A stretch of DNA of 64,000 nucleotides from Bacteroidota bacterium (GTDB taxonomy: Bacteria; Bacteroidota; Bacteroidia; Chitinophagales; Chitinophagaceae). The DNA lies in the NCBI GenBank assembly GCA_947460175.1, contig CANHGW010000002.1, forward strand, positions 62,001 to 126,000, read 5' to 3'. The notes under the pieces are model-generated. The model did not search any database. It saw only the letters and a list, made by a program, of their open reading frames with translations, and was not told the origin of the DNA. The translations under genes were made by a program, and so were the position numbers. Below are positions 1-64,000 of this stretch, piece by piece; positions within the stretch are counted from its first letter, which is position 1; every line of letters begins with the position of its first letter.

Positions 1-372
1 ATCAATATCGTATCTACATCTGTAAAAATTCCGTTGAACAATTTAGGTGTAAGCAATACCACACGAGCAGCAGTGGCAGGCTGGGCCAAAACCTTGGCCA
101 ATGAAGTGGCACAATTTGGTATCACCGTCAACAATGTTCTGCCAGGTGCTACATCGACTGTTCGATTGTCTTCAATCATCGAAAATAAATCCAAGAAAAC
201 CAATACAGAATTAAAAGAAGTTGAAGATGAAATGTTGCACGAAATACCGATGCGTCGTTTTGGACAACCAGAAGAAATTGCGGCAATGGCAGCATTTCTT
301 ACGACACCTGCAGCAGCTTATATAACTGGTCAAAGCATCTGTGTTGATGGAGGCAGAACGGGGAGTATTTAA
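1..372 (+). CDS. Short-chain dehydrogenase/reductase (SDR) family protein, 5'-truncated by window edge
   Basis: C-terminal part of an SDR. The frame is open to base 1, so the true start lies outside the window; the TTG at 34 is not a convincing start. Family landmarks are the strand reading INIVSTS, the helix [19 protein letters not shown], the VNNVLPGAT segment after the active site, and the C-terminal [11 protein letters not shown] cofactor-side motif. Oddly, where the catalytic YxxxK should stand the sequence reads SNTTR, so both Tyr and Lys are replaced. It lies upstream of the ALDH8-like gene at 2159, though other genes intervene. It may be an SDR-fold protein with altered chemistry; the family is sure, the reaction unknown. 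Confidence 0.85.
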
Positions 373-443
373 TTTTATTTTATGATTTGAAAAGAAGCAC
401 ATCAATTTTATTTAAAGTATATTTGATTAAAATAATTTTAACT

Positions 444-839
444 ATGAAAAAAGTAATCCTTCCAATCGCCTTATCTATGTTTTTATTTTCTTGCGCTGAA
501 GAAAAAAAAGTAGAAGAAACTCCTGTAGAACAAAATGGTATCAACATATCTGTGAAAGATGATTCTACGAATGCAAACATCAGCATTAATGAAAATGGGA
601 TTGATGTAAAATCAAATGATGGTAAAGAAGCCAATGTGAAAATTGGGAAAGATGGTATTGATATCACTTCTAAGGAAGGTGAAGAAGCCCATGTAAAAAT
701 CAATGAAGAAGGCATGGACATCAAATCAAAAGATGGTGATACCAAAGTGAAAATGGATAAAAGTGGCAACATGAATATCAAAACCCCAGACGGCAAAGAA
801 ATCAATGTGAATGTGAAAGATGCAGTGGATAAGAAATAA
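444..839 (+). CDS. Small secreted lipoprotein with ~19-residue repeats
   Basis: 131-residue predicted lipoprotein. The ATG at 444 gives MKKVILPIALSMFLFSC, a lipoprotein signal with the lipobox Cys at residue 17; the upstream in-frame TTG at 387 would spoil it. The mature part is about five imperfect 18-20-residue repeats of the form G-(I/M)-(D/N)-(I/V)-x-S/T-x-(D/E)-G-(K/E)-E-A-x-V-K-I, rich in Lys, Asp and Glu. The alternating hydrophobic pattern suggests a repetitive beta structure, which is inference. I do not recognise a named family. It probably sits in the inner leaflet of the outer membrane or in the periplasm. Function unknown. Confidence 0.8.
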   Translation: MKKVILPIALSMFLFSCAEEKKVEETPVEQNGINISVKDDSTNANISINENGIDVKSNDGKEANVKIGKDGIDITSKEGEEAHVKINEEGMDIKSKDGDTKVKMDKSGNMNIKTPDGKEINVNVKDAVDKK

Positions 840-917
840 GTAATTATATCTATAATTAAAGTTAGTAATATTGAACCAGAGCCATTTTATTTTAAATTTA
901 AAAATGGTTGTAACAAT

Positions 918-1561
918 ATGAAACAATTAGGGTTTTTAATATTAATATTTTTTATAAACTCATGCAATGAAAAAGGTGAGAAGTAAATTTATAACATTCC
1001 ACCACCACCAAGTGTTTTAAATAGAAATTATCAATTTTCAGAAAGTGAAATTAAAAATAGTATTAATGGAATTTATTCGACTCCTGTAAATGGCAGTGTT
1101 GGTGAAGCAATAGCACTGTATAAAGATTCATTTTATGAATTTAGAAGTGGTGCGTGTTTGTATACTTCTTATAATTCAGGGTATTATAGAATCAAATCAG
1201 ATACGTTGTTCTTTCAAACAGTGATTAATGTCTCAGATAGTAATAAAGATAGTCACAATCAAATTCAACACTTAAACTATGCTCTTTTAATCGATAATAA
1301 AATAATATTCAATAGTGGTTTAAAAGAGTCAGAAAATATTTTATTTAAATACAAAGTTGGATTTAATAATCATAATTTTTTAGACCAAGATGGTAATGGT
1401 GAATCATATAAATTAGATACTTTGAATAGAACCTATGAAGAAGGTGAGTATAAAAATTTTATTTTATATAATGGATGGACAAAAAATTTTATGATGCAGA
1501 TGATTTAATAGGTAAGCGAGATTCTTATAAAAATGGAATATTGGATACATCAAGAAATTAA
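918..1561 (+). pseudogene. Broken lipoprotein gene: in-frame TAA plus probable 3' frameshift
   Basis: ATG 918 starts MKQLGFLILIFFINSC, a clear lipoprotein signal, but the frame meets TAA at 984-986 six codons after the lipobox Cys. The same frame then continues open for about 170 codons (IYNIPPPPSVLNRNYQF... onward) to a TAA at 1506-1508. Near 1477-1488 (an A-run followed by a T-run) a one-base shift gives a more natural ending, KKFYDADDLIGKRDSYKNG..., that stops at 1559-1561, exactly at the end of the convergent toxin gene. Two lesions in one gene point to decay, or to sequence errors in homopolymers. The family is not recognised; the end resembles the repeats of YwqK-type antitoxin-like proteins only loosely. 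Confidence 0.6.
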
Positions 1562-1860
1562 AATTGAAGTTTTCGATCATCTTGTCTATTATCCCAAAAT
1601 AATAAAATTTCTATACTATTTTCTTGTTTTAAATATCTATAAAATAAAGTGACATGAGGATGAATAATTACCTTTTGTATTAAATTTAATTTATCATGTA
1701 AAAGAGCAGAATTAGGATATTCACAAATCCATTTTATTTTTTCATCCACTAATTGTACAAAGGTTTTGGCGATTTTTAAATTCCAAATTTCAATTAAAAA
1801 TAAAAATATTTCCTCGTGACTATTTGTGGCCTCTTCTGTCCAAACAACCTTTATTTCCAT
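1558..1860 (-). CDS. RelE/ParE-family toxin of a type II toxin-antitoxin system
   Basis: 100-residue protein with the ParE/RelE outline: an N-terminal strand (IKVVWTEEA), two amphipathic helices (HEEIFLFLIEIWNLKIAKTFVQLVDEKI), a central PNSALLHDKLNLIQKVIIHPHVTLFYRY stretch corresponding to the family's core strands, and the C-terminal IEILLFWDNRQD strand that normally ends this fold. Length is typical. Its start overlaps the end of the upstream antitoxin-like gene by 10 bases, the usual translationally coupled antitoxin-then-toxin order. Members either cleave ribosome-bound mRNA (RelE) or poison gyrase (ParE); the sequence alone does not decide which. Confidence 0.82.
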   Translation of the reverse strand: MEIKVVWTEEATNSHEEIFLFLIEIWNLKIAKTFVQLVDEKIKWICEYPNSALLHDKLNLIQKVIIHPHVTLFYRYLKQENSIEILLFWDNRQDDRKLQF

Positions 1861-2066
1861 TCTTTATATTTATTCATAACATCTTCATGAGAAATATATT
1901 GTTTAGTATTTGCTTGTTGAATCGATTTTTCCAATCGTTGTTTTACATATAAAGGAACTTCATCATGAGTTGTAGAACCCTTCAATAATTCTTGAATTTC
2001 TAATAAAATAACATCATCTGAAAGTTTTATTTGTTCAATAATTTCATTTTGAAGTTCTGTATTCAT
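1851..2066 (-). CDS. Antitoxin of the RelE/ParE-type pair
   Basis: 71-residue, mostly helical, charged protein directly upstream of and overlapping the toxin gene by 10 bases. The N-terminal half (ELQNEIIEQIKLSDDVILLEIQELL) is a helix pair of the kind used for dimerisation and DNA binding. The C-terminal part (VKQRLEKSIQQANTKQYISHEDVMNKYKEW) matches the tail common in antitoxins of Bacteroidota RelE/ParE pairs, where a helix then an extended segment wraps the toxin. It would neutralise the toxin and repress the shared promoter, which should lie in 2067-2130. The assignment rests mainly on position, size and composition. Confidence 0.75.
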   Translation of the reverse strand: MNTELQNEIIEQIKLSDDVILLEIQELLKGSTTHDEVPLYVKQRLEKSIQQANTKQYISHEDVMNKYKEWK

Positions 2067-2158
2067 TTTATTTTCTTTATACCAAAATTACAAATAAATC
2101 TTTGTTTCAACTACAAACAATTAAACTTAATTTTGCTTTCTACTTGTAAACTAAGATT

Positions 2159-3616
2159 ATGAATTTGACTAATTTTCAATACATCCAAAACTATATTGGA
2201 GGTGAATTTACTGAACCATTATCAAAACAATATATAGATAATATCAATCCTGCAACTGGTGAGAAATATGGTCAAATTCCCAATAGCAATGCAGAGGATG
2301 TAGATGCTGCAGTAAAGGCTGCTCAAAAAGCGTTTCCGAGTTGGAGTGTTTCTTCTGCAGAGTCTCGCTTCAAAATTTTAAATCGTATAGCCGAATTAAT
2401 CGACGAAAACTTAGATGTATTGGCATTGGCGGAAACGACCGATAATGGTAAACCACTTTCATTGAGTAAACGAGTTGACATCCCTAGAGCTTCGAGCAAC
2501 TTTCGTTTTTTTGCTACTAGCATCATGCACTTTTCAACAGAAAGTCATATGATGGAAGATAAAGCAATCAACTATACCATGCGTCAGCCAATTGGTATTG
2601 TAGGATGTATATCACCATGGAATTTACCCTTGTATTTATTTTCATGGAAAATTGCCCCTGCATTAGCAGCAGGCAATTGTGTAATCGCCAAGCCAAGTGA
2701 AGTCACACCATTGACATCATTTTTACTAGCCAAAATTTGCAAAGAAGCAGGCTTGCCTGATGGCGTATTGAATATCCTGCATGGTGATGGACCGAGTTGC
2801 GGAAGTGCGATTGTAGCTCATCCATCAATCAAAGCAATTTCATTTACAGGTAGTACTCGTGCAGGTCAACATATTGCATCCGTAGCTGCACCTATGTTTA
2901 AAAAATTGTCCTTGGAGCTTGGAGGTAAAAATCCGAATATCATTTTTGCAGATTGCGATTGGGGTAAAATGATGAAGACAACTGTTCAAAGTTCATTTGC
3001 CAATCAAGGGCAAATATGTTTATGTGGAAGTAGAATTTTAGTAGAGAAATCGATATACGAACGATTCAAATCTGAATTTGTAGAACATGTAAAAAAACTA
3101 ATTGTGGGCGATCCAATGGATGCTAATTCTAAACAAGGCGCAGTGGTAAGTAAATTGCATTACGATAAAATATTGAATTGCATTGAATTGGCGAAGCAAG
3201 AAGGAGGTACCATTTTAGTAGGTGGTAATACAGTTAAACTGGAAGGTCGCTGTGCGAAAGGTTACTTTGTGGAGCCTACCATTATAGAAGGTTTAGGTGC
3301 TAACTGTCGTACCAATATGGAAGAAATATTTGGACCTGTGGTTACTCTTCAATCGTTCGATACAGAGGAGGAAGCATTGGCATTAGCTAATTGTAGTGAC
3401 TATGGTTTAGCTTCTACTGTTTGGACACAAGATATTTCCAAAGCAAACCGAGTGGCTATGAAGTTGAATGCAGGTATTGTATGGATCAATTGTTGGTTGT
3501 TGCGCGATTTGCGCACACCGTTTGGTGGAGTCAAAAATAGTGGCGTAGGTCGTGAAGGTGGTTGGGATGCATTGCGCTTTTTTACCGAAGCAAAAAATGT
3601 GTGTGTGGAATTGTAA
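2159..3616 (+). CDS. Aldehyde dehydrogenase, ALDH8 / 2-aminomuconate-6-semialdehyde dehydrogenase type
   Basis: 485-residue NAD(P)+-dependent aldehyde dehydrogenase with all catalytic landmarks: the oxyanion Asn in ISPWN (residue 155), Rossmann FTGSTRAG (229-236), general base Glu253 in LELGG and nucleophile Cys287 in GQICLCGSR. The segment WINCWLLRDLRTPFGG (442-457) is characteristic of ALDH8A1 and of 2-aminomuconate and 2-hydroxymuconate semialdehyde dehydrogenases, in which arginines hold the substrate carboxylate; Arg116 and Arg449/452 are the candidates here. This suggests a role in tryptophan (kynurenine) or aromatic ring-cleavage catabolism. No other pathway gene is visible, except possibly the SDR at the window start. 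Confidence 0.9.
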   Translation: MNLTNFQYIQNYIGGEFTEPLSKQYIDNINPATGEKYGQIPNSNAEDVDAAVKAAQKAFPSWSVSSAESRFKILNRIAELIDENLDVLALAETTDNGKPLSLSKRVDIPRASSNFRFFATSIMHFSTESHMMEDKAINYTMRQPIGIVGCISPWNLPLYLFSWKIAPALAAGNCVIAKPSEVTPLTSFLLAKICKEAGLPDGVLNILHGDGPSCGSAIVAHPSIKAISFTGSTRAGQHIASVAAPMFKKLSLELGGKNPNIIFADCDWGKMMKTTVQSSFANQGQICLCGSRILVEKSIYERFKSEFVEHVKKLIVGDPMDANSKQGAVVSKLHYDKILNCIELAKQEGGTILVGGNTVKLEGRCAKGYFVEPTIIEGLGANCRTNMEEIFGPVVTLQSFDTEEEALALANCSDYGLASTVWTQDISKANRVAMKLNAGIVWINCWLLRDLRTPFGGVKNSGVGREGGWDALRFFTEAKNVCVEL

Positions 3617-3620
3617 ATTT

Positions 3621-4730
3621 TTAATTTCCCTTTACATCCAATGCATCTCGCAAGGCATTGCCTAATAGATTAAAGGCCAGTACAATCATCATAATGGCAA
3701 TACCAGGGATGATTGCCAACATTGGACGATTGGTTATAATGAAATTATAATTTTCTTTAATCATCAAACCCCACGATGAAACCGGTGGTTGTACTCCGAT
3801 ACCTAAAAAACTTAAACCTGCTTCTATTAAAATAGCCGTAGCAAAATTACCAGCAGCAAGAACAATCGTAGGTCCTAGTACATTGGGTATGATATGTTTT
3901 ACGATAATACGTGTAGAAGAGAATCCCATCGTACGGGCTGCTTGTATGTATTCCATTTCTTTCAACGACATCACTTGTCCACGTATGAGTCGCGCAGTAC
4001 CAACCCACATAGTAAGTCCAACTGCAATGAAGATTTGCCAAAAGCCTTTACCCAATGCAAACGTAATCGCAAATACCAACAACAAGGTTGGTATGGCCCA
4101 TATTACATTGATCAACCAGGTAATGAGCTGATCGGTCCATCCACCAAAATATCCACTCAAGGCGCCCAACATGACACCTATGAATATAGAAAGTATAACA
4201 GCAATAAATCCTACAGCCATGCTCACGCGAGTGCCTAATATCAGTCGTGAGAGCATATCACGACCATAACGATCGGTTCCAAGCCAGAAGGTTTTTTTAG
4301 TAATATATTTTTTTATGAGTTGATTGTCATTTAAGGCCTCATTGGATGATATAGTTTTTTTTGCAAAACCAATAGGCTCTGTCAAGGTTTCATCTACAAT
4401 TCGGTTTGCTAATATACTGTCCGATGTAATTCGATAATTTAAAATTGGAATCAATTCATAATTTTTTTCTTTGCCATGCAAAAGATATTCAAATGAGCTA
4501 ACATCAGCAGATTGAATTGATTTAAATTTCTTTAAAAATAAACAGCTATAGCCAGGTTGTTTGGTAGCTATTTCTAATGTCATGGTGTTGGCATTGGGGC
4601 TATCATCGGGACTCAATGGATATGCAAAAATGGCTAATACGACTACAAGAACAATAAAGATAATAGAAATCAATGCAGCCTTGTTACGTCTGAATCGTTT
4701 CCAAAATCGAGATGTTCCTTGTGTGTTCAT
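3621..4730 (-). CDS. ABC transporter permease, DppC/OppC type
   Basis: 369-residue inner-membrane permease of a peptide-type ABC importer. Residues 1-40 hold the family's N-terminal basic segment and first membrane helix. Residues about 40-145 form a soluble insertion longer than in E. coli OppC. The FWLGTDRYGRDMLSRLILG signature starts at 148, followed by five more membrane helices, with the EAA-loop (ATPase contact) around 260-285 (AARTMGFSSTRIIVKH). No partner permease, ATPase or binding protein lies nearby, so the rest of the transporter must be elsewhere. It starts 15 bases after the glycosyltransferase at 4746-5897 and is probably co-transcribed with it. The substrate, likely peptides, is not shown by the sequence. 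Confidence 0.9.
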   Translation of the reverse strand: MNTQGTSRFWKRFRRNKAALISIIFIVLVVVLAIFAYPLSPDDSPNANTMTLEIATKQPGYSCLFLKKFKSIQSADVSSFEYLLHGKEKNYELIPILNYRITSDSILANRIVDETLTEPIGFAKKTISSNEALNDNQLIKKYITKKTFWLGTDRYGRDMLSRLILGTRVSMAVGFIAVILSIFIGVMLGALSGYFGGWTDQLITWLINVIWAIPTLLLVFAITFALGKGFWQIFIAVGLTMWVGTARLIRGQVMSLKEMEYIQAARTMGFSSTRIIVKHIIPNVLGPTIVLAAGNFATAILIEAGLSFLGIGVQPPVSSWGLMIKENYNFIITNRPMLAIIPGIAIMMIVLAFNLLGNALRDALDVKGN

Positions 4731-4745
4731 GAATCGATCAATAAG

Positions 4746-5897
4746 TTATTTTACGTTACGTTCTTTCCATTGGTAGGTACCAAATTGACCTAGTAAACCT
4801 GAAAGGACTACATAGGGTATATGAAAGCATTGCAAGATAGGAAATCGGACGAGTTCTTTTTCTTTATTAAAAAATTGACTTACCGGTATCATCAACGACA
4901 GTTCAAGGATTGTTTTTGCAATCAATGCAGTTAGTAGTACAAACAATAAGGCAGGTTTGTAAAAACACAAAAGTGTAAGTAAAATAAATGAAAGATTATA
5001 AAAATAGACTAATCCTAATACAATAATAATTCGCTTGTCTTTAAAATGAGTTGCCTTGGATGCCCATCGAATACGTTGATTAAAAAATGCTTTGCTATCA
5101 GCCATGGGTGAGGTTTTCACAATCGCTTCTTTGCATTTGAGGTAATTGGTTTTTTTCGGAAATCGTTGTTCTATTTTATACATCAGCAACATATCATCAC
5201 CACTCGCAATATGATCTATGCCTTTGAAACCACCTACTGTATCATAAGCTTGACGTGTGTAGGCAAGATTAGCTCCATTGCACATGGTGCCACTATGGGT
5301 ATAGGCAACGGCTCCAGTTATTCCTTGCATAGTCATGAAGTCGAGGGATTGAAATAACTGAAACAAGGATTGATCACATGTAAAATCGACTGGGGCAGCT
5401 ATGAGTTTGTATCGGTATATTTCATAATAACTTACCAAGCTCAAGAGCCAATACGGACTCATACGGCAATCAGCATCGGTAGTGATGATGAGTTCTCCAT
5501 TGCTTTGTAAAATGGCGGTTTCAATGGCTTTTTTCTTATACGAGTTTAAAATTTGTGTACCGGTATGAATCGACAAGTCAATATACTTTACACCCAAAAA
5601 TGATTGTACAATATCTGGCGTACGATCGGTCGAATGATCATCTACCACTATGATTTCCATCAAATCGGTAGGATAATATTGTGATAAAATGTCATTTAAT
5701 AAATGATCAATATTGAGTTCTTCATTACGAGCGGGTATGATGATGCTCACTTTTGTTTTGGGTACATATTGTTTATTCAATACAAATTCATCCAAGTGAT
5801 TCCATCCTGCTTTGTAATACAATATCAAAACTGCATAACACAGAAACAATAAGACGAGTATGAAAATTAAAATGGCCATCCCTAGAATAGTATGCAA
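4746..5897 (-). CDS. Membrane-anchored family 2 glycosyltransferase
   Basis: 383-residue processive-type GT-A glycosyltransferase. An N-terminal membrane helix (about 8-28) is followed by the GT2 domain: SIIIPARNEE (51-60), VVDDHSTD (84-91), the DAD metal-binding triad (141-143), GDD (233-235) and QRIRW (274-278), the Q/RxxRW acceptor motif of cellulose-synthase-like and N-acetylglucosaminyltransferase enzymes. About three further membrane helices follow (290-372). A second ATG at residue 7 (base 5879) is an equally good start. It is divergent from the GT4 gene at 6003, and the two may share a glycan pathway. Donor and acceptor sugars cannot be inferred. Confidence 0.88.
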   Translation of the reverse strand: MHTILGMAILIFILVLLFLCYAVLILYYKAGWNHLDEFVLNKQYVPKTKVSIIIPARNEELNIDHLLNDILSQYYPTDLMEIIVVDDHSTDRTPDIVQSFLGVKYIDLSIHTGTQILNSYKKKAIETAILQSNGELIITTDADCRMSPYWLLSLVSYYEIYRYKLIAAPVDFTCDQSLFQLFQSLDFMTMQGITGAVAYTHSGTMCNGANLAYTRQAYDTVGGFKGIDHIASGDDMLLMYKIEQRFPKKTNYLKCKEAIVKTSPMADSKAFFNQRIRWASKATHFKDKRIIIVLGLVYFYNLSFILLTLLCFYKPALLFVLLTALIAKTILELSLMIPVSQFFNKEKELVRFPILQCFHIPYVVLSGLLGQFGTYQWKERNVK

Positions 5898-6002
5898 TAT
5901 CAGAAATTATATCTTCTTATACGAATGAAGAGAATAGTTTTTTCAAAAGCATTTAATTCGAAACTTTTTTCTATTCAAAAATTCTAGTACTTTCACATAG
6001 CC

Positions 6003-7136
6003 ATGCGAAAAAAAATAATTTGGTTGTGTAGTTGGTATCCTAATGAATTGGATCGATATACAGGTGATTTTATTCAGCGTCAGGCTCAAGCTGCATCGAT
6101 TTATGCCGATATAGAAGTGGTGCATGTAGTGGATGCAATCGAAGATAAATGCAATGTGATTCATGTAAATTCATTTTTGAGAGAAACCATTTACTACATC
6201 AAGGCATGGAATAAAATTAGTCGTTACAAAGATTTTTTTCAAATTCATGAATCCTTTATCAGTGATTATTTTAGTCGTAAAGGCAAGCCAGATTTAGTTC
6301 ATGTACATATTCCTATCAAAAGCGGATTGATTGCATTGCGATGGAAACGAATATATAAATTGCCATTTATTGTAACCGAGCACTACGGTATTTACAATCA
6401 TGAAGTAGAAGATCGATTTAGTCAGCGAAATTATTTTTTCAAGTTTTTTACCCGACGTATTTTACAACAAGCAAGTGCTTTTTTGCCTGTGAGTGAAAGC
6501 TTGGGAAAAGATGTAAACGAACATGCCTGCAGCAAAGAGTTTCAGGTAGTGCCCAATGTAGTTGACACATCTCTTTTTTATTGGAAAGAAATGAATCATC
6601 CACAACATCCATTTCGATTTATCCATGTATCCAACGGGGCTAGTATTAAAAATTTGGAAGGGATATTAACTGCTGTTGAACTTCTTTCAAAACAACGTTC
6701 CGATTTTGCAGTATATTTCATAGGCAATACAAACAAGCGACATTTAAAATCAGCGAAAGAAAAAAAGTTGAACAATAAACTAGTTTATTTCCTACCCGAA
6801 ATGAGTTATGCTGAAGTAGCAGTGCAAGTTCAACAATCGGATGCTGGGCTTTTATTTAGTTTCAACGAAACACAATCGTGTGCTGTGCTAGAATGGCTTT
6901 GTAGTGGGCTACCTGTAATTGCAACGAATGTAGGTGGTGTAAAGGAATTGATTACTGTTCACAATGGCTTATTAGTAGAATCATCTAATATTGAACAATT
7001 GATCAACGCAATGGAAACCATGATTGATGGTAAGATGAAATTTGATCATCAACTCATAGCTGCACAAGCTAAGTTGAAATATAGTTATGATGCTGTAGGC
7101 AAAACGTTAGCATTGGTGTACAATAAAATAGTTTAA
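6003..7136 (+). CDS. Family 4 glycosyltransferase (group 1)
   Basis: 377-residue soluble GT-B enzyme. The N-terminal acceptor domain begins IIWLCSWYPNELDRYTGDFI, a common opening of Bacteroidota GT4 enzymes with a mobile loop near the active site. LVHVHIP and EHYG follow, then the linker VPNVVDTSLF (183-192) at the domain junction. The C-terminal donor domain has the E-x7-E motif (Glu289...Glu297) followed by CSGLPVIATNVGGVKELI, which holds the nucleotide sugar. The final four bases overlap the convergent aminotransferase gene. It probably adds one sugar to a surface polysaccharide or glycan; the specific sugar is unknown. Confidence 0.9.
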   Translation: MRKKIIWLCSWYPNELDRYTGDFIQRQAQAASIYADIEVVHVVDAIEDKCNVIHVNSFLRETIYYIKAWNKISRYKDFFQIHESFISDYFSRKGKPDLVHVHIPIKSGLIALRWKRIYKLPFIVTEHYGIYNHEVEDRFSQRNYFFKFFTRRILQQASAFLPVSESLGKDVNEHACSKEFQVVPNVVDTSLFYWKEMNHPQHPFRFIHVSNGASIKNLEGILTAVELLSKQRSDFAVYFIGNTNKRHLKSAKEKKLNNKLVYFLPEMSYAEVAVQVQQSDAGLLFSFNETQSCAVLEWLCSGLPVIATNVGGVKELITVHNGLLVESSNIEQLINAMETMIDGKMKFDHQLIAAQAKLKYSYDAVGKTLALVYNKIV

Positions 7137-8635
7137 GCTAATTGAAATGATTCTGAGAATAAAGAGGCTACAAAATCTTTTTCAAAATGAGATTTAAATG
7201 TGTTGTGCGTAAAGATGTTTTTCTTTGGAATGTAAGAGTACGATTTTCCCATTTCTTGAAAGTTTTTAGCTAAATATTCAATTGAGTTTAGGATGATGTC
7301 CACCTCTTCATCAGTCATAGTGGGGTGGATTGATAAACGGATCCAACCCGGGCGTGCAAATAGATTTCCTTGATTGATTTGTTTCAATATTTCTGTTGAC
7401 TCCTCTTGGTTTATTTTCAATAAATAATGGCCATATGTACCTGCACATGCACAGCCTCCTCTTACTTGTACGCCAAAATAATCGTTTAATAATTTGACCC
7501 CTAAATTGAAATGCAAGCCATCAATGTAAAAAGAAATTGCTCCAATTCGATGTTCAATATTTGAAGCAAGTATATGTAAATTTGAAATGTTTTTTAATTG
7601 TTTGAATACCTTTTGTAACATGATCATTTCTCGATGAAGTATGTTCTCAACGCCCATTTCATTTTTTAATTTAAAACTTAAGGCTGCTTTTATCCCTTGT
7701 AAAAAACCTGGGGTACCACCATCTTCTCGATCTTCTACATTTGAATAATATTCATGTGTTTTCCATGGTGTTGTAAATCGAACGGTGCCGCCTCCAGAAT
7801 GATCTGGAATCGTATTTTTACACAATGCCGAATTTAGTATCATAATGCCTGGTGTAGCAGGACCGCCTAAAAATTTATGAGGGGAAATAAAAATCGCATC
7901 GAGTTGTTTGGATTCATCTTCAGGATGCATGTCAATATCAACATAAGGGCCAGAACATGCAAAGTCAACAAAACATAATCCACCAGCACGATGAATCATT
8001 TGAGCGATTGAGTAATAGGGTGTAATGATTCCTGTAACGTTTGAAGAGGCCGTTACGGATGCAATTTTTAAAGGTCTATTAGCATATTGTTTCAACAAAT
8101 CTTCAAAGTGGTTTAAATTCACATGTCCGTGTTCGTCTGGATTAATAATTTCCACATCTGCTATGGTTTCGAGCCATGATGTATGATTGGAGTGATGCTC
8201 CATATGAGTTACAAATACAATGGGCCTATCTTGCTCGCTGAGTTGCATCTTAGATTTAATGTCTGCAATATGATTAGAAATAGCATCAGGTATACGTAAT
8301 CCAAGTATACGTTGTAATTTATTGATCGAATCGGTCATGCCTGTACCTGAAAATATCAAAGCATCATCTTCATTGGCATTCACTTGCTTTTTAATATACT
8401 CTTTTGCTTCATGGTAGGCATTGGTCATGAGAGTACCTGTGATGGATGTTTCAGTATGTGTATTGCCACAAAATGGAAATACCTTTTCAAGCATTGTTTT
8501 TTCAATAGGACCGTAGAGCCGACCACTTGCTATCCAATCGGCGTAGATCAATTTTTTTTCACCAAAGGGTGTAGGAAATGTTTGGTCAATACCTATAATA
8601 TGTTGTCGAAATGGAAGGAAATGTGCTTCACTCAT
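7133..8635 (-). CDS. Class V aminotransferase / cysteine-desulfurase-like PLP enzyme
   Basis: About 500-residue fold-type I PLP enzyme. Landmarks from the ATG at 8635 are THMEHHSN (143-150), with His stacking on PLP, VDFACSGPY with the PLP-nitrogen Asp224, and SPHKFLGG with the Schiff-base Lys254. RGGCACAG at 392-399 supplies cysteines where SufS/NifS enzymes carry their persulfide Cys. At 500 residues it is longer than SufS (about 410), mainly through C-terminal and loop additions. An upstream in-frame ATG at 8671 adds 12 residues; the internal start fits the family better. There is no suf or isc neighbour, so it may be a desulfurase-like enzyme rather than the main Fe-S cluster source. Confidence 0.85.
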   Translation of the reverse strand: MSEAHFLPFRQHIIGIDQTFPTPFGEKKLIYADWIASGRLYGPIEKTMLEKVFPFCGNTHTETSITGTLMTNAYHEAKEYIKKQVNANEDDALIFSGTGMTDSINKLQRILGLRIPDAISNHIADIKSKMQLSEQDRPIVFVTHMEHHSNHTSWLETIADVEIINPDEHGHVNLNHFEDLLKQYANRPLKIASVTASSNVTGIITPYYSIAQMIHRAGGLCFVDFACSGPYVDIDMHPEDESKQLDAIFISPHKFLGGPATPGIMILNSALCKNTIPDHSGGGTVRFTTPWKTHEYYSNVEDREDGGTPGFLQGIKAALSFKLKNEMGVENILHREMIMLQKVFKQLKNISNLHILASNIEHRIGAISFYIDGLHFNLGVKLLNDYFGVQVRGGCACAGTYGHYLLKINQEESTEILKQINQGNLFARPGWIRLSIHPTMTDEEVDIILNSIEYLAKNFQEMGKSYSYIPKKNIFTHNTFKSHFEKDFVASLFSESFQLA

Positions 8636-8742
8636 GATGATGACTCGTTTTTTGAAGGCATGAAAGTACAATGTTTTACGTTGAATACAAACCCTTTCAA
8701 TTGAAATAGGCTCATTACTAAAAAAAATATGGATATGAAGCC

Positions 8743-9219
8743 ATGACTGTATGCAATGAAGTACATTTGCAAACAGTAATGAAAGAAATCTCTAACAGAT
8801 CGGCTACCTACAACTTCGCTATAGAGCAGAAGTATGTAGCAGGTATGGTATTGGCTGGTACTGAAATTAAAGCGATTCGACAAGGAAAGGTTAGCTTTAA
8901 TGATAGCTATTGCCTGATACATGATGATGAATTATGGATTAAAAGTTTGCATATAGCTGAATATTCATTTGGTACTGCCAACAATCATGATCCAGTAAAG
9001 GATCGTAAGTTATTACTCAATAGAAAAGAAATACGTAAAATCGTATCTAAGACCAAAGAGAAAGGATATACCATAGTGCCCTTGCGTATATTTATGAGTG
9101 AAAGTGGCTATGCCAAAATAGAAATAGCTCTTGCCAAAGGTAAAAAAGTACACGATAAACGGGATAGCATTAAAGCCAAAGATGCTGAACGTGATTTGAA
9201 ACGTACGTTGAAATATTAA
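8743..9219 (+). CDS. smpB: SsrA (tmRNA)-binding protein SmpB
   Basis: Trans-translation factor that binds tmRNA and rescues stalled ribosomes. The family core is intact: AGMVLAGTEIKAIRQGKVSFNDSYC, an OB-fold barrel, HDPVKDRKLLL, and the C-terminal basic tail KGKKVHDKRDSIKAKDAERD that becomes helical in the ribosomal A site. With the ATG at 8743 the protein is 158 residues; the in-frame ATG at 8779 would give 146 residues (MKEISNRSATYNF...), closer to family norm and perhaps the real start. It ends two bases before the convergent MMPL gene. No tmRNA gene was found nearby. Confidence 0.95.
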   Translation: MTVCNEVHLQTVMKEISNRSATYNFAIEQKYVAGMVLAGTEIKAIRQGKVSFNDSYCLIHDDELWIKSLHIAEYSFGTANNHDPVKDRKLLLNRKEIRKIVSKTKEKGYTIVPLRIFMSESGYAKIEIALAKGKKVHDKRDSIKAKDAERDLKRTLKY

Positions 9220-9221
9220 TA

Positions 9222-11531
9222 TTACTCAGGTTTCTGCTGCTTATCGAACCAAACCAAAAAAGCAGGTAACAAGGTAAGATTGGTAATCATAGCCATAAAC
9301 AAGGTGAGCGCAGTGAGATAACCCAATGCTTTGGTGCCATCAAACTGTGAAACAAGAAATACAATAAATCCTACTGAAAGTATTAAGGACGTATAGATGA
9401 TACTAATGCCTGTTTCCTGAATAGTTTGTTTTACGGTTTCTTTGATATCGTAATTATTTTTAGGAAGGTCTTGTTTGTAATTGACCAAAAAACGAATGGT
9501 AACATCAATGGCAATACCTAATGCAATACTGAATACAAGCACCGTAGATGGTTTTAACGGAATATGAAATACACCCATTACACCTGCTGTGATAATGAGC
9601 GGTATAAGATTGGTCATAATAGATATCACAACTATGCGCCATGAGCGAAACAAAAAGGCCATACAAAGTATAATCATGAGTAAAGCCAATAGAATACTAT
9701 CGATCAAACTGCTGATGATAAATTTACTGCCTTCGAGAAATACGACACCCGTACCTGTATAGGTAATACTGTAGCGTGAGGTGTCAAAAATTTCGCTTGC
9801 TCGTACGTTGATACTGTCTAATATTTTGGGCAATGCTACCGAGCCCACATCGGCCATACTTACACTGATACGTGCATATCGTTTGGTACTATCGGTAAAC
9901 GAACTTACAATTTTTCCCAATTGAGATTTACTCGTATCAGATTTCATTTTAAGGTAAGGCAATAAAAATGATACATCAAAACTATTGGGCACACCATAGC
10001 TTGAACTATCGCCATCGTAATAGGCTTGTCGTGCAAATTTAATGGCTTCTACCAATGACAATGGTTTGGACATTTCCTTGAATTCGCGTAACACAGACGA
10101 TAACTCGTCAATTTTTTTGATAGTACCTAAGGTAGTAGCACCTTGTTTTTTGCGCGAATCGATTACAATTTCCAAGGGCATTACACCATTGAAGTTTTTT
10201 TCAAAATATTTTAAATCAGTATAAATTGGATTATTTTTAGGCAAGTCATCTACAATATGGCCTTCGGTACGCAAACTCATCATGCCACCAATAGATAATA
10301 GAATAAGCAATGACCAAAACGCATAGACCACCTTACGATGATTAAATACCCAATGTTCAAACTTCAAAAGGACTGCCGATAGATGCTTATTTTCAAGGTA
10401 ACGGGTGTGTTTTTCCTTTGGTTCAGGCAAAAAACTAAAAATAGCCGGAATAGCAAAAAGCGAAATAATAAATACAGCCATGATACTTAATCCAGATACT
10501 AGTCCAAACTCTTTCAATACCTGACTCTTGGTGAAATAAAATACACCAAAGCCAATAGCTGCTGTAAGATTGGTAAACAGAGTAACTATACCCATACGTT
10601 CCACCATGGCTAATAAGGATTGGGTTTTCTCTTTGTAAATAGCAAATTGGGTATGGTATTTATTGAGAAAATAAATACAATTGGGTAAGCCAATCACGAC
10701 CAACAATGGGGGTATGAGTGCAGAAAGAATGGTAATCTTGAAATTGAAAATGCCCAAGAATCCAACAGCCCAAACCACACCGGCAATCACAATCAACATC
10801 GAAAAGGTGACAGCACTGAATGATCGGAAAAATAAAAATAAGATGATAGAAGTCAAAAGCAATGATACCAATAATATCAATCGCATTTCATACTTGACAC
10901 TTTCGGCAAATCGGGTTCGAATAAATGGAAGTCCAGAATAATGGGCTTGTATATGATTTGCCTTGGCAAATTCTTCAGTAATGGCTTGTATATCACTTAC
11001 AACCTTCACTCTTTTTTCTGAAAAAAGATAATCTTTTTTGATATAAACCGCTGTGAGATAGGAATTGGTTTCGGGATTGTACAATAGATTGCGATAGAAA
11101 GGTAGGTTTAAAAATTCTTGTACACTGGAATCAAAAGCTTGCGTTCCAAAAATGTTCTTTGTCACTAATTTAGAAGCAGTATCACTTTCTTGTTTTACGA
11201 TATTCACTGCGGTAGGAACACTCAGCATATTATCAACGCCTTCTACTTTTTTTAAATTTTGTTGCCATGTAGAAAATGCATTGAAAAAAGCAGGGGTTAA
11301 TGCGTCTTTACTATCAAATCCAATTGCCAACATTGTACCATCTTCACCAAACATTTTTTTGAAATTTTGGTATTCGATGTATTTTGGGTTGTCGGTAGGA
11401 ATGGCACTTGCCATTTCATAACTCATTTTTACTTTAGAAGCAAAATAACCCATGCCAACTGTCAACAACACGATGACTGCTAAAACTGGAATTCGGAAAC
11501 GAAGTATAAATACTGCTAGATGATGCCACAT
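9222..11531 (-). CDS. MMPL/RND-superfamily transporter
   Basis: 769-residue inner-membrane protein with the duplicated RND layout: one membrane helix (about 12-30), a large periplasmic loop (about 35-210), five helices (about 217-380), then a helix near 410, a second periplasmic loop (about 430-600) and five final helices (about 610-760). Conserved polar and Gly/Pro-rich stretches sit in the fourth helix of each half (IALGIAIDVTIRFLVNY in the second). Relatives export lipids, hopanoids or other hydrophobic molecules using the proton gradient. There is no adaptor or outer-membrane channel gene next to it. Substrate unknown. Confidence 0.9.
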   Translation of the reverse strand: MWHHLAVFILRFRIPVLAVIVLLTVGMGYFASKVKMSYEMASAIPTDNPKYIEYQNFKKMFGEDGTMLAIGFDSKDALTPAFFNAFSTWQQNLKKVEGVDNMLSVPTAVNIVKQESDTASKLVTKNIFGTQAFDSSVQEFLNLPFYRNLLYNPETNSYLTAVYIKKDYLFSEKRVKVVSDIQAITEEFAKANHIQAHYSGLPFIRTRFAESVKYEMRLILLVSLLLTSIILFLFFRSFSAVTFSMLIVIAGVVWAVGFLGIFNFKITILSALIPPLLVVIGLPNCIYFLNKYHTQFAIYKEKTQSLLAMVERMGIVTLFTNLTAAIGFGVFYFTKSQVLKEFGLVSGLSIMAVFIISLFAIPAIFSFLPEPKEKHTRYLENKHLSAVLLKFEHWVFNHRKVVYAFWSLLILLSIGGMMSLRTEGHIVDDLPKNNPIYTDLKYFEKNFNGVMPLEIVIDSRKKQGATTLGTIKKIDELSSVLREFKEMSKPLSLVEAIKFARQAYYDGDSSSYGVPNSFDVSFLLPYLKMKSDTSKSQLGKIVSSFTDSTKRYARISVSMADVGSVALPKILDSINVRASEIFDTSRYSITYTGTGVVFLEGSKFIISSLIDSILLALLMIILCMAFLFRSWRIVVISIMTNLIPLIITAGVMGVFHIPLKPSTVLVFSIALGIAIDVTIRFLVNYKQDLPKNNYDIKETVKQTIQETGISIIYTSLILSVGFIVFLVSQFDGTKALGYLTALTLFMAMITNLTLLPAFLVWFDKQQKPE

Positions 11532-11573
11532 ACGGTTGGCAAAGATACCATAAGGCTTAAATATTATGCTATA

Positions 11574-11712
11574 ATACCAATGTGATTTATAAAATATGTA
11601 AATATTTTATAAATCTTATCCCGAAACCTTTCGGGAGTAAATGCCGATAAGATAGATGTTTAGTCTAATATAGCGAAGCGTTCATTAGACTATTACATAT
11701 TTCAAATCGGTA
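11574..11712. repeat. Highly structured intergenic element (MITE-like)
   Basis: About 140 bases between the divergent MMPL and porZ genes folds into a row of hairpins. Arms 11586-11597/11602-11613 pair perfectly over 12 bp with a 4-base loop. Arms 11613-11620/11646-11653 (atcttatc/gataagat) enclose an inner hairpin cccgaaa/tttcggg at 11620-11635. Arms 11661-11669/11684-11692 (tagtctaat/attagacta) pair over 9 bp. The ends are imperfect inverted repeats (atacc...gattt on the left, aaatc-ggtat on the right). It has no coding potential. A non-autonomous mobile element, an extragenic palindromic repeat or a structured RNA are all possible; the nested terminal repeats favour the first. Confidence 0.6.
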
Positions 11713-11764
11713 TAATCAATAATATTCTTTAATTTTAGACGTTTATAAGGCGTACATATACATT

Positions 11765-14038
11765 ATGCAATACAAGATACTCAGCACACTGCTTTTAATC
11801 GTTTTTTTTACATTAGGCTCACAGGCACAGCAAGTGCCAATAGGGAACTGGCAAACCTATTTCACATATACATCCGTAAAAAGTGTAGAAAAAGTTGGCG
11901 ACAAAATTTTTGCTGCTGGTAATCATCTCTATGTTTATTCAATGGGCGAAAATGAATTTTCAACTTATTCTAAAGTCAATGGTTTGAGTGATGTAAATAT
12001 TCGTTTGATACGACATGATGTGGCTTCGGGTTTTATGATTATTGTATACGAAAATAGTAATATAGATTTATACAAGGACAATCGATTCTACAATATGCCT
12101 GATATTAAAAATTTAAATATCACCGGGAGTAAATTGATCAACAATGTTTTTTTTAAAAATGATTTTATATACTTGGCAACCGATTTTGGAATCGTGGTAT
12201 TGAATCCTATAAAAAGAGAAATCAAAGAAACTTATACATTACAAGCATCATCGGAAGTGTTGAAAATAAAAGATTTGACTGTATTTAACAATGAGTTTGT
12301 TGCAGCCACTTCGAAAGGCTTGTATTCGGCCGATATCAATAATCCGGTATTGCAGGATTTTGCCAATTGGAATCAAAATGGCACTCAAGATTTAAATACT
12401 GTTTTTACACACAATAATCTATTGTATTGTGCTACCAAAGATTCAATGTTTCAGGTTACAACCAATTCATTTATTTATAAATATGAAAGCATCTCCGAAA
12501 TAAAAAAGATACGAACTGGAACTAGCTATTTTTATGTATGTGAATCGGGTGATTTAAGTCGATCGGTTAAACGATTTGATGTAAATGGAAATTTAGTTGA
12601 TTCATTAAGAGGAGTAAATCCATATGATGTAGTCGAGTATTCGCCTTCTCAAATTTGGGTAGCAGATTTTTGGCAGGGACTTACCAAAGTGGATAATTTC
12701 AAGGATGTAGGGATATACCGTCCAAACTCTATTTTTGATAATACTATTTACAACTTATCTATCAATAACAACGAATTGTATGTTTCGGGTGGTGCAGAGC
12801 GTAGTTGGATTTATACGTTTAGTTCATCGGGTTTCAATCGTTTGCAAAATGGTGAATGGAAATGGTATAATCGATATGTCAATACACCATCGATGGATAC
12901 TGTACTAGATATATTCGATGTAGTAGTGGATCCAAAAACAGGACATGCATTTGGAGCTTCATATGGTGGTGGATTGATAGAAGTAGATATGGAAAATAAC
13001 AAATCCACTGTATATAAAAACAATAACTACATACAAGCAGCCAATGGTGATCCTAACTCGTATCGTATTGTTGATTTGAAGTACGATGATGATAATAATC
13101 TATGGATGTCCAACTATGCAGCACCCGATCAGTTGATAGTAAAAAAAGCAGATGGCAGTTGGCAAAAATTTTCATTTCCTTATTCTACAAGTGAGAAAAC
13201 AGCCAGTCAAATTGAGATTGACAATGCCAATCAAAAGTGGATGGTTGCACCTCGTGGTATTGGTATTTATGTATTGAACGATAATAATACCATCGATAAT
13301 AAAAATGATGATCAAGTTAAAAAATTAATCGTAGGTACCGGCTATGGTAACTTACCAAACAATGAGATTTATTGTATTACCAAAGATAAAAATGGAAAGT
13401 TGTGGGTAGGCACTGCCGATGGTATTGGTATCTTTAATTGTCCCGAAAGTGTATTCTCACAAGAAGGTTGCGATGCCGAATTGAAAATAGTAAAATATGA
13501 TATTAATGCAGGATTACTTTTTCAACGTGAAGCCGTGAAAACGATTGCGGTAGATGGCGCCAACAATAAATGGATAGGTACCAACAATGGTGTATGGCTT
13601 ATTAGTGATGATGCCGAAAAAATTATTCATCAATTTAATAAAGACAATAGCCCCTTGCCTTCCAATGAAATTACAAAAATAGTGGTACACCCTACTACAG
13701 GAGAAGTGTTTATAGGGACCAATGCAGGATTGGTTTCTTATCGTGGCGAAGCCACTGATGGCAATAAGACGAATAAGGAATTATTGATATTTCCAAATCC
13801 TGTACCAAGTGATTACAGTGGTGTAATCGCTATCAAAGGATTGACTGAGAATGCCGATATACGAATTACCGATGTGGCAGGTCAATTGGTATATCGTACC
13901 AAAGCACAAGGAGGACAAGCCATATGGAATGGTAGTACCTATACCGGGAAAAAACCAAGTACAGGTGTTTACTACGTATTTGTAACCAATGAAGATGGCA
14001 GCGCAACGAAAGTGGGTAAGTTTGTTTACAACCAATAA
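11765..14038 (+). CDS. porZ: PorZ-like T9SS attachment-complex beta-propeller protein
   Basis: 757-residue secreted protein: signal peptide to about residue 21 (SQAQ), two consecutive beta-propeller domains built from two-component-regulator-type blades (e.g. DDDNNLWMSNY, DKNGKLWVGTADG, DGANNKWIGTNNGVW), and a C-terminal Ig-like sorting-type domain beginning LLIFPNPV. The opening IGNWQTYFTYTSVKSVEKVGDKIFAA fits the PorZ N-terminal propeller. In Porphyromonas gingivalis PorZ is part of the cell-surface T9SS complex that cleaves sorting domains and attaches cargo to A-LPS. The gene is followed by recO 17 bases on, a pairing I recall from other Bacteroidota. A less specific propeller cargo protein is the alternative. 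Confidence 0.78.
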   Translation: MQYKILSTLLLIVFFTLGSQAQQVPIGNWQTYFTYTSVKSVEKVGDKIFAAGNHLYVYSMGENEFSTYSKVNGLSDVNIRLIRHDVASGFMIIVYENSNIDLYKDNRFYNMPDIKNLNITGSKLINNVFFKNDFIYLATDFGIVVLNPIKREIKETYTLQASSEVLKIKDLTVFNNEFVAATSKGLYSADINNPVLQDFANWNQNGTQDLNTVFTHNNLLYCATKDSMFQVTTNSFIYKYESISEIKKIRTGTSYFYVCESGDLSRSVKRFDVNGNLVDSLRGVNPYDVVEYSPSQIWVADFWQGLTKVDNFKDVGIYRPNSIFDNTIYNLSINNNELYVSGGAERSWIYTFSSSGFNRLQNGEWKWYNRYVNTPSMDTVLDIFDVVVDPKTGHAFGASYGGGLIEVDMENNKSTVYKNNNYIQAANGDPNSYRIVDLKYDDDNNLWMSNYAAPDQLIVKKADGSWQKFSFPYSTSEKTASQIEIDNANQKWMVAPRGIGIYVLNDNNTIDNKNDDQVKKLIVGTGYGNLPNNEIYCITKDKNGKLWVGTADGIGIFNCPESVFSQEGCDAELKIVKYDINAGLLFQREAVKTIAVDGANNKWIGTNNGVWLISDDAEKIIHQFNKDNSPLPSNEITKIVVHPTTGEVFIGTNAGLVSYRGEATDGNKTNKELLIFPNPVPSDYSGVIAIKGLTENADIRITDVAGQLVYRTKAQGGQAIWNGSTYTGKKPSTGVYYVFVTNEDGSATKVGKFVYNQ

Positions 14039-14055
14039 GAACATAGCTTTTTCTC

Positions 14056-14775
14056 ATGCTTCACGCTACCAACGGAATTGTATTACGCACCATCAAATAT
14101 GGTGATACTAGCATCATCGTTACGATTTATACTGAGGTGTTTGGTGTGCAAAGTTATTTGGTGAATGGTGTACGAACCGATAAAAAATCGAAAACAAAAG
14201 CCAATATCTATCAACCAGCTACTTTACTTGAACTTGTGGTTTATCACCAACCCAACAAAAATCTACAACGAATCAAAGAAGCACGTGTTTATTATTTATA
14301 CCAATCAGTACAAAGCAGTGTAGTGAAAAATGCGATCGCCATTTATATGTCAGAGTTGATATTTAAAACCATTACAGAACCCGAACAACATCAGGATTTG
14401 TATGATTTTTTTGAATCATCCTTTCAGTTAGTTGATATAAATCTAGACAACGATTTAGCCGACTTTCCTATTCAGTTTACAATCGAGATGGCTGCTCGTA
14501 TGGGCTTTGGAATGCAACTACAAGAAAACAATCATCATACTTTATTTGATTTGATGGGAGGTCGTTTTGTAGCATTACACGATACATCACATACACATTT
14601 AGTGACCGAAGAAATGTCCATGATACTTGCCAACATGTTAAAATCGGAAGCAATCACACTCAATCATGATAAACGACAAGAATTACTTTCTGTCTGTATT
14701 CAATACTTACGATTGCATATACCTCATATGAGTGAACTCAAAAGTCCTGAAGTGTTGCATGCCGTGATGAGTTGA
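14056..14775 (+). CDS. recO: DNA repair protein RecO
   Basis: 239-residue recombination mediator that helps load RecA onto SSB-coated DNA in the RecFOR pathway. The N-terminal OB-fold is recognisable (TNGIVLRTIKYGDTSIIVTIYTE ... SYLVNGVRTDKKSKTKANIYQPATLLELVVYH), followed by the helical domain with the Bacteroidota-style insert. The zinc-binding cysteines of many RecO proteins are absent, which is common in this phylum. The gene is 17 bases behind porZ in the same direction, so transcription is probably shared, and it ends five bases before the convergent aldo/keto reductase. Confidence 0.92.
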   Translation: MLHATNGIVLRTIKYGDTSIIVTIYTEVFGVQSYLVNGVRTDKKSKTKANIYQPATLLELVVYHQPNKNLQRIKEARVYYLYQSVQSSVVKNAIAIYMSELIFKTITEPEQHQDLYDFFESSFQLVDINLDNDLADFPIQFTIEMAARMGFGMQLQENNHHTLFDLMGGRFVALHDTSHTHLVTEEMSMILANMLKSEAITLNHDKRQELLSVCIQYLRLHIPHMSELKSPEVLHAVMS

Positions 14776-14779
14776 TAAT

Positions 14780-15775
14780 TTAAAATGCAGGCAAAATCGG
14801 TTTAGTACCTACTATCTTTTCTATTTTTTCCATTACTATGGGTGTCAGTTTTTCAACAGCATCCAATGACTTAAAATTATCAATCAGTTGTTCTTTTTTG
14901 GTTGCACCTAATATCACACTCGACACATTCGGATTTTTCAAACACCATGCAAGGCTCAACTGAGCCATTGATATGTCAAGGCTTTCAGCAACACTTGCCA
15001 ATTTTTTTACTTTATCCAATTTATCTTTGGTAAGCCATCGATCGGCCAACCATTCAAACCCTTTCATGCCTAGTCGGGCACCTTTGGGTACTTTGCCTTC
15101 ATTGTATTTGCCCGATAATAAGCCTGTTGCTAAAGGACTCCAAATAGTTGTGCCTAGTCCAATCTCGCTGAAAATTCGAAGGTATTCATTTTCCATTTTG
15201 GCTCGTTCAAAAAGGTTGTACTGTGGTTGTTCCATAGTAGGTCCTATGATACGATATTTTTCTGCAACACGATGGGCTTCCATGATTTCCACTCCACTCC
15301 ATTCGCTTGTACCCCAATAAAGAATTTTACCTTGTTGTATCAAGGTATTCATAGCCAATACTGTTTCTTCTATTGGAGTTTCTTTATCAGGTCGGTGACA
15401 ATAATAAAGATCGAGATAATCGACTTGTAAGCGTTTCATAGCATCATGACAAGCTTCTATCACATGCTTGCGGCTCAATCCAGTTTGATTGGGTTTGTTG
15501 AATTTGTCGCCATGCCATCCAAAATAAACTTTGCTACTGACTATATAACTGGTTCGATCCCATTTCTTTTTTTTCAATACACGCCCCATCATGTTTTCAC
15601 TTTCGCCCAAGGCATAGGTTTCGGCATTGTCAAAAAAATTGACACCCTGATCGTAGGCAAAACTCATGAGCTCTTCTGCCTTTTTATCATCAAATTGTTT
15701 GTGAAAACTAACCCAGCTACCAAATGATAAAGCACTGAGTTTAAGTCCTGAATTCCCTAGTCGTCGATATTGCAT
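14780..15775 (-). CDS. Aldo/keto reductase, Kv-beta-like subfamily
   Basis: 331-residue NADPH-dependent (alpha/beta)8-barrel oxidoreductase. The catalytic tetrad is complete: Asp49, Tyr54 (DNAETYALGESE), Lys82 (SSKVYF) and His127 (YYCHRPD). The length, the GESENMMGRVLKKKKWDR loop and the C-terminal cofactor-binding stretch VSSVILGATKKEQLIDN match the potassium-channel beta-subunit-like AKRs found in bacteria. These reduce a range of aldehydes and ketones; the physiological substrate is unknown. It is probably a single-gene transcript, since its upstream neighbour on this strand (the CDGSH gene) ends 70 bases away. Confidence 0.93.
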   Translation of the reverse strand: MQYRRLGNSGLKLSALSFGSWVSFHKQFDDKKAEELMSFAYDQGVNFFDNAETYALGESENMMGRVLKKKKWDRTSYIVSSKVYFGWHGDKFNKPNQTGLSRKHVIEACHDAMKRLQVDYLDLYYCHRPDKETPIEETVLAMNTLIQQGKILYWGTSEWSGVEIMEAHRVAEKYRIIGPTMEQPQYNLFERAKMENEYLRIFSEIGLGTTIWSPLATGLLSGKYNEGKVPKGARLGMKGFEWLADRWLTKDKLDKVKKLASVAESLDISMAQLSLAWCLKNPNVSSVILGATKKEQLIDNFKSLDAVEKLTPIVMEKIEKIVGTKPILPAF

Positions 15776-15845
15776 AATGATTTTTTGTAAATGCGAAAAT
15801 AGAAAAATGAATAATAGGTTGATTACATAATCTTAATATAATGTA

Positions 15846-16094
15846 TCAACATTCTTTATGACTGCCATCGCAGAAAGGAGGATTCTTGGTCTGCTTACAT
15901 TGACAAAACCATACTTCTTTATCCTCTTCAAATTTTACAACCATGGGTTTGAAAGGCATGCCTTCAATAGCTTTATGTTTGCCATCACAAAAGGGTTGTT
16001 TTTCGCTGAGTCCACAAGTACACCAAGCATAATTTTTATCTTTTTCTACTTTTATTCCTATCGGAAATTTCTCTGCAATGTTCGCTTTGTCCAT
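15846..16094 (-). CDS. Double CDGSH iron-sulfur domain protein
   Basis: 82-residue protein with two CDGSH motifs, each coordinating a [2Fe-2S] cluster by three Cys and one His: Cys25, Cys27, Cys36, His40 (WCTCGLSEKQPFCDGKH) and Cys64, Cys66, Cys75, His79 (FCQCKQTKNPPFCDGSH). There is no signal or membrane segment, so it is a soluble cytoplasmic protein of the bacterial mitoNEET-related type with tandem domains (the MINER2-like arrangement). Such proteins are linked to redox sensing or cluster transfer. Its specific role here is not shown by context. Confidence 0.93.
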   Translation of the reverse strand: MDKANIAEKFPIGIKVEKDKNYAWCTCGLSEKQPFCDGKHKAIEGMPFKPMVVKFEEDKEVWFCQCKQTKNPPFCDGSHKEC

Positions 16095-16155
16095 GATTTT
16101 TATTTTAAGTTGAAGTGAAAGGTAAGAAAAAAAATTAATAGTTTATATTTACTTC

Positions 16156-16923
16156 ATGTTACCACTCTCGGTTGTGATACTGGCTAAGAATGAAGCGCAC
16201 AATATAGAACGTTGTGTGAAGCCTTTATTGGGTTTATCTGACGATATTCTCGTGCTGGACAATGGAAGTACAGACGGTACACAAGCGATAGTCAAGGCTT
16301 TAGGAGCACGATTAATGGAGGTGGAATGGCAAGGATATTCTGCTACTAAAAATAATGGAAATCAGCAGGCAAAAAATGATTGGATATTGAGTCTTGATGC
16401 TGATGAGGTAGTCAACGATGAATTAGTTGCAAGTATCATCGCTTTATTTGCTACAACAATGAATGTACAAAATGGTTTTTCGATACAACGAAAAATGGTC
16501 TACGAAGGTACAGTATTACAGCATGGTTCTGTTGGAAAAGAATTTCGCATTCGGCTTTTTAATCGAACCACAGCTCGATGGAATCAACATGAAGTACATG
16601 AAGATGTAGATGTTGATTCATCGGTAGTCGTTACGTCATTGAATGGATATGCATTGCATTATTCATTTACAAGTATAGAAGATCATCAACAACGGTTACA
16701 TAAGTATGCTATGCTTTCTGCCCATCAAATGCATGTAAATGGAAAGTCATCAACTTGGATGAAACGAGTCGTAAGTCCTTGGTTTCATTTTCTGAAAAAT
16801 TTTATATTTCGACTTGGCTTTTTAGATGGCAAATTGGGATTTGAATTTGCGTTGCAAGAAAAAAAATATACAGCAGAAAAGTATCACTTGTTATATCAAC
16901 TCAATAGGACTAAAAATAATTAA
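16156..16923 (+). CDS. Family 2 glycosyltransferase, WaaE/KdtX-like
   Basis: 255-residue GT-A glycosyltransferase. LSVVILAKNEAHNIERCV is the nucleotide-sugar-binding start, VLDNGSTDGT (33-42) carries the first acidic residue and DAD (81-83) the metal-binding pair. WNQHEVHEDV and the C-terminal WFHFLKNFIFRLGFLDGKLGF patch are typical of LPS-core beta-1,4-glucosyltransferases of the WaaE/KdtX group and suggest membrane association. It probably adds a sugar to lipooligosaccharide or another lipid-linked glycan. The final four bases overlap the convergent phosphatase gene. Confidence 0.88.
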   Translation: MLPLSVVILAKNEAHNIERCVKPLLGLSDDILVLDNGSTDGTQAIVKALGARLMEVEWQGYSATKNNGNQQAKNDWILSLDADEVVNDELVASIIALFATTMNVQNGFSIQRKMVYEGTVLQHGSVGKEFRIRLFNRTTARWNQHEVHEDVDVDSSVVVTSLNGYALHYSFTSIEDHQQRLHKYAMLSAHQMHVNGKSSTWMKRVVSPWFHFLKNFIFRLGFLDGKLGFEFALQEKKYTAEKYHLLYQLNRTKNN

Positions 16924-17414
16924 AGATCATTCTTAGGGAAATCATAAAAATAGAGATCAGTTTTGGCAGTTGGATAATCTTCCCATCGCTTGGTATCAAT
17001 GTAAAAAGCAGCCATGCCACATGTAGGTATATTGTCGACTAAATTATTGGCTAAGACATTTACAAAATCAGTAATACCAGGATTATGACATACAATCATG
17101 ACTGAATTAATTGCATTGTCGGTAGCAAAGAGTACATCTTGAATGATGTGAGGAGGTGCATGATAGAGTTTTTCTTCCCATTGAATTTTTTTTATATCAT
17201 AGCCTATTTCTTTTGAAATAAGTAGTGCTGTTTGTTCAGCTCGTTTGGCTGTACTAGATATAATCAACTCGGGAAGATAATTTCGAACTAGTAATCGTTG
17301 TCCCATCATGGGTGCATCGCGCAATCCACGATCGTTCAAGGTTCGGTCATAATCTTTTATGTAAAGATTACTCCAATCAGATTTGGCATGACGGCAAATA
17401 AGTAAGGTTTTCAT
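16920..17414 (-). CDS. Histidine phosphatase, SixA-like
   Basis: 164-residue member of the histidine phosphatase (phosphoglycerate-mutase-like) superfamily. The N-terminal CRHAKSDW provides the phosphorylated nucleophile His9 and Arg8; CHNPG provides the second catalytic His110; SSTAKRAEQTA carries the phosphate-binding Arg. Length and the RHAKSDW form are those of the SixA group, whose E. coli member dephosphorylates a phosphohistidine on ArcB or the nitrogen PTS. No partner is encoded nearby, so the substrate is open. Confidence 0.88.
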   Translation of the reverse strand: MKTLLICRHAKSDWSNLYIKDYDRTLNDRGLRDAPMMGQRLLVRNYLPELIISSTAKRAEQTALLISKEIGYDIKKIQWEEKLYHAPPHIIQDVLFATDNAINSVMIVCHNPGITDFVNVLANNLVDNIPTCGMAAFYIDTKRWEDYPTAKTDLYFYDFPKNDL

Positions 17415-17522
17415 TGGGGTGTAAATTACTGAATTAGATTTTAATTGAAATAGATTTCATTCTTTCAAACAACATATTGTGTACAAAAGTAGGATAAGAG
17501 ATATAATTATTGACATTTGAAT

Positions 17523-17530
17523 TAACTTTG
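17523..17530 (+). promoter_or_regulatory. Bacteroidota -7-like box TAACTTTG
   Basis: Exact match to TANNTTTG, five bases before the DUF3820 start codon. No good TTTG -33 partner is seen at 19-20 bp spacing, so it is only half of a promoter by inspection. Confidence 0.3.
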
Positions 17531-17534
17531 CCCA

Positions 17535-17792
17535 ATGGAAGATACGACTATCTCAAATGAAGAACAACCACAAATGAAACCTGAGGTGTTGCTCGAATTG
17601 GTAACTATGAAAATGCCATTTGGAAAATACAGAGGTATTACACTGTGTGATTTGCCTGTTTCTTATCTTGAATGGTTTGTTCGAAAAGGAGGTTTTCCAC
17701 GTGGTAAACTGGGATTTATGCTTGGTGCATTGCACGAGATTAAATTGAATGGATTGGAATATTTGTTGGAGCCCTTGCGAAAGAAGGAGTAA
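17535..17792 (+). CDS. DUF3820 family protein
   Basis: 85-residue protein centred on MPFGKYRGITLCDLPVSYLEWFVRKGGFPRGKLG, the signature of the DUF3820 family (related to the small FGKY(R/K)G domain of some exonucleases), ending with ALHEIKLNGLEYLLEPLRKK. It is cytoplasmic, with no signal or membrane segment. A TAACTTTG element (17523-17530) lies five bases before the ATG and resembles the -7 box of Bacteroidota promoters, so its mRNA may have almost no leader. A 48-bp repeat array begins right after the stop. The biochemical role of the family is not established. Confidence 0.85.
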   Translation: MEDTTISNEEQPQMKPEVLLELVTMKMPFGKYRGITLCDLPVSYLEWFVRKGGFPRGKLGFMLGALHEIKLNGLEYLLEPLRKKE

Positions 17793-17794
17793 CC

Positions 17795-18430
17795 TTGGTT
17801 TTTTACCGCAAAGAACGAAGATGTTTTACCGCAGAGAGTTTCGAGAGGTTTTATCTCAGAGAAAACTGAGTTTTTTACCGAAAAGATCGCAGAGTTTTTA
17901 CTTCAGAGTGTTTAGAGTTATTTTACCACAGAGAGTGCAGAGTTTTTACCGCAGAGAGAACTGAGTTGTTTAACCACAGAGAATGTAGAGTTTTTATCGC
18001 AGAGAGAACTGAGTTGTTTAACCGCAGAGAGTGTAGAGTTTTTATCGCAGAGAGAACTGAGTTGTTTAACCGCAGAGAGTGTAGAGTTTTTACTGCAGAG
18101 AGAACTGAGTTGTTTAACCACAGAGAATGTAGAGTTTGAAGTTTTTATCGCAGAGAGAACTGAGTTGTTTAACCGCAGAGAATGTAGAGTTTTTATCGCA
18201 GAGAGAACTGAGTTATTTAACCGCAAAGAATGTAGAGTTTTTACTGCAGAGAGAACTGAGTTGTTTAACCGCAGAGAATGTAGAGTTTTTATCGCAGAGA
18301 GAACTGAGTTATTTAACCGCAAAGAAAGCAGAGGTTTTACCACAGAGAGTTCAGAGATTTTTTACTGCAAAGTGCAATGAGAGTTTACTGCAATAATCAC
18401 AGAGGTTTTACCGCATAGATCGCTGAGATT
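17795..18430. repeat. 48-bp CAGAG-rich tandem repeat array
   Basis: About 635 bases of imperfect direct repeats between the DUF3820 gene and the cyclophilin gene. The landmark gagaactgagtt recurs at 17956, 18004, 18052, 18100, 18155, 18203, 18251 and 18299: a strict 48-bp period with one 55-bp step caused by a 7-base insertion. Each unit has two half-units, tttttatcgcagaga-type and tttaaccgcagaga-type. More degenerate copies extend on both sides (17795-17950 and 18340-18430). Because 48 is a multiple of three and the unit lacks stops, long open frames appear on both strands; they are artefacts. The core resembles the 81-bp array at 35663-36220. Confidence 0.9.
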
Positions 18431-18456
18431 AAATACTCAATAAGAATTCGAAGAGA

Positions 18457-19113
18457 TTATTTCTTTTTCACTTTCATGCTAAGGATACGAATATTCTCAT
18501 TAGGGCGATCGCTTGGGTTACGAGGCGCATTTGAAATAGCATCTACTACTTCTTGACCTTTTACTACTTGACCATAAACTGTATAAGCTCCATCCAAATG
18601 AGGTGTTCCTCCGATTGTTTTATATTCGGTGCGAGCCTGTTCGCTGTATTTAAAACCACCACGATTTTCCATCATGTCTAAGTCATTATCCGTAAATTGT
18701 TTTCCTACTACAATATAAAATTGACAACCACTTGATGCCTTTTCTGGATTATTGTCACGAGCAGCAGCTAATGCACCTTTTTTGTGATAATACTTTGGAA
18801 GCATAAATTCGGCAGGTACTTTATAGCCAACATCTCCGTTGCCAAGCATCTGTCCCATAACTGCATCTTTACTATCAGGATCACCACCTTGAATCATAAA
18901 GCTTGGTATGATTCTATGAAATAATAAACTATCATAAAATCCTTCATTTGCTAATTTAAGAAAGTTAGCCGCGTGTTGTGGTACATCAGCGTATACTTCT
19001 ACTTTGATCATACCCATACTTGTTTCTATTTCTACAAACTTATTTTTATTCTTTTTGGCAAATCCTGAAAATGAAATCAAGATGATAAAAGTGGAGAGGA
19101 TTAATTTCTTCAT
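18457..19113 (-). CDS. Secreted cyclophilin-type peptidyl-prolyl cis-trans isomerase
   Basis: 218-residue protein: signal peptide (MKKLILSTFIILISFSGFA) then a cyclophilin domain with TSMGMIKVEVYADVPQHAANFLKLA, the catalytic-Arg segment SLLFHRIIPSFMIQGGDP, the Gln/Phe motif SSGCQFYIVVG, and DGAYTVYGQVVKGQEVVD near the end. A loop around PEFMLPKYYHKKGALAAAR is usual for this bacterial type. It assists folding of exported proteins in the periplasm. Its start is 104 bases from the divergent ribF; a TATTTTTG -7-like box (complement of 19118-19125) lies just upstream. Confidence 0.93.
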   Translation of the reverse strand: MKKLILSTFIILISFSGFAKKNKNKFVEIETSMGMIKVEVYADVPQHAANFLKLANEGFYDSLLFHRIIPSFMIQGGDPDSKDAVMGQMLGNGDVGYKVPAEFMLPKYYHKKGALAAARDNNPEKASSGCQFYIVVGKQFTDNDLDMMENRGGFKYSEQARTEYKTIGGTPHLDGAYTVYGQVVKGQEVVDAISNAPRNPSDRPNENIRILSMKVKKK

Positions 19114-19217
19114 TGGACAAAAATAGAAATAAATTTCATTAATTATGCGTCTTCCTTGATACCTATTTTTGCTTTGTGACTCATATCGTACATTTGTCCC
19201 AAAATGTGTACAGGTTC

Positions 19218-20162
19218 ATGAGAGTATTTTATGATTTAGATAATTTGCCTACGTTTAATAGACCTGTATTAACCATTGGTACATTTGATGGGGTTCATCA
19301 AGGACATCGTATTATACTCGATCGCATCAAGAAAAGAGCTAAAGAAGCAGGTGGAGAAAGTGTAATCATCACCTTTGACCCACATCCTCGACTTGTATTG
19401 GGTTCGCAACAAAATCTATCATTGCTTCAGACTTTGGATGAAAAAATATCCGCATTAGAAGCATTGTCTATTGATAATTTGGTGGTGGTTCGCTTTACGA
19501 AAGAATTTGCAGAACAAAGTGCAGAGGAATATATTCAAGAATTTTTAGTGAATCATTTTCATCCCTATGCCATTATTATTGGCTACGATCATCAATATGG
19601 GAAAGGGCGTAGTGGTGATTATCATTTGCTAGAAAAATATAAAGAGAAATTTGGATATCAATTAGAGGAAATACCTGTTCAGGAAATCAAGGAGAGTGCT
19701 GTTTCATCTACACGTATTCGAACTGCAATACAAACGGGTGATATGAAAACTGCGAATGAATTGTTGGGAAAATCATATTCATTCAATGGATTGGTAGTTG
19801 ATGGTGATAAGCGTGGTCGATTGATTGGATTTCCAACAGCCAATATTTTAATTCAAGATCCTTATAAGTTAGTACCTGTAAATGGAGTCTATGCGGTAAA
19901 GGCTTTCATACAAGGAATTGAATACAAAGGAATGATGAATATAGGTGTAAGACCTACGGTCGAAACTTCTTTAGAACGAAAAATTGAAGTTCATTTATTC
20001 GATTTTAATGAAACTATTTATGGACAACAACTCAGGGTGGAGTGCATAGGAAAAATCAGGGATGAAGAAAAGTTTGATGGAATAGAAAAACTTATAGCAC
20101 AATTGTCATTGGATAAAAAAGATGCATTGTCAATGCTATCTAATAACAATTCTAATTATTGA
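19218..20162 (+). CDS. ribF: Bifunctional riboflavin kinase / FMN adenylyltransferase
   Basis: 314-residue enzyme that makes FMN and then FAD. The N-terminal adenylyltransferase domain has GTFDGVHQGH (nucleotide binding, residues 21-30), FDPHP and the SSTRIR signature (163-168). The C-terminal kinase domain has GRLIGFPTAN (PTAN, 206-209), NIGVRPT and HLFDFNE. The ATG at 19218 gives MRVFYDLDNLPTFNRPVLTIG, the usual start; an upstream ATG at 19176 would add 14 residues. The last seven bases overlap the convergent gene at 20156. Full length, with both domains intact. Confidence 0.95.
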   Translation: MRVFYDLDNLPTFNRPVLTIGTFDGVHQGHRIILDRIKKRAKEAGGESVIITFDPHPRLVLGSQQNLSLLQTLDEKISALEALSIDNLVVVRFTKEFAEQSAEEYIQEFLVNHFHPYAIIIGYDHQYGKGRSGDYHLLEKYKEKFGYQLEEIPVQEIKESAVSSTRIRTAIQTGDMKTANELLGKSYSFNGLVVDGDKRGRLIGFPTANILIQDPYKLVPVNGVYAVKAFIQGIEYKGMMNIGVRPTVETSLERKIEVHLFDFNETIYGQQLRVECIGKIRDEEKFDGIEKLIAQLSLDKKDALSMLSNNNSNY

Positions 20163-20653
20163 CGTAATTCTTTCATCGGTTTTTTTTCAATACCATATAT
20201 AGGCATATAATATCTTTTCCCTTTGTATAAATACATTACCAACGCATCGCTGTAGTATTTACAAGGCGCTTTGAAAGCAGCCGCAGCAGCCGAGGAGTCT
20301 ATTTGATAGTAAAAATTACGATAAAGATTTTTATTAACCTTCAGAAGGTATGTGCCTTTGGTTTTAGCTGTATCGGTTTTATAATTTGTTTCCATACTAT
20401 ATACATCGCATGGCACTGGTGTAGCACCAAACCATACAGAATCGATGATGATATTATCTGCATTGGTTTTTAATGTAAGTTCATAAACGTCACCAATAAT
20501 TCGCACGCCACCTTTTTGATAGGTATAAAAACCTGATACATAGTTTACATATTCGATCGGTGTGTATGTCTTTTTTCTTTTTTTCTTTTTTTGAGCAAAA
20601 GCTACGGACGATAATAATAAAAAGCTAAGTAAAAGAAGAAATGTGTTTTTCAT
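20156..20653 (-). CDS. Secreted hypothetical protein downstream of holA
   Basis: 165-residue predicted exported protein: signal peptide ending near SVAFAQ, then a very basic stretch KKKKRKK, then an Ig-like, beta-rich domain (GVRIIGDVYELTLKTNADNIIIDSVWFGATPVPCDVY...). Two cysteines, one in VPCDVY and one in APCKYY, could pair. Its start codon overlaps the holA stop (ATGA at 20650-20653), so translation is likely coupled. I do not recognise the family; it looks like a Bacteroidota-specific periplasmic or outer-membrane-associated protein. Function unknown. Confidence 0.75.
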   Translation of the reverse strand: MKNTFLLLLSFLLLSSVAFAQKKKKRKKTYTPIEYVNYVSGFYTYQKGGVRIIGDVYELTLKTNADNIIIDSVWFGATPVPCDVYSMETNYKTDTAKTKGTYLLKVNKNLYRNFYYQIDSSAAAAAFKAPCKYYSDALVMYLYKGKRYYMPIYGIEKKPMKELRQ

Positions 20654-21651
20654 AATGAAAGTATTTTTGAGGTGAGTTCTTTTAAGAGGGTATGATCATT
20701 GTTGGCAACATGTATGCCAATGATATTAAGATTAAATTCTTGTACTATCTCAATAGCTTGCATTGTTTGTGATAAATTGTATAAGCTACTATAGTGTTTG
20801 TAATCTTTTAGAAAGTATGGAGCTAATTTTAGAATACTTGCAATATCCTTTTCTTGCATATTCCGAGCATAATGATATTGATAGAGTTTGCTAAATTCTT
20901 TGTAAACCATGGTGCTGATCACAACCAATGGATTTGATTTTGGATTTGCTATATAATAGTTTACAACACGATATGCCTTTTCAACATCTTTATTCATCAA
21001 TGCTTTAGGATATTCGAATATGTTGTAATCTTTACTGATGCCAATATATTTTTCAATTAAATCAGCCGTTATTTCTTCCCCTTCAGCAATGTTGATCATG
21101 ACTTTTTCAAGTTCATTCACTATTTTTTGTAAGTCATTGCCAAGGTAGGCTGCCAATAAGTTTACATTTTGTGTGTTAATTTTTATTTTATGTTGTTGAC
21201 AATATGCTTGTATCCATTTAGGTACATCATAGTCCTTAATTTTATTGAAGGTAATATGTACAAATTTCTTTTTAAGTGCTTTGGTCAAAGTAGATCGTCC
21301 ATCGAGATTTTTATACTTGTATGCTATTACAAGGGTAGTTGTCTCAGATGGTTGTGCTACATAACGTTCAAGTTCGGCAAAATTACGAAGCTGTGACGCC
21401 TCTTTGAGTATCACAAGTCGGCGTTCGGCAAATGCAGGATAACTTCTACATGCATTCACTACATCGGTCCAAGTACTATCTTTTCCGTATAGGATTGTTT
21501 GATTAAAATCTTTTTCATGCGGTTCAAGTGCATTTTTCTCAAATGCATCTACTAGCAGGTCTATATAGTAAGGCTCTTCACCATCTAGGGCATAGATGGG
21601 CTTGAGTTTTTTATTCTCGATATCACTTAATATAGTATCTACATTTTCCAT
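20650..21651 (-). CDS. holA: DNA polymerase III delta subunit
   Basis: 333-residue clamp-loader subunit that opens the beta clamp. The N-terminal domain begins with the typical KPIYALDGEEPYYIDLLVDAF, a degenerate P-loop, followed by CRSYPAFAERRLVILKEA, which includes the beta-clamp-binding region. The middle domain (ITADLIEKYIGISKDYNIFEYPKALM) and the C-terminal collar domain with NPLVVISTMVYKEFSKLYQYH complete the family pattern. Length is normal. It starts within the stop codon of the upstream exonuclease (1-base overlap, 21651). Confidence 0.93.
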   Translation of the reverse strand: MENVDTILSDIENKKLKPIYALDGEEPYYIDLLVDAFEKNALEPHEKDFNQTILYGKDSTWTDVVNACRSYPAFAERRLVILKEASQLRNFAELERYVAQPSETTTLVIAYKYKNLDGRSTLTKALKKKFVHITFNKIKDYDVPKWIQAYCQQHKIKINTQNVNLLAAYLGNDLQKIVNELEKVMINIAEGEEITADLIEKYIGISKDYNIFEYPKALMNKDVEKAYRVVNYYIANPKSNPLVVISTMVYKEFSKLYQYHYARNMQEKDIASILKLAPYFLKDYKHYSSLYNLSQTMQAIEIVQEFNLNIIGIHVANNDHTLLKELTSKILSL

Positions 21652-22367
21652 TAATCAATCATTGTTATTTCATCTTCGTTTAATAAGTTCATTCCATTTA
21701 ATCGCATCAATACTTGACCTACAGTTACAATGTCTCTATTGCAATATTGTACAATGCGATCAAGATGTTGTTCTTTCCAATACACCCTTGCTACATCACT
21801 TCCATCAATATCACCTTTAGGACTTTCTATTTCCAACACTGTTGAAAGTAAATCGATGGAAGTGAAGTTTTTATACTCACCAAATTTCCAAAATTGCAAG
21901 GTATCCATTAATGGATTTTCCCATGGTTTTTTGTTTTGCAAATCGGCAATTACATCGGGCAATGCTAATTGATTAATATAAGAACGACGGCAAATATAAG
22001 GGATATCAAACTCTCGTATGTTGTGTCCGCAAAATTGTTTATCTGGCGCTTTGAAAAATTTGTTGCAAACGGAGCGAAATTCATTCAATATGATTTTCTC
22101 ATCATGTCCTGCAAGTGATTTTATTTTGAGCGTATAGGTCGATTTTGATTTTACAAAATACCCAAGTCCAATACAGATAATTTTTCCAAATTCGGCATAA
22201 ATGCCAGCTCGCTCGGCAAATGTAGCTTTCGTATCGGTTTGTTGTGGTTCAATCAACGAAGATTTTTTATCCCATAGCTGTTGCATTTTATGAGAGAGTT
22301 GATCGTAATCGTTCAACATTGGAACCGTTTCAATGTCAATGAGTAGTAGGTTTTCAGGCTTTATCAT
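21651..22367 (-). CDS. Predicted 3'-5' exonuclease of the DNA polymerase B-associated (DEDDy) type
   Basis: 238-residue DEDD-superfamily nuclease. Exo I is LLLIDIET (Asp11, Glu13), Exo II is CGHNIREFDIPY (Asp121) and Exo III is YCNRD (Tyr208, Asp212), making it a DEDDy enzyme like the proofreading domain of family B polymerases. The polymerase part is absent, as in the stand-alone family common in bacteria. It should bind two metal ions and degrade single-stranded ends. It is directly coupled to holA, which hints at a role in replication or repair; no specific substrate is known from the sequence. Confidence 0.88.
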   Translation of the reverse strand: MIKPENLLLIDIETVPMLNDYDQLSHKMQQLWDKKSSLIEPQQTDTKATFAERAGIYAEFGKIICIGLGYFVKSKSTYTLKIKSLAGHDEKIILNEFRSVCNKFFKAPDKQFCGHNIREFDIPYICRRSYINQLALPDVIADLQNKKPWENPLMDTLQFWKFGEYKNFTSIDLLSTVLEIESPKGDIDGSDVARVYWKEQHLDRIVQYCNRDIVTVGQVLMRLNGMNLLNEDEITMID

Positions 22368-22415
22368 TAAGTTATGTTAAAAGATAAAAATAATAACAAT
22401 TCTTTATACAATCAA

Positions 22416-22447
22416 TTCGTAATTCTTTTTTTATGGAATTACCTTTG
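22416..22447 (+). promoter_or_regulatory. Candidate Bacteroidota promoter for the gene at 22470
   Basis: A -7 box TACCTTTG (22440-22447) matches TANNTTTG exactly; TTCG (22416-22419), one mismatch from TTTG, lies 20 bp upstream. The start codon follows 22 bases after the -7 box. Confidence 0.45.
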
Positions 22448-22469
22448 TTTTCAAACATTTTAAACTATC

Positions 22470-23408
22470 ATGGAAACTACAAATGAACCCAAAAAAGGCT
22501 TGAATACCAATGTTATCTATTTGAGTATTATAGCTTTATTAGCTGCCGCTGCCATCTATCTGTTTGTTACTAAAAATAAAACTGAAAATAAAAATGAAGA
22601 ACTTACGACGCAGGTTGAATCGACTGCAACCGATTTAAGTGAAGTTGAAACGGAATACAATGCAGCCTTGGCTCGATTGGATGAAATGAAAACTCAAAGT
22701 GTGCAAATGGATAGTTTGCTAGCAACTAAAAATGATGAAGTTGAAGAATTAAAGTCTAAAATCAAAACTATCTTAAGTGATAAAAATGCTACAAAAGAAA
22801 AATTAGCTGAAGCCAATAAATTGATCGCGGAATTGAACAAACGTATGAATACTTTTCAAGAACAGATTACTGCTCTAAAACAAGAAAATGTACAATTGAC
22901 AGAAGATAAAAGAAATCTTATTGAGGAGAAAGGACAAATCACACAAGAACGTGAAGTATTGAAAGAAGAGAAAAAAACACTCGAGAAAACTGTGGAAGTA
23001 GGTTCTGTATTACATGCATCTGGTATTAAAATGGATGTGATCAATATGAAGAAAAACCTTTTGGGAAAAGAAAAAGAAAAGGAAACTGAGAAAGCCAAAA
23101 AAGCAGATTTGATACGTGTATCTTTTGATATTGATGATAATCGTATCAGCGAAAGCGGTGAGAAAATAGTCTATGTATGTGTGTATGGTCCAGATGGTAA
23201 AGTAGCTGGTAATTCTTCATTTAAATTGGCTGATGGTAGCGAAAAGAAATATTCTGTTTCTAAATCGGTAGCCTATAAACAAGGAGAAAAAGTACATGGG
23301 ATATCAACTGACTGGAAGCCTTCATCTGATTTTACCAAAGGAACCTATAAGGTAGAAATCTATCATATGGGTTACAAAATTGGAAGCGAATATGTTTCTT
23401 TAAAATAA
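22470..23408 (+). CDS. Membrane-anchored coiled-coil protein with C-terminal beta domain
   Basis: 312-residue protein. Residues 1-12 are cytoplasmic and 13-33 a membrane helix (NVIYLSIIALLAAAAIYLFV). Residues about 38-175 are a long, charged heptad-patterned coiled coil, and about 200-312 a compact beta-rich domain (LIRVSFDIDDNRISESGEKIVYVCVYGPDGK ... GTYKVEIYHMGYKIGSEYVSLK). The C-terminal domain would lie in the periplasm if the N-terminus is inside. The layout suggests a spacer-and-head protein spanning part of the periplasm, perhaps sensing or organising the cell envelope; this is inference. It probably shares a transcript with rpiB 26 bases downstream. Family not recognised. Confidence 0.8.
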   Translation: METTNEPKKGLNTNVIYLSIIALLAAAAIYLFVTKNKTENKNEELTTQVESTATDLSEVETEYNAALARLDEMKTQSVQMDSLLATKNDEVEELKSKIKTILSDKNATKEKLAEANKLIAELNKRMNTFQEQITALKQENVQLTEDKRNLIEEKGQITQEREVLKEEKKTLEKTVEVGSVLHASGIKMDVINMKKNLLGKEKEKETEKAKKADLIRVSFDIDDNRISESGEKIVYVCVYGPDGKVAGNSSFKLADGSEKKYSVSKSVAYKQGEKVHGISTDWKPSSDFTKGTYKVEIYHMGYKIGSEYVSLK

Positions 23409-23434
23409 ATAGTAAACTGTAAAATTATATTTAA

Positions 23435-23863
23435 ATGACAATAGCAATTGGATGCGATCATGCTGGTGTAGAAATGAAAAATGCAATCATTCATCACTTG
23501 ACAGAAAAAGGAATTACCATTATCGATAAAGGAACGAATACACTTGATAGTGTTGATTATCCTGATTATGCACATCCTGTAGCCAATGAAGTGGAATCGG
23601 GTAATGCGCAATTCGGAATACTGATATGTGGCAGTGCCAATGGTGTATGTATTACTGCCAATAAGCATCAAGGAATACGAGCAGCCCTTTGTTGGAAAAA
23701 CGAAATTGCTTCCTTGGCACGTCAGCACAATGATGCAAATATCATTGGCTTACCTGCACGTTTTATTTCAATCGAGGAAGGAATAGAATTTACGGATACC
23801 TTCTTGAATACAGAATTCGAAGGTGGCCGTCATCAGAATCGAGTGAATAAAATTAGCTGCTAG
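23435..23863 (+). CDS. rpiB: Ribose-5-phosphate isomerase B
   Basis: 142-residue LacA/RpiB-family isomerase interconverting ribose 5-phosphate and ribulose 5-phosphate. Landmarks are GCDHAGVEMK (Asp8, His9), the catalytic Cys65 in ICGSANGVCITANKHQGIRAALCW, the His98 region ARQHNDANIIGLPAR, and the Arg-rich end EGGRHQNRV. The usual CGSGNG loop reads CGSANG, a mild change. It follows the coiled-coil gene by 26 bases and ends five bases before the convergent rnhB. Confidence 0.92.
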   Translation: MTIAIGCDHAGVEMKNAIIHHLTEKGITIIDKGTNTLDSVDYPDYAHPVANEVESGNAQFGILICGSANGVCITANKHQGIRAALCWKNEIASLARQHNDANIIGLPARFISIEEGIEFTDTFLNTEFEGGRHQNRVNKISC

Positions 23864-23867
23864 ATTG

Positions 23868-24467
23868 TTAAAATCCTAAAGATGGTAGTTCGGGAAGACA
23901 AGTGAATGTTTTTCTATGATGGATAGTCATCCCGTAAGTACGAATGGATTCTCGATGGGCTTTGGTTGGGTAGCCTTTGTTTTGATTCCAATGATAGTTA
24001 GGAAATTTTTTATGCAATTTTAGCATGTACTCATCTCGATAGGTTTTCGCCAATATACTTGCAGCCGCAATAGAGGCATATTTACCATCGCCTTTGATAA
24101 TACAATGGTGTGGAATCGATTTATATTTTACGAAACGATTTCCGTCTATGAGTAATTGATCTGGTATGATGTTAAGTTGATTGATTGCTAAGTGCATCGC
24201 TTTAAAAGAAGCTTTCAAAATATTAATTTTATCAATCTCTTTGGGACTCACAAATGCCACTGCAAATGCCAATGCATGTTCTTCAATGATAGGCCTTAAT
24301 AATTCACGCGATTTTTCATTGACTAGTTTTGAATCATTGAGCAATGGATGATAAAAATCAGTGGGTAATATAACTGCTGCTGCACAAACAGGTCCTGATA
24401 AGCATCCACGACCGGCTTCATCACAACCAGCTTCTAGTAGGTTTTTATCTAAAAAAGGTTCGAGCAT
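23868..24467 (-). CDS. rnhB: Ribonuclease HII
   Basis: 199-residue enzyme that removes RNA from RNA-DNA hybrids and single ribonucleotides from DNA. Active-site residues are Asp16 and Glu17 in [15 protein letters not shown], the Asp in LLIDGNRF, and the final acidic residue in the [12 protein letters not shown] segment. The ATG at 24467 gives [21 protein letters not shown], a standard beginning; the open frame runs 40 codons further upstream, but that part is not family-like. Divergent from ctaA. Confidence 0.94.
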
Positions 24468-24571
24468 TTGATAATTGAAATAGTTATGCAATATAAATAA
24501 TAATAACTCCTTATTAATGACTATAAATAAAATTAGGTGGTCTAGTAAGAATGAACTCAAGGTTCCTTTGC

Positions 24572-24579
24572 TAACTTTG
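24572..24579 (+). promoter_or_regulatory. Bacteroidota -7-like box TAACTTTG before ctaA
   Basis: Exact TANNTTTG match 11 bases before the ctaA start. No clear -33 TTTG is present at the right spacing, so it is a weak candidate. Confidence 0.3.
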
Positions 24580-24590
24580 CAAAGCAAAAT

Positions 24591-25625
24591 ATGGATAAGA
24601 ATAAAATAATAGGTAGATGGTTGTTACTTGGTGTGGCAATGCTGATTGTACAAGTGTTGCTAGGCGGTATTACACGACTGACTGGCTCTGGACTTTCTAT
24701 CACAGAATGGAAACCCTTGCTAGGGGCGTTGCCACCCATGAATGATGGTGAATGGTTGATTGCATTTGAGAAATACAAGCAGATTGCTCAGTTTAAGTAC
24801 CTGAACCAAGATTTTACCCTAGGTGATTTTAAATTCATTTTTTTCTGGGAATGGTTTCATCGCAATTGGGCTCGATTGATTAGTGTTGTTTTTTTGATAC
24901 CCTTTATTTATTTTTTAATTAAAAAAATGATAACGAAAGAGATGGTTCCCAAATTGATAGGATTATTTGCACTAGGAATCAGTCAAGGTTTGATAGGTTG
25001 GATCATGGTTGCCAGCGGATTGAACGATGAAAATCTGTATGTGAGTCATATTCGATTGGCTATTCATTTTGTATCTGCTTTGGTATTAATTTGTTTTACC
25101 TATTGGTTTGCGTTGAGTTTATTAATCCGTGACGAGGATCGAATACAGAATCAGTCAATCAGACAATGGACAATGGGAATTATTGTGGTTTTATTTTTTC
25201 AATTGATATATGGCGCTTTCATGGCAGGATTAAAAGCGGCTACTGTTGCACCTACTTGGCCTAGTATCAATGGTGATTATTTGCCTTCTTCATTATCGAC
25301 ACAAAGTTGGATAAATCATCCTATCAACATACATTTTATTCATCGGGGCATTGCCTATTTATTGATTGTATTAATTGTAATTTGGTTTGTAAAAGCTCGA
25401 AAAATTGTTGCTTCAACTATATGGAATAGGTATAAATGGATTCCAATTTTATTGGTTTTCATTCAAGTAGGCCTTGGTATTACAAGTGTACTTTTCTCTA
25501 CCAATATTCAACGGAATAGTTTTGGACTTTTTGAATGGTCAGCACAGTTGCATCAACTAGTTGCTATGTTTTTATTGATGAGTCTAGTATGGGTTTTATA
25601 TATGCTACGCAAAAAAGAATCTTAA
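24591..25625 (+). CDS. ctaA: Heme A synthase (COX15/CtaA family)
   Basis: 344-residue integral membrane protein with about eight helices in two homologous four-helix bundles. Conserved pieces are [27 protein letters not shown], the long loop [33 protein letters not shown] with a heme-ligand His, [11 protein letters not shown] in the first half, and [12 protein letters not shown] and [11 protein letters not shown] in the second. The long first loop and lack of the extracellular Cys pair mark it as the COX15-like type found in proteobacteria, Bacteroidota and mitochondria. It converts heme O to heme A for cytochrome oxidases. No cytochrome oxidase gene lies nearby. Confidence 0.94.
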
Positions 25626-25734
25626 ATACCAACATTAATCAACCAATTGCTCGATTTTTGCGTCTTTTTAGTATACTTATTCACAAAATGAATAAAATTA
25701 TGTAAATTCGACTTTTAAAACCAATTTTTTGGCC

Positions 25735-28017
25735 ATGCGTATTCTTATATCCACCCTGTTTGTAGCTTTTCTTACGTTTATCATTTCTACAGCTGAGGCG
25801 CAACCTGTACCTCCCAATTGTCCACCGGCATTTGCTGCCGGTTATCAGATTATAGGAGACTCAGTATCATTCTGTCAGGATGGAGTGAACCTTCAGTTGA
25901 TAGCAAGTTCTACACTAAAGTCGACGGATTCGTATTCTGTCGATCCAATTCCTTATAATCCTTATCCTTGGGTTGGAGCCAACCCATTGTTTGTAGGTAC
26001 AGATGATATTTGGAGTGCAGTTATTCCATTACCTTTTCCTTTTTGTTTTTTTGGACAAAAATATAATTCAGTTATTATTGGTGCGAATGGACAAGTTGGT
26101 TTTGATTTAAGCCAAGCAACTCTTTTCAACGCATGGTCTTCTGCTGCAATAGTTGCACCTAATAATAATACTGCAATGAATAATACCATCATGGCACCTT
26201 ATCATGATGTAGATCCTTCAGTTCCATATGTAGGTAAAAATATTTCTTGGGACATATATGGCACAGCACCTTGTAGGTATATGGTCATTTCGTGGGATAG
26301 TGTACCTATGTTTTCATGCAATAATTTATTAGCATCACAGCAAGTAGTTTTGTTTGAGTCAACGTATTTAATAGATATTAATATTAAAAATAAACCATTG
26401 TGTGGAGGTTGGAATAGTGGTGTTGCTCATCAAGGGGTACAAAATGCAACTGGTACTGTTGCATATATGGTACCGGGAAGAAATGGAACACAGTGGACTG
26501 CTGCGAACGATAGTTATCGGTTCACGCCATCAGGATTAGCCAATGGCAATTTGTCCTATATTTGGAAAGAAGTGCCTGGAGGGAATGTACTTGGCACTGG
26601 ACCAACATTATCCTATTTTCCTCCTGCCAATACGCAAGTCACCGTAGATATGCAGGTAATTACCGATTGTGATACAATTCAAGCGGCTTTAAGAGATACC
26701 ATTAATTTGATTGTAACAGGTCAAGTCACTGCAGGATTTACATATGAAGTACGTCTTGGTTGCGATGAAGATACCGTTATCTTTACCAATACGAGCGTAA
26801 GTTCTGCAGGAGGTGTTCCGTTGTATGCTTGGTATTTTGGCGATGGCGTTTCATCATCTAATACCAGTCCTACCCATATCTACAACGATCAAGACACATT
26901 CAGGGTTCGTTTGATAGCGCAGGACAATGGCTGTTTTGATACAATGGAAGTTGTAATTGACTTACGTCATCCGATTCAGGCTGGTTTTACAGCTTTTGGC
27001 ATATTACCTCCACCGGATGCGCCTCGTGCCGATTCTACTTGCTTGGGATTACCTATTCGAGTAGAAGGACTTAGCCCATTGTCATCTCCAGTTGGTTATA
27101 TCACATTTAATTGGAATTGGGGTGATGGGCAATCTGATAATTCGGGATTAAATCCTGTAGCTGTTCATACGTATTTAGCTCCAGGCACGTATACTATTTT
27201 ATTGACAATTACTGATACCTTGGGCTGTACAGATACTGCAACCCGCAATGTATTTGTAGATACTCCACCGTATGCAGCGTTTACAGTCTCAGATTCTACT
27301 ATTTGTGTAGGTGACCCTGTTTTCTTCAAAGATACGATGGCGCCATTCACTTTGAGCTTTCAATGGGATTTTGGAGATGGTCAGGTTTTAAATAATGTAC
27401 ATAATCCTACTCATTCATGGGATAACATAGGAACCAACAATACATTTACTGTTACACTCACAGCTAATTATAGAGTCTGTCCATCTTTGAAGGTTGATAA
27501 AATAATTCAAGTTTATAATTATCCAAATGTAAATCTAGGTCCAGATACGTCGATATGTCCAGGCTTGACAGGTTCATTATTATTGACAAACATCAATGCA
27601 CCAGGTCAAATCAATCAATGGAGTACTGGCGAAACTGCAAGTTCGATTACTGTTACTCAACCGGGAAGATATTGGTTGAAATCCACTGATGGAGAATGTT
27701 CTACTACAGATAGCATATGGATAAAACGTGATTGTTATCTCAATATTCCAAATTCGTTCTCACCGGGTGGAGATGGTTTAAATGAATATTTCCTTCCAAG
27801 AGAATTGTTGAGTAGTGGTTTGAGTTCGTTTAAAATGAATATTTACAATAGATGGGGCGAAAATATATTTACTACTACTACACTCAATGGTAGAGGATGG
27901 GATGGAAAATACAACGGTGTTCCACAGCCTATGGGTGTATATGTATATGTGATTGACGCTACATTTATCAATAATGTCAAGAAAAACTTTACCGGCAATG
28001 TTACTTTAGTGAGATAA
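25735..28017 (+). CDS. Large secreted PKD-domain protein with type B (gliding-motility) T9SS sorting domain
   Basis: 760-residue exported protein. The ATG at 25735 opens the signal peptide MRILISTLFVAFLTFI...STAEA; an in-frame TTG two codons earlier is less likely. A globular N-terminal part (about 30-270, Cys-containing, FGQKYNSVIIGANGQVGF) is followed by PKD domains with the hallmark WxFGDG / WNWGDG / WDFGDG cores at about 380, 465 and 545. The C-terminal type B sorting domain starts at CYLNIPNSFSPGGDGLNEYF and ends GVYVYVIDATFIN..NVTLVR. T9SS should carry it across the outer membrane, for adhesion or surface structure. Its last 200 residues closely match the next gene. Confidence 0.88.
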   Translation: MRILISTLFVAFLTFIISTAEAQPVPPNCPPAFAAGYQIIGDSVSFCQDGVNLQLIASSTLKSTDSYSVDPIPYNPYPWVGANPLFVGTDDIWSAVIPLPFPFCFFGQKYNSVIIGANGQVGFDLSQATLFNAWSSAAIVAPNNNTAMNNTIMAPYHDVDPSVPYVGKNISWDIYGTAPCRYMVISWDSVPMFSCNNLLASQQVVLFESTYLIDINIKNKPLCGGWNSGVAHQGVQNATGTVAYMVPGRNGTQWTAANDSYRFTPSGLANGNLSYIWKEVPGGNVLGTGPTLSYFPPANTQVTVDMQVITDCDTIQAALRDTINLIVTGQVTAGFTYEVRLGCDEDTVIFTNTSVSSAGGVPLYAWYFGDGVSSSNTSPTHIYNDQDTFRVRLIAQDNGCFDTMEVVIDLRHPIQAGFTAFGILPPPDAPRADSTCLGLPIRVEGLSPLSSPVGYITFNWNWGDGQSDNSGLNPVAVHTYLAPGTYTILLTITDTLGCTDTATRNVFVDTPPYAAFTVSDSTICVGDPVFFKDTMAPFTLSFQWDFGDGQVLNNVHNPTHSWDNIGTNNTFTVTLTANYRVCPSLKVDKIIQVYNYPNVNLGPDTSICPGLTGSLLLTNINAPGQINQWSTGETASSITVTQPGRYWLKSTDGECSTTDSIWIKRDCYLNIPNSFSPGGDGLNEYFLPRELLSSGLSSFKMNIYNRWGENIFTTTTLNGRGWDGKYNGVPQPMGVYVYVIDATFINNVKKNFTGNVTLVR

Positions 28018-28085
28018 TTCAATTGTTTTTGTAATTTTTCAACGATTTTGACTTAATTTTCGTCTATTAATTACAAATAGTCATT

Positions 28086-31000
28086 ATGTCTTTATCAATT
28101 GCTAAGAAATTAGGGTTTTTATTTATTACCCTAATTTCATTCACACATATTTTTGCACAGCAACAAATCTCATTGAATTATATTCCTAATATGAATCAAT
28201 GGGATAAAAATGTCAAGTTTAAAACAGATTTAAATGGAGGTCATATCTACTTTTCGGATAATTACTTTCGATATGTTTATTATGATGGCAATGATATTGA
28301 AGCAGTGCATCATGCAAAAGAAGAAAATTATTTTGACGCTTATAAAACTAAGATTGATTGCTATGCCTATGATGTTACATTTGCTAATTCAAATTCAAAT
28401 CCTCAATTAGTAACTGGAGATAAGAAAAAGTTTTATCATAATTATTTTATTGGCAATGATTCTAAACAATGGGCAGGCAATGTACCTGTATTTGAATCCA
28501 TTATTTACAAAGAGATGTATACGGGCATTGATGTAAAAGCTTACTCTGCTTCAACTTCATTTAAATATGATATCGTAGTGCATCCTAATGCAAATGCAGC
28601 TCAAATAAAAATTCGATACAAAGGAGTTACACCAACTCTATTGCCAAATGGCAATATACAAGTTCCTCTTGGATTTAATACAGTGGAAGAATCGGCACCG
28701 TATACGTATCAAATGATAAATGGAAAAAAGCTGACTGTTGAATCACACTATGTGTTATCTAAAAATGGAGAATTATCTTTTGATTTTCCTAAGGGTTACA
28801 ATAAAAATTATGATTTAGTCATTGACCCAATTTTGGTTTTTGCTACTTATAGTGGTTCTACAGGTATGACATTTGGATTCAGTGCTACATACGATTTATC
28901 AGGAAGTTTGTATGCCGGAGGCGAATGTTTTGCGGTAGGATGGCCATCTACCTTAGGGGCTTTTCAAATGGTGTATGGGGGAGGTGTAGATGCTGGTATC
29001 AACAAGTATACACCTACCGGCAATGCATTAATATATGCTACTTATTATGGAGGATCAGGTTCTGACTTGCCCAATAATATGGTTGTAAATACTAACAATG
29101 AATTAGCAGTTACAGGTTCTACGTCTTCTCCAAATCTTGCTACAACAGCAGGCTGTTATGACAATATAATTGGTGGTGGAACAGATGCCTATGTTGCTCG
29201 ATTTAATGCTACGGGTACTGGTTTGATAGGTGCTACCTATGTAGGAGGAAGTGGTGGAGAGTCTCAAAATAGTGGTCAGTTAAGTCCAAATTATGGTGAT
29301 GGTAATCGTGGTGAAATCTATTATGATATCAATAATGATATAGTCGTTGCAGGAAGTACAACATCAACCGATTTTCCAACTACACCTGGTGCATATCAAG
29401 CTGTTACAGGTGGTGGAGCACAAGATGGTTGCTTTTTCAAATTGAATGGAACTTGTACTAATTTAATATTTAGTACTTATTTAGGTGGTTCAGGACTAGA
29501 TGCCGCCTTTTCGGTGGGTAAAAATAGTTTGGGCAATTGGGTTTTATGTGGTGGTACCACAAGTTCTAATTTTCCCACAACGGTTGGTACTATGACACCA
29601 ACTGCACAAGGAGGCACCGACGGATTTGTATGTGTATTAAACGCCAATGCAACCGCAATGTTGATGTCGTCTTTTATAGGCACTTCTAGTTATGATCATG
29701 CGTTCAAAGTACAAGTAGATCCCAATGATACAATTTATGTATGTGGTCAAACTCAAGGAGCAACTTTTCCTGTATCACCAGGTGTATATAATGTGCCGAA
29801 TAGCACAATCTATTTTCAAAAGTTGAAACCGGATTTGAGTGCAATGGTATTGTCAACTCGTATAGGACAAACAAATAATCTGGTACCAACTGCCTTTTTG
29901 AAAGATAATTGTGGTAACGTTTATTTTTCTGGATTTCAGGCCAATGTAGGACTCGCTTTAACACCTAATGCCTTTCAAACTACCCCGGGGGGCTTTTGGC
30001 TAGCAGTATTAAGTGGAGATTTTACTCAATTGGTTTATGCTACCTATATGGGCGCAAGTGGTGATCATGTGGATGGAGGCACAAGTCGTTTTGATCCACA
30101 AGGAATTGTATATCAATCGGTCTGTACTGCAAGTCCAAATCAATATCAATCACCTGGATGTTGGTCGCCAACCAATATGGTAAATAGCTGGGATGTAGCT
30201 AGTTTTAAATTTGATTTTCAATTGAGCGGAGTTGTTGCATCATTAACGGTTAGTCCAAATGATTCGGGGTGTGCTCCACATACAGTTGTATTTAATAACA
30301 CCTCTGTAGCAGGGCTTTCATATCTATGGGATTTTGGAGATGGTAATACCTCTAATTTGGCTTCACCTACACATACCTATACAACAGCAGGTATATTTAA
30401 TGTGAGTTTGATAGCGTTGAATCCTAATGGTTGTATCAATGCAGATACAGCTTATACATCTATTAAAGTGATTGCAGCCGTTGATGCATCATTCTCTCTG
30501 ACCAAAGTACTCGATTGCATCGACGATACGGTTCATTTTACCTTAAATAACCCAAATCCTGGGAATGTGTTATACAATTGGGATTTTGGTGATGGTACAG
30601 GAAGTTCTGCATTAAACCCGACCCATGTGTATACCACACAGGGTATCTATACTGTAACTTGCTATGCAGCAAATAGTTTTTGTTTTGATACGGTACAAAC
30701 AGTCATCAACTTAAATCATCCGATAGCATCCGTATTTTCTACACCTGATTCTATTTGTTTGGGAGTGCAGACGATTTTGTCAAGCAATTCTACACCACTT
30801 GGATTTATTACACATGACTGGAATATGGGCAATGGGGTTAATATCAATAGTGGTATTAATCCAATACAGCCATATACATATCCTGTTTCAGGTGTATACA
30901 CGATAACACTTGTAATTACTGATACATTAGGATGCAAAGACACCTCGTCACAATCGATTTTCGTCGATCAGCCAGGCTTTGTAGATTTCACCGTTTCGGA

Positions 31001-31721
31001 TTCTACTATATGTGTGGGTGATCCTGTATTCTTTAATGATACAACGGCACCAAGTACTCTTTCGTATTTTTGGGATTTTGGGGATGGAAAAATATTGTAT
31101 GATGTGCATAATCCAACGCATTCATGGGAAAATCCTCAACAAAATTTTTGGGTGAAACTAACAGGACTTTATCGTATTTGTCCACCATTAGCAGATAGTA
31201 TTTTATTTAACGTAAATGGCTACCCATCCATCAATTTAGGTCCTGATACGTCCTATTGTCCTGGTCTTACTGGCAATCTGTTACTAAGTGATATCAACAA
31301 TGCACCAGATCCTTCTACCATATGGAGCACTGGCATAACGGCTAGTTCAATTACTGTTACCGAGGCAGGGAGATATTGGGGGAGAGTAGCTAATGGTGAA
31401 TGTGCAACTACGGATAGTATTTTTATCAAGCGTGATTGTTATCTCAATATTCCTAATTCCTTTTCTCCAGGTGGAGATGGATTGAACGATTATTTCTTGC
31501 CACGCGAATTACTAAGTAGCGGACTTAAAACATTTAAAATGAATATCTATAATCGCTGGGGTGAAAATATATTCTTTACAGATAAAATAGATGGTAGAGG
31601 ATGGGATGGAAAATACAATGGAGTACCTCAGCCGATGGGAGTTTATGTTTATGTTATTGATGTTGTCTATATCAATAATATTAAAAAAAGCTACAAAGGC
31701 AATGTCACTTTAGTAAGATAA
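28086..31721 (+). CDS. 1211-residue secreted PKD/SBBP-type protein with type B T9SS sorting domain
   Basis: Signal peptide to about residue 25 (FAQQQ), then an N-terminal DUF7948-type domain (YIPNMNQWDKNVKFKTDLNGGHIYF ... NYDLVIDPILVFATYSG). A region of SBBP-like beta-propeller repeats follows (blades with YxxTYYGGSGSD or IFSTYLGGSGLD cores every 50-60 residues, about 255-680). Next are PKD domains (WDFGDGNTS, WDFGDGTGS, WNMGNG, WDFGDGKIL) and the type B sorting domain from CYLNIPNSFSPGGDGLNDYF. It is a surface or extracellular protein, 68 bases behind the first and in the same direction. The C-terminal 200 residues are near-duplicates of that neighbour. Function beyond adhesion-like architecture is unknown. 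Confidence 0.88.
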   Translation: MSLSIAKKLGFLFITLISFTHIFAQQQISLNYIPNMNQWDKNVKFKTDLNGGHIYFSDNYFRYVYYDGNDIEAVHHAKEENYFDAYKTKIDCYAYDVTFANSNSNPQLVTGDKKKFYHNYFIGNDSKQWAGNVPVFESIIYKEMYTGIDVKAYSASTSFKYDIVVHPNANAAQIKIRYKGVTPTLLPNGNIQVPLGFNTVEESAPYTYQMINGKKLTVESHYVLSKNGELSFDFPKGYNKNYDLVIDPILVFATYSGSTGMTFGFSATYDLSGSLYAGGECFAVGWPSTLGAFQMVYGGGVDAGINKYTPTGNALIYATYYGGSGSDLPNNMVVNTNNELAVTGSTSSPNLATTAGCYDNIIGGGTDAYVARFNATGTGLIGATYVGGSGGESQNSGQLSPNYGDGNRGEIYYDINNDIVVAGSTTSTDFPTTPGAYQAVTGGGAQDGCFFKLNGTCTNLIFSTYLGGSGLDAAFSVGKNSLGNWVLCGGTTSSNFPTTVGTMTPTAQGGTDGFVCVLNANATAMLMSSFIGTSSYDHAFKVQVDPNDTIYVCGQTQGATFPVSPGVYNVPNSTIYFQKLKPDLSAMVLSTRIGQTNNLVPTAFLKDNCGNVYFSGFQANVGLALTPNAFQTTPGGFWLAVLSGDFTQLVYATYMGASGDHVDGGTSRFDPQGIVYQSVCTASPNQYQSPGCWSPTNMVNSWDVASFKFDFQLSGVVASLTVSPNDSGCAPHTVVFNNTSVAGLSYLWDFGDGNTSNLASPTHTYTTAGIFNVSLIALNPNGCINADTAYTSIKVIAAVDASFSLTKVLDCIDDTVHFTLNNPNPGNVLYNWDFGDGTGSSALNPTHVYTTQGIYTVTCYAANSFCFDTVQTVINLNHPIASVFSTPDSICLGVQTILSSNSTPLGFITHDWNMGNGVNINSGINPIQPYTYPVSGVYTITLVITDTLGCKDTSSQSIFVDQPGFVDFTVSDSTICVGDPVFFNDTTAPSTLSYFWDFGDGKILYDVHNPTHSWENPQQNFWVKLTGLYRICPPLADSILFNVNGYPSINLGPDTSYCPGLTGNLLLSDINNAPDPSTIWSTGITASSITVTEAGRYWGRVANGECATTDSIFIKRDCYLNIPNSFSPGGDGLNDYFLPRELLSSGLKTFKMNIYNRWGENIFFTDKIDGRGWDGKYNGVPQPMGVYVYVIDVVYINNIKKSYKGNVTLVR

Positions 31722-31797
31722 TCTAATGCATTTACATTAGATAGTTTCAACATTTATTGAGTCATTTTATTTTAAAAATTTGTGTAACATTGCATCA

Positions 31798-33207
31798 ATG
31801 AAATATGTAACTATATTGTTGATGTGTATCGCCACAAGCGTTTTTTCACAAAGCCAATTTCAACAAGTAAAATCAGCATTTGAATTATTATCAAAAGATA
31901 CTTCTTTCGCTCATGCTGATATAAGTTTTGGATTGATGAATGTAAAAACTGGAAAATGGCTATATGAGCAAAACGTGCATAAACCCCTGGCACCTGCTTC
32001 CACCCTCAAAACATTTACGACGGCCACTGCATTGAAATTATTAGGTGAAAACTATCGATACGAAACCATCATAACTTTTCAGGGGAGTATCCAAAACAAA
32101 CAAGGTGAGGGCATTATTAAAGTATACGCAAGTGGAGATCCTAGTTTTGGAAGTGATCGATTTGATGATACTAAACCAGAAGTGATAAAACGAAAAATAG
32201 CAGAAGGGTTGCGAAAGATAGGAATTGAAAAATTAAAAGGTTCGATACAAATCATACATTCAATTTTTTCAGATGAAGGTATCAATACTGGATGGTTAGA
32301 TGAAGATATAGGAAATTATTATGGAGCAGGTGTATATCCATTAAATTGGAAAGAAAATAAGTTTGAGATTAACTTGGTACCTACCGCTACATCATTTGAA
32401 GTAAGTAGTACCAATGCAGGATATGATATAAAGAAAGATTTTTGTATTGAGTTAATTCATAAAGAATTAGCAACTACCGAGGAAGCATTTGCATTTGTAG
32501 AGAAAAATAAACCATGTATGTATGTGATACGAGGTGTCTTGTCTAACAAGGAAAAAATTCAAAATATGCAATTGGCAAGATTATATCCCGATAGAGATTT
32601 TGAACGAGAGTTAACTGCTTATCTAAAAAATGAATTTCAATTTGAAGAATCATCCAAAACAATTGAGTCGAAAGAAACAACTATTACATCACACTTTTCC
32701 CCTCCTTTGAAACAACTAGTGTATTGGTGTAATCAGAAAAGTTTGAATTTATACGCAGAAGCATTTTGCAAAACATTGTCATTAGATAAAAATCAAACAG
32801 ATAAAACACCTTATTTATTTCCAAGAACATTGGTAAAGGGGAGTTGGGCTGGCGGAATTCACAGAATGATGCAATATGGAAAATCATTAAAAATTGATAT
32901 GAATGATGTGCAATTAAAAGATGGAAGTGGATTAGCGCCTGATAATAGAATTACAACATCTGTAATGACACAATTATTACAGCATTATACACGAGAAACT
33001 TTTTATCCAACATTCTTTGAAAGTCTTCCTTCAATCAATGGATTAAGAATGAAAAGTGGATATATAGGAGGGACTCGATCTTATGCGGGCTATATAAAAT
33101 TAAAAGATAGTACCGATGCCTGTTTTGCATTTATAATTCATAATTATACATGCAAACCAAAAGAAGTGAAATTAAAAATGTTTCAGATTTTAGATTTATT
33201 AAAATAA
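31798..33207 (+). CDS. dacB: D-alanyl-D-alanine carboxypeptidase/endopeptidase (PBP4, peptidase S13)
   Basis: 469-residue periplasmic penicillin-binding protein of class C. Signal peptide MKYVTILLMCIATSVFS; the active-site serine motif is SxxK at Ser68-Thr-Leu-Lys71 (APASTLKT), the SxN motif is SLN (315-317) in QKSLNLYAEAF, and the KTG motif appears as KSG (419-421) in RMKSGYIGGTRSYAGY. The insert between SxxK and SxN is typical of PBP4. It trims or hydrolyses peptidoglycan cross-links. The ATG at 31798 gives the clean signal peptide; an in-frame TTG at 31780 is rejected. Confidence 0.93.
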   Translation: MKYVTILLMCIATSVFSQSQFQQVKSAFELLSKDTSFAHADISFGLMNVKTGKWLYEQNVHKPLAPASTLKTFTTATALKLLGENYRYETIITFQGSIQNKQGEGIIKVYASGDPSFGSDRFDDTKPEVIKRKIAEGLRKIGIEKLKGSIQIIHSIFSDEGINTGWLDEDIGNYYGAGVYPLNWKENKFEINLVPTATSFEVSSTNAGYDIKKDFCIELIHKELATTEEAFAFVEKNKPCMYVIRGVLSNKEKIQNMQLARLYPDRDFERELTAYLKNEFQFEESSKTIESKETTITSHFSPPLKQLVYWCNQKSLNLYAEAFCKTLSLDKNQTDKTPYLFPRTLVKGSWAGGIHRMMQYGKSLKIDMNDVQLKDGSGLAPDNRITTSVMTQLLQHYTRETFYPTFFESLPSINGLRMKSGYIGGTRSYAGYIKLKDSTDACFAFIIHNYTCKPKEVKLKMFQILDLLK

Positions 33208-33227
33208 TCTTGAAAATCTTGTTACAT

Positions 33228-33259
33228 TTTGCAACTAACTAATAAAACGTGTACTTTTG
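33228..33259 (+). promoter_or_regulatory. Consensus Bacteroidota promoter for the deoC operon
   Basis: TTTG (33228-33231), 20 bp spacer, TACTTTTG (33252-33259): both boxes match the TTTG/TANNTTTG consensus of the Bacteroidota primary sigma factor exactly. The deoC ATG is only four bases after the -7 box, so the transcript should have little or no leader. Confidence 0.6.
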
Positions 33260-33263
33260 AAAT

Positions 33264-34151
33264 ATGAAATTATCGAACGTAACTATTGATCAAGTAGGCG
33301 TAGAAGAACGTGTAGCTCGATTCAATACTCGAAGTATAAAAAAAGAAAGTAAACTACAAGGCATGTTATTAGCCTTGAACATGATTGACTTAACTACATT
33401 AGAAGGAAAAGATACTGCAGGTAAAGTAAAACAAATGTGCTACAAAGCTATGCACTTAGCTGATGATATCGAAGGCTTGCCAACCACAGCAGCTGTTTGT
33501 GTATATCCTAATCATGTAAAAACAGCAAAGAAAGCGTTGGAAGGTTCTAATGTAAAAGTAGCTTCAGTTGCAACTGCTTTTCCAAGTGGAAATTCATCCA
33601 GAAAAATAAAATTAGAAGATGTGAAAATTGCTGTAACCAATGGTGCAGATGAAGTAGATATGGTTATTAGTCGAGGTGAGTTTTTAGCAGGAAATTACAA
33701 TTTTGTGTTTGATGAAATTGCTGCTATTAAAGAAGCATGTGGTGCTGCACGTCTAAAAGTAATATTAGAAACGGGTGAATTATCAACCTTGGATAATGTG
33801 CGTAAAGCAAGTGATATTGCCATATATGCTGGTGCCGATTTTATAAAAACTTCGACAGGGAAAATACAACCAGCTGCAACTATGCCTGTTACATTGGTAA
33901 TGTTACAAGCCATTAAAGATTATTATGATGAAACAGGCATCATGATAGGTATGAAACCAGCAGGTGGAATTTCTACTTCCAAACAAGCCTTACAATATTT
34001 AGTGATGCTATATGAAACCTTAGGTGAAAAATGGATGACGAATGAATGGTTTCGTTTTGGTGCAAGTAGTTTAGCCAATGATATTCTATTGCAATTGGGT
34101 AAAGAAAAATATGGGGTTTATTATAGTGGAGATTATATAAGTAAGGATTAA
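33264..34151 (+). CDS. deoC: Deoxyribose-phosphate aldolase
   Basis: 295-residue class I aldolase cleaving 2-deoxyribose 5-phosphate into acetaldehyde and glyceraldehyde 3-phosphate. Schiff-base Lys195 lies in ADFIKTSTGK, the proton-relay Lys231 in GMKPAGGIST and Asp132 in DEVDMVIS; the opening IDLTTLEGKDT and the CVYPNHV motif are also standard. It belongs to the longer DeoC type (about 290 residues, with an N-terminal extension and C-terminal GASSLANDIL). It is followed after 17 bases by the ALDH16-type dehydrogenase halves, which can oxidise the acetaldehyde. Confidence 0.95.
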   Translation: MKLSNVTIDQVGVEERVARFNTRSIKKESKLQGMLLALNMIDLTTLEGKDTAGKVKQMCYKAMHLADDIEGLPTTAAVCVYPNHVKTAKKALEGSNVKVASVATAFPSGNSSRKIKLEDVKIAVTNGADEVDMVISRGEFLAGNYNFVFDEIAAIKEACGAARLKVILETGELSTLDNVRKASDIAIYAGADFIKTSTGKIQPAATMPVTLVMLQAIKDYYDETGIMIGMKPAGGISTSKQALQYLVMLYETLGEKWMTNEWFRFGASSLANDILLQLGKEKYGVYYSGDYISKD

Positions 34152-34168
34152 TTTAAAGAAAAACTATT

Positions 34169-35662
34169 ATGGCAACGACTAAAAAAAATAATATTAAAAA
34201 ATCTACAACATCTGTTTCATCTGTTAAATCAGTGTTCCAAAATTATGCCCCTGCACCTGAAAGTATTGACCATATTCAATTAAAATCTCAATATGATTTG
34301 TTTATCAATGGAAAATTTGTCAAACCATTGAGTAATGAATATTATGATACTATAAATCCTGCCACAGGAAAAAAAATTGCATCTGTTGCAAAAGGAAATG
34401 AAAAAGATATTGATGCAGCTGTAAAAGCGGCCAATAAAGCATTTGAATCATGGAGTAAAACTGAGCCTAAAGAACGAGCAAAATATATTTATAGAATTGC
34501 CAGAATGATTCAAGAAAGAGCAAGAGAATTTGCTGTTATTGAAACCATGAATGGTGGTAAATCAATTCGTGAAAGTAGAGATATTGATGTGCCATTAGCT
34601 GCAAATCATTTTTTCTATTATGCAGGGTGGGCAGATAAATTGGAATATGCTTTTCCAAATAGAAATCCAAAACCAATAGGTGTTACAGGACAAATAATTC
34701 CTTGGAATTTCCCATTGTTAATGGCTGCTTGGAAATTAGCACCCGCATTAGCAACAGGAAATACTATAGTCTTAAAACCTGCTGAAAGCACACCATTAAC
34801 GGCTTTAAAGCTAGCAGAAATTATTCAAGAAAGTGGTTTGCCTGATGGAGTTGTAAATATTGTAACAGGATTTGGAGACTGTGGCTCTGCATTGGTAAAT
34901 CATCCACAAGTCAATAAAATAGCCTTTACAGGAAGTACGCCTGTAGGTAAATATATTCAAAAAGCTATAGCAGGAACAAACAAAAAAGCAACATTAGAAT
35001 TAGGAGGAAAAGCTGCTAATATTATTTTTGATGATGCACCAATAGATCAAGCTGTAGAAGGAATTGTCAATGGGATTTTCTTTAATCAAGGTCATGTTTG
35101 TTGTGCTGGTTCTCGACTTTTTATTCAAGAAAATATAGCAGAAAAAGTCATTAAGAAATTGAAAGATAGAATGAGGACGTTGATAGTAGGCGATCCTATG
35201 GATAAAAATACGGATATTGGTGCTATCAATAGTAAAGAACAATTAGAAAAAATAAATCATTATATCAAACTCGGTCAAAAAGAAGGTGCAGAAATATTTC
35301 AACCAGAATGTTCAGTTCCTGCAAATGGATTTTTCTGTAAACCAACCTTGTTTATAGGAACATCACAAAGCCATCGAATTGTGCAAGAAGAAATTTTTGG
35401 TCCTGTTTTGACGATACAAACGTTTAGAACAATAGAAGAAGTCATTGAAAAAGCAAACAATATTCCATATGGTTTAAGTGCAGGTGTTTGGACAGATAAA
35501 GGGAGCAAAATTTTCAACTTAACATCTAAATTAAGAGCAGGAGTTATTTGGGCAAATACCTACAATAAGTTTGACCCAACTTCACCATTTGGAGGCTATA
35601 AAGAAAGTGGATTTGGTAGAGAAGGAGGAGTGCATGGATTATTGCCTTATGTGAAATTTTAG
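34169..35662 (+). CDS. Aldehyde dehydrogenase, catalytic half of a split ALDH16-type enzyme
   Basis: 497-residue ALDH with complete active site: Asn180 (IIPWNFP), Glu277 (LELGGK) and Cys311 (FFNQGHVCCAGSRLF). Motifs typical of the ALDH16 family are YYAGWADKLE (150-159), GQIIPWNFPLLMAAWKLAPAL, RMRTLIVGDPMDKNTDIGAI and NTYNKFDPTSPFGGYKESG. In ALDH16 a catalytic domain of this size is fused to a C-terminal pseudo-ALDH domain of about 290 residues; here that second part is the separate gene at 36743. The first 25 residues are a basic, Ser/Thr/Asn-rich leader. The deoC context points to acetaldehyde oxidation, which is inferred. Confidence 0.88.
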   Translation: MATTKKNNIKKSTTSVSSVKSVFQNYAPAPESIDHIQLKSQYDLFINGKFVKPLSNEYYDTINPATGKKIASVAKGNEKDIDAAVKAANKAFESWSKTEPKERAKYIYRIARMIQERAREFAVIETMNGGKSIRESRDIDVPLAANHFFYYAGWADKLEYAFPNRNPKPIGVTGQIIPWNFPLLMAAWKLAPALATGNTIVLKPAESTPLTALKLAEIIQESGLPDGVVNIVTGFGDCGSALVNHPQVNKIAFTGSTPVGKYIQKAIAGTNKKATLELGGKAANIIFDDAPIDQAVEGIVNGIFFNQGHVCCAGSRLFIQENIAEKVIKKLKDRMRTLIVGDPMDKNTDIGAINSKEQLEKINHYIKLGQKEGAEIFQPECSVPANGFFCKPTLFIGTSQSHRIVQEEIFGPVLTIQTFRTIEEVIEKANNIPYGLSAGVWTDKGSKIFNLTSKLRAGVIWANTYNKFDPTSPFGGYKESGFGREGGVHGLLPYVKF

Positions 35663-36220
35663 TTTTGTTAACTACAGAGAGAATGGAGTTTTACACAAAG
35701 GAAACAGAGAAGAATTATAGAGTTAAATGAGAGAAATCAAAGATTTGATGAACCACAGAGAAAATGTAGTTTTACACAAAGGAAACAGAGAAGAATTATA
35801 GAGTTAAATAAGAGAAATTAAAGATTTGATGAACCACAGAGAAAATGTAGTTTTACACAAAGGAAACAGAGAAGAATTATAGAGTTAAATGAGAGAAATC
35901 AAAGATTTGATGAACCACAGAGAAAATGGAGTTTTACACAAAGGAAACAGAGAAGAATTATAGAGTTAAATGAGAGAAATCAAAGATTTGATGAACCACA
36001 GAGAGAATGGAGTTTTACACAAAGGAAACAAAGAAGAACTTTAGAGTTAAATGAGAGAAATCAAAGATTTGATGAACCATAGAGAAAATGTAGTTTTACA
36101 CAAAGGAAACAGAGAAGAATTATAGAGTTAAATAAGAGAAATCAAAGATTTGATGAACCACAGAGAAAATGGAGTTTTACACAAAGGAAACAGAGAAGAA
36201 TTATAGAGATAAATTAGAGG
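35663..36220. repeat. 81-bp CACAGAG tandem repeat array
   Basis: Seven direct repeats with an exact 81-bp period: the mark ttttacacaaag ends at 35700, 35781, 35862, 35943, 36024, 36105 and 36186. Each unit contains gaaccacagagaaaatg, then ttttacacaaaggaaacaga, then a purine-rich stretch. Units differ by only a few substitutions, so the array is young. The plus strand is strongly A+G-rich. It lies directly between the ALDH gene (stop 35662) and the GxxExxY gene (start 36251). Its core resembles the 48-bp array at 17795. There are no spacers, so it is not CRISPR. Confidence 0.93.
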
Positions 36221-36250
36221 TTAAGTTTGATGTAAAAAATAACAAACGAA

Positions 36251-36637
36251 ATGCAAGAAAATGAAATAACAGAATTGATAATTGGATGTGCAATAAAGGT
36301 ACATTCTGCACTTGGACCTGGATTATTGGAGTCTAGTTATGAAGCTTGTTTGTTTTATGAATTAAATAAATTAGGATTAAAAGTAGAAAGTCAAAAATCG
36401 TTACCTTTAATTTATGAAGAAATTAAATTAGAAGTTGGATATAAAATAGATTTGTTAGTAGAAGATAAAGTAATTGTAGAATTGAAAACTGTAGAAGATT
36501 TTAACGATGTACATATTTCTCAATTATTAACTTACTTAAAATTAAATAATAATAAAATTGGTCTGTTAATTAATTTTAATGTGCCACTATTGAAAAATGG
36601 AATTAAAAGACTAATTAATAAATATTATAAAATATGA
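36251..36637 (+). CDS. GxxExxY protein (PD-(D/E)XK nuclease-like)
   Basis: 128-residue protein with the naming motif GLLESSY (Gly24, Glu27, Tyr30) inside ALGPGLLESSYEACL. A PD-(D/E)XK-like core follows: Asp67 in GYKIDLLVEDK, then Glu77-Leu-Lys79 (IVELKTV), then a helix HISQLLTYLKL with Gln91 and Tyr95. This arrangement of Glu, Asp, E-x-K and Q suggests a metal-dependent nuclease fold, though activity is unproven for the family. The gene stands between direct CACAGAG repeats upstream and an inverted copy downstream, inside the ALDH16 locus, and looks like a gene that travels with the repeats. Confidence 0.9.
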   Translation: MQENEITELIIGCAIKVHSALGPGLLESSYEACLFYELNKLGLKVESQKSLPLIYEEIKLEVGYKIDLLVEDKVIVELKTVEDFNDVHISQLLTYLKLNNNKIGLLINFNVPLLKNGIKRLINKYYKI

Positions 36638-36693
36638 ACTATGGCTCAACTGACTCTCAAAACCTCTTTAAATAAAAAATAAATCCTCCGATA

Positions 36694-36726
36694 CCTCTGT
36701 GTGAAATCTCAGCTATCTCTGTGGTA
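36694..36726 (-). repeat. Inverted copy of the CACAGAG repeat downstream of the GxxExxY gene
   Basis: Read on the minus strand this 33-base stretch begins taccacagaga and ends ttcacacagagg, parallel to gaaccacagaga ... ttttacacaaagg in each unit of the upstream 81-bp array. The GxxExxY gene is therefore bracketed by the same repeat in opposite orientations. Confidence 0.65.
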
Positions 36727-36742
36727 AAAATAAATAAATACT

Positions 36743-37621
36743 ATGCAATTAGAAATTTTAAAAACATACAAACTATATATCGGAGGAGCTTTCCCTCGAA
36801 CTGAAAGCGGTCGATTTTATAAATTAGAAAATAATAAGAAAGAAGTCATAGCAAACATGTGCCTTTCATCTCGTAAAGATTTTAGAAATGCTGTAGTTGC
36901 TGCACGAAAAGCATTTGATGGTTGGAGTGGACGTGCCTCTTTTAATAGAGGTCAAATTTTATATCGTATAGCAGAAATGCTTGAAGGAAGAAAAGCACAA
37001 TTTGTTGAAGAATTAATATTGCAAGGTTCTACCAAAGCAAGTGCTGAAAAAGAAGTTCGACAAGCCATTGATAGATGTGTTTATTACAGTGGATGGTGCG
37101 ATAAATACCAACAATTATTTGGTTCTATTAATCCTGTAGCTAGTTCACATTTCAATTTTTCTGTGCCTGAGCCAACAGGTGTTGTAAGTGTAATTGCAGA
37201 TGAACATTCTTCATTGTTAGGATTGGTTTCTGTTATCATGCCTATTATTGCTGGAGGAAATACATGTGTTGTATTAGCATCTGAAACAAAACCTTTATGT
37301 AGTATAACCTTTTCAGAGGTGTTAGCTACATCTGATTTATCAGGAGGTGTAGTGAATATTCTAACAGGAAAAAGTAAAGAATTGTATACTCATTTTGCAT
37401 CACACATGGATGTAAATGCAGTCGTTTATTGCAGAGAGAATGCTGACGAAGCAAAAGCTATTGCAGAACTTTCATCCTTGAATGTAAAACGTAGTTTCTT
37501 TTGGCAAAGAGATTGGACAAAAGCCGAAAATGAAAATCCTTATATGATCATGGATTTACAAGAAATAAAAACGACATGGCATCCAATTGAAAATATTGGT
37601 GTGAGTGGAGCGAAGTATTAA
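36743..37621 (+). CDS. Pseudo-ALDH half of a split ALDH16-type enzyme
   Basis: 292-residue ALDH-fold protein without a catalytic Cys domain. It begins KTYKLYIGGAFPRTESGR, has SRKDFRNAVVAARKAFDGWSGRASFNRGQILYRIAEMLEGR, a Rossmann part PEPTGVVSVIADEHSSLLGLV...GGNTCVVLASETKPL, VVNILTG, and ends VKRSFFWQRDW...LQEIKTTWHPIE. This order and length match the C-terminal pseudo-ALDH domain of ALDH16, which pairs with the catalytic domain. It is therefore not a truncation artefact, though it stands as a separate gene about 1.1 kb from its partner. It probably serves a structural or dimerisation role. Confidence 0.8.
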   Translation: MQLEILKTYKLYIGGAFPRTESGRFYKLENNKKEVIANMCLSSRKDFRNAVVAARKAFDGWSGRASFNRGQILYRIAEMLEGRKAQFVEELILQGSTKASAEKEVRQAIDRCVYYSGWCDKYQQLFGSINPVASSHFNFSVPEPTGVVSVIADEHSSLLGLVSVIMPIIAGGNTCVVLASETKPLCSITFSEVLATSDLSGGVVNILTGKSKELYTHFASHMDVNAVVYCRENADEAKAIAELSSLNVKRSFFWQRDWTKAENENPYMIMDLQEIKTTWHPIENIGVSGAKY

Positions 37622-37624
37622 TTG

Positions 37625-40144
37625 TTATTCAAACAATTCACCTTGTTTACTATCATCATCTTTATCGTCACTTTGTAAGCTAATTTCAAGTAAATCTTTT
37701 TCGCAAAGTTTATTACCTATTGCTTTCCATCCCATTACATCAACAACTTCTTCTAAGTTTATTACTTGCTCGCTAGGTAAAAATTTCTTTTTACCAGTTT
37801 TGATCTTCACAATGGGTGATGTATTGGTAGTAACCCACTCTAAATAATTTCCTTCACCTTCTTTGATAAATTGAAACTTTGTATTCAGAGTCAGGGTTTC
37901 AATTTTAAAACGCTTTACATTGAATTGTTTTTTATCATTATCAAAATAAACGGCCGTCATGATGGCTTGTGGTTTGAATTTTTCTATCAAAACCACTTTA
38001 TCGGCATCAAACCGATTGGTCAATTCTGTAGTACAAAGTGTGTAATTACCATCATTGTATAAGGTAATAACTTTATCATCTTCGCCAAAGCTACCTAAAT
38101 ACATACCTTTTTCATCAGTGTTCAATCGTCCTACAATATCATCATACCATATTTTTTTACCACCTAGGGTTGATGTTCCTTTTGATTTTAGTTTTACACT
38201 CTTTACTGGGTATTTCGTTACTTGATTCCCCATACTACTTCTTCCTTTGATAGCTAATTCGGCAAAATCAAATTCGAATGATTTTATTTTTGCTTTACAA
38301 GCAGCTGTTAAAGCAATTCCAATGATTTCACTTTCTCCATTTGGATTTGACGTAAAATAGAGTACTTTGCTTTTGGGTGACCCTTTGGTAAGGTCATATT
38401 CTTTATCACGTGTTACACCCGTAACATTAAATCGCTTGGCATATGATACGCCTGATTTCCCATCTACATATAGTAAATTATAAGTAGTTCGCTCATCTGC
38501 TTTTTTAAATATTTCGGCATGTATAATATCCTTTCCTATAAAAATTTTATCTGCAACCTTAACAACTTTCATTTTTCCATCTCTAGTAAATGCGATAATA
38601 CTATCTACATCAGAACAGTCAAAAAGGAATTCATCTTTTTTCAAGCTAGTTCCTATAAACCCTTCAGCATAGTTAATATAAATCTTTGTATTAGCTATGG
38701 CAATTTCTGAAACCTGTATGGTGTCAAATTTTTTTATTTCTGTTTTACGCTCACGTCCCTTGCTGTATTTTTTCATTAAGTTGTCGTAATATGCTATGGC
38801 ATATTCTACGAGATGAGCCAAATGATGTTTTGTTTCTTCAATGTCTTTCTCTACACCTTTGATATGTTCATCGGCTTTGAATGCATCAAATTTCGAAATA
38901 CGTTTGATTTTTATTTCAGTTAATCGAGCAATATCTTCTTGTGTTATCTCTCGTTTAAATAGTTTTTTATATGGCTTGAGTCCTTTATCTATTGCATTTA
39001 ATACACCTTCCCATGTTTCTTCTTCTTCTATATCTCGGTATATACGTTTTTCAATAAATATTTTTTCGAGTGAAGAGTAATGCCAATTATCTTCTAACTC
39101 TCTCAACTTAAGTTCTAATTCTTGTCGAAGTAATTCCTTTGTTTGATCGGTCGATAATTTTAATAGTTCTGTTGCAGTAATGAATCTTGGTTTGTCGTCA
39201 ATGATAACACAAATATTGGGTGAAATAGAAACTTCACAATTGGTAAATGCATAAAGTGCATCGATGGTTTGATCGGGTGTGACACCTGTAGCTAATTGAA
39301 CTTCAATTTCTACAACAGCGGCTGTATTGTCGGTTACTTTTTTTATTTTTAATTTACCAGTATCATTTGCTTTTACGATACTCTCAATTAACGATGGTAC
39401 TGTGACACCATAAGGTACATCTTTGATATGAACAGTTTTACTATCTATTTTTTCAATATGTGCTCTTACTCTTACTTTACCACCTCTTTTTCCATCGTTG
39501 TAATTAGTTACATCGATCATGCCTTCTGTCTGAAAATCAGGAAATAATTCAAATTTCTTTCCTTTCAAATATTTAATAGAGGCATCTATCAGTTCAATAA
39601 AATTATGAGGTAAAATTTTGGTTGACAATCCTACCGCAATACCTTCTGCACCTTGTGCAAGTAGCAGAGGAAATTTCATCGGTAAAGTGACGGGTTCGTT
39701 TTTTCGACCATCGTAACTTAGTTGCCACTCAGTAATTTTATTGTTGAAGGCTACATCCAAGGCAAATTTAGATAATCTTGTTTCGATATATCTAGGCGCA
39801 GCTGCACTATCACCCGTGCGCACATCACCCCAGTTACCTTGTATATCTAGCATGAGGTCTTTCTGACCAATATTAATCATTGCCTCACCTATACTCGCAT
39901 CACCATGTGGATGATATTGCATAGTTTGACCGATTACATTGGCTACTTTATTAAAACGACCATCGTCCATTTCTTTCAATGCATGCAGTATACGACGCTG
40001 TACGGGTTTGAGTCCATCAAGCCCAGCTGGAACTGCCCGCTCAAGTATTACATAACTGGCATAGTCTAGGAACCAGTTTTGATACATATCACTAACGTGA
40101 TTGGTCTGACTTGGATTGTTTTCCGATTGTTGTTCTTCTGACAT
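37625..40144 (-). CDS. parC: DNA topoisomerase IV subunit A
   Basis: 839-residue type IIA topoisomerase A subunit. The catalytic Tyr119 lies in AAPRYIETRLS. The winged-helix (QTMQYHPHGDASIGEAMI), tower and coiled-coil (KIKRISKFDAFKADEHIKGVEKDIEE) regions follow, and the C-terminal beta-pinwheel repeats lack the GyrA box, so ParC rather than GyrA is chosen. The acidic tail DDKDDDSKQGELFE is like other Bacteroidota ParC proteins. The ATG at 40144 gives MSEEQQSENN...; an upstream ATG at 40198 adds 18 unlikely residues. No parE is adjacent. It ends four bases after the convergent ALDH gene. Confidence 0.9.
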   Translation of the reverse strand: MSEEQQSENNPSQTNHVSDMYQNWFLDYASYVILERAVPAGLDGLKPVQRRILHALKEMDDGRFNKVANVIGQTMQYHPHGDASIGEAMINIGQKDLMLDIQGNWGDVRTGDSAAAPRYIETRLSKFALDVAFNNKITEWQLSYDGRKNEPVTLPMKFPLLLAQGAEGIAVGLSTKILPHNFIELIDASIKYLKGKKFELFPDFQTEGMIDVTNYNDGKRGGKVRVRAHIEKIDSKTVHIKDVPYGVTVPSLIESIVKANDTGKLKIKKVTDNTAAVVEIEVQLATGVTPDQTIDALYAFTNCEVSISPNICVIIDDKPRFITATELLKLSTDQTKELLRQELELKLRELEDNWHYSSLEKIFIEKRIYRDIEEEETWEGVLNAIDKGLKPYKKLFKREITQEDIARLTEIKIKRISKFDAFKADEHIKGVEKDIEETKHHLAHLVEYAIAYYDNLMKKYSKGRERKTEIKKFDTIQVSEIAIANTKIYINYAEGFIGTSLKKDEFLFDCSDVDSIIAFTRDGKMKVVKVADKIFIGKDIIHAEIFKKADERTTYNLLYVDGKSGVSYAKRFNVTGVTRDKEYDLTKGSPKSKVLYFTSNPNGESEIIGIALTAACKAKIKSFEFDFAELAIKGRSSMGNQVTKYPVKSVKLKSKGTSTLGGKKIWYDDIVGRLNTDEKGMYLGSFGEDDKVITLYNDGNYTLCTTELTNRFDADKVVLIEKFKPQAIMTAVYFDNDKKQFNVKRFKIETLTLNTKFQFIKEGEGNYLEWVTTNTSPIVKIKTGKKKFLPSEQVINLEEVVDVMGWKAIGNKLCEKDLLEISLQSDDKDDDSKQGELFE

Positions 40145-40265
40145 AACTCTTTCTGGTCTATTTGCAAATGTAATTATTGAGCTAAATAATTGCTTCAAAT
40201 AGTTAATAACATCGATGTTGATGAAATTTTAATCAATTGAGAAGAGTATCAATTACTTTTGGCAA

Positions 40266-41108
40266 GTGAAAAATTGGTTGATAATAGTAATTCTTTTGTC
40301 TTGTATATGTTTTAATGTGAAAGGGCAACATCAGCTAGATAGCAATAGTGTTGTAAGTACATCATCGTTTGTAAAAGAAGCGTTGAATACCAATTTGGAA
40401 TTACATCCAATGTTGATTTCCAAAACAACGAGTGATATACTCGTTTCTCATGTACGTGAAGGAAGTAATAAAACGTTGAGTTTTTTTATTGCACTAGGCT
40501 TCTTATTTTTATTAGCCTTTGTTAAACAATTATTTCCAATGTATTTCAATAATTTGTTTTCAGTATTTACAGAATTTACTGTATCCAAGCGACAAATGAA
40601 GGAGCAATTGGAAAACGACACTCGAGCCTCATTTGGGTTTTATATATTATATGCTATTTCGTTGGGTTATGTAATTTATACAGCTTTGTTGGCTTATTCA
40701 AATTTAGATTCTCACTATCCTAAGTTGGTTTTATTTTTAGGATCACTCGCTGGAGTAATCGTATTATTGATTCTTAAATCTAGTATCGTACGATTATTGT
40801 CGTGGGTATTCCAAAAACAAGAAATAGTAAAACAGTACTTATTTAATAATACCATCGTAAATGAGTTTGCAGGGATGATTTTGTTCCCCATTTGTATCCT
40901 TTTATTGATTGCCAACCCACAAATAGGCTCATTTTTATTACAAATGAGTCTAGGTGTTTTAGCTATCTTGTTGATATACAAGTATATACGAAATTTCAGG
41001 ACTATTAATAATTTATTACGTATAGATTTTATTCATTTTTTATTGTACCTTTGCGCCTTCGAAATACTGCCTTTGTTGGTTTTATTTAAACTCATAGTTG
41101 GCAAGTAG
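40266..41108 (+). CDS. DUF4271 family membrane protein
   Basis: 280-residue Bacteroidota-type membrane protein. A signal-like N-terminus (MKNWLIIVILLSCICFNVKG) is followed by a periplasmic segment and about six membrane helices from residue 75 on. LFSVFTEFTVSKRQMKEQLENDTRASFGFYILYAIS is the recognisable DUF4271 core, ending with RIDFIHFLLYLCAFEILPLLVLFKLI. A GTG at 40266 is the best start, five bases after TACTTTTG (40254-40261), an exact -7 box. It lies immediately before hemD and is probably co-transcribed, a pairing I recall from other Bacteroidota. Function unknown. Confidence 0.85.
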   Translation: MKNWLIIVILLSCICFNVKGQHQLDSNSVVSTSSFVKEALNTNLELHPMLISKTTSDILVSHVREGSNKTLSFFIALGFLFLLAFVKQLFPMYFNNLFSVFTEFTVSKRQMKEQLENDTRASFGFYILYAISLGYVIYTALLAYSNLDSHYPKLVLFLGSLAGVIVLLILKSSIVRLLSWVFQKQEIVKQYLFNNTIVNEFAGMILFPICILLLIANPQIGSFLLQMSLGVLAILLIYKYIRNFRTINNLLRIDFIHFLLYLCAFEILPLLVLFKLIVGK

Positions 41109-41151
41109 TTCTGGATTGACTTTATAACACTCAACGAAATTATATTACAGA

Positions 41152-41964
41152 ATGGCAAAAGCTGTAAAATCAAAAGAGACTAAAACGACTGCCAAAGCTA
41201 AAACCAGTAAGCCCATTCAACGTGTGCTTATTGCACAGCCACGACCTGATAACGAAAAGTCACCGTACTTTGAGTTAGAAAAAAAACATGGAGTTACCTT
41301 TGATTTTAAACCATTTATTCTTGTAGAAGGAATACCAGCCAAGGATTTTAGAAAACAAAAAGTTGAAATTCCAGAATACACAGCTGTTATTTTCAATAGT
41401 CGTAACGCAATTGATCATTTTTTTAGAATCTGTGATGAGTTAAGAATTAAAATTTCTCCAGAAATGAAATATTTCTGTGTTGCAGAATCAATTGCACTAT
41501 ACCTTCAAAAATTTATAGTATATCGTAAACGTAAAATTTTCTATGGTGAAGATGGTACTATCAATAAAATGTTAGAAGTCATTGCCAAACATAAGTCGAA
41601 AGAAAAGTACTTAGTTCCAGTCAATGATATTTGTCGAAATGAGATATTAGATTGTTTGAATAAAAATAATCTTGAATACGCGGAGATTATGCTTTATAAA
41701 ACCGTCGTCAATGATGTGAAGAAGGAATTAGATTTACACCCTGATATGATTGTATTTTTTACACCAGGTGGCGTTAAATCATTATTTGAGAACGAACCTA
41801 AGTTTATTCAAAACGGTACATTAATAGGGGCTTTTGGACCAATTACTACCAAAGCAGTTGAAGATGCAGGATTGGAATTACACATTAAAGCTCCTATGCC
41901 TGGTTCGCCCTCAATGGTAGCTGCATTGGATGTATTCCTTTCAAATCAAAAATCAAAAAAATAA
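41152..41964 (+). CDS. hemD: Uroporphyrinogen-III synthase
   Basis: 270-residue HemD, which closes hydroxymethylbilane to uroporphyrinogen III in heme synthesis. The protein begins with a Lys/Thr-rich leader (1-22), then the two-lobed Rossmann-like fold: VLIAQPRPDNEKSPYFELEKKHGV, the hinge TAVIFNSRNAIDHFF, FCVAESIALYL, and the second lobe with IMLYKTVVND, IVFFTPGGVKSLFEN and IGAFGPITTKAVEDAGLELHIKAPMPGSPSMVAAL. HemD is very diverse, but these pieces are clear. It is followed by a bidirectional terminator. Confidence 0.9.
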   Translation: MAKAVKSKETKTTAKAKTSKPIQRVLIAQPRPDNEKSPYFELEKKHGVTFDFKPFILVEGIPAKDFRKQKVEIPEYTAVIFNSRNAIDHFFRICDELRIKISPEMKYFCVAESIALYLQKFIVYRKRKIFYGEDGTINKMLEVIAKHKSKEKYLVPVNDICRNEILDCLNKNNLEYAEIMLYKTVVNDVKKELDLHPDMIVFFTPGGVKSLFENEPKFIQNGTLIGAFGPITTKAVEDAGLELHIKAPMPGSPSMVAALDVFLSNQKSKK

Positions 41965-41978
41965 AAAATTAACTATAT

Positions 41979-42011
41979 AAAAAAAGCTGTCATCACTGAC
42001 AGCTTTTTTTT
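41979..42011. terminator. Bidirectional rho-independent terminator between hemD and ompH
   Basis: Perfect 8-bp stem agctgtca/tgacagct (41985-41992 and 41997-42004), loop tcac, flanked by A-run and T-run. It serves hemD on the plus strand and ompH on the minus strand. Confidence 0.9.
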
Positions 42012-42028
42012 GTTTGTATTTAAATTGT

Positions 42029-42565
42029 TTATTTTTTAGGAGTACCATTTGCAGCAGGAGTATCTTTAATACCTAATTTATTTTTTACATCTTGTATAAT
42101 ATTGTCTGTAGGTAAAGCATAAATAATGCCGCCTGCATTTGCATCGAAAATGTATGAATATCCTTTTTCTTTTGCAACTGTTTGGATAGCAGCATCAGCT
42201 TTTTCAGTAATAGGTTTCAACATTTCTTGTCTTTTTGATGCAATTTTTTCTTCAGCCGATTGCTGTGTTGATTGCATACGATTTTGTAAATCTTGTAATT
42301 CTTTTTCTTTCACATCTTTCATTGCTTCGGTCATGGTTTTTACACCTGCTTCATAAGCTTTGTACTTTGTTTCAAGTTCTTTCTGCATAGCAGTCAATTG
42401 ATCTTGAAAGGTTTTAGCATACGCACTGATTTCAGCATCTGCTTTTTTGGCCTCTGGCATTGACATTAATAATTCATCCGAATTGATATAACCAATTTTT
42501 TGTTGAGCGATTGTAGCTGTAGACATGGATAGTATAAGCGCGGCTACGATTAATAATTTTTTCAT
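42029..42565 (-). CDS. OmpH/Skp family periplasmic chaperone (second copy)
   Basis: 178-residue Skp-like protein: signal peptide MKKLLIVAALILSMSTATIA, then QKIGYINSDELLMSMPEAKKA, the conserved trimer-forming strand and helix. A long coiled coil (about 40-130) forms the tentacle arms, and a C-terminal return EKADAAIQTVAKEKGYSYIFDANAGGIIYA completes the body. It holds unfolded outer-membrane proteins for delivery to BamA. It follows another ompH (74 bases) and bamA in one operon. Confidence 0.92.
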   Translation of the reverse strand: MKKLLIVAALILSMSTATIAQQKIGYINSDELLMSMPEAKKADAEISAYAKTFQDQLTAMQKELETKYKAYEAGVKTMTEAMKDVKEKELQDLQNRMQSTQQSAEEKIASKRQEMLKPITEKADAAIQTVAKEKGYSYIFDANAGGIIYALPTDNIIQDVKNKLGIKDTPAANGTPKK

Positions 42566-42639
42566 TTGTTTGTAAAGGGTTTATTTTTTTAGTAAGAGTG
42601 CAAATATAGATAAATTGTGTATTGTTTTAATACTTAGAC

Positions 42640-43164
42640 TTATTTTTTAGAAGGATTTGTGACGCCAAGTTCTTTTAAAATATCATCACTTTTGTCAATT
42701 TTTGGATCTGAATAAAAGATACTGAGATCGGCCGATTTATCAAAAATAACATCATATGTTTTTGAACTGGCTAGCTTTTGAACTGCATTGTATACTTTAT
42801 CTTGAACTGGCTTTACAAGTTCTTGACGTTTCTTGAAAAGATCACCTTCAAATCCAAAGCGTTTCTTTTGTAATTCTTTTGCTTCTTTTTCTTTTTTGAT
42901 AATTTCATCTTCACGCTTTTTCTTCATATCATCACTGAGCATGACTTGTTCCGCCTGATAAGCTTTGTACATTCTGTCTACATCCTGCAATTTAGCATCA
43001 ATTTCTTTTTGCCATTGGGTGGATACTTCATCCAATTTAGATTGGGCTTGTTTGTATTCAGGTAAATTTTCAAGAATGTATTTTGAATCAATGACACAAT
43101 ATCGTTGTGCCTGTATTTGAGAAGCACTTAATACGATCGCAAGAATAAATAATAGCTTTTTCAT
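42640..43164 (-). CDS. OmpH/Skp family periplasmic chaperone (first copy)
   Basis: 174-residue Skp-like protein. The ATG at 43164 gives the signal peptide MKKLLFILAIVLSASQIQAQ; a longer frame to 43191 is rejected because it would hide the signal. RYCVIDSKYILENLPEYKQAQ is the conserved body strand and helix, followed by a long charged coiled coil and KVYNAVQKLASSKTYDVIFDKSADLSIFYS. It is paralogous to the next gene but well diverged. It is the third gene of the uppS-bamA-ompH-ompH operon. Confidence 0.92.
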   Translation of the reverse strand: MKKLLFILAIVLSASQIQAQRYCVIDSKYILENLPEYKQAQSKLDEVSTQWQKEIDAKLQDVDRMYKAYQAEQVMLSDDMKKKREDEIIKKEKEAKELQKKRFGFEGDLFKKRQELVKPVQDKVYNAVQKLASSKTYDVIFDKSADLSIFYSDPKIDKSDDILKELGVTNPSKK

Positions 43165-43247
43165 GTTATATAGTTTTAATCTTTGACACAAATGAAATAA
43201 AAAGATTTAATAGAATGTATTTGTTTAACGTTATTTTATAGTTTTTA

Positions 43248-45869
43248 TTAATCTGGTTCAAAGCCAAGCATGAAGGTAAATTTGGTAGCTTGACCAAATT
43301 TAGTACCTGGTGTAAGGCGATCAAATCCAATACCATAATCAAGGCCTAATAAACCAAACATAGGAAGGAAGATACGAATACCTAAACCTGCAGAACGTCT
43401 AAGTTGAAAAGGATTGAAACTTTTGAAATTATCCCAAGCATTGGCCGCATCGAAAAAGGCCAATCCATAGATAGTAGATGATGGATTCAATGAAAAAGGA
43501 TAGCGTACCTCGGCCGAGTATTTATTAAAAATTGTAGCACCTGCAGTGTTAGAATATATTTCATATCCACGATGTGCAACAATATCACGACCATATATTG
43601 TAAATCCAGAAAGACCATCGCCACCCACTTGGAATCGTTCAAAAGGAGATTGAAGTGCTTGATTGTAATACCCTAAATAACCGTGTTTGGTAGCAAGTTT
43701 CAATATCAAATTACCTTTCAAACGTTGATACCATTCTGCTGTAAATCGATATTTATGATATTCAATCCATTTGTATCTTTCTGCAGGTGTAGCATTGGTG
43801 TAGTCTTTATTACTCAACAATGAATAAGGGGCTGTGAACTGTACACTTAGGTTAACATTAGAGCCACTTCGTGGATACAAAGGTTGATCTATTGAATAAC
43901 GGCCTAAGTTGATTTTTAAGCTAAGGTTATTAGCAGTACCTTTTGAAAAGCCTTCGAAGAAAACATAATCCTTGATATTGTATAACTGATAATTTAAACC
44001 ATATGATAATACAAAGTTATTATCAGGCCATTTTAAACGCTTACTCAACGATGCACTTGCTCCAATAGTAGTCATGTGACCTGTGGTACTCGATCCAAAT
44101 GTACCAGCAAAATAAGTTCTGTATAAACTAAGTGAAAGCGAGGTTGGTTTTTTACCTCCTAGCCATGGTTCTGTAAATGAACCTGTTACAGAATTATACC
44201 ATTTACCATTGGCTTGTCCTCGAATAGATAGTTTCTGTCCATCGCCCATAGGTAAAGGATCCCATTCTTGTATTTTACCAATATTTTTTAGAGCGAAATT
44301 ATTAAATGATACACCGAGTGTACCAGTGATACCAAGTCCGCCTCCAAAACCAGCTTGTAATTCAAGTTGATCGGCCGATTTTTCTGTTAATGTATAATCG
44401 ATATCAACTGTGCCATCATTATGAGGAACTGGTTGTATGCCAATTTTCTCAGCGTCAAAAAAACCAAGATTGGCAATCTCACGTTGTGAACGAATAATAT
44501 CCTGACGACTAAATTTATTACCTGGTAATGTATAAAGTTCTCTACGTATTACGTGTTCATGTGTTTTGTCATTCCCGTTGATATTGATATTACGTAAGGT
44601 ATATTGCTCACCTTCTACGACTCTTATTTCAAAATTGATAGTATCATCAATGATTGATTTTTCGGCAATATCTGTATTGAATGCTAAGTAACCATCATCA
44701 AGATATAGCGAGCCTATGTCATCACCTTCAGCAGTCGGTACTTTCCCAACACGTTTGTTTAGTAATTCCTGATTGTATATATCGCCTTTTTTGATTCCTG
44801 TCAATTTACTTAATTCCTCGGCAGTATATTTAGTATTACCCTTCCATTCTATATCTCCAAAGTAATAACGATGCCCTTCGGCTACTTGTAAGTCTATATT
44901 CAAATGACCATTGCTTGCAGCATAAAATGTATCAGCCAAGATAGATGCATCTCTAAATCCTATAGAATTGTAATACTCAATAATATTTTGTTTGTCTTCT
45001 TCGTATTTTTTCTCATTAAATTTTGATGCAGAGAAAATGCCATATCGAAGGTGTGGTTCTATCAGCTGAGCTGTTTTTGAAATGGATAAATATCCTTTTC
45101 CTTTGATGTAATCATTGAAATAAGATTTATTTACACCATATACACTTTCATTATTTGCACTCACTCTAGAAATACGAGCCATTTCTTTACTTCCTTTCAT
45201 GTTCTTCTTCAATTTGAACAAAGAAGCATTTTCATTTCCAAAAATATTGATTTGATTGATTTTTACTTTTTGCCCTTTATTGATAATAAATGTAAGGATG
45301 GCCGTATTGAGTAATGATGTATCAGGTTTTTCGATTACGTTCACTTTTACATTGGTATAACCCTTTTCTACAAAATATTTCTTGATACGTTCTACTGCAT
45401 TTTGTTTGGTAGCTTCTGTGATTACTTTCGATTTCACCAGACCAATTTTCTCTTTTACTTCTTTCGCATCATTGTCTTTAATACCCTTGAAATTGTATTT
45501 GGATAATCGGGGGCGTTCAGATATATGGATATCTATAAATATTTTATCACCTTGTATACGTTCAGTGTTGATTTCAATATCTGCAAATAAGTTTTGCTTC
45601 CAAAGGTTTTGAATTGCCTTGGCAAGTTGAGGATCATTAGGCAATTTTATTTTGTCGCCTGGTGATATACCTGCTATTGAAATTAGTAATTCTTCGTCAA
45701 GATATTTAGAACCGCTGATAGTAATGCCTCCCACAATGTATTCATTGGAGGTATTGAGCAGTTTTGTTTTTTCTTTTTTCGATTTTAATCCTATTTGAGC
45801 TTGGCTGTCTTGGGTTATTACCAAGCATGCCAATAAGGATAAAATAAGTGGATATATGTTTGATTTCAT
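43248..45869 (-). CDS. bamA: Outer membrane protein assembly factor BamA
   Basis: 873-residue Omp85 protein, the core of the beta-barrel assembly machine. Signal peptide to about residue 24, then five POTRA domains (first one YIVGGITISGSKYLDEELLI; later ones include RYYFGDIEWKGNTKYTAEEL and YTLRNININGNDKTHEHVI). A 16-strand barrel runs from about residue 490, with DGLSGFTIYGRDIVAHRGYE, LAFFDAANAWDNF and the end LGIRIFLPMFGLLGLDYGIGFD...FTFMLGFEPD. The last Phe is not terminal but lies close to it. It sits between uppS (6 bases upstream) and the two ompH genes. Confidence 0.95.
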   Translation of the reverse strand: MKSNIYPLILSLLACLVITQDSQAQIGLKSKKEKTKLLNTSNEYIVGGITISGSKYLDEELLISIAGISPGDKIKLPNDPQLAKAIQNLWKQNLFADIEINTERIQGDKIFIDIHISERPRLSKYNFKGIKDNDAKEVKEKIGLVKSKVITEATKQNAVERIKKYFVEKGYTNVKVNVIEKPDTSLLNTAILTFIINKGQKVKINQINIFGNENASLFKLKKNMKGSKEMARISRVSANNESVYGVNKSYFNDYIKGKGYLSISKTAQLIEPHLRYGIFSASKFNEKKYEEDKQNIIEYYNSIGFRDASILADTFYAASNGHLNIDLQVAEGHRYYFGDIEWKGNTKYTAEELSKLTGIKKGDIYNQELLNKRVGKVPTAEGDDIGSLYLDDGYLAFNTDIAEKSIIDDTINFEIRVVEGEQYTLRNININGNDKTHEHVIRRELYTLPGNKFSRQDIIRSQREIANLGFFDAEKIGIQPVPHNDGTVDIDYTLTEKSADQLELQAGFGGGLGITGTLGVSFNNFALKNIGKIQEWDPLPMGDGQKLSIRGQANGKWYNSVTGSFTEPWLGGKKPTSLSLSLYRTYFAGTFGSSTTGHMTTIGASASLSKRLKWPDNNFVLSYGLNYQLYNIKDYVFFEGFSKGTANNLSLKINLGRYSIDQPLYPRSGSNVNLSVQFTAPYSLLSNKDYTNATPAERYKWIEYHKYRFTAEWYQRLKGNLILKLATKHGYLGYYNQALQSPFERFQVGGDGLSGFTIYGRDIVAHRGYEIYSNTAGATIFNKYSAEVRYPFSLNPSSTIYGLAFFDAANAWDNFKSFNPFQLRRSAGLGIRIFLPMFGLLGLDYGIGFDRLTPGTKFGQATKFTFMLGFEPD

Positions 45870-45875
45870 GCTATA

Positions 45876-46607
45876 CTAAAGTTGTTCGCTTATTTTGCCA
45901 AATCGGCGTTCACGATTCTGATAATTAAGAAGTGATTCATACAAATTTTCTTTTCTAAAATCGGGCCAATGAGTGTGAGTAAAATATAATTCAGCATAAG
46001 CAAGCTGAAAGAGTAGGAAATTGCTAATGCGATGTTCTCCACTCGTACGTATCATTAATTCTGGGTCTGGAAAGTCTTTGGTAGCAAGGTGATTCTTAAA
46101 TGTTTCTTCGTCGATATCATCTACAGTTAATTCGTGATTGGCTACTTTGGCTGCTATTTTACGAGTGGCTTCCGTGATTTCCCATTTAGAACTATAACTG
46201 AGTGCCAATATCAAATTCAAAGCTGTATTTGCTGCAGTCAATTCCATTGCTTCGTTTAGTTCAACAATACATGATTCTGGTAATGTAGAAAAATCTCCAA
46301 TAACATGTAATCGAACACCATTTTTATTCAACGAATCGGCTTCTTTGCGAATAGTCGTTACTAATAACTCCATCAAGCCATTGACTTCGCTTTGAGGTCT
46401 GTTCCAGTTTTCGGTCGAAAATGCATAGAGTGTAAGATATTGAACTCCAATCTCTACGCAGCCTTCTACAACTTCACGTACGCTGATAACACCATGCTGA
46501 TGGCCAAAAAGACGATCTTTTCCTCTTTCTTTAGCCCAACGTCCATTTCCATCCATGATGATGGCAACGTGTTTAGGCAGTTTTTGTTTATCTATTAAAT
46601 CGAGCAT
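45876..46607 (-). CDS. uppS: Undecaprenyl diphosphate synthase
   Basis: 243-residue cis-prenyltransferase making the C55 carrier lipid for peptidoglycan and O-antigen. IIMDGNGRWAKERG carries the catalytic Asp19 and diphosphate-binding residues; GHQHG, TLYAFSTENWNRP (substrate tunnel), the Ala/Asn-rich LILALSYSSKWEI and the C-terminal ELMIRTSGEHRISNFLLFQLAYAELYF complete the family pattern. It is the first visible gene of the envelope operon with bamA and ompH, a gene order well known in Bacteroidota. Confidence 0.95.
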   Translation of the reverse strand: MLDLIDKQKLPKHVAIIMDGNGRWAKERGKDRLFGHQHGVISVREVVEGCVEIGVQYLTLYAFSTENWNRPQSEVNGLMELLVTTIRKEADSLNKNGVRLHVIGDFSTLPESCIVELNEAMELTAANTALNLILALSYSSKWEITEATRKIAAKVANHELTVDDIDEETFKNHLATKDFPDPELMIRTSGEHRISNFLLFQLAYAELYFTHTHWPDFRKENLYESLLNYQNRERRFGKISEQL

Positions 46608-46793
46608 TATCGTTGAGAAGCCGACAAAAGTACTAAAATCAGTTTTGAAGAGAAGTTAAAATCTATAGGATATTATAGTTTAACACACCTTTCACACATA
46701 GGGAATGCCCGAATTCATTTATTTTTCGAAGAAGTATTCTCGATTGTTCAAGTATTTCTTTTATATTTGTTTTGAACTTAGCGTAATTGTGCA

Positions 46794-47903
46794 ATGAATA
46801 AGATTTTAATGTCGGCTGTATATATAAGCTTGAGCGTATTGATAGCTTCTTGTGGGAAAACTAAAAGTGCAGATCCTCCTTTGCCTACAACTAGGGAAGA
46901 GGCTGTATTTATAACTACAGATAATAATACGTTATTGAGTTATGATGCCATCAATGGGACTAAATTTTGGGAAATTCCTACATCGGGTGCTGCTATTGGA
47001 TCACCTGCTTTATACAATAAAAAGCTTTATGTAATTACTTCTACAGGATTTTTATATTCAATTGATGTTATCAAAGGCGAAATTAATTGGATGAAAAACA
47101 CGACGCTAGGCAATTCATTAAGTTTGGCGGTGAGTGGTAAAAATATTTACATAGCTTCCGATAAGCTTTATTGTTATGATACTGCAGGCAATTCATTGTG
47201 GAATTACGATCCACAAACTGCGTGTACTAGTTCGCCTCAAGTGATTAATTCTAAAGTGTTTTTTGGAGCAGGAAGTGCAGTGCACTGTATCAATTCTACT
47301 ACAGGTGTTGGTATTTGGCAATCACCTGCAGCTGGCAACGCAGTCAATTCGTCTCCAAGTGTGACCAATGGTGTAGTTTATTTTGGATCCAATGATAATA
47401 AAGTATATGCAGTAAATGAATCAGACGGATCTCCAAAATGGTCATTTACAACGGGTGATAGTGTTACTTCCTCGCCAGCTGTATATGGTGGTATGTGTTT
47501 GGTAGGAAGCAATGACTTCGAAATTTACTGCTTAGATACCACAACAGGGCTTTTACGCTGGAAATACCATACATTGGAAAGAGTAAAATCATCACCTGCA
47601 ATTCAAGAAGCTACCAATTCAGTTATCATTGGTAGTTACGATTACAACTTATACTGTGTTGATCATGTTTCTGGTACCTTACGTTGGAAATATCCTGCAG
47701 CTAGTCTGATTAAATCGTCTCCTGTTGTATATGGCAATTATGTTTATTTTACATCATTTGATCGTTATATATATTGTGTTGATGTAAGAGATGGTCGTAT
47801 TATATGGAAACAATTTATGAATGGCAATTCACTCAGTTCACCTGTTGTAGATGATACAAAAACAGGAATTCACTCAACTATCAGTGGTATGAGTCCATAC
47901 TAA
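46794..47903 (+). CDS. PQQ-like beta-propeller lipoprotein (BamB-like)
   Basis: 369-residue lipoprotein: signal MNKILMSAVYISLSVLIASC with lipobox Cys20, then about seven to eight PQQ/BamB-type blades (VYFGSNDNKVYAVNESDGSPKWSF, CLVGSNDFEIYCLDTTTGLLRWKY, VIIGSYDYNLYCVDHVSGTLRWKY and others), about 40 residues each. The blades carry the Trp-docking motif but no PQQ-binding or dehydrogenase residues, so it is an interaction scaffold. A BamB-like role near the outer membrane is possible given its position close to the bamA operon, but the gene is divergent from it. Confidence 0.85.
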   Translation: MNKILMSAVYISLSVLIASCGKTKSADPPLPTTREEAVFITTDNNTLLSYDAINGTKFWEIPTSGAAIGSPALYNKKLYVITSTGFLYSIDVIKGEINWMKNTTLGNSLSLAVSGKNIYIASDKLYCYDTAGNSLWNYDPQTACTSSPQVINSKVFFGAGSAVHCINSTTGVGIWQSPAAGNAVNSSPSVTNGVVYFGSNDNKVYAVNESDGSPKWSFTTGDSVTSSPAVYGGMCLVGSNDFEIYCLDTTTGLLRWKYHTLERVKSSPAIQEATNSVIIGSYDYNLYCVDHVSGTLRWKYPAASLIKSSPVVYGNYVYFTSFDRYIYCVDVRDGRIIWKQFMNGNSLSSPVVDDTKTGIHSTISGMSPY

Positions 47904-47922
47904 GATTTTATACTAAATCTAT

Positions 47923-47956
47923 AAAAAAACGCATTTCAATTGAAATGCGTTTTTTT
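47923..47956. terminator. Bidirectional rho-independent terminator
   Basis: Perfect 11-bp inverted repeat acgcatttcaa/ttgaaatgcgt (47929-47950) flanked by A-run and T-run, between the propeller gene (+) and the DUF3127 gene (-). Confidence 0.85.
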
Positions 47957-47979
47957 ATGAATAATATCTTTTGTAATTA

Positions 47980-48378
47980 CTAAAACGGTAAGTCGTCTGC
48001 TATTTCTTTGCTCGAAATTACCTCTGATGATGCATTAGTTGCTTGCATAGGTGCGGCTTGTGGTGTATTGTTTGAAACAGGAGCTGCGGAGCTAGCACGC
48101 TCAATTCGCCATGCTTCTAATGAGTTGAAATATTGAAGCCCTTTGGTAGGATTGTTCCACTCACGACCTCGAAGGTTAAATGAAACTTTCAATTCTTCGC
48201 CTAGTTGATAGCTATCGAGCAAACTGCATTTGTCTTGTGTTAACTGCATACTGATATATTGAGGATATTGTGATGCAGTATCGGTTGTGAGTACAAATTC
48301 TCTTTTAGAGAATTTCTCACTAATTACTTGTGTGTCTTGTTTGGTTTTGAGTGTACCAATGATTTCAAATGATGCCAT
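47980..48378 (-). CDS. DUF3127 family protein with SSB-like C-terminal tail
   Basis: 132-residue protein. The ATG at 48378 gives MASFEIIGTLKTKQDTQVIS, the usual DUF3127 start; a frame extending upstream to 48459 is not family-like. The N-terminal 90 residues (KREFVLTTDTASQYPQYISMQLTQDKCSLLDSY...GEELKVSFNLRGREWNNP...YFNSLEAWRIER) form an OB-fold-like domain. A low-complexity Pro/Ala/Asn/Gln linker follows, and the protein ends DDLPF, the same kind of acidic tip (DDIPF) that SSB uses to recruit repair proteins. The domain layout is like SSB, and single-strand DNA binding is plausible but not shown. Confidence 0.85.
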   Translation of the reverse strand: MASFEIIGTLKTKQDTQVISEKFSKREFVLTTDTASQYPQYISMQLTQDKCSLLDSYQLGEELKVSFNLRGREWNNPTKGLQYFNSLEAWRIERASSAAPVSNNTPQAAPMQATNASSEVISSKEIADDLPF

Positions 48379-48444
48379 AAAAAAATATTTAAAATTTAAA
48401 ACACGAAGATAAATTCTTTTTGTATTTTTAAGAACATTTACTTT

Positions 48445-49266
48445 ATGAATTATACACATCGTCTTTTTATCCTTTTATTACTTGTTCTTACATCATGTAA
48501 AGCAAGATTTGTAGCTACTTCGCACAATAACCAATCCATTCCCGTCACAAGCATTGCATCAGATTCGTTGACTGATATAGAGCGCTATTTAATACCCTAT
48601 CGCGATAGTCTTAGTGGTATTATGAATGAGGTAATTGGAAATGCAACAGGTGATTTTAAAAAAGAAAAACCTGCAGGTAGCTTAGGTAATTTGACCACAG
48701 ATGCTATATTATGGAAGGCTATACAATTGAATTTAAAGCTTGATTCGTCGCCTGTTCAAAGTGGAAATAAAAGCATATTTGCCATTGTAAATTATGGCGG
48801 TATTCGTATCAATCAGATTTCAAAAGGCACTATAACAATCGGGAAAATCTTTGAATTGTTACCTTTTGAGAATGAATTGGTGATAGTTGAAGTAAAAGGA
48901 AGTACTCTTATGCAATGGTGTAATCTAATTGCGAAATCAGGCGGATGGCCTATTGCAGGATTTAAATTTGATATCAGTCAGGATAAGGCTATTCAGTTGC
49001 AAGGAATTGCCAATAACAACTCCTCTACGCAAACGATCAATGATCCTGTAGTACCACCCAAATTATTTTCAATCGAGGAACATGAAACTTATTGGGTAGC
49101 AACCAACGATTATATTGCCAATGGTGGTGATAATTGTGAATTTTTGAAGGAATGTAAACAAACTAAAACAGGTATTCTGATTCGCGATGTAATGATAGAC
49201 TATGTAAAAAAAATGAGTAGAATAACCCCAGATACTAAAAATAGAATCACTATTATAAAAGAATAA
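48445..49266 (+). CDS. Lipoprotein with 5'-nucleotidase C-terminal domain
   Basis: 273-residue protein: lipoprotein signal MNYTHRLFILLLLVLTSC (Cys18), then the substrate-binding 5'-nucleotidase C-terminal domain with GSLGNLTTDAILWKAIQ, FAIVNYGGIRINQISKGTITIGKIFELLPFENELVIVEVKG, and YWVATNDYIANGGDNCEFL. The metal-binding phosphatase half is not fused to it but is encoded two bases downstream. Together they should hydrolyse extracellular nucleotides in the periplasm or at the surface. The gene is divergent from the DUF3127 gene. Confidence 0.9.
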   Translation: MNYTHRLFILLLLVLTSCKARFVATSHNNQSIPVTSIASDSLTDIERYLIPYRDSLSGIMNEVIGNATGDFKKEKPAGSLGNLTTDAILWKAIQLNLKLDSSPVQSGNKSIFAIVNYGGIRINQISKGTITIGKIFELLPFENELVIVEVKGSTLMQWCNLIAKSGGWPIAGFKFDISQDKAIQLQGIANNNSSTQTINDPVVPPKLFSIEEHETYWVATNDYIANGGDNCEFLKECKQTKTGILIRDVMIDYVKKMSRITPDTKNRITIIKE

Positions 49267-49268
49267 TC

Positions 49269-50219
49269 ATGTCAAAATACAATAATCAATCACGTCGAAA
49301 ATTTTTACGTCAAACTGCTTTAGGTGCAGGCTTGGCAACTATAAGTCAATTTCCAATTGAAGCATTTGCAGAAGAAAATTCAGCTAAAAAATTGACCATA
49401 TTGCATACCAATGATGTACATAGTCGGCTCGATCCGTTTCCAATGGATGGTAGCAAATATCAAGGCATGGGAGGCGTAGTGGCACGCGAAAAACTGATAC
49501 GCAACATCCGATCTGAAGAGGAACAAGTATTGTTACTTGATGCAGGTGATATTTTTCAAGGAACGCCTTATTTTAATTTTTACAAAGGAAAACCCGAAAT
49601 GCAAATCATGAGCATGCTTCGGTATGATGCTGCAACTATCGGCAATCATGATTTTGATAATGGAATTGATGGCCTGGCTAAACAACTAGAATATGCCGAT
49701 TTTGATTTTGTAAATTGCAATTATGATTTTACTGATACAGTGCTCGAACATAGAATAAAACCATATACCATTATACGCAAAGGGAAATTGAAAATTGGTA
49801 TTTTGGGAGTTGGTATACAGCTCAAAGGCTTAGTGCCTGATGCCTTGTATGGCAATATTGAATATAGAGATCCTATAGAGTATGCCAATGAGACTGCCTA
49901 TTTTTTAAAGCATCATAAAAAATGTGATTATGTTATCTGTCTTTCGCATTTGGGATATGAATACAAAGACAATAAAATTTCGGATAAAATATTGGCTGCA
50001 GAAACTGAAAATATTCAACTAATTTTAGGAGGTCATACACATACATTTTTAGAAAAACCTCATAGTGCAAAAAATCGAAAAAATCAAGAGGTAATTGTTA
50101 ATCAAGTAGGGTGGGCAGGCTTACAGTTGGGTATGATAAATATTTTTTTTAATCATAAAAACGACTACGACTACGTTTCTAATTTTACTGCTCTAGATGT
50201 GAAAGAAACAAGAGGATAA
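49269..50219 (+). CDS. Tat-exported metallophosphatase (5'-nucleotidase N-terminal domain)
   Basis: 316-residue calcineurin-like phosphatase. A Tat signal SRRKFLRQTALGAGLATISQF opens the protein, followed by LHTNDVHSRLDP (Asp and His metal ligands), LLDAGDIFQGTPYF, TIGNHDFDNG (catalytic Asn-His), LSHLGYEYK and LGGHTHTFLEKP. These are the five metallophosphoesterase motifs in UshA order. It lacks the C-terminal nucleotide-binding domain, supplied by the preceding gene (2-base gap), so the two proteins probably form one enzyme. The Tat signal implies folding and metal loading before export. Confidence 0.92.
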   Translation: MSKYNNQSRRKFLRQTALGAGLATISQFPIEAFAEENSAKKLTILHTNDVHSRLDPFPMDGSKYQGMGGVVAREKLIRNIRSEEEQVLLLDAGDIFQGTPYFNFYKGKPEMQIMSMLRYDAATIGNHDFDNGIDGLAKQLEYADFDFVNCNYDFTDTVLEHRIKPYTIIRKGKLKIGILGVGIQLKGLVPDALYGNIEYRDPIEYANETAYFLKHHKKCDYVICLSHLGYEYKDNKISDKILAAETENIQLILGGHTHTFLEKPHSAKNRKNQEVIVNQVGWAGLQLGMINIFFNHKNDYDYVSNFTALDVKETRG

Positions 50220-50345
50220 AAATTTTTTTTTTCAACAAAAAATTACCACTTTCGTTGCATGGTAGTAAAGTTGGTAACACTATCTTGATAAATAAATAAG
50301 AATAACTTAATAATTGTATAATTTATAAAATTCGGGGAAGAAAAA

Positions 50346-51782
50346 ATGATAAAAACCTTTGATAAAATATGGGAGAATTGTTTAAAGGTAATTAAGGATA
50401 ATATTAGCTGGCAATCATACAAAACTTGGTTTGAACCTATCAAGCCTGTTGCATTGGAAAATAATGTATTAGTGATTGAAGTTCCAAGTCAGTTTTTTTA
50501 TGAATGGCTTGAAGAACATTATGTTGAATTAATTGCAAAAACAATCAAACGTGAACTAGGAAAAGATGCACAATTGGAATATCGCATTTTGATGGAAAAT
50601 CAAAATAAAAAGAATCCAGCATCGATTCGTATGCCTGCAAGCAATCAATCACATGCACAGTTGAGCAACAATTATGTAGATGTGCAACTAGGCAATGAAG
50701 CAGGTATTAAAAATCCATTTGTGATACCAGGTCTTAAACGCTCACAAATAGATCCACAACTTAATCCAAATTACACCTTCGACTCGTATGTAGAAGGAGA
50801 ATGTAATCGCTTGGCTCGTAGTGCAGGTATGGCAGTAGCACAAAAACCAGGTGGAACATCCTTTAACCCATTGGTCGTGTATAGCTCTTCAGGTTTGGGC
50901 AAAACCCACTTGATACATGCCATAGGCAATGAAACGAAACGAGTACATCCTAACAAAACTGTGTTGTATGTAAGTGCCGAAAAATTTATACATCAATTCA
51001 TCGAACATAGTAAAAATCATGAGATCAATGATTTTATCAATTTCTATCAATTGATTGATGTGTTGATTATCGATGATATTCACTATTTTGCTCCTGCAAT
51101 CAAATCGCAAGATGCGTTTTTCTCGATCTTTAATCATTTGCATCAGAATGGAAAGCAATTGATATTGACGAGCGATAAGCCACCAAAGGATTTGGATGGT
51201 ATGCAAGAACGCTTATTGTCACGATTCAGATGGGGATTAAGCGCCGACTTACAAGCGCCCGATTTCGAAACACGCATGGCTATTCTAGAGCACAAAATGC
51301 GCAACGATGGATTGGACTTGCCTGCCGAAGTAGTTAAATACTTGGCCTACAACGTACAAAATAATATACGTGAAATGGAAGGCGCATTGATTTCGTTATT
51401 AGCTCACTCGTCGTTGGTAAAAAAAGAAATTGACCTTGACCTAGCTAAAAAAGTATTGCGCAATATTGTAAAAACATCTTCGAAAGAAATTACCATCGAT
51501 ACAATCCAAAAAATGGTATGCGACTTCTACGATATTACCTACGATAAATTGCAAGCCAAAACACGTAAACGTGAAATAGTACAGGCTCGTCAGATATCTA
51601 TGTTTTTGGCAAAACAATTTACCAAAAATTCTTTGAAAAATATTGGCGACCACTTTGGCGGACGTGATCATACGACCGTAATACATAGTTGCCAAACGGT
51701 GAAAGACCTCATGGATACGGATGTGATGATACGTGAGCAAGTAAAAGAATTGCAACAAAAAGTACAATTGGCGGCGATTTAA
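50346..51782 (+). CDS. dnaA: Chromosomal replication initiator protein DnaA
   Basis: 478-residue AAA+ initiator. Domain I (1-85) begins FDKIWENCLKVIKDNISWQSYKTWFEPI; a short linker domain II follows; domain III has Walker A (SSSGLGKTH, Lys186), Walker B (LIIDDIHYF, Asp243-244) and the arginine-containing RLLSRFRWGL; domain IV ends with the DNA-binding signature GGRDHTTVIHSC. Walker A reads SSSGLGKTH instead of the usual GGxGLGKTH. No cluster of DnaA boxes is visible around the gene, so this is probably not at oriC. A strong stem-loop terminator follows. Confidence 0.96.
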   Translation: MIKTFDKIWENCLKVIKDNISWQSYKTWFEPIKPVALENNVLVIEVPSQFFYEWLEEHYVELIAKTIKRELGKDAQLEYRILMENQNKKNPASIRMPASNQSHAQLSNNYVDVQLGNEAGIKNPFVIPGLKRSQIDPQLNPNYTFDSYVEGECNRLARSAGMAVAQKPGGTSFNPLVVYSSSGLGKTHLIHAIGNETKRVHPNKTVLYVSAEKFIHQFIEHSKNHEINDFINFYQLIDVLIIDDIHYFAPAIKSQDAFFSIFNHLHQNGKQLILTSDKPPKDLDGMQERLLSRFRWGLSADLQAPDFETRMAILEHKMRNDGLDLPAEVVKYLAYNVQNNIREMEGALISLLAHSSLVKKEIDLDLAKKVLRNIVKTSSKEITIDTIQKMVCDFYDITYDKLQAKTRKREIVQARQISMFLAKQFTKNSLKNIGDHFGGRDHTTVIHSCQTVKDLMDTDVMIREQVKELQQKVQLAAI

Positions 51783-51801
51783 GTCAACGCTTTAAATATT
51801 T

Positions 51802-51831
51802 AAAAGGAGATTCGAAAGAGTCTCCTTTTTT
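51802..51831 (+). terminator. Rho-independent terminator of dnaA
   Basis: Stem aaaaggaga (51802-51810) / tctcctttt (51821-51829) with a 10-base loop, ending in a T-run, 20 bases after the dnaA stop. Confidence 0.8.
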
Positions 51832-52175
51832 GTTGGTGTGAAGGAACAACTACTTGCTGAAAAGTGAACATTCGTTTTAGCATATTAATTTCAGAATGAA
51901 TGTGAAAAATGTTAACTTTGGTATGAAAATTATAACTTGAGCGAAGCTATCAAGAACTTAGCTGAACAGCATTTAGTTTCTCAAGACGCTGTGCCCTCGA
52001 AGAGAGAATCAATGCGAAGAGTTATCAAATTCATTCATGTTTGAATTGATTTAGCTTTTTTTTGAATAAAATGACCATATTTAATATTTGTTTCATAATT
52101 TAGTAACGTATAAAAATTGTTCTCTAAAAACGATACGTTCAACTTTGCATACATAATCTACTAAATATTATTTTC
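51832..52175. other. Spacer between dnaA and the lamin-tail gene
   Basis: About 340 bases without a convincing gene. A 35-codon frame with a TTG start (51937-52044) reads LSEAIKNLAEQHLVSQ... and looks peptide-like, but it has no partner or clear start. A promoter-like TTG (52117-52119), 20 bp, CAACTTTG (52140-52147) precedes the next gene. Confidence 0.4.
52117..52147 (+). promoter_or_regulatory. Candidate promoter of the lamin-tail protein gene
   Basis: TTG (52117-52119) and CAACTTTG (52140-52147), one mismatch from TANNTTTG, with 20 bp spacing; the start codon is 28 bases downstream. Confidence 0.4.
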
Positions 52176-55100
52176 ATGAAAAAATTATTACTATCATTAT
52201 TAGGTATTTTTATTACCTATTGCTCATTTTCTCAAATCATTGTCAACGAAGTAGAAGCCGATGCGGGCAACTTCGAAGGTGGTGGAGAATGGATTGAACT
52301 TAAAAATATTGGCGCTTCTGCTCAAGATATGAGTTGCTGGAAACTGACCAATGGAGGAAATGTACAATTGATTATCCCACAAGGGTTGGTTTTAGGTGCA
52401 GGAGAGTATTTACTCATTGGGAATGCATCTCAGATGATGTGTCCAACGTGCGATTATAAATCACTCAATAATTTATTTGCTTTGAATTCAGATGGCTATG
52501 GCTATGGTACTGGATCCTATGCAAGTACAATTTTTTTAAATACAGATATTTTGGCCAATGGCGGTTGTGACTGTATGACGGGTTCTGGTGGTTTCAACAA
52601 TGGTTCACTATCTGGTGATCGAATTGTTTTGTTTGATGATGGCGGAAGTATAATGGATGCTCTAATGTACTCAGGTGGCGATAATTATGGAACTGGCCCA
52701 TTGACAATCAATTTTCCTGGTACTGCGAATTGTGTACCATTGGCAGGCTTAGGCTTTCCTGCTGTTGGTGATCCTGTATTCAATGGTCGTATTATCTGCA
52801 ATGACTTAGGTGGATGTAATTCTTCATACGCACGATTACCCGATGGTAACAATGGCGCTACAGTAACTTGGGCTCAAAGTGGTAACTTGGCTTGTACAGG
52901 ATGTTTAAATCCATGTGGAGCTTCAACGAACTATGCAAGTGCCGATTTGCCGACACCAGGTTTAGACAACACAACCGATCCATATTCAGCAACATTGAAT
53001 AGCGTACCTGTAACGACTACCAATACCACTATGACAGTATGTGGTGCTACGCCGTTGACATTTGAATATCAAATTTACAATTTTGCAAATGCTGCGTTGG
53101 TTGCATCACAATCAACTGGCAATCTGGGATCTTATGTTAAAATCAACAATGCCTCTCCAGTCAACTTTGGAACTGCAACATATAACAATACAAATGGAAT
53201 AACTATACTCACATCAACAGTAATTCCTCCTGCAGGCACTACCAATTATGAATTTGTATGGGGTGATGCGAATACTAACTGTGCGTCATGCCCAGGCAGC
53301 ACTTCAACCGCTACTCCTAATAATATTAGTTCTACTGCCAAGGAATGTTATGTATACAGAAAACTAACGATTGTGCGTGAAGATGCATTAGCTGGATCAC
53401 CGACAGCACAATGTTCTATACCTGGTAGTATTACTGTCAATGGTGCTACAGGAACCAATGTTCAATATACATTGGAAAAGCAAACTACTACAGGAGGGCC
53501 ATTTACTACAATCTCTGGCCCACAAAATGGCAATTCATTTGGTGGTATCATCGATGATGATGCAGACCCAACCTTGCCTAATTATCAAGTATTGGTAAGT
53601 AGCGCAAATACCGTTTGTGTGAACCCTTCACCTATTGTAGTAGCCATACCAGGTACTTGCCTAGGTAATCCAGCTTGTGCGCAATATGTAACAAGTGGTA
53701 TAGGCTTGCCAACTTTCACACCAGCTACCGCATCGACAGTTTGTGCAAGTTCTTCTGTTCAATTTACAGTGGATATCAATGGAGTGTGTACCAATGGTCA
53801 AGTAGAAGTAATGTATGATTACAACAATGCATTTGATCCATATACCCAAGGGACTTCTTTAGGGATTGTAAATACAACCGTTGGAACTACACCTGCTCCT
53901 ACAACAGCTACAGGTAAAGTGTATATAAGTGAGTTTGTGCCACGTCCTTACAATGTAGCACCTTGTGCAACAGATGCAAGCAACCCTAATAGTGGTGAAT
54001 ATATTGAATTGTACAATGCAGGTCCAGGTAATGTAGACATCAGTGGATGGATGATATCGGATGGCGATTGGACTGCAACAATACCAGCAGGAAAAATAAT
54101 GTCAGCCAATTCCTATTACTTAATAGGAGGTGGTGGTACTTTTTGTGCTACAGGTGTTGTACCTGATTTGAATGTAGAAACCTGTAATTGTACAGGTGGT
54201 GACAATAATGGCGCTGTTGGTCGAGATTTTATGAATTTTACAAACGGATCCGAAGGTTTCGGTCTATTTGATTGTTCCAATAACTTTATTGATGGTGTAA
54301 GATGGGGTTCTTGGGCTGGTGATGCAGATGGATGTCCTGCATCTATTCCTGCAGGTTGTGGTAACTATTTGACTGCTAAAATACCAGTATTACCTGGAGC
54401 AGTGCAAGGCGCTGGACTGACAAATTCTGGAGGAGGATTAAGTGGCACGAATGGCGGTAGAGCACGTGATGCATCAGGCAATTGGACTGTCACTGTAAAT
54501 AATTCTCAATTTGGAGCTGGATTCAATGGAACTCCTAAGGCTGTTAATGGAGCTTTTACCATGTGGGATGGAAGTACAACTAATTTTGGTACACAATGTC
54601 CACCACCTCCTGTTACAGCTACAATCTCTGTTACATTACCTGATACATGTACGCAAGCAGGTCCTATCAATATTACATTAAAAGCAATATATAGACCTGA
54701 CCCAGTATCACCATGTTCTAAAAGCGATGTGACAGCATCAGCTACTTATACAATACCAATGTGTGAAATGCTTACTCTATCAGGAAATGGTGATTATTGC
54801 GAACCAGCTACAGCACCTTTGTCAATAACTACATCAAGTGCGCTAGTGGGCAATTATGATATTAATTTATCCAATGGTGCAAATACAGCAAGCATAGCTG
54901 CAGTTACAGGTTCTGGACCGTTTACTACTTCTGTATCTAATTCTGGTATATGGACTATTTCATCTGTAATACCGCCATTTGGTACATGCACTCCAAGAAC
55001 TACTGGTAATGCAACTGTAAGCATCAATCCAATACCTGCAATTACTAGTTCACCTGTAAGTGTCCACTTCTGTTTATACAATGGGTTTGATTTATCTACA

Positions 55101-56105
55101 TTGAATGCTCAAATAGTAACGAGTCCATTGACAAACTTATTTGAATGGTATGATCAAGCATCGGGTGGATCACCGATTACAACACTTGTAAATCCATCTA
55201 CAACTACAACATACTATGTAGCACCTACAACTGGTTTTCCTGCCAACTGTGAAGGGACAAGGGTGCCAATTGATTTAATTGTTGATCCTATTCCGGTAAC
55301 TCCTAATGTTACATGTAATGGAATTTCAGCGACATTTACGCCACAAAGTCCTAATTGTATACCAACGCCATGTACTGGAATAGAATATTCAGCTGATGGA
55401 TTAAATTGGAGTGCCAATACTACCTACACCGCAGCAGACCCTGGATGGGCAGGATGGGGTTCACCTTTAAATAGCTTGTTGTATATCAGAAATTCTACAG
55501 TGAATGATTGTTATAATTATGTCACGTACATTAATCCATGTACAGCAGCATTGCCGGCAGAATTATTTAATTTTAGAGGACGATTACTAAATTCAGGTAA
55601 TACAGAATTGAAATGGGAAACAGCAAATGAAAAAAATGTATCACATTTTGAAATTGAAAAAAGTCATGATAAATTAAATTTCATATATACTGGTAAAACA
55701 ATTGCGAAAGGAAATACGGCTATGAACAATCTATATGATTTTATCGATACCAATCCATATGAAGGTAGCAACTACTACCGATTAAAAATTATGGACATTG
55801 ATCAACAGTATACCTATTCTAATGTCATCATGATTCAAAAAAATGTATTGAATACAAGTATTGCGGCAGTGTATCCTAATCCAGCTTCTAATATGATTCA
55901 CATTGATTTGAACATAGCCAAAACAGAAAAAACAAGTATTCAAGTACTTGATATGACTGGTAGATTAGTACGAGAATTCAATGTGACATTAGAAAAAGGA
56001 TTTGCAACTCATCAATTAGACTTAGCATCAATAGCCAATGGCCAATATATGATTCGTATACCTATTAGTAATTCAGTATTGCTTAGTAAATTTACTAAAC
56101 AATAG
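52176..56105 (+). CDS. 1309-residue lamin-tail-domain protein with type A T9SS sorting domain
   Basis: Secreted protein: signal peptide MKKLLLSLLGIFITYCSFS, then a lamin-tail domain (IIVNEVEADAGNFEGGGEWIELKNIG, about 20-180). A long Cys-, Asn- and Thr-rich middle follows, with a second lamin-tail domain near 580-730 (VYISEFVPRPYNVAPC ... SGEYIELYNAGPGNVDISGWMISDGDW) and Ig-like repeats. A 120-residue segment from AELFNFRGRLLNSGNTELKWETANEKN is often found before sorting tags, and the type A sorting domain AVYPNPASNMIHIDLN...LLSKFTKQ closes the protein. It is exported through T9SS and anchored or released at the surface. Such lamin-tail proteins may bind or organise extracellular material; the exact role is unknown. 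Confidence 0.88.
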   Translation: MKKLLLSLLGIFITYCSFSQIIVNEVEADAGNFEGGGEWIELKNIGASAQDMSCWKLTNGGNVQLIIPQGLVLGAGEYLLIGNASQMMCPTCDYKSLNNLFALNSDGYGYGTGSYASTIFLNTDILANGGCDCMTGSGGFNNGSLSGDRIVLFDDGGSIMDALMYSGGDNYGTGPLTINFPGTANCVPLAGLGFPAVGDPVFNGRIICNDLGGCNSSYARLPDGNNGATVTWAQSGNLACTGCLNPCGASTNYASADLPTPGLDNTTDPYSATLNSVPVTTTNTTMTVCGATPLTFEYQIYNFANAALVASQSTGNLGSYVKINNASPVNFGTATYNNTNGITILTSTVIPPAGTTNYEFVWGDANTNCASCPGSTSTATPNNISSTAKECYVYRKLTIVREDALAGSPTAQCSIPGSITVNGATGTNVQYTLEKQTTTGGPFTTISGPQNGNSFGGIIDDDADPTLPNYQVLVSSANTVCVNPSPIVVAIPGTCLGNPACAQYVTSGIGLPTFTPATASTVCASSSVQFTVDINGVCTNGQVEVMYDYNNAFDPYTQGTSLGIVNTTVGTTPAPTTATGKVYISEFVPRPYNVAPCATDASNPNSGEYIELYNAGPGNVDISGWMISDGDWTATIPAGKIMSANSYYLIGGGGTFCATGVVPDLNVETCNCTGGDNNGAVGRDFMNFTNGSEGFGLFDCSNNFIDGVRWGSWAGDADGCPASIPAGCGNYLTAKIPVLPGAVQGAGLTNSGGGLSGTNGGRARDASGNWTVTVNNSQFGAGFNGTPKAVNGAFTMWDGSTTNFGTQCPPPPVTATISVTLPDTCTQAGPINITLKAIYRPDPVSPCSKSDVTASATYTIPMCEMLTLSGNGDYCEPATAPLSITTSSALVGNYDINLSNGANTASIAAVTGSGPFTTSVSNSGIWTISSVIPPFGTCTPRTTGNATVSINPIPAITSSPVSVHFCLYNGFDLSTLNAQIVTSPLTNLFEWYDQASGGSPITTLVNPSTTTTYYVAPTTGFPANCEGTRVPIDLIVDPIPVTPNVTCNGISATFTPQSPNCIPTPCTGIEYSADGLNWSANTTYTAADPGWAGWGSPLNSLLYIRNSTVNDCYNYVTYINPCTAALPAELFNFRGRLLNSGNTELKWETANEKNVSHFEIEKSHDKLNFIYTGKTIAKGNTAMNNLYDFIDTNPYEGSNYYRLKIMDIDQQYTYSNVIMIQKNVLNTSIAAVYPNPASNMIHIDLNIAKTEKTSIQVLDMTGRLVREFNVTLEKGFATHQLDLASIANGQYMIRIPISNSVLLSKFTKQ

Positions 56106-56219
56106 CCTCAAAGCGAGCAAAATAGATTTTAGACTATTGATACTTTCATAGTTTCTTTCATTGTACACAATTGTGCTAGATTGAAGGTATTTGATTATCA
56201 AATCTAAAATATATATGCC

Positions 56220-56693
56220 ATGATCTGGAGAAAATTTAATGGGCAAATAATCGCTGAACCGATTAAACAATCGGTACAAGATGTCATACTACGTGAACAT
56301 GAAGATGGGAATCAATTAAAAGTTTGTATAGGCACCGATTCGCAAGTGAAAATGGGGATTACCGAATTTGCAACTGTAATCGTTTTTCTACGAGAAGGAA
56401 GAGGAGGGTTTATGTTCATTCACAATGAAACATCGACTATCAACTATTCTATAAAGGAACGTATGCTGATGGAAGTAGCAAAAAGTATTGAAATTGCGTA
56501 TGAACTTTGTGACTTATTTACGTTGTACGACGTAGATATGGAAGTACATGCTGATATAAATACTAATCCGCAATTTAAAAGTAATGAAGCATTAAGAGAG
56601 GCTACAGGTTATATTCTTGGTATGGGATTCGCATTTAAAGCTAAACCAGAGGCGTTTGCTAGTAGTAGCTGTGCTAATAAAATGGTACATTAA
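56220..56693 (+). CDS. Ribonuclease H-like YkuK/DUF458 family protein
   Basis: 157-residue protein: VCIGTDSQVKMGITEFATVIVFL supplies the first conserved acidic residue, followed by a helix (SIKERMLMEVAKSIEIAYEL), MEVHADINTNPQFKSNEALREATGYILGMGF with the second and third acidic sites, and KPEAFASSSCANKMVH. This is the pattern of the YkuK/DUF458 family, an RNase H-like fold whose activity has not been established. There is no signal peptide. It is followed by three small lipoprotein genes. Confidence 0.88.
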   Translation: MIWRKFNGQIIAEPIKQSVQDVILREHEDGNQLKVCIGTDSQVKMGITEFATVIVFLREGRGGFMFIHNETSTINYSIKERMLMEVAKSIEIAYELCDLFTLYDVDMEVHADINTNPQFKSNEALREATGYILGMGFAFKAKPEAFASSSCANKMVH

Positions 56694-56716
56694 TTAAATG
56701 AAAATTTTATAAGTGT

Positions 56717-56878
56717 ATGAAAAATAAATACATAACCTGCTTGTTGTTAATTAGTTCGATATTCATCTTGAGTTGTAATACCTATAAATGGCAACGTAAA
56801 CGCTATTACAATCATGATGCCAAGAAAAACTGGAATTATTACAAAAGTGAAAAAGTAGATAAAAGCAAATCTGAATAA
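56717..56878 (+). CDS. 53-residue small lipoprotein
   Basis: Short gene with a clear lipoprotein signal MKNKYITCLLLISSIFILSC (lipobox Cys20) and a 33-residue mature part rich in Lys, Tyr, Asn and Trp (TYKWQRKRYYNHDAKKN). It lies 23 bases after the YkuK-family gene and 49 bases before the next lipoprotein. No family recognised. The signal peptide quality supports a real gene despite its size. Confidence 0.65.
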   Translation: MKNKYITCLLLISSIFILSCNTYKWQRKRYYNHDAKKNWNYYKSEKVDKSKSE

Positions 56879-56927
56879 GTAATCTAGGTATATTGCTTTA
56901 CTTTTGTTTACTAAATTTAAATAAAAT

Positions 56928-57329
56928 ATGAAAAATGTAAAACATTTCCTACTACTTGTTTTAATCTTATCATCTTTGACGTTTGTAAGTTGCAATGAAT
57001 ACAAAAGCTTCAGTTCTGCTTCCAAAGTTTCTCAATTGGGTGGAAATCCTTTTCTATATAACTTGAGTAAAGGCATGTTAAAAGACCTTAAAAACAATTT
57101 AATTGAAAATGGTTTAAAAGGTTCGGTTAAAAATATGAACTTAACGACCCCCTTGGCTACTATTTTAAAAACGCCCGATCAGATTACTAAATTCAAAACT
57201 ATGTTGAATACTATCTACATGGTTCCTACTAAAAAAATGGATGCACAATGGGGTAATCTTGGGACTGTAAAGGACTTGGTTTCATTCGTTGCCAAAAACG
57301 GAAAGAAATTCAATTTCTACTCCAAATAA
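56928..57329 (+). CDS. Small lipoprotein, paralogous to the next gene
   Basis: 133-residue predicted lipoprotein: signal MKNVKHFLLLVLILSSLTFVSC (Cys22), then NEYKSFSSASKVSQLGGNPFLYNLSKGML and the end LVSFVAKNGKKFNFYSK. The middle is helical and Leu/Lys-rich. Shared motifs with the following gene (QL-GGNPF, SFVAKNG) show a tandem duplication. I do not recognise a named family. Probably attached to a periplasm-facing membrane leaflet. Function unknown. Confidence 0.78.
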   Translation: MKNVKHFLLLVLILSSLTFVSCNEYKSFSSASKVSQLGGNPFLYNLSKGMLKDLKNNLIENGLKGSVKNMNLTTPLATILKTPDQITKFKTMLNTIYMVPTKKMDAQWGNLGTVKDLVSFVAKNGKKFNFYSK

Positions 57330-57353
57330 GTCATTTCTTAAAAATCACATGTC

Positions 57354-57746
57354 ATGTTTAAAAAATAAACCTACACTGTATTAGCATCAGTTGCTATCAT
57401 GCTATTTTCTACAAGTTGCAATAAGTATCACAGTGTCAACAATGCAACATCAATTGGTCAGCTATCGGGTAATCCCTTTATGAAAAATGTAGCTAAATCA
57501 GTTATCAGTAATTTATCATCGTATCTTATTCAAAATGGCATGCAAAAAATGATGGGCAAGTTGAATTTAGGTACTAGTATTTCTTCTATCCTTACCACTG
57601 CCGAATCAATCGCAGGGTTTAAAAATATGCTTTCTTCTAAATACAATATAGCAGGTAGTTTAGTTGATAGCAATTTCGGTTCGATTAATACATTGACCGA
57701 CGTCGTTGGTTTTGTAGCCAAAAATGGTAGCGGATTCAAATTCTAA
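57354..57746 (+). pseudogene. Second small lipoprotein paralogue with a TAA in its signal peptide
   Basis: From ATG 57354 the frame reads MFKK, then TAA (57366-57368), then TYTVLASVAIMLFSTSC, a perfect lipoprotein signal were it not for the stop. After it come NKYHSVNNATSIGQLSGNPFMKNVAKSVIS and the end VVGFVAKNGSGFKF, clearly paralogous to the gene at 56928. The first ATG after the stop (57399) would remove most of the signal. The rest of the gene is intact, so the nonsense change is recent, a sequencing error, or bypassed. Without the stop it would be a 130-residue lipoprotein. Confidence 0.65.
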
Positions 57747-58363
57747 TTGATCTCATCTTTCTTAGCATAAAACTCATCTTGTAGTTCGCCTATGAAACTC
57801 AGGACTGTTTTTCGTCCAAGACGCTTTACAGCAGAGGTGATAAAGATTGAAGGAAGCTCTTCCCAGTTTTTGAGGAGAGCTTTCTTAAATAAACCTACAT
57901 TGGCACTTACATCCTTTTGAGATTCTTTGTCGGCCTTGGTAAAGATGAGTGAAAATGGTACGCCTTTCTCACCCAATTTATTGACAAATTCTAAATCCTT
58001 TTGTTGAGGCGTATGTCGACTATCTATGAGAACAAACAATGTCAATAAGTTTTCTCTTTTTTCAACATAATTCCAAATCATTTTGGTCCAGTCGCCTCGC
58101 TTACTTTGCGATACTTTGGCAAATCCATACCCTGGCAAATCGACCCAATACATTTTTTTATTGATTAAAAAATGATTAATCAATTGTGTCTTACCTGGTG
58201 TCGATGATATTTTAGCAAGGTCCTTTTTATTACTCAACATATTGATGAGTGATGATTTGCCTACATTACTTCGTCCTATAAAGGCTACCTCTGGCTTGTC
58301 GGGCTTCGGACACTTGGCCAAGTCGGTATTGCTAATAATAAACTCAGTAGATTTTACTTCCAT
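57743..58363 (-). CDS. engB: Ribosome-biogenesis GTPase YihA/EngB
   Basis: 206-residue TRAFAC-class GTPase needed for large-subunit assembly. P-loop GRSNVGKSS (30-38), switch I with STPGKT, G3 as DLPGYGFA (75-82), G4 as TKAD and G5 near TSAVKRLG. The ATG at 58363 gives MEVKSTEFIISNTDLAKCP, the usual start; the frame stays open to 58477, but the extra residues are not family-like and lie under the divergent ubiE. It ends four bases into the convergent lipoprotein gene. Neighbours engB, ubiE and porT occur together in other Bacteroidota. Confidence 0.94.
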   Translation of the reverse strand: MEVKSTEFIISNTDLAKCPKPDKPEVAFIGRSNVGKSSLINMLSNKKDLAKISSTPGKTQLINHFLINKKMYWVDLPGYGFAKVSQSKRGDWTKMIWNYVEKRENLLTLFVLIDSRHTPQQKDLEFVNKLGEKGVPFSLIFTKADKESQKDVSANVGLFKKALLKNWEELPSIFITSAVKRLGRKTVLSFIGELQDEFYAKKDEIN

Positions 58364-58423
58364 ACTGCACAAAGGTAGTGATAATGTCACATTCCATATC
58401 AATAAGTTCGATTTCATGATTCC

Positions 58424-59176
58424 ATGAATCGAATTTATCTTCGCACCGTGGGAACAAGTATAGTGCCGGATCAACATTCCGATTTAAGTAAAAAACAACA
58501 GGTTGAAAACATGTTTGATGGCATTGCCCACAACTATGATTTTCTAAATCGATTATTGTCGTTTCGTATTGATGTACTATGGCGAAATAAAGTCATCAAT
58601 ATCCTAAAACCATTTCAGCCAAAAGTGATACTGGACGTAGCAACAGGTACGGCTGATTTAGCTATCGCATTGAAAAAATTGAATCCAAAATCTATTACAG
58701 GTATTGATATTTCGGCTGGCATGCTAGAAATAGGACAGCAAAAAATTGAACAAAAAAAGTTGACTCAATATATCCAACTTCAGAAGGCTGATAGTGAAAA
58801 CTTGCCTTTTGCAGATCATCAATTTGATGCTGTCACAGTTGCATTTGGTGTGCGCAATTTTGAAAATCTTGAAAAGGGTTTGAAAGAAATAAATCGTGTA
58901 TTGAAACCAGGAGGTCAGTTTATCATCCTCGAATTTTCAAAAGTTAAAGTTTTTCCTATAAAGCAATTATATCACTTCTATTTCCGTTATATTACTCCTA
59001 TGGTGGGGCGCATCTTTAGTAAAAGTAGCAATGCGTACACCTATTTGCCAAATTCTGTGGCTGTTTTCCCAGAAGGTGACGAAATGTGTGTAATATTGCA
59101 AAAAACTGGTTTTAAACATCCTATATGCAAAAATGTAAGTTTTGGAATAGCTTCTATCTATCATTCAGAAAAATAA
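58424..59176 (+). CDS. ubiE: Demethylmenaquinone / ubiquinone methyltransferase
   Basis: 250-residue class I SAM methyltransferase; in Bacteroidota, which use menaquinone, it performs the last step from demethylmenaquinone (MenG activity). VENMFDGIAHNYDFLNRLLSFRIDVLWR is the UbiE opening motif, followed by VILDVATGTADLAIAL (SAM motif I), TGIDISAGML, FDAVTVAFGVRNFENLEKGLKEINRVLKPGGQ and YLPNSVAVFPEGDE. Divergent from engB, and its 3' end overlaps porT by 52 bases. Confidence 0.95.
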   Translation: MNRIYLRTVGTSIVPDQHSDLSKKQQVENMFDGIAHNYDFLNRLLSFRIDVLWRNKVINILKPFQPKVILDVATGTADLAIALKKLNPKSITGIDISAGMLEIGQQKIEQKKLTQYIQLQKADSENLPFADHQFDAVTVAFGVRNFENLEKGLKEINRVLKPGGQFIILEFSKVKVFPIKQLYHFYFRYITPMVGRIFSKSSNAYTYLPNSVAVFPEGDEMCVILQKTGFKHPICKNVSFGIASIYHSEK

Positions 59177-59853
59177 CGTTCACGTTATTATTACTGCTTG
59201 CTGTACTACAATCTTTTGCACAAGATGAGCGAATGAATAATCCTGAGCATGATGACAAACCATACTATTTTGGAATTACGTTAGGATTTAATTCTGCCCA
59301 ATATAAGTTGCAACAATCCAAGTATTTTATTGATTACGATAGCGTAAAAAATATTACACCACTTTGGAAACCTGGATTTCAATTGGGGATTATGGGAAAT
59401 TTGAAATTGAGCAACTTCATAGATGTACGTACCATTCCATCTTTTATGTTACGCGAAAAAGGCTTGCGATTTACATTGCAAAATGATTCAGTTTTGACGA
59501 ATTCATTTGAATCAGTTTTGTTTAGTTTACCTGTTGAATTCAAATTCAAATCCGATCGGCAAACCAACTTTCGATTTTATGTATGCGCTGGTGGAAAGAT
59601 TGATTATGATTTTAATTCCAATGCACGTTCACGCCGTACTGATGATATTATCAAAATTAAACCATTTGATTATGGCTATAATCTTGGATTAGGATTTGAA
59701 TTTTACTATCCCAATTTCATTTTTTCACCCGAAATTAAAATCAGCAATGGATTGGGCAATAGCCTCAAGGCCAATGTGGGTGAGCCTACTAATAGAGCCA
59801 TTGATCGAATTACCACTCGTATGATAGTGATATCATTTCATATCGAAGGTTAG
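59125..59853 (+). CDS. porT: PorT-family T9SS outer-membrane protein
   Basis: 242-residue predicted beta-barrel. The only ATG for the frame, at 59125, lies inside ubiE (52-base overlap) and gives a signal peptide ending LLLLLAVLQSFAQ after an N-terminal extension. The mature part has the alternating, aromatic-rich outer-membrane-barrel pattern (YYFGITLGFNSAQYKLQQS ... DFNSNARSRRTDDIIKIKPFDYGYNLGLGFEFYYPNFIFSPEIKISNGL). PorT is required for T9SS secretion in Porphyromonas and Flavobacterium and often follows ubiE, as here. The overlap suggests translational coupling. Confidence 0.88.
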   Translation: MQKCKFWNSFYLSFRKITFTLLLLLAVLQSFAQDERMNNPEHDDKPYYFGITLGFNSAQYKLQQSKYFIDYDSVKNITPLWKPGFQLGIMGNLKLSNFIDVRTIPSFMLREKGLRFTLQNDSVLTNSFESVLFSLPVEFKFKSDRQTNFRFYVCAGGKIDYDFNSNARSRRTDDIIKIKPFDYGYNLGLGFEFYYPNFIFSPEIKISNGLGNSLKANVGEPTNRAIDRITTRMIVISFHIEG

Positions 59854-59856
59854 GCA

Positions 59857-60384
59857 CTATACTCCGTTCAATTTTGAAGTAGCATTGGGATCCCAATTGA
59901 CACAAATAATAATTTCATTTTTTCGACCAAATAGTTGATATGCATTATTATAACCCAGATAATGAAACTTCCCATAATAGGAAATGATATTCAACTTCAA
60001 TGCTTTTTCAAGTTTTTCTAAATTGGATTGAATTATTTCGTCACTCGCAAATCCGCCAAATTTCAACACAGCTACATATCGATCCGAATTTTGTTTTTCA
60101 GTTTGTTGATCTCTATTTAATTCACGTTCGGTTTTGATTGGAAAATTTAATTGTGCTTCTTGAGGAGAGTTATTTTCATATGGATTAAAGTAAACTGGAA
60201 TTTCTTGTACATCACTTGTTTTAAAAATGTAATTCACTAATTTATTAAATCCAGAATTTGCAAGCTCTTTATATGCTTTGGCAGAAGACAAGATAGAATC
60301 GTAACTCAATGCTGAATACAATCGAATTTCAAAATCCTCTTTGGAAGTAACTTTTATATAATCATGTAGTGTAGACTCGTTCAT
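59857..60384 (-). CDS. SOUL-type heme-binding family protein
   Basis: 175-residue protein matching the SOUL/HEBP pattern: YIKVTSKEDFEIRLYSAL (the EIR-Y motif), GFNKLVNYIF, IPVYF, then a long charged stretch, YVAVLKFGGFASDEIIQSNLEKLEKAL and the conserved end GYNNAYQLFGRKNEIIICV. The usual start would fit an ATG at 60384. It has no signal peptide. SOUL proteins bind heme or related hydrophobic ligands; the bacterial members are poorly studied. It ends four bases after the convergent porT. Confidence 0.8.
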   Translation of the reverse strand: MNESTLHDYIKVTSKEDFEIRLYSALSYDSILSSAKAYKELANSGFNKLVNYIFKTSDVQEIPVYFNPYENNSPQEAQLNFPIKTERELNRDQQTEKQNSDRYVAVLKFGGFASDEIIQSNLEKLEKALKLNIISYYGKFHYLGYNNAYQLFGRKNEIIICVNWDPNATSKLNGV

Positions 60385-60539
60385 TGTATGTATTTGAAAG
60401 AAATAAATGAATAAATAATTTAAATAAATTCTAACTGAATTTATTTTTCACTACAAAGATGAGTAGCATTTTATTAAAAAGCTTACAGAATTAAATAGGA
60501 GAGTTGAATAATTATTACCAATGAAATAGACTGTTTGTA

Positions 60540-60983
60540 TTACTTCGTAATCTTTTTCAATACTACATTTCCCTTGTGCTTTCGATCTACTACAATTAGT
60601 AAACTAGGTACTGAGTTAAAGCCTTTGGCTTGTCCTTCTTTCAATTGAAATTCAAAAATAAGATCACCTTTTTTTGCTTTTTTAAGACTCTTAGGTACTA
60701 GGTTGATATCTTTATCTGTTTCGTTTTCAACTACAGCAATTACATATTCTTTCGAAAAATCAATCTTAGTTGGAGTGCCATCTTTTCCCATCACAGTTGC
60801 TTGCCCAAAGAGTCGTTCAAATTCTTCCTTTGTATCTATTTTAGGATTATGGATGCTATGAGGATCTATATTATTTTTCAGAAAATAACGTTTAGCTTCT
60901 TTATAAGGTAAGCTTGTATTTTTTTGAGCAACAGCAATTGTAGTAAAAAAAAGAAAGCAAAGAATAGTAATGGATAATTTCAT
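60540..60983 (-). CDS. Secreted protein of unknown function
   Basis: 147-residue exported protein. The ATG at 60983 gives the signal peptide MKLSITILCFLFFTTIAVAQ; an earlier ATG at 61007 would extend the N-terminus by 8 residues. The mature part (EFERLFGQATVMGKDGTPTKIDFSKEYVIAVV ... GDLIFEFQLKEGQAKGFNSVPSLLIVVDRKHKGNVVLKKI) is a small alpha/beta domain that loosely resembles the PrcB-type C-terminal domain. No clear family call. It is a single gene on this strand, with palindromic spacer DNA upstream. Confidence 0.72.
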   Translation of the reverse strand: MKLSITILCFLFFTTIAVAQKNTSLPYKEAKRYFLKNNIDPHSIHNPKIDTKEEFERLFGQATVMGKDGTPTKIDFSKEYVIAVVENETDKDINLVPKSLKKAKKGDLIFEFQLKEGQAKGFNSVPSLLIVVDRKHKGNVVLKKITK

Positions 60984-61151
60984 TTTAATAGTTGTTAGTA
61001 TATACAAAGGTAGTTCTTTATTATTCGATGAAATAAAATCTTCTTATTTCACGAAGAAGTAATAACGAATAAAATTATAGAATTATACTTAAAAGCCTAT
61101 TTTCAATTCTGAAATTGGATTTTATGATGGCATTAGAAAAATAGCGTTAAG

Positions 61152-61293
61152 AAAATGAGTGCTTTTTGGCGATAGAAATAAAAACAATCTCTTTCTGTAA
61201 ATCAAAAGTCAAAAGCTAAATCTAATTGCCGATGTTGAGTAATAGGAAAAGTTGAATAGCTTTTTTATTTCCGACAAAAAGCACTCATTTTTA
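61152..61293. repeat. Long imperfect inverted repeat
   Basis: Arm aaaatgagtgctttttg followed by gatagaaataaaa (61152-61184) is mirrored by the complement of 61262-61293 (aaaatgagtgctttttg then tcggaaataaaa), separated by about 77 bases. The arms share about 28 of 32 bases. This is terminal-inverted-repeat-like. Confidence 0.7.
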
Positions 61294-61322
61294 GCTGTTT
61301 TTCGATAGCCTTGATTTTTTGC

Positions 61323-61350
61323 TCCACTTTTTTATCAAGAAAAAAGTGGA
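61323..61350. repeat. Perfect hairpin, A/T-run palindrome
   Basis: Stem tccactttttt (61323-61333) / aaaaaagtgga (61340-61350), loop atcaag. It could act as a terminator for the POT gene on the minus strand, or be a copy of a dispersed palindromic repeat; no clean U-tract follows on either strand. Confidence 0.6.
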
Positions 61351-61400
61351 AGACCTAATCTAAATTCTGGTAAGGGTGTTTTATTAGTTATCCTATGGAA

Positions 61401-63038
61401 TTATTTTACATATTCATTGAATATTTTGTTGAGCCATCTCAGGATAGCCAGCATAAATCCAAAAGCTATCAACAGCAATACAAAATTGACCAAAAAGAAA
61501 TTACTCTTATCTTCATAGGTATCCCACATGCTCGCCAGTACACCACTCAGTTTGTTGCCAATGGATGTTGACAGAAACCAACCACCCATCATCAAGGCTG
61601 TAATACGAGGTGGGCTCAGTTTGGATACAATCGATAATCCCATAGGACTCAAAAACAATTCACCAATCGTAATAACCCCATAGCTAGCTATAAGCCACCA
61701 TACAGTTACCTTTTCGGCACCATTGCTTCCTGCCTTAACGGCTGCATACATCACCAATGCACTCAAGCCTGATATGATGAGTCCAAGAGCAATTTTGGTA
61801 GGTGTAGTAGGTTCTTTTTTTCGGCTTCGCAAAAATGTAAAAAAAGCAACCACCAATGGCGTGAGTAATATGACCCAGCCAGGATTGATAGACTGACTCA
61901 AATTAGTTGCCCACACACTGATAGTACTACCTTCTTGAGGTAATTTCTCAGGAGCCATATTTCTGAAATAAATAGGACGATTCATTTCTTTCAATACGAC
62001 GCCATTCTCTTTTTGAAGCCTAAAATACTGATCATATTTCTCTACACTATCTACTTTGTATACAATGTCTTTGGCAAACTTCAATGAATTAAAAACCTTG
62101 GCTTGTGTACCTGTTACTTCACGATTTGTATATCGATCGGCCCATGTGGTCAATGCACTTCCATTCTGCTTGAATACTGCCCAAAATAATGTGACCACAG
62201 CAAAGATGGCGAGCAATGCCCCGATGGGTTTCTTTTCGTTTGCATTGGCTTTGAAGTATAGACTGGCATAAAAATACACAACAGGAATACAAGCAAAAAT
62301 AAATGCATCGGTACTATCGCTTCCAAAAATATTGGATGGAATAAGCCAACCCAATACACCTGCAATCACACTAGGTACTAATATGATTAAAACGATTTTA
62401 GAAAAGGGCATATCATCGGCATGCAATTCTTTTTTAAGATCAAAAGCTTTGTAATGTTTGGTACCAATTAAAAATATAATGACACCTATAAACATACCTA
62501 CACCCGCTGCCATAAATGCCCAACTCCAGCCAAGCATAATTTGCAAGGCAGCACCAAAAAAATTACAAACAAAAGCACCGATATTGATTCCCATATAGAA
62601 TATATTGTAACCATCATCTTTCATATGCCGATGCTCGTCAGTGGAATATACATTGCCAAGCAATGTAGAGATATTTGGTTTGAAAAAGCCATTGCCAAAG
62701 ATGACCAAGGTCATGGCAATATAAAGCATAGGTTTGCTATGAATACCCATCATACAATAACCTATACCCATGAGGATACCACCAGCAATAATTGATTTGC
62801 GATAACCAAAATAACGATCGGCGAGTAAGCCACCCAAAAAGGGTGTAAGAAATACTAAGGCAATAAAGGTTCCATACAAATCGGCCGATTCGGCTTCGTT
62901 CATTGCAAAACCATCTTTTACATCTTTGAGATAAAGAGTGAATATACCTATCATAAGGTAATAACCAAACCGTTCCCACATTTCAGAAAAAAATAAAAAC
63001 GGCAATGCCTTCGGGTGTTTTGTTTTTGCAGTATTCAT
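61401..63038 (-). CDS. POT-family (PTR2) peptide:proton symporter
   Basis: 545-residue MFS-type transporter with about 12-14 membrane helices. The proton-coupling motif ExxERFxYY is EMWERFGYY (19-27); LADRYFGYRKSIIAGGILMGIGY is the MFS loop, and FGNGFFKPNISTLLGNVY plus GYNIFYMGINIGAF match the PTR2 signatures. A long cytoplasmic/periplasmic loop near 300-390 (KVDSVEKYDQYFRLQKENGVVLKEMNRP) is extra compared with the shortest members and is common in Bacteroidota. It imports di- and tripeptides driven by protons. There is no peptidase next to it. Confidence 0.93.
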   Translation of the reverse strand: MNTAKTKHPKALPFLFFSEMWERFGYYLMIGIFTLYLKDVKDGFAMNEAESADLYGTFIALVFLTPFLGGLLADRYFGYRKSIIAGGILMGIGYCMMGIHSKPMLYIAMTLVIFGNGFFKPNISTLLGNVYSTDEHRHMKDDGYNIFYMGINIGAFVCNFFGAALQIMLGWSWAFMAAGVGMFIGVIIFLIGTKHYKAFDLKKELHADDMPFSKIVLIILVPSVIAGVLGWLIPSNIFGSDSTDAFIFACIPVVYFYASLYFKANANEKKPIGALLAIFAVVTLFWAVFKQNGSALTTWADRYTNREVTGTQAKVFNSLKFAKDIVYKVDSVEKYDQYFRLQKENGVVLKEMNRPIYFRNMAPEKLPQEGSTISVWATNLSQSINPGWVILLTPLVVAFFTFLRSRKKEPTTPTKIALGLIISGLSALVMYAAVKAGSNGAEKVTVWWLIASYGVITIGELFLSPMGLSIVSKLSPPRITALMMGGWFLSTSIGNKLSGVLASMWDTYEDKSNFFLVNFVLLLIAFGFMLAILRWLNKIFNEYVK

Positions 63039-63064
63039 GTGTGAAAGATAAGAAGAAAATTTTA

Positions 63065-64000
63065 TTACTTTTTGATTTCATCAAAAGAAAGATAGAGTGT
63101 AATAAGCCCTAGTGTGAAGCTTCCTATTTCGTGGGTATTGTATAAGAAGCCAATACCTTTGTTGGTAATGAAATAGGTATTGTTGAGGAAATGATTATCG
63201 TTGTAATACAATATCTTGGATAATGAATCTTTATCTTCCAAGGCGTATTGTTTTCTGAATTTTTGCTCAAGCAATGAAGGGAGGTTTTTTATTTCGTTAT
63301 CGTTCAGTATTTGATGAATCGTTACTAATTGTTGGGTTTTCAAATCAATTGTACAATATTGCACATTAAAATTCTCGTGAACACCCCCTAAGAATGCCAT
63401 TTTTGTATTGGTTAAAATCAGTGGATTATTTTTATTGTAAGCCACATCGCAATAATCGGAATAATAAAAAGGATGGGCTTGCATTTGATTTAATTCTGTT
63501 GTATCAAGTGTATGTATATCGTAGTTTAATTTCTTTTTGATGTAATCATTCATTGACCCTTTAAAGGATGTATCACCTATAAGTTGATATATATAGGGAT
63601 GTATAAATTCATATTTTTTATCTGATGTGAATACACTTTCAAATTCAAGTTGAACTATCTTTTTCTTACTTGTGGGGTGAAGCACTGAGTCTGATTGAGA
63701 AATATAACTCAATGGTATACTTTGGTGGTCATAGGTTTCTTTTAGCTCAAACGGATAGGCCGTATCAGGTGTCATCATAATCCCTTTATAGGAATCTTCA
63801 TTTAGAATGCCTTTGAAATAGTTATTTATATCGTCGCGATTTTTATTATTCCAAAACACCAAGTTTTCTATTAATATGAGTGAATCAATCGTACGAAATT
63901 CACCATTCACATCAAATAATTCTTCTGTAGCATCTTTATAATAACTACCAGAGATATAGTTTTTTGTAAAGGTTAAGTCCATAGCAACAGGTTGATTGTT
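63065..64000 (-). CDS. DUF3298-type protein, 5'-truncated by window edge
   Basis: At least 305 residues; the frame stays open from the ATG at 63982 to base 64000, and the expected signal peptide is missing, so the true start probably lies outside the window. The N-terminal part VAMDLTFTKNYISGSYYKDATEELFDVNGEF and the C-terminal part LNNTYFITNKGIGFLYNTHEIGSFTLGLITLYLSFDEIKK resemble the PdaC/RsiV-like (DUF4163-DUF3298) layout of periplasmic lipoproteins. It starts upstream of the peptide transporter (26-base gap), perhaps in one transcript. Function of these domains is uncertain. Confidence 0.7.
   Translation of the reverse strand, partial: NNQPVAMDLTFTKNYISGSYYKDATEELFDVNGEFRTIDSLILIENLVFWNNKNRDDINNYFKGILNEDSYKGIMMTPDTAYPFELKETYDHQSIPLSYISQSDSVLHPTSKKKIVQLEFESVFTSDKKYEFIHPYIYQLIGDTSFKGSMNDYIKKKLNYDIHTLDTTELNQMQAHPFYYSDYCDVAYNKNNPLILTNTKMAFLGGVHENFNVQYCTIDLKTQQLVTIHQILNDNEIKNLPSLLEQKFRKQYALEDKDSLSKILYYNDNHFLNNTYFITNKGIGFLYNTHEIGSFTLGLITLYLSFDEIKK

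Follow-up and report, generated by a model that had tools for sequence, protein, structure and literature searches.

In the window, i.e., the whole 64-kb stretch of DNA that was analysed, two ALDH genes are separated by a block that lies between the stop codon of the first and the start of the second (35663 to 36733, + strand) and is read here as a whole inserted GxxExxY element. The upstream gene encodes the catalytic ALDH (34169 to 35662, + strand, 497 aa), and its stop codon (35662) directly abuts the start of the block. The downstream gene is a short second ALDH-like gene (36743 to 37621, + strand, 292 aa). In the left arm of the block (35670 to 36219, + strand), an 81-bp unit made up of CACAGAG/CACAAAG/ACAGAG-like sub-repeats is repeated 6.8 times in tandem (TRF, 95% matches, with an exact spacing of 81 nt). 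It is followed by the GxxExxY gene (36251 to 36637, + strand), which encodes a protein of 128 aa matching TIGR04256 with 149.8 bits (cut-off 35) and PF13366 with 142.9 bits (cut-off 22). The right arm (36679 to 36733, - strand) carries the inverted CCTCTGTG / CTCTGTGGT, and inverted CTCTGTG units lie 3' of the gene at 36694-36701 and 36717-36725. The first-pass annotation had described seven 81-bp CACAGAG repeats, a GxxExxY gene, and an inverted repeat in this order, and the same layout was recovered. Aligned in inverted orientation, the arms match over about 56 nt (35663-35718 with 36679-36733) with a score of 19; among 500 dinucleotide shuffles, 2 scored as high. Taken alone, this single inverted match is significant, though its strength is modest.

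The whole window contains 24 C[AG]CAGAG/CTCTG[CT]G sites, confined to two places. Five forward and two reverse sites are located in the GxxExxY block, and 17 forward C[AG]CAGAG sites in a second, unidirectional CRCAGAG array (17800 to 18438, + strand). This array is composed of CCGCAGAGAG-type units of about 24/48 bp running in one direction, with convergent genes on either side. No GxxExxY or IVP gene was found there, and the array is a candidate for a gene-less relic or an arm expansion. Dispersed arrays are few in the window's own genome. The genome has a second GxxExxY gene (L191, G000:C1:230240-230590) upstream of a metH-like gene; a CACAAAG/CACAGAG array precedes it, and a degenerate inverted arm (CTTAGTG...TTTGTGGTG) lies downstream. 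As for the 81-bp array, a search of 41 genomes returned nothing elsewhere except two short weak matches. The idea of a dispersed 81-bp repeat was rejected on these grounds, and the expansion is local to the window copy. The 81-bp period proposed in the first-pass annotation is exact for this copy, but the general unit of the arms is 7 bp long and recurs every 8-10 bp.

The GxxExxY protein is predicted from profiles, alignment, and a structure model to be a RecB/Cas4-type PD-(D/E)XK nuclease with an intact active site. The residues G22, G24, Y30, D67, E77, K79, Q91, G104, N108, and F109 are invariant in 80 aligned sequences, and E27 and Y95 are nearly so. D67, E77xK79, and Q91xxxY95 make up what we take to be a match to the RecB/Cas4-type active site. 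The AlphaFold2 model has a pLDDT of 96.5. Foldseek placed the Cas4 protein SSO0001 and lambda-type exonucleases at the top ranks, with no E value below 0.001, and VIA-align gave Z scores of 9.8 for SSO0001, 8.4 for 3ijm, and 7.3 for Hjc. The PD-(D/E)XK-like core suspected from the sequence is in line with both the invariant D67, E77, and K79 and the nearest folds. No solved relative was found by sequence, and a PADLOC defence search returned weak Cas4-like and PDC matches only.

The comparison with related genomes shows that the block is an insertion and that this copy is absent from close relatives. In the relative G002, both ALDH matches fall within one open frame of 821 aa; therefore, the two window genes belong together, as had been supposed. 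In thirteen relatives, both ALDH matches share a contig and their spacing can be read (G001, G004, G005, G006, G009, G010, G011, G013, G017, G024, G041, G042, and G043). The start-to-start distance is about 1390-1545 nt in these genomes versus 2466 nt in the window, and the block is absent from all 13. Where the gap itself was sequenced, it measures 55-59 nt (G010, G009, and G001) compared with 1080 nt in the window. The earlier view of the block as a cassette separating the two genes agrees with these empty sites. The neighbourhood holds other repeats as well. G006 has a different GxxExxY copy with CACAGAT-type inverted arms, located one gene farther upstream in the deoC-ALDH interval (L015). 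The ALDH reading frame takes in one arm of this element, which is translated within a variable N-terminal stretch. The ALDH-ALDH gap of G017 contains a short repeat of another type and no gene.

Bracketing by inverted repeat arrays is a trait of the GxxExxY family. Of the loci considered, 79 were picked as close relatives of the window protein, and the rest came from a profile search of 61 genomes; the bracket counts quoted here are from oriented or same-contig analyses. C[AG]CAGAG was present within 300 nt upstream of 37 of 79 GxxExxY genes, compared with 5 of 246 control ORFs from the same contigs (p 2e-21). Downstream, 31 genes and 10 control ORFs had the inverted form, and both arms accompanied 24 genes compared with 2 control ORFs. 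A motif-free test, in which the 300-400 nt preceding each gene were compared with the reverse-complemented 300-400 nt that follow it, gave inverted arm scores of at least 20 for 82 of 177 GxxExxY genes versus 1.0% of mismatched pairs, a cut-off at which clear inverted arms are missing in about half of the genes. The arms are built from a unit of 7 bp, mostly spaced by 8-10 bp. The inverted-arm pattern is secure because it is family-wide, not because of the window locus alone. An ordinary tandem repeat lying by coincidence next to an unrelated gene would accord with the modest arm of the window copy (2 of 500 shuffles), but the family-wide controls contradict it, and it is hardly credible. The enrichment beside CACAGAG repeats, which the first-pass annotation had mentioned, was thus found; the bracket is real and broader than assumed at that time. 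As a genome-wide marker of the element, the 9-mer ACCACAGAG was discarded since it proved too noisy against a reversed control; a two-unit pattern was cleaner.

CACAGAG is just one among many repeat flavours. There are two main arm flavours. Flavour 1 consists of CRCNRAK units, commonly with an outer (TTA)ACC end, and flavour 2 has TTGTCTGAATCA-type ends and GATT-rich units (GTCTGAATCA..). The left and right arms of flavour 1 elements are of identical sub-type in 57 of 62 cases, compared with a mean of 22 and a maximum of 36 in 5000 shuffles. Proteins of the GFQ type go with flavour 2 in 27 of 31 cases, while those of the GLL/GLF type go with flavour 1 in 92 of 115 cases and with flavour 2 in 5. 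On the protein trees, the flavour labels cluster well below the shuffled expectation, with a contribution from near-copies. Flavour tracks protein clade. Two readings fit this: the protein may recognise its arms, or gene and arms may be inherited together as one unit.

Between co-directional genes, the GxxExxY gene has the orientation of its neighbours in 98 of 110 cases. This sense bias fits transcription read-through, an RNA-based spread, or selection against antisense copies. It raises the possibility of an RNA-level element comparable to the 23S rRNA IVS, in which the arms of the transcript pair, the gene sits in the loop, RNase III excises the structure, and the element spreads as RNA. 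The architecture is the same as that of the Coxiella IVS (PMC4990558). Moreover, the free-standing PF05635 (IVP) genes of the relatives (L142-L171) are bracketed too, with an inverted array at a score of at least 18 in 16 of 29 cases versus 2.8% of mismatched pairs. Nonetheless, the element has no reverse transcriptase, and a need for read-through transcription explains the sense bias equally well. The arm mismatches were also tested for selection at the RNA level: G-U and A-C mismatches on the sense strand numbered 215 and 192 (p 0.28). A selected RNA stem is not supported because this is no excess of G-U, and the RNA-level explanation is considered unlikely. A DNA rather than an RNA route is favoured, with low certainty. 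The PF05635 loci each have a flavour of their own (GTTGGAT, GTATTAAG, GGTGAATAG, and others).

Evidence of movement comes from copies at unrelated sites. The G009 copy between nadD and secA (L028) and the G006 copy flanked by a VanZ-like gene and gpsA (L212) are 84% identical in unrelated flanks, the gene names being a reading of the translated flanks. Their homology starts at TCTGAATCA and ends at TGATTC.GA. The nadD-secA pair of G006 lacks the element. Likewise, the homology between L186 and L189 of G013 ends at the arms, at different sites. For L186, which lies between hsdS and hsdR, no empty site could be identified since its flanks were not found among the relatives. Other repeats occur at the same places. 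The nadD-secA gap of G006 (L351) contains another tandem array (GGCTGTGCAGACAATGAAA-like) that is partly also present in G009; short arrays of several kinds seem to occur in intergenic gaps. G001 and G013 contain dozens of copies of a repeat about 90 bp long (L028:1186-1281) that is distinct from the GxxExxY arms and is possibly another REP-type element.

Gene-less copies have spread as well. G035 contains dispersed miniatures of the form AACCACAGAGRCACAGAG-core-CTCTGTGYCTCTGTGGTT, with unrelated cores of about 10-130 nt, and the orthologous place of one of them in G061 is without it. The L186 arm recurs gene-less many times in G001 and G013, sometimes in tandem. Hence, presence and absence at orthologous sites was seen for the ALDH-ALDH gap, the nadD-secA gap, and a G035 miniature. 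The bracketing repeats are part of the cassette, as the first-pass annotation had it, with the correction that gene-less arm copies spread too. Its suggestion of a target duplication fared differently, for none is visible at the window block and none was found in 13 G035 miniatures; the flanks of the empty sites (nadD-secA and G035/G061) are too diverged to read the junctions base by base. Most GxxExxY sites are common to the sister species G001 and G013, and movement is therefore not frequent on this time scale. Some copies there have stop codons. L181, L188, and L190 are copies with in-frame stops and look like a decayed copy duplicated along with its flanks. No fresh, near-identical copies were caught within one genome, the best non-allelic pair being the 84% pair from two species. 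Only 8 plasmid records encode a relative, so plasmids are not the principal route observed.

The gene-less arms outnumber the genes in G035, G001, and G013, and G030 bears arrays with no GxxExxY match. Both observations would suit a passive role of the gene, i.e., that RAYTs, IS elements, or host recombination spread the arms and GxxExxY is a passenger or a tamed gene. On the other hand, flavour goes with the GxxExxY clade. RAYTs are not a likely source of the arms because none of the 18 Y1 transposase genes of the relatives has these repeats and G061 has many arms without a Y1 transposase. The passenger role is accordingly given a rather small probability, below that of the RNA-level element. 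A third option is a homing-like or cruciform-resolving nuclease that cuts the arms and causes expansion and gene conversion at existing sites rather than true transposition. The closeness of the fold to Cas4 and Hjc, the strong tandem expansion of the window arm, and the homogenised flavour of both arms point in this direction. Nevertheless, insertion at new places is needed to explain why homology at unrelated sites is confined to the unit and why a relative is empty where a miniature lies, which makes this option improbable.

The GxxExxY gene and its matched inverted arms form a mobile unit, with miniatures and a conserved active site. That the nuclease recognises its own arms and drives the movement is what we infer from these features. 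The probable explanation, given with some reserve, is a compact mobile element that resembles REPIN-RAYT in its way of working but relies on an enzyme of a different class, and whose arms are recognised by the nuclease. The window block would be one copy of an element spread over Bacteroidota, Cyanobacteria, and other phyla. Each element would comprise one nuclease gene and two inverted arrays of a degenerate 7-bp unit repeated every 8-10 bp or so, which could fold into a hairpin or cruciform. It would move as one piece and insert in intergenic gaps, usually sense-oriented between operon genes. In some genomes, gene-less copies (arm, short variable core, arm) would spread beside it, as REPINs do beside RAYTs. 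The nuclease may bind and cut arms of its own flavour, probably when they are folded into a hairpin or cruciform. Such cuts could cause the element and its miniatures to move and their repeats to expand. A bolder generalisation is doubtful, although worth stating: a stand-alone RecB/Cas4-type nuclease, instead of a known transposase, recombinase, or reverse transcriptase, might mobilise inverted-array-bounded DNA and miniatures by their own flavour, and the unrelated IVP/Avd-like protein might do likewise with other flavours.

GxxExxY is an annotated but unexplained family, often with several copies per genome. The bracket suggests for it a likely biology (a selfish element) and a likely substrate (its own arms). 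In Bacteroidota and cyanobacteria, GxxExxY elements could account for many of the degenerate short repeats found between genes, and the bracket points to the IVP/four-helix-bundle genes as a parallel case. Should the nuclease be the mover, it would represent a class of mobile-element enzyme that differs from the known ones considered. A search of open-access papers found no description of a GxxExxY element, no mention of PDDEXK_3, and nothing relevant for the CACAGAG repeat. The name GxxExxY does occur there, at least once merely in passing.

Several known systems share features with the element. Cas4/RecB-type nucleases have the D...ExK active site and the QxxxY motif and are the nearest solved folds; in contrast, GxxExxY is shorter, lies outside a CRISPR or recombination operon here, and shows weak sequence similarity to them. 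The gene-less copies share terminal inverted repeats with the complete ones, as MITEs do with their parent IS, but a DDE or HUH transposase is absent, target-site duplications were not seen, and the miniature cores are unrelated. The 23S rRNA IVS is likewise a compact element whose terminal inverted arms enclose one small ORF. The Coxiella IVS, for instance, measures about 428 nt and has a 28-bp terminal stem with the ORF in the loop (PMC4990558), and IVS-type proteins (PF05635) resemble the DGR protein Avd (PMC10053308). However, IVP is an unrelated four-helix bundle while the GxxExxY protein belongs to PF13366, classical IVSs occupy rRNA helices whereas GxxExxY elements lie between protein genes (here ALDH-ALDH), and the GxxExxY arms show no RNA-level signature. 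The likeness to REP/REPIN-RAYT systems extends to their organisation. RAYTs are encoded by a small enzyme gene between two inverted repeat units, the repeat is also dispersed without the gene, and repeat type goes with enzyme lineage (PMC2817692, PMC3116915). The bracketed small enzyme gene, the gene-less doublets and clusters, and the pairing of flavour and lineage all recur in GxxExxY. Differences exist in the arms, which are degenerate 7-bp arrays as opposed to the single GC-rich palindrome with a GT(A/G)G head of REPs, and in the number of genes, GxxExxY having several copies per genome. Above all, GxxExxY is a predicted PD-(D/E)XK nuclease and RAYT a HUH/Y1 transposase; because the enzyme is of another class, the GxxExxY element is not a member of the REPIN-RAYT group.
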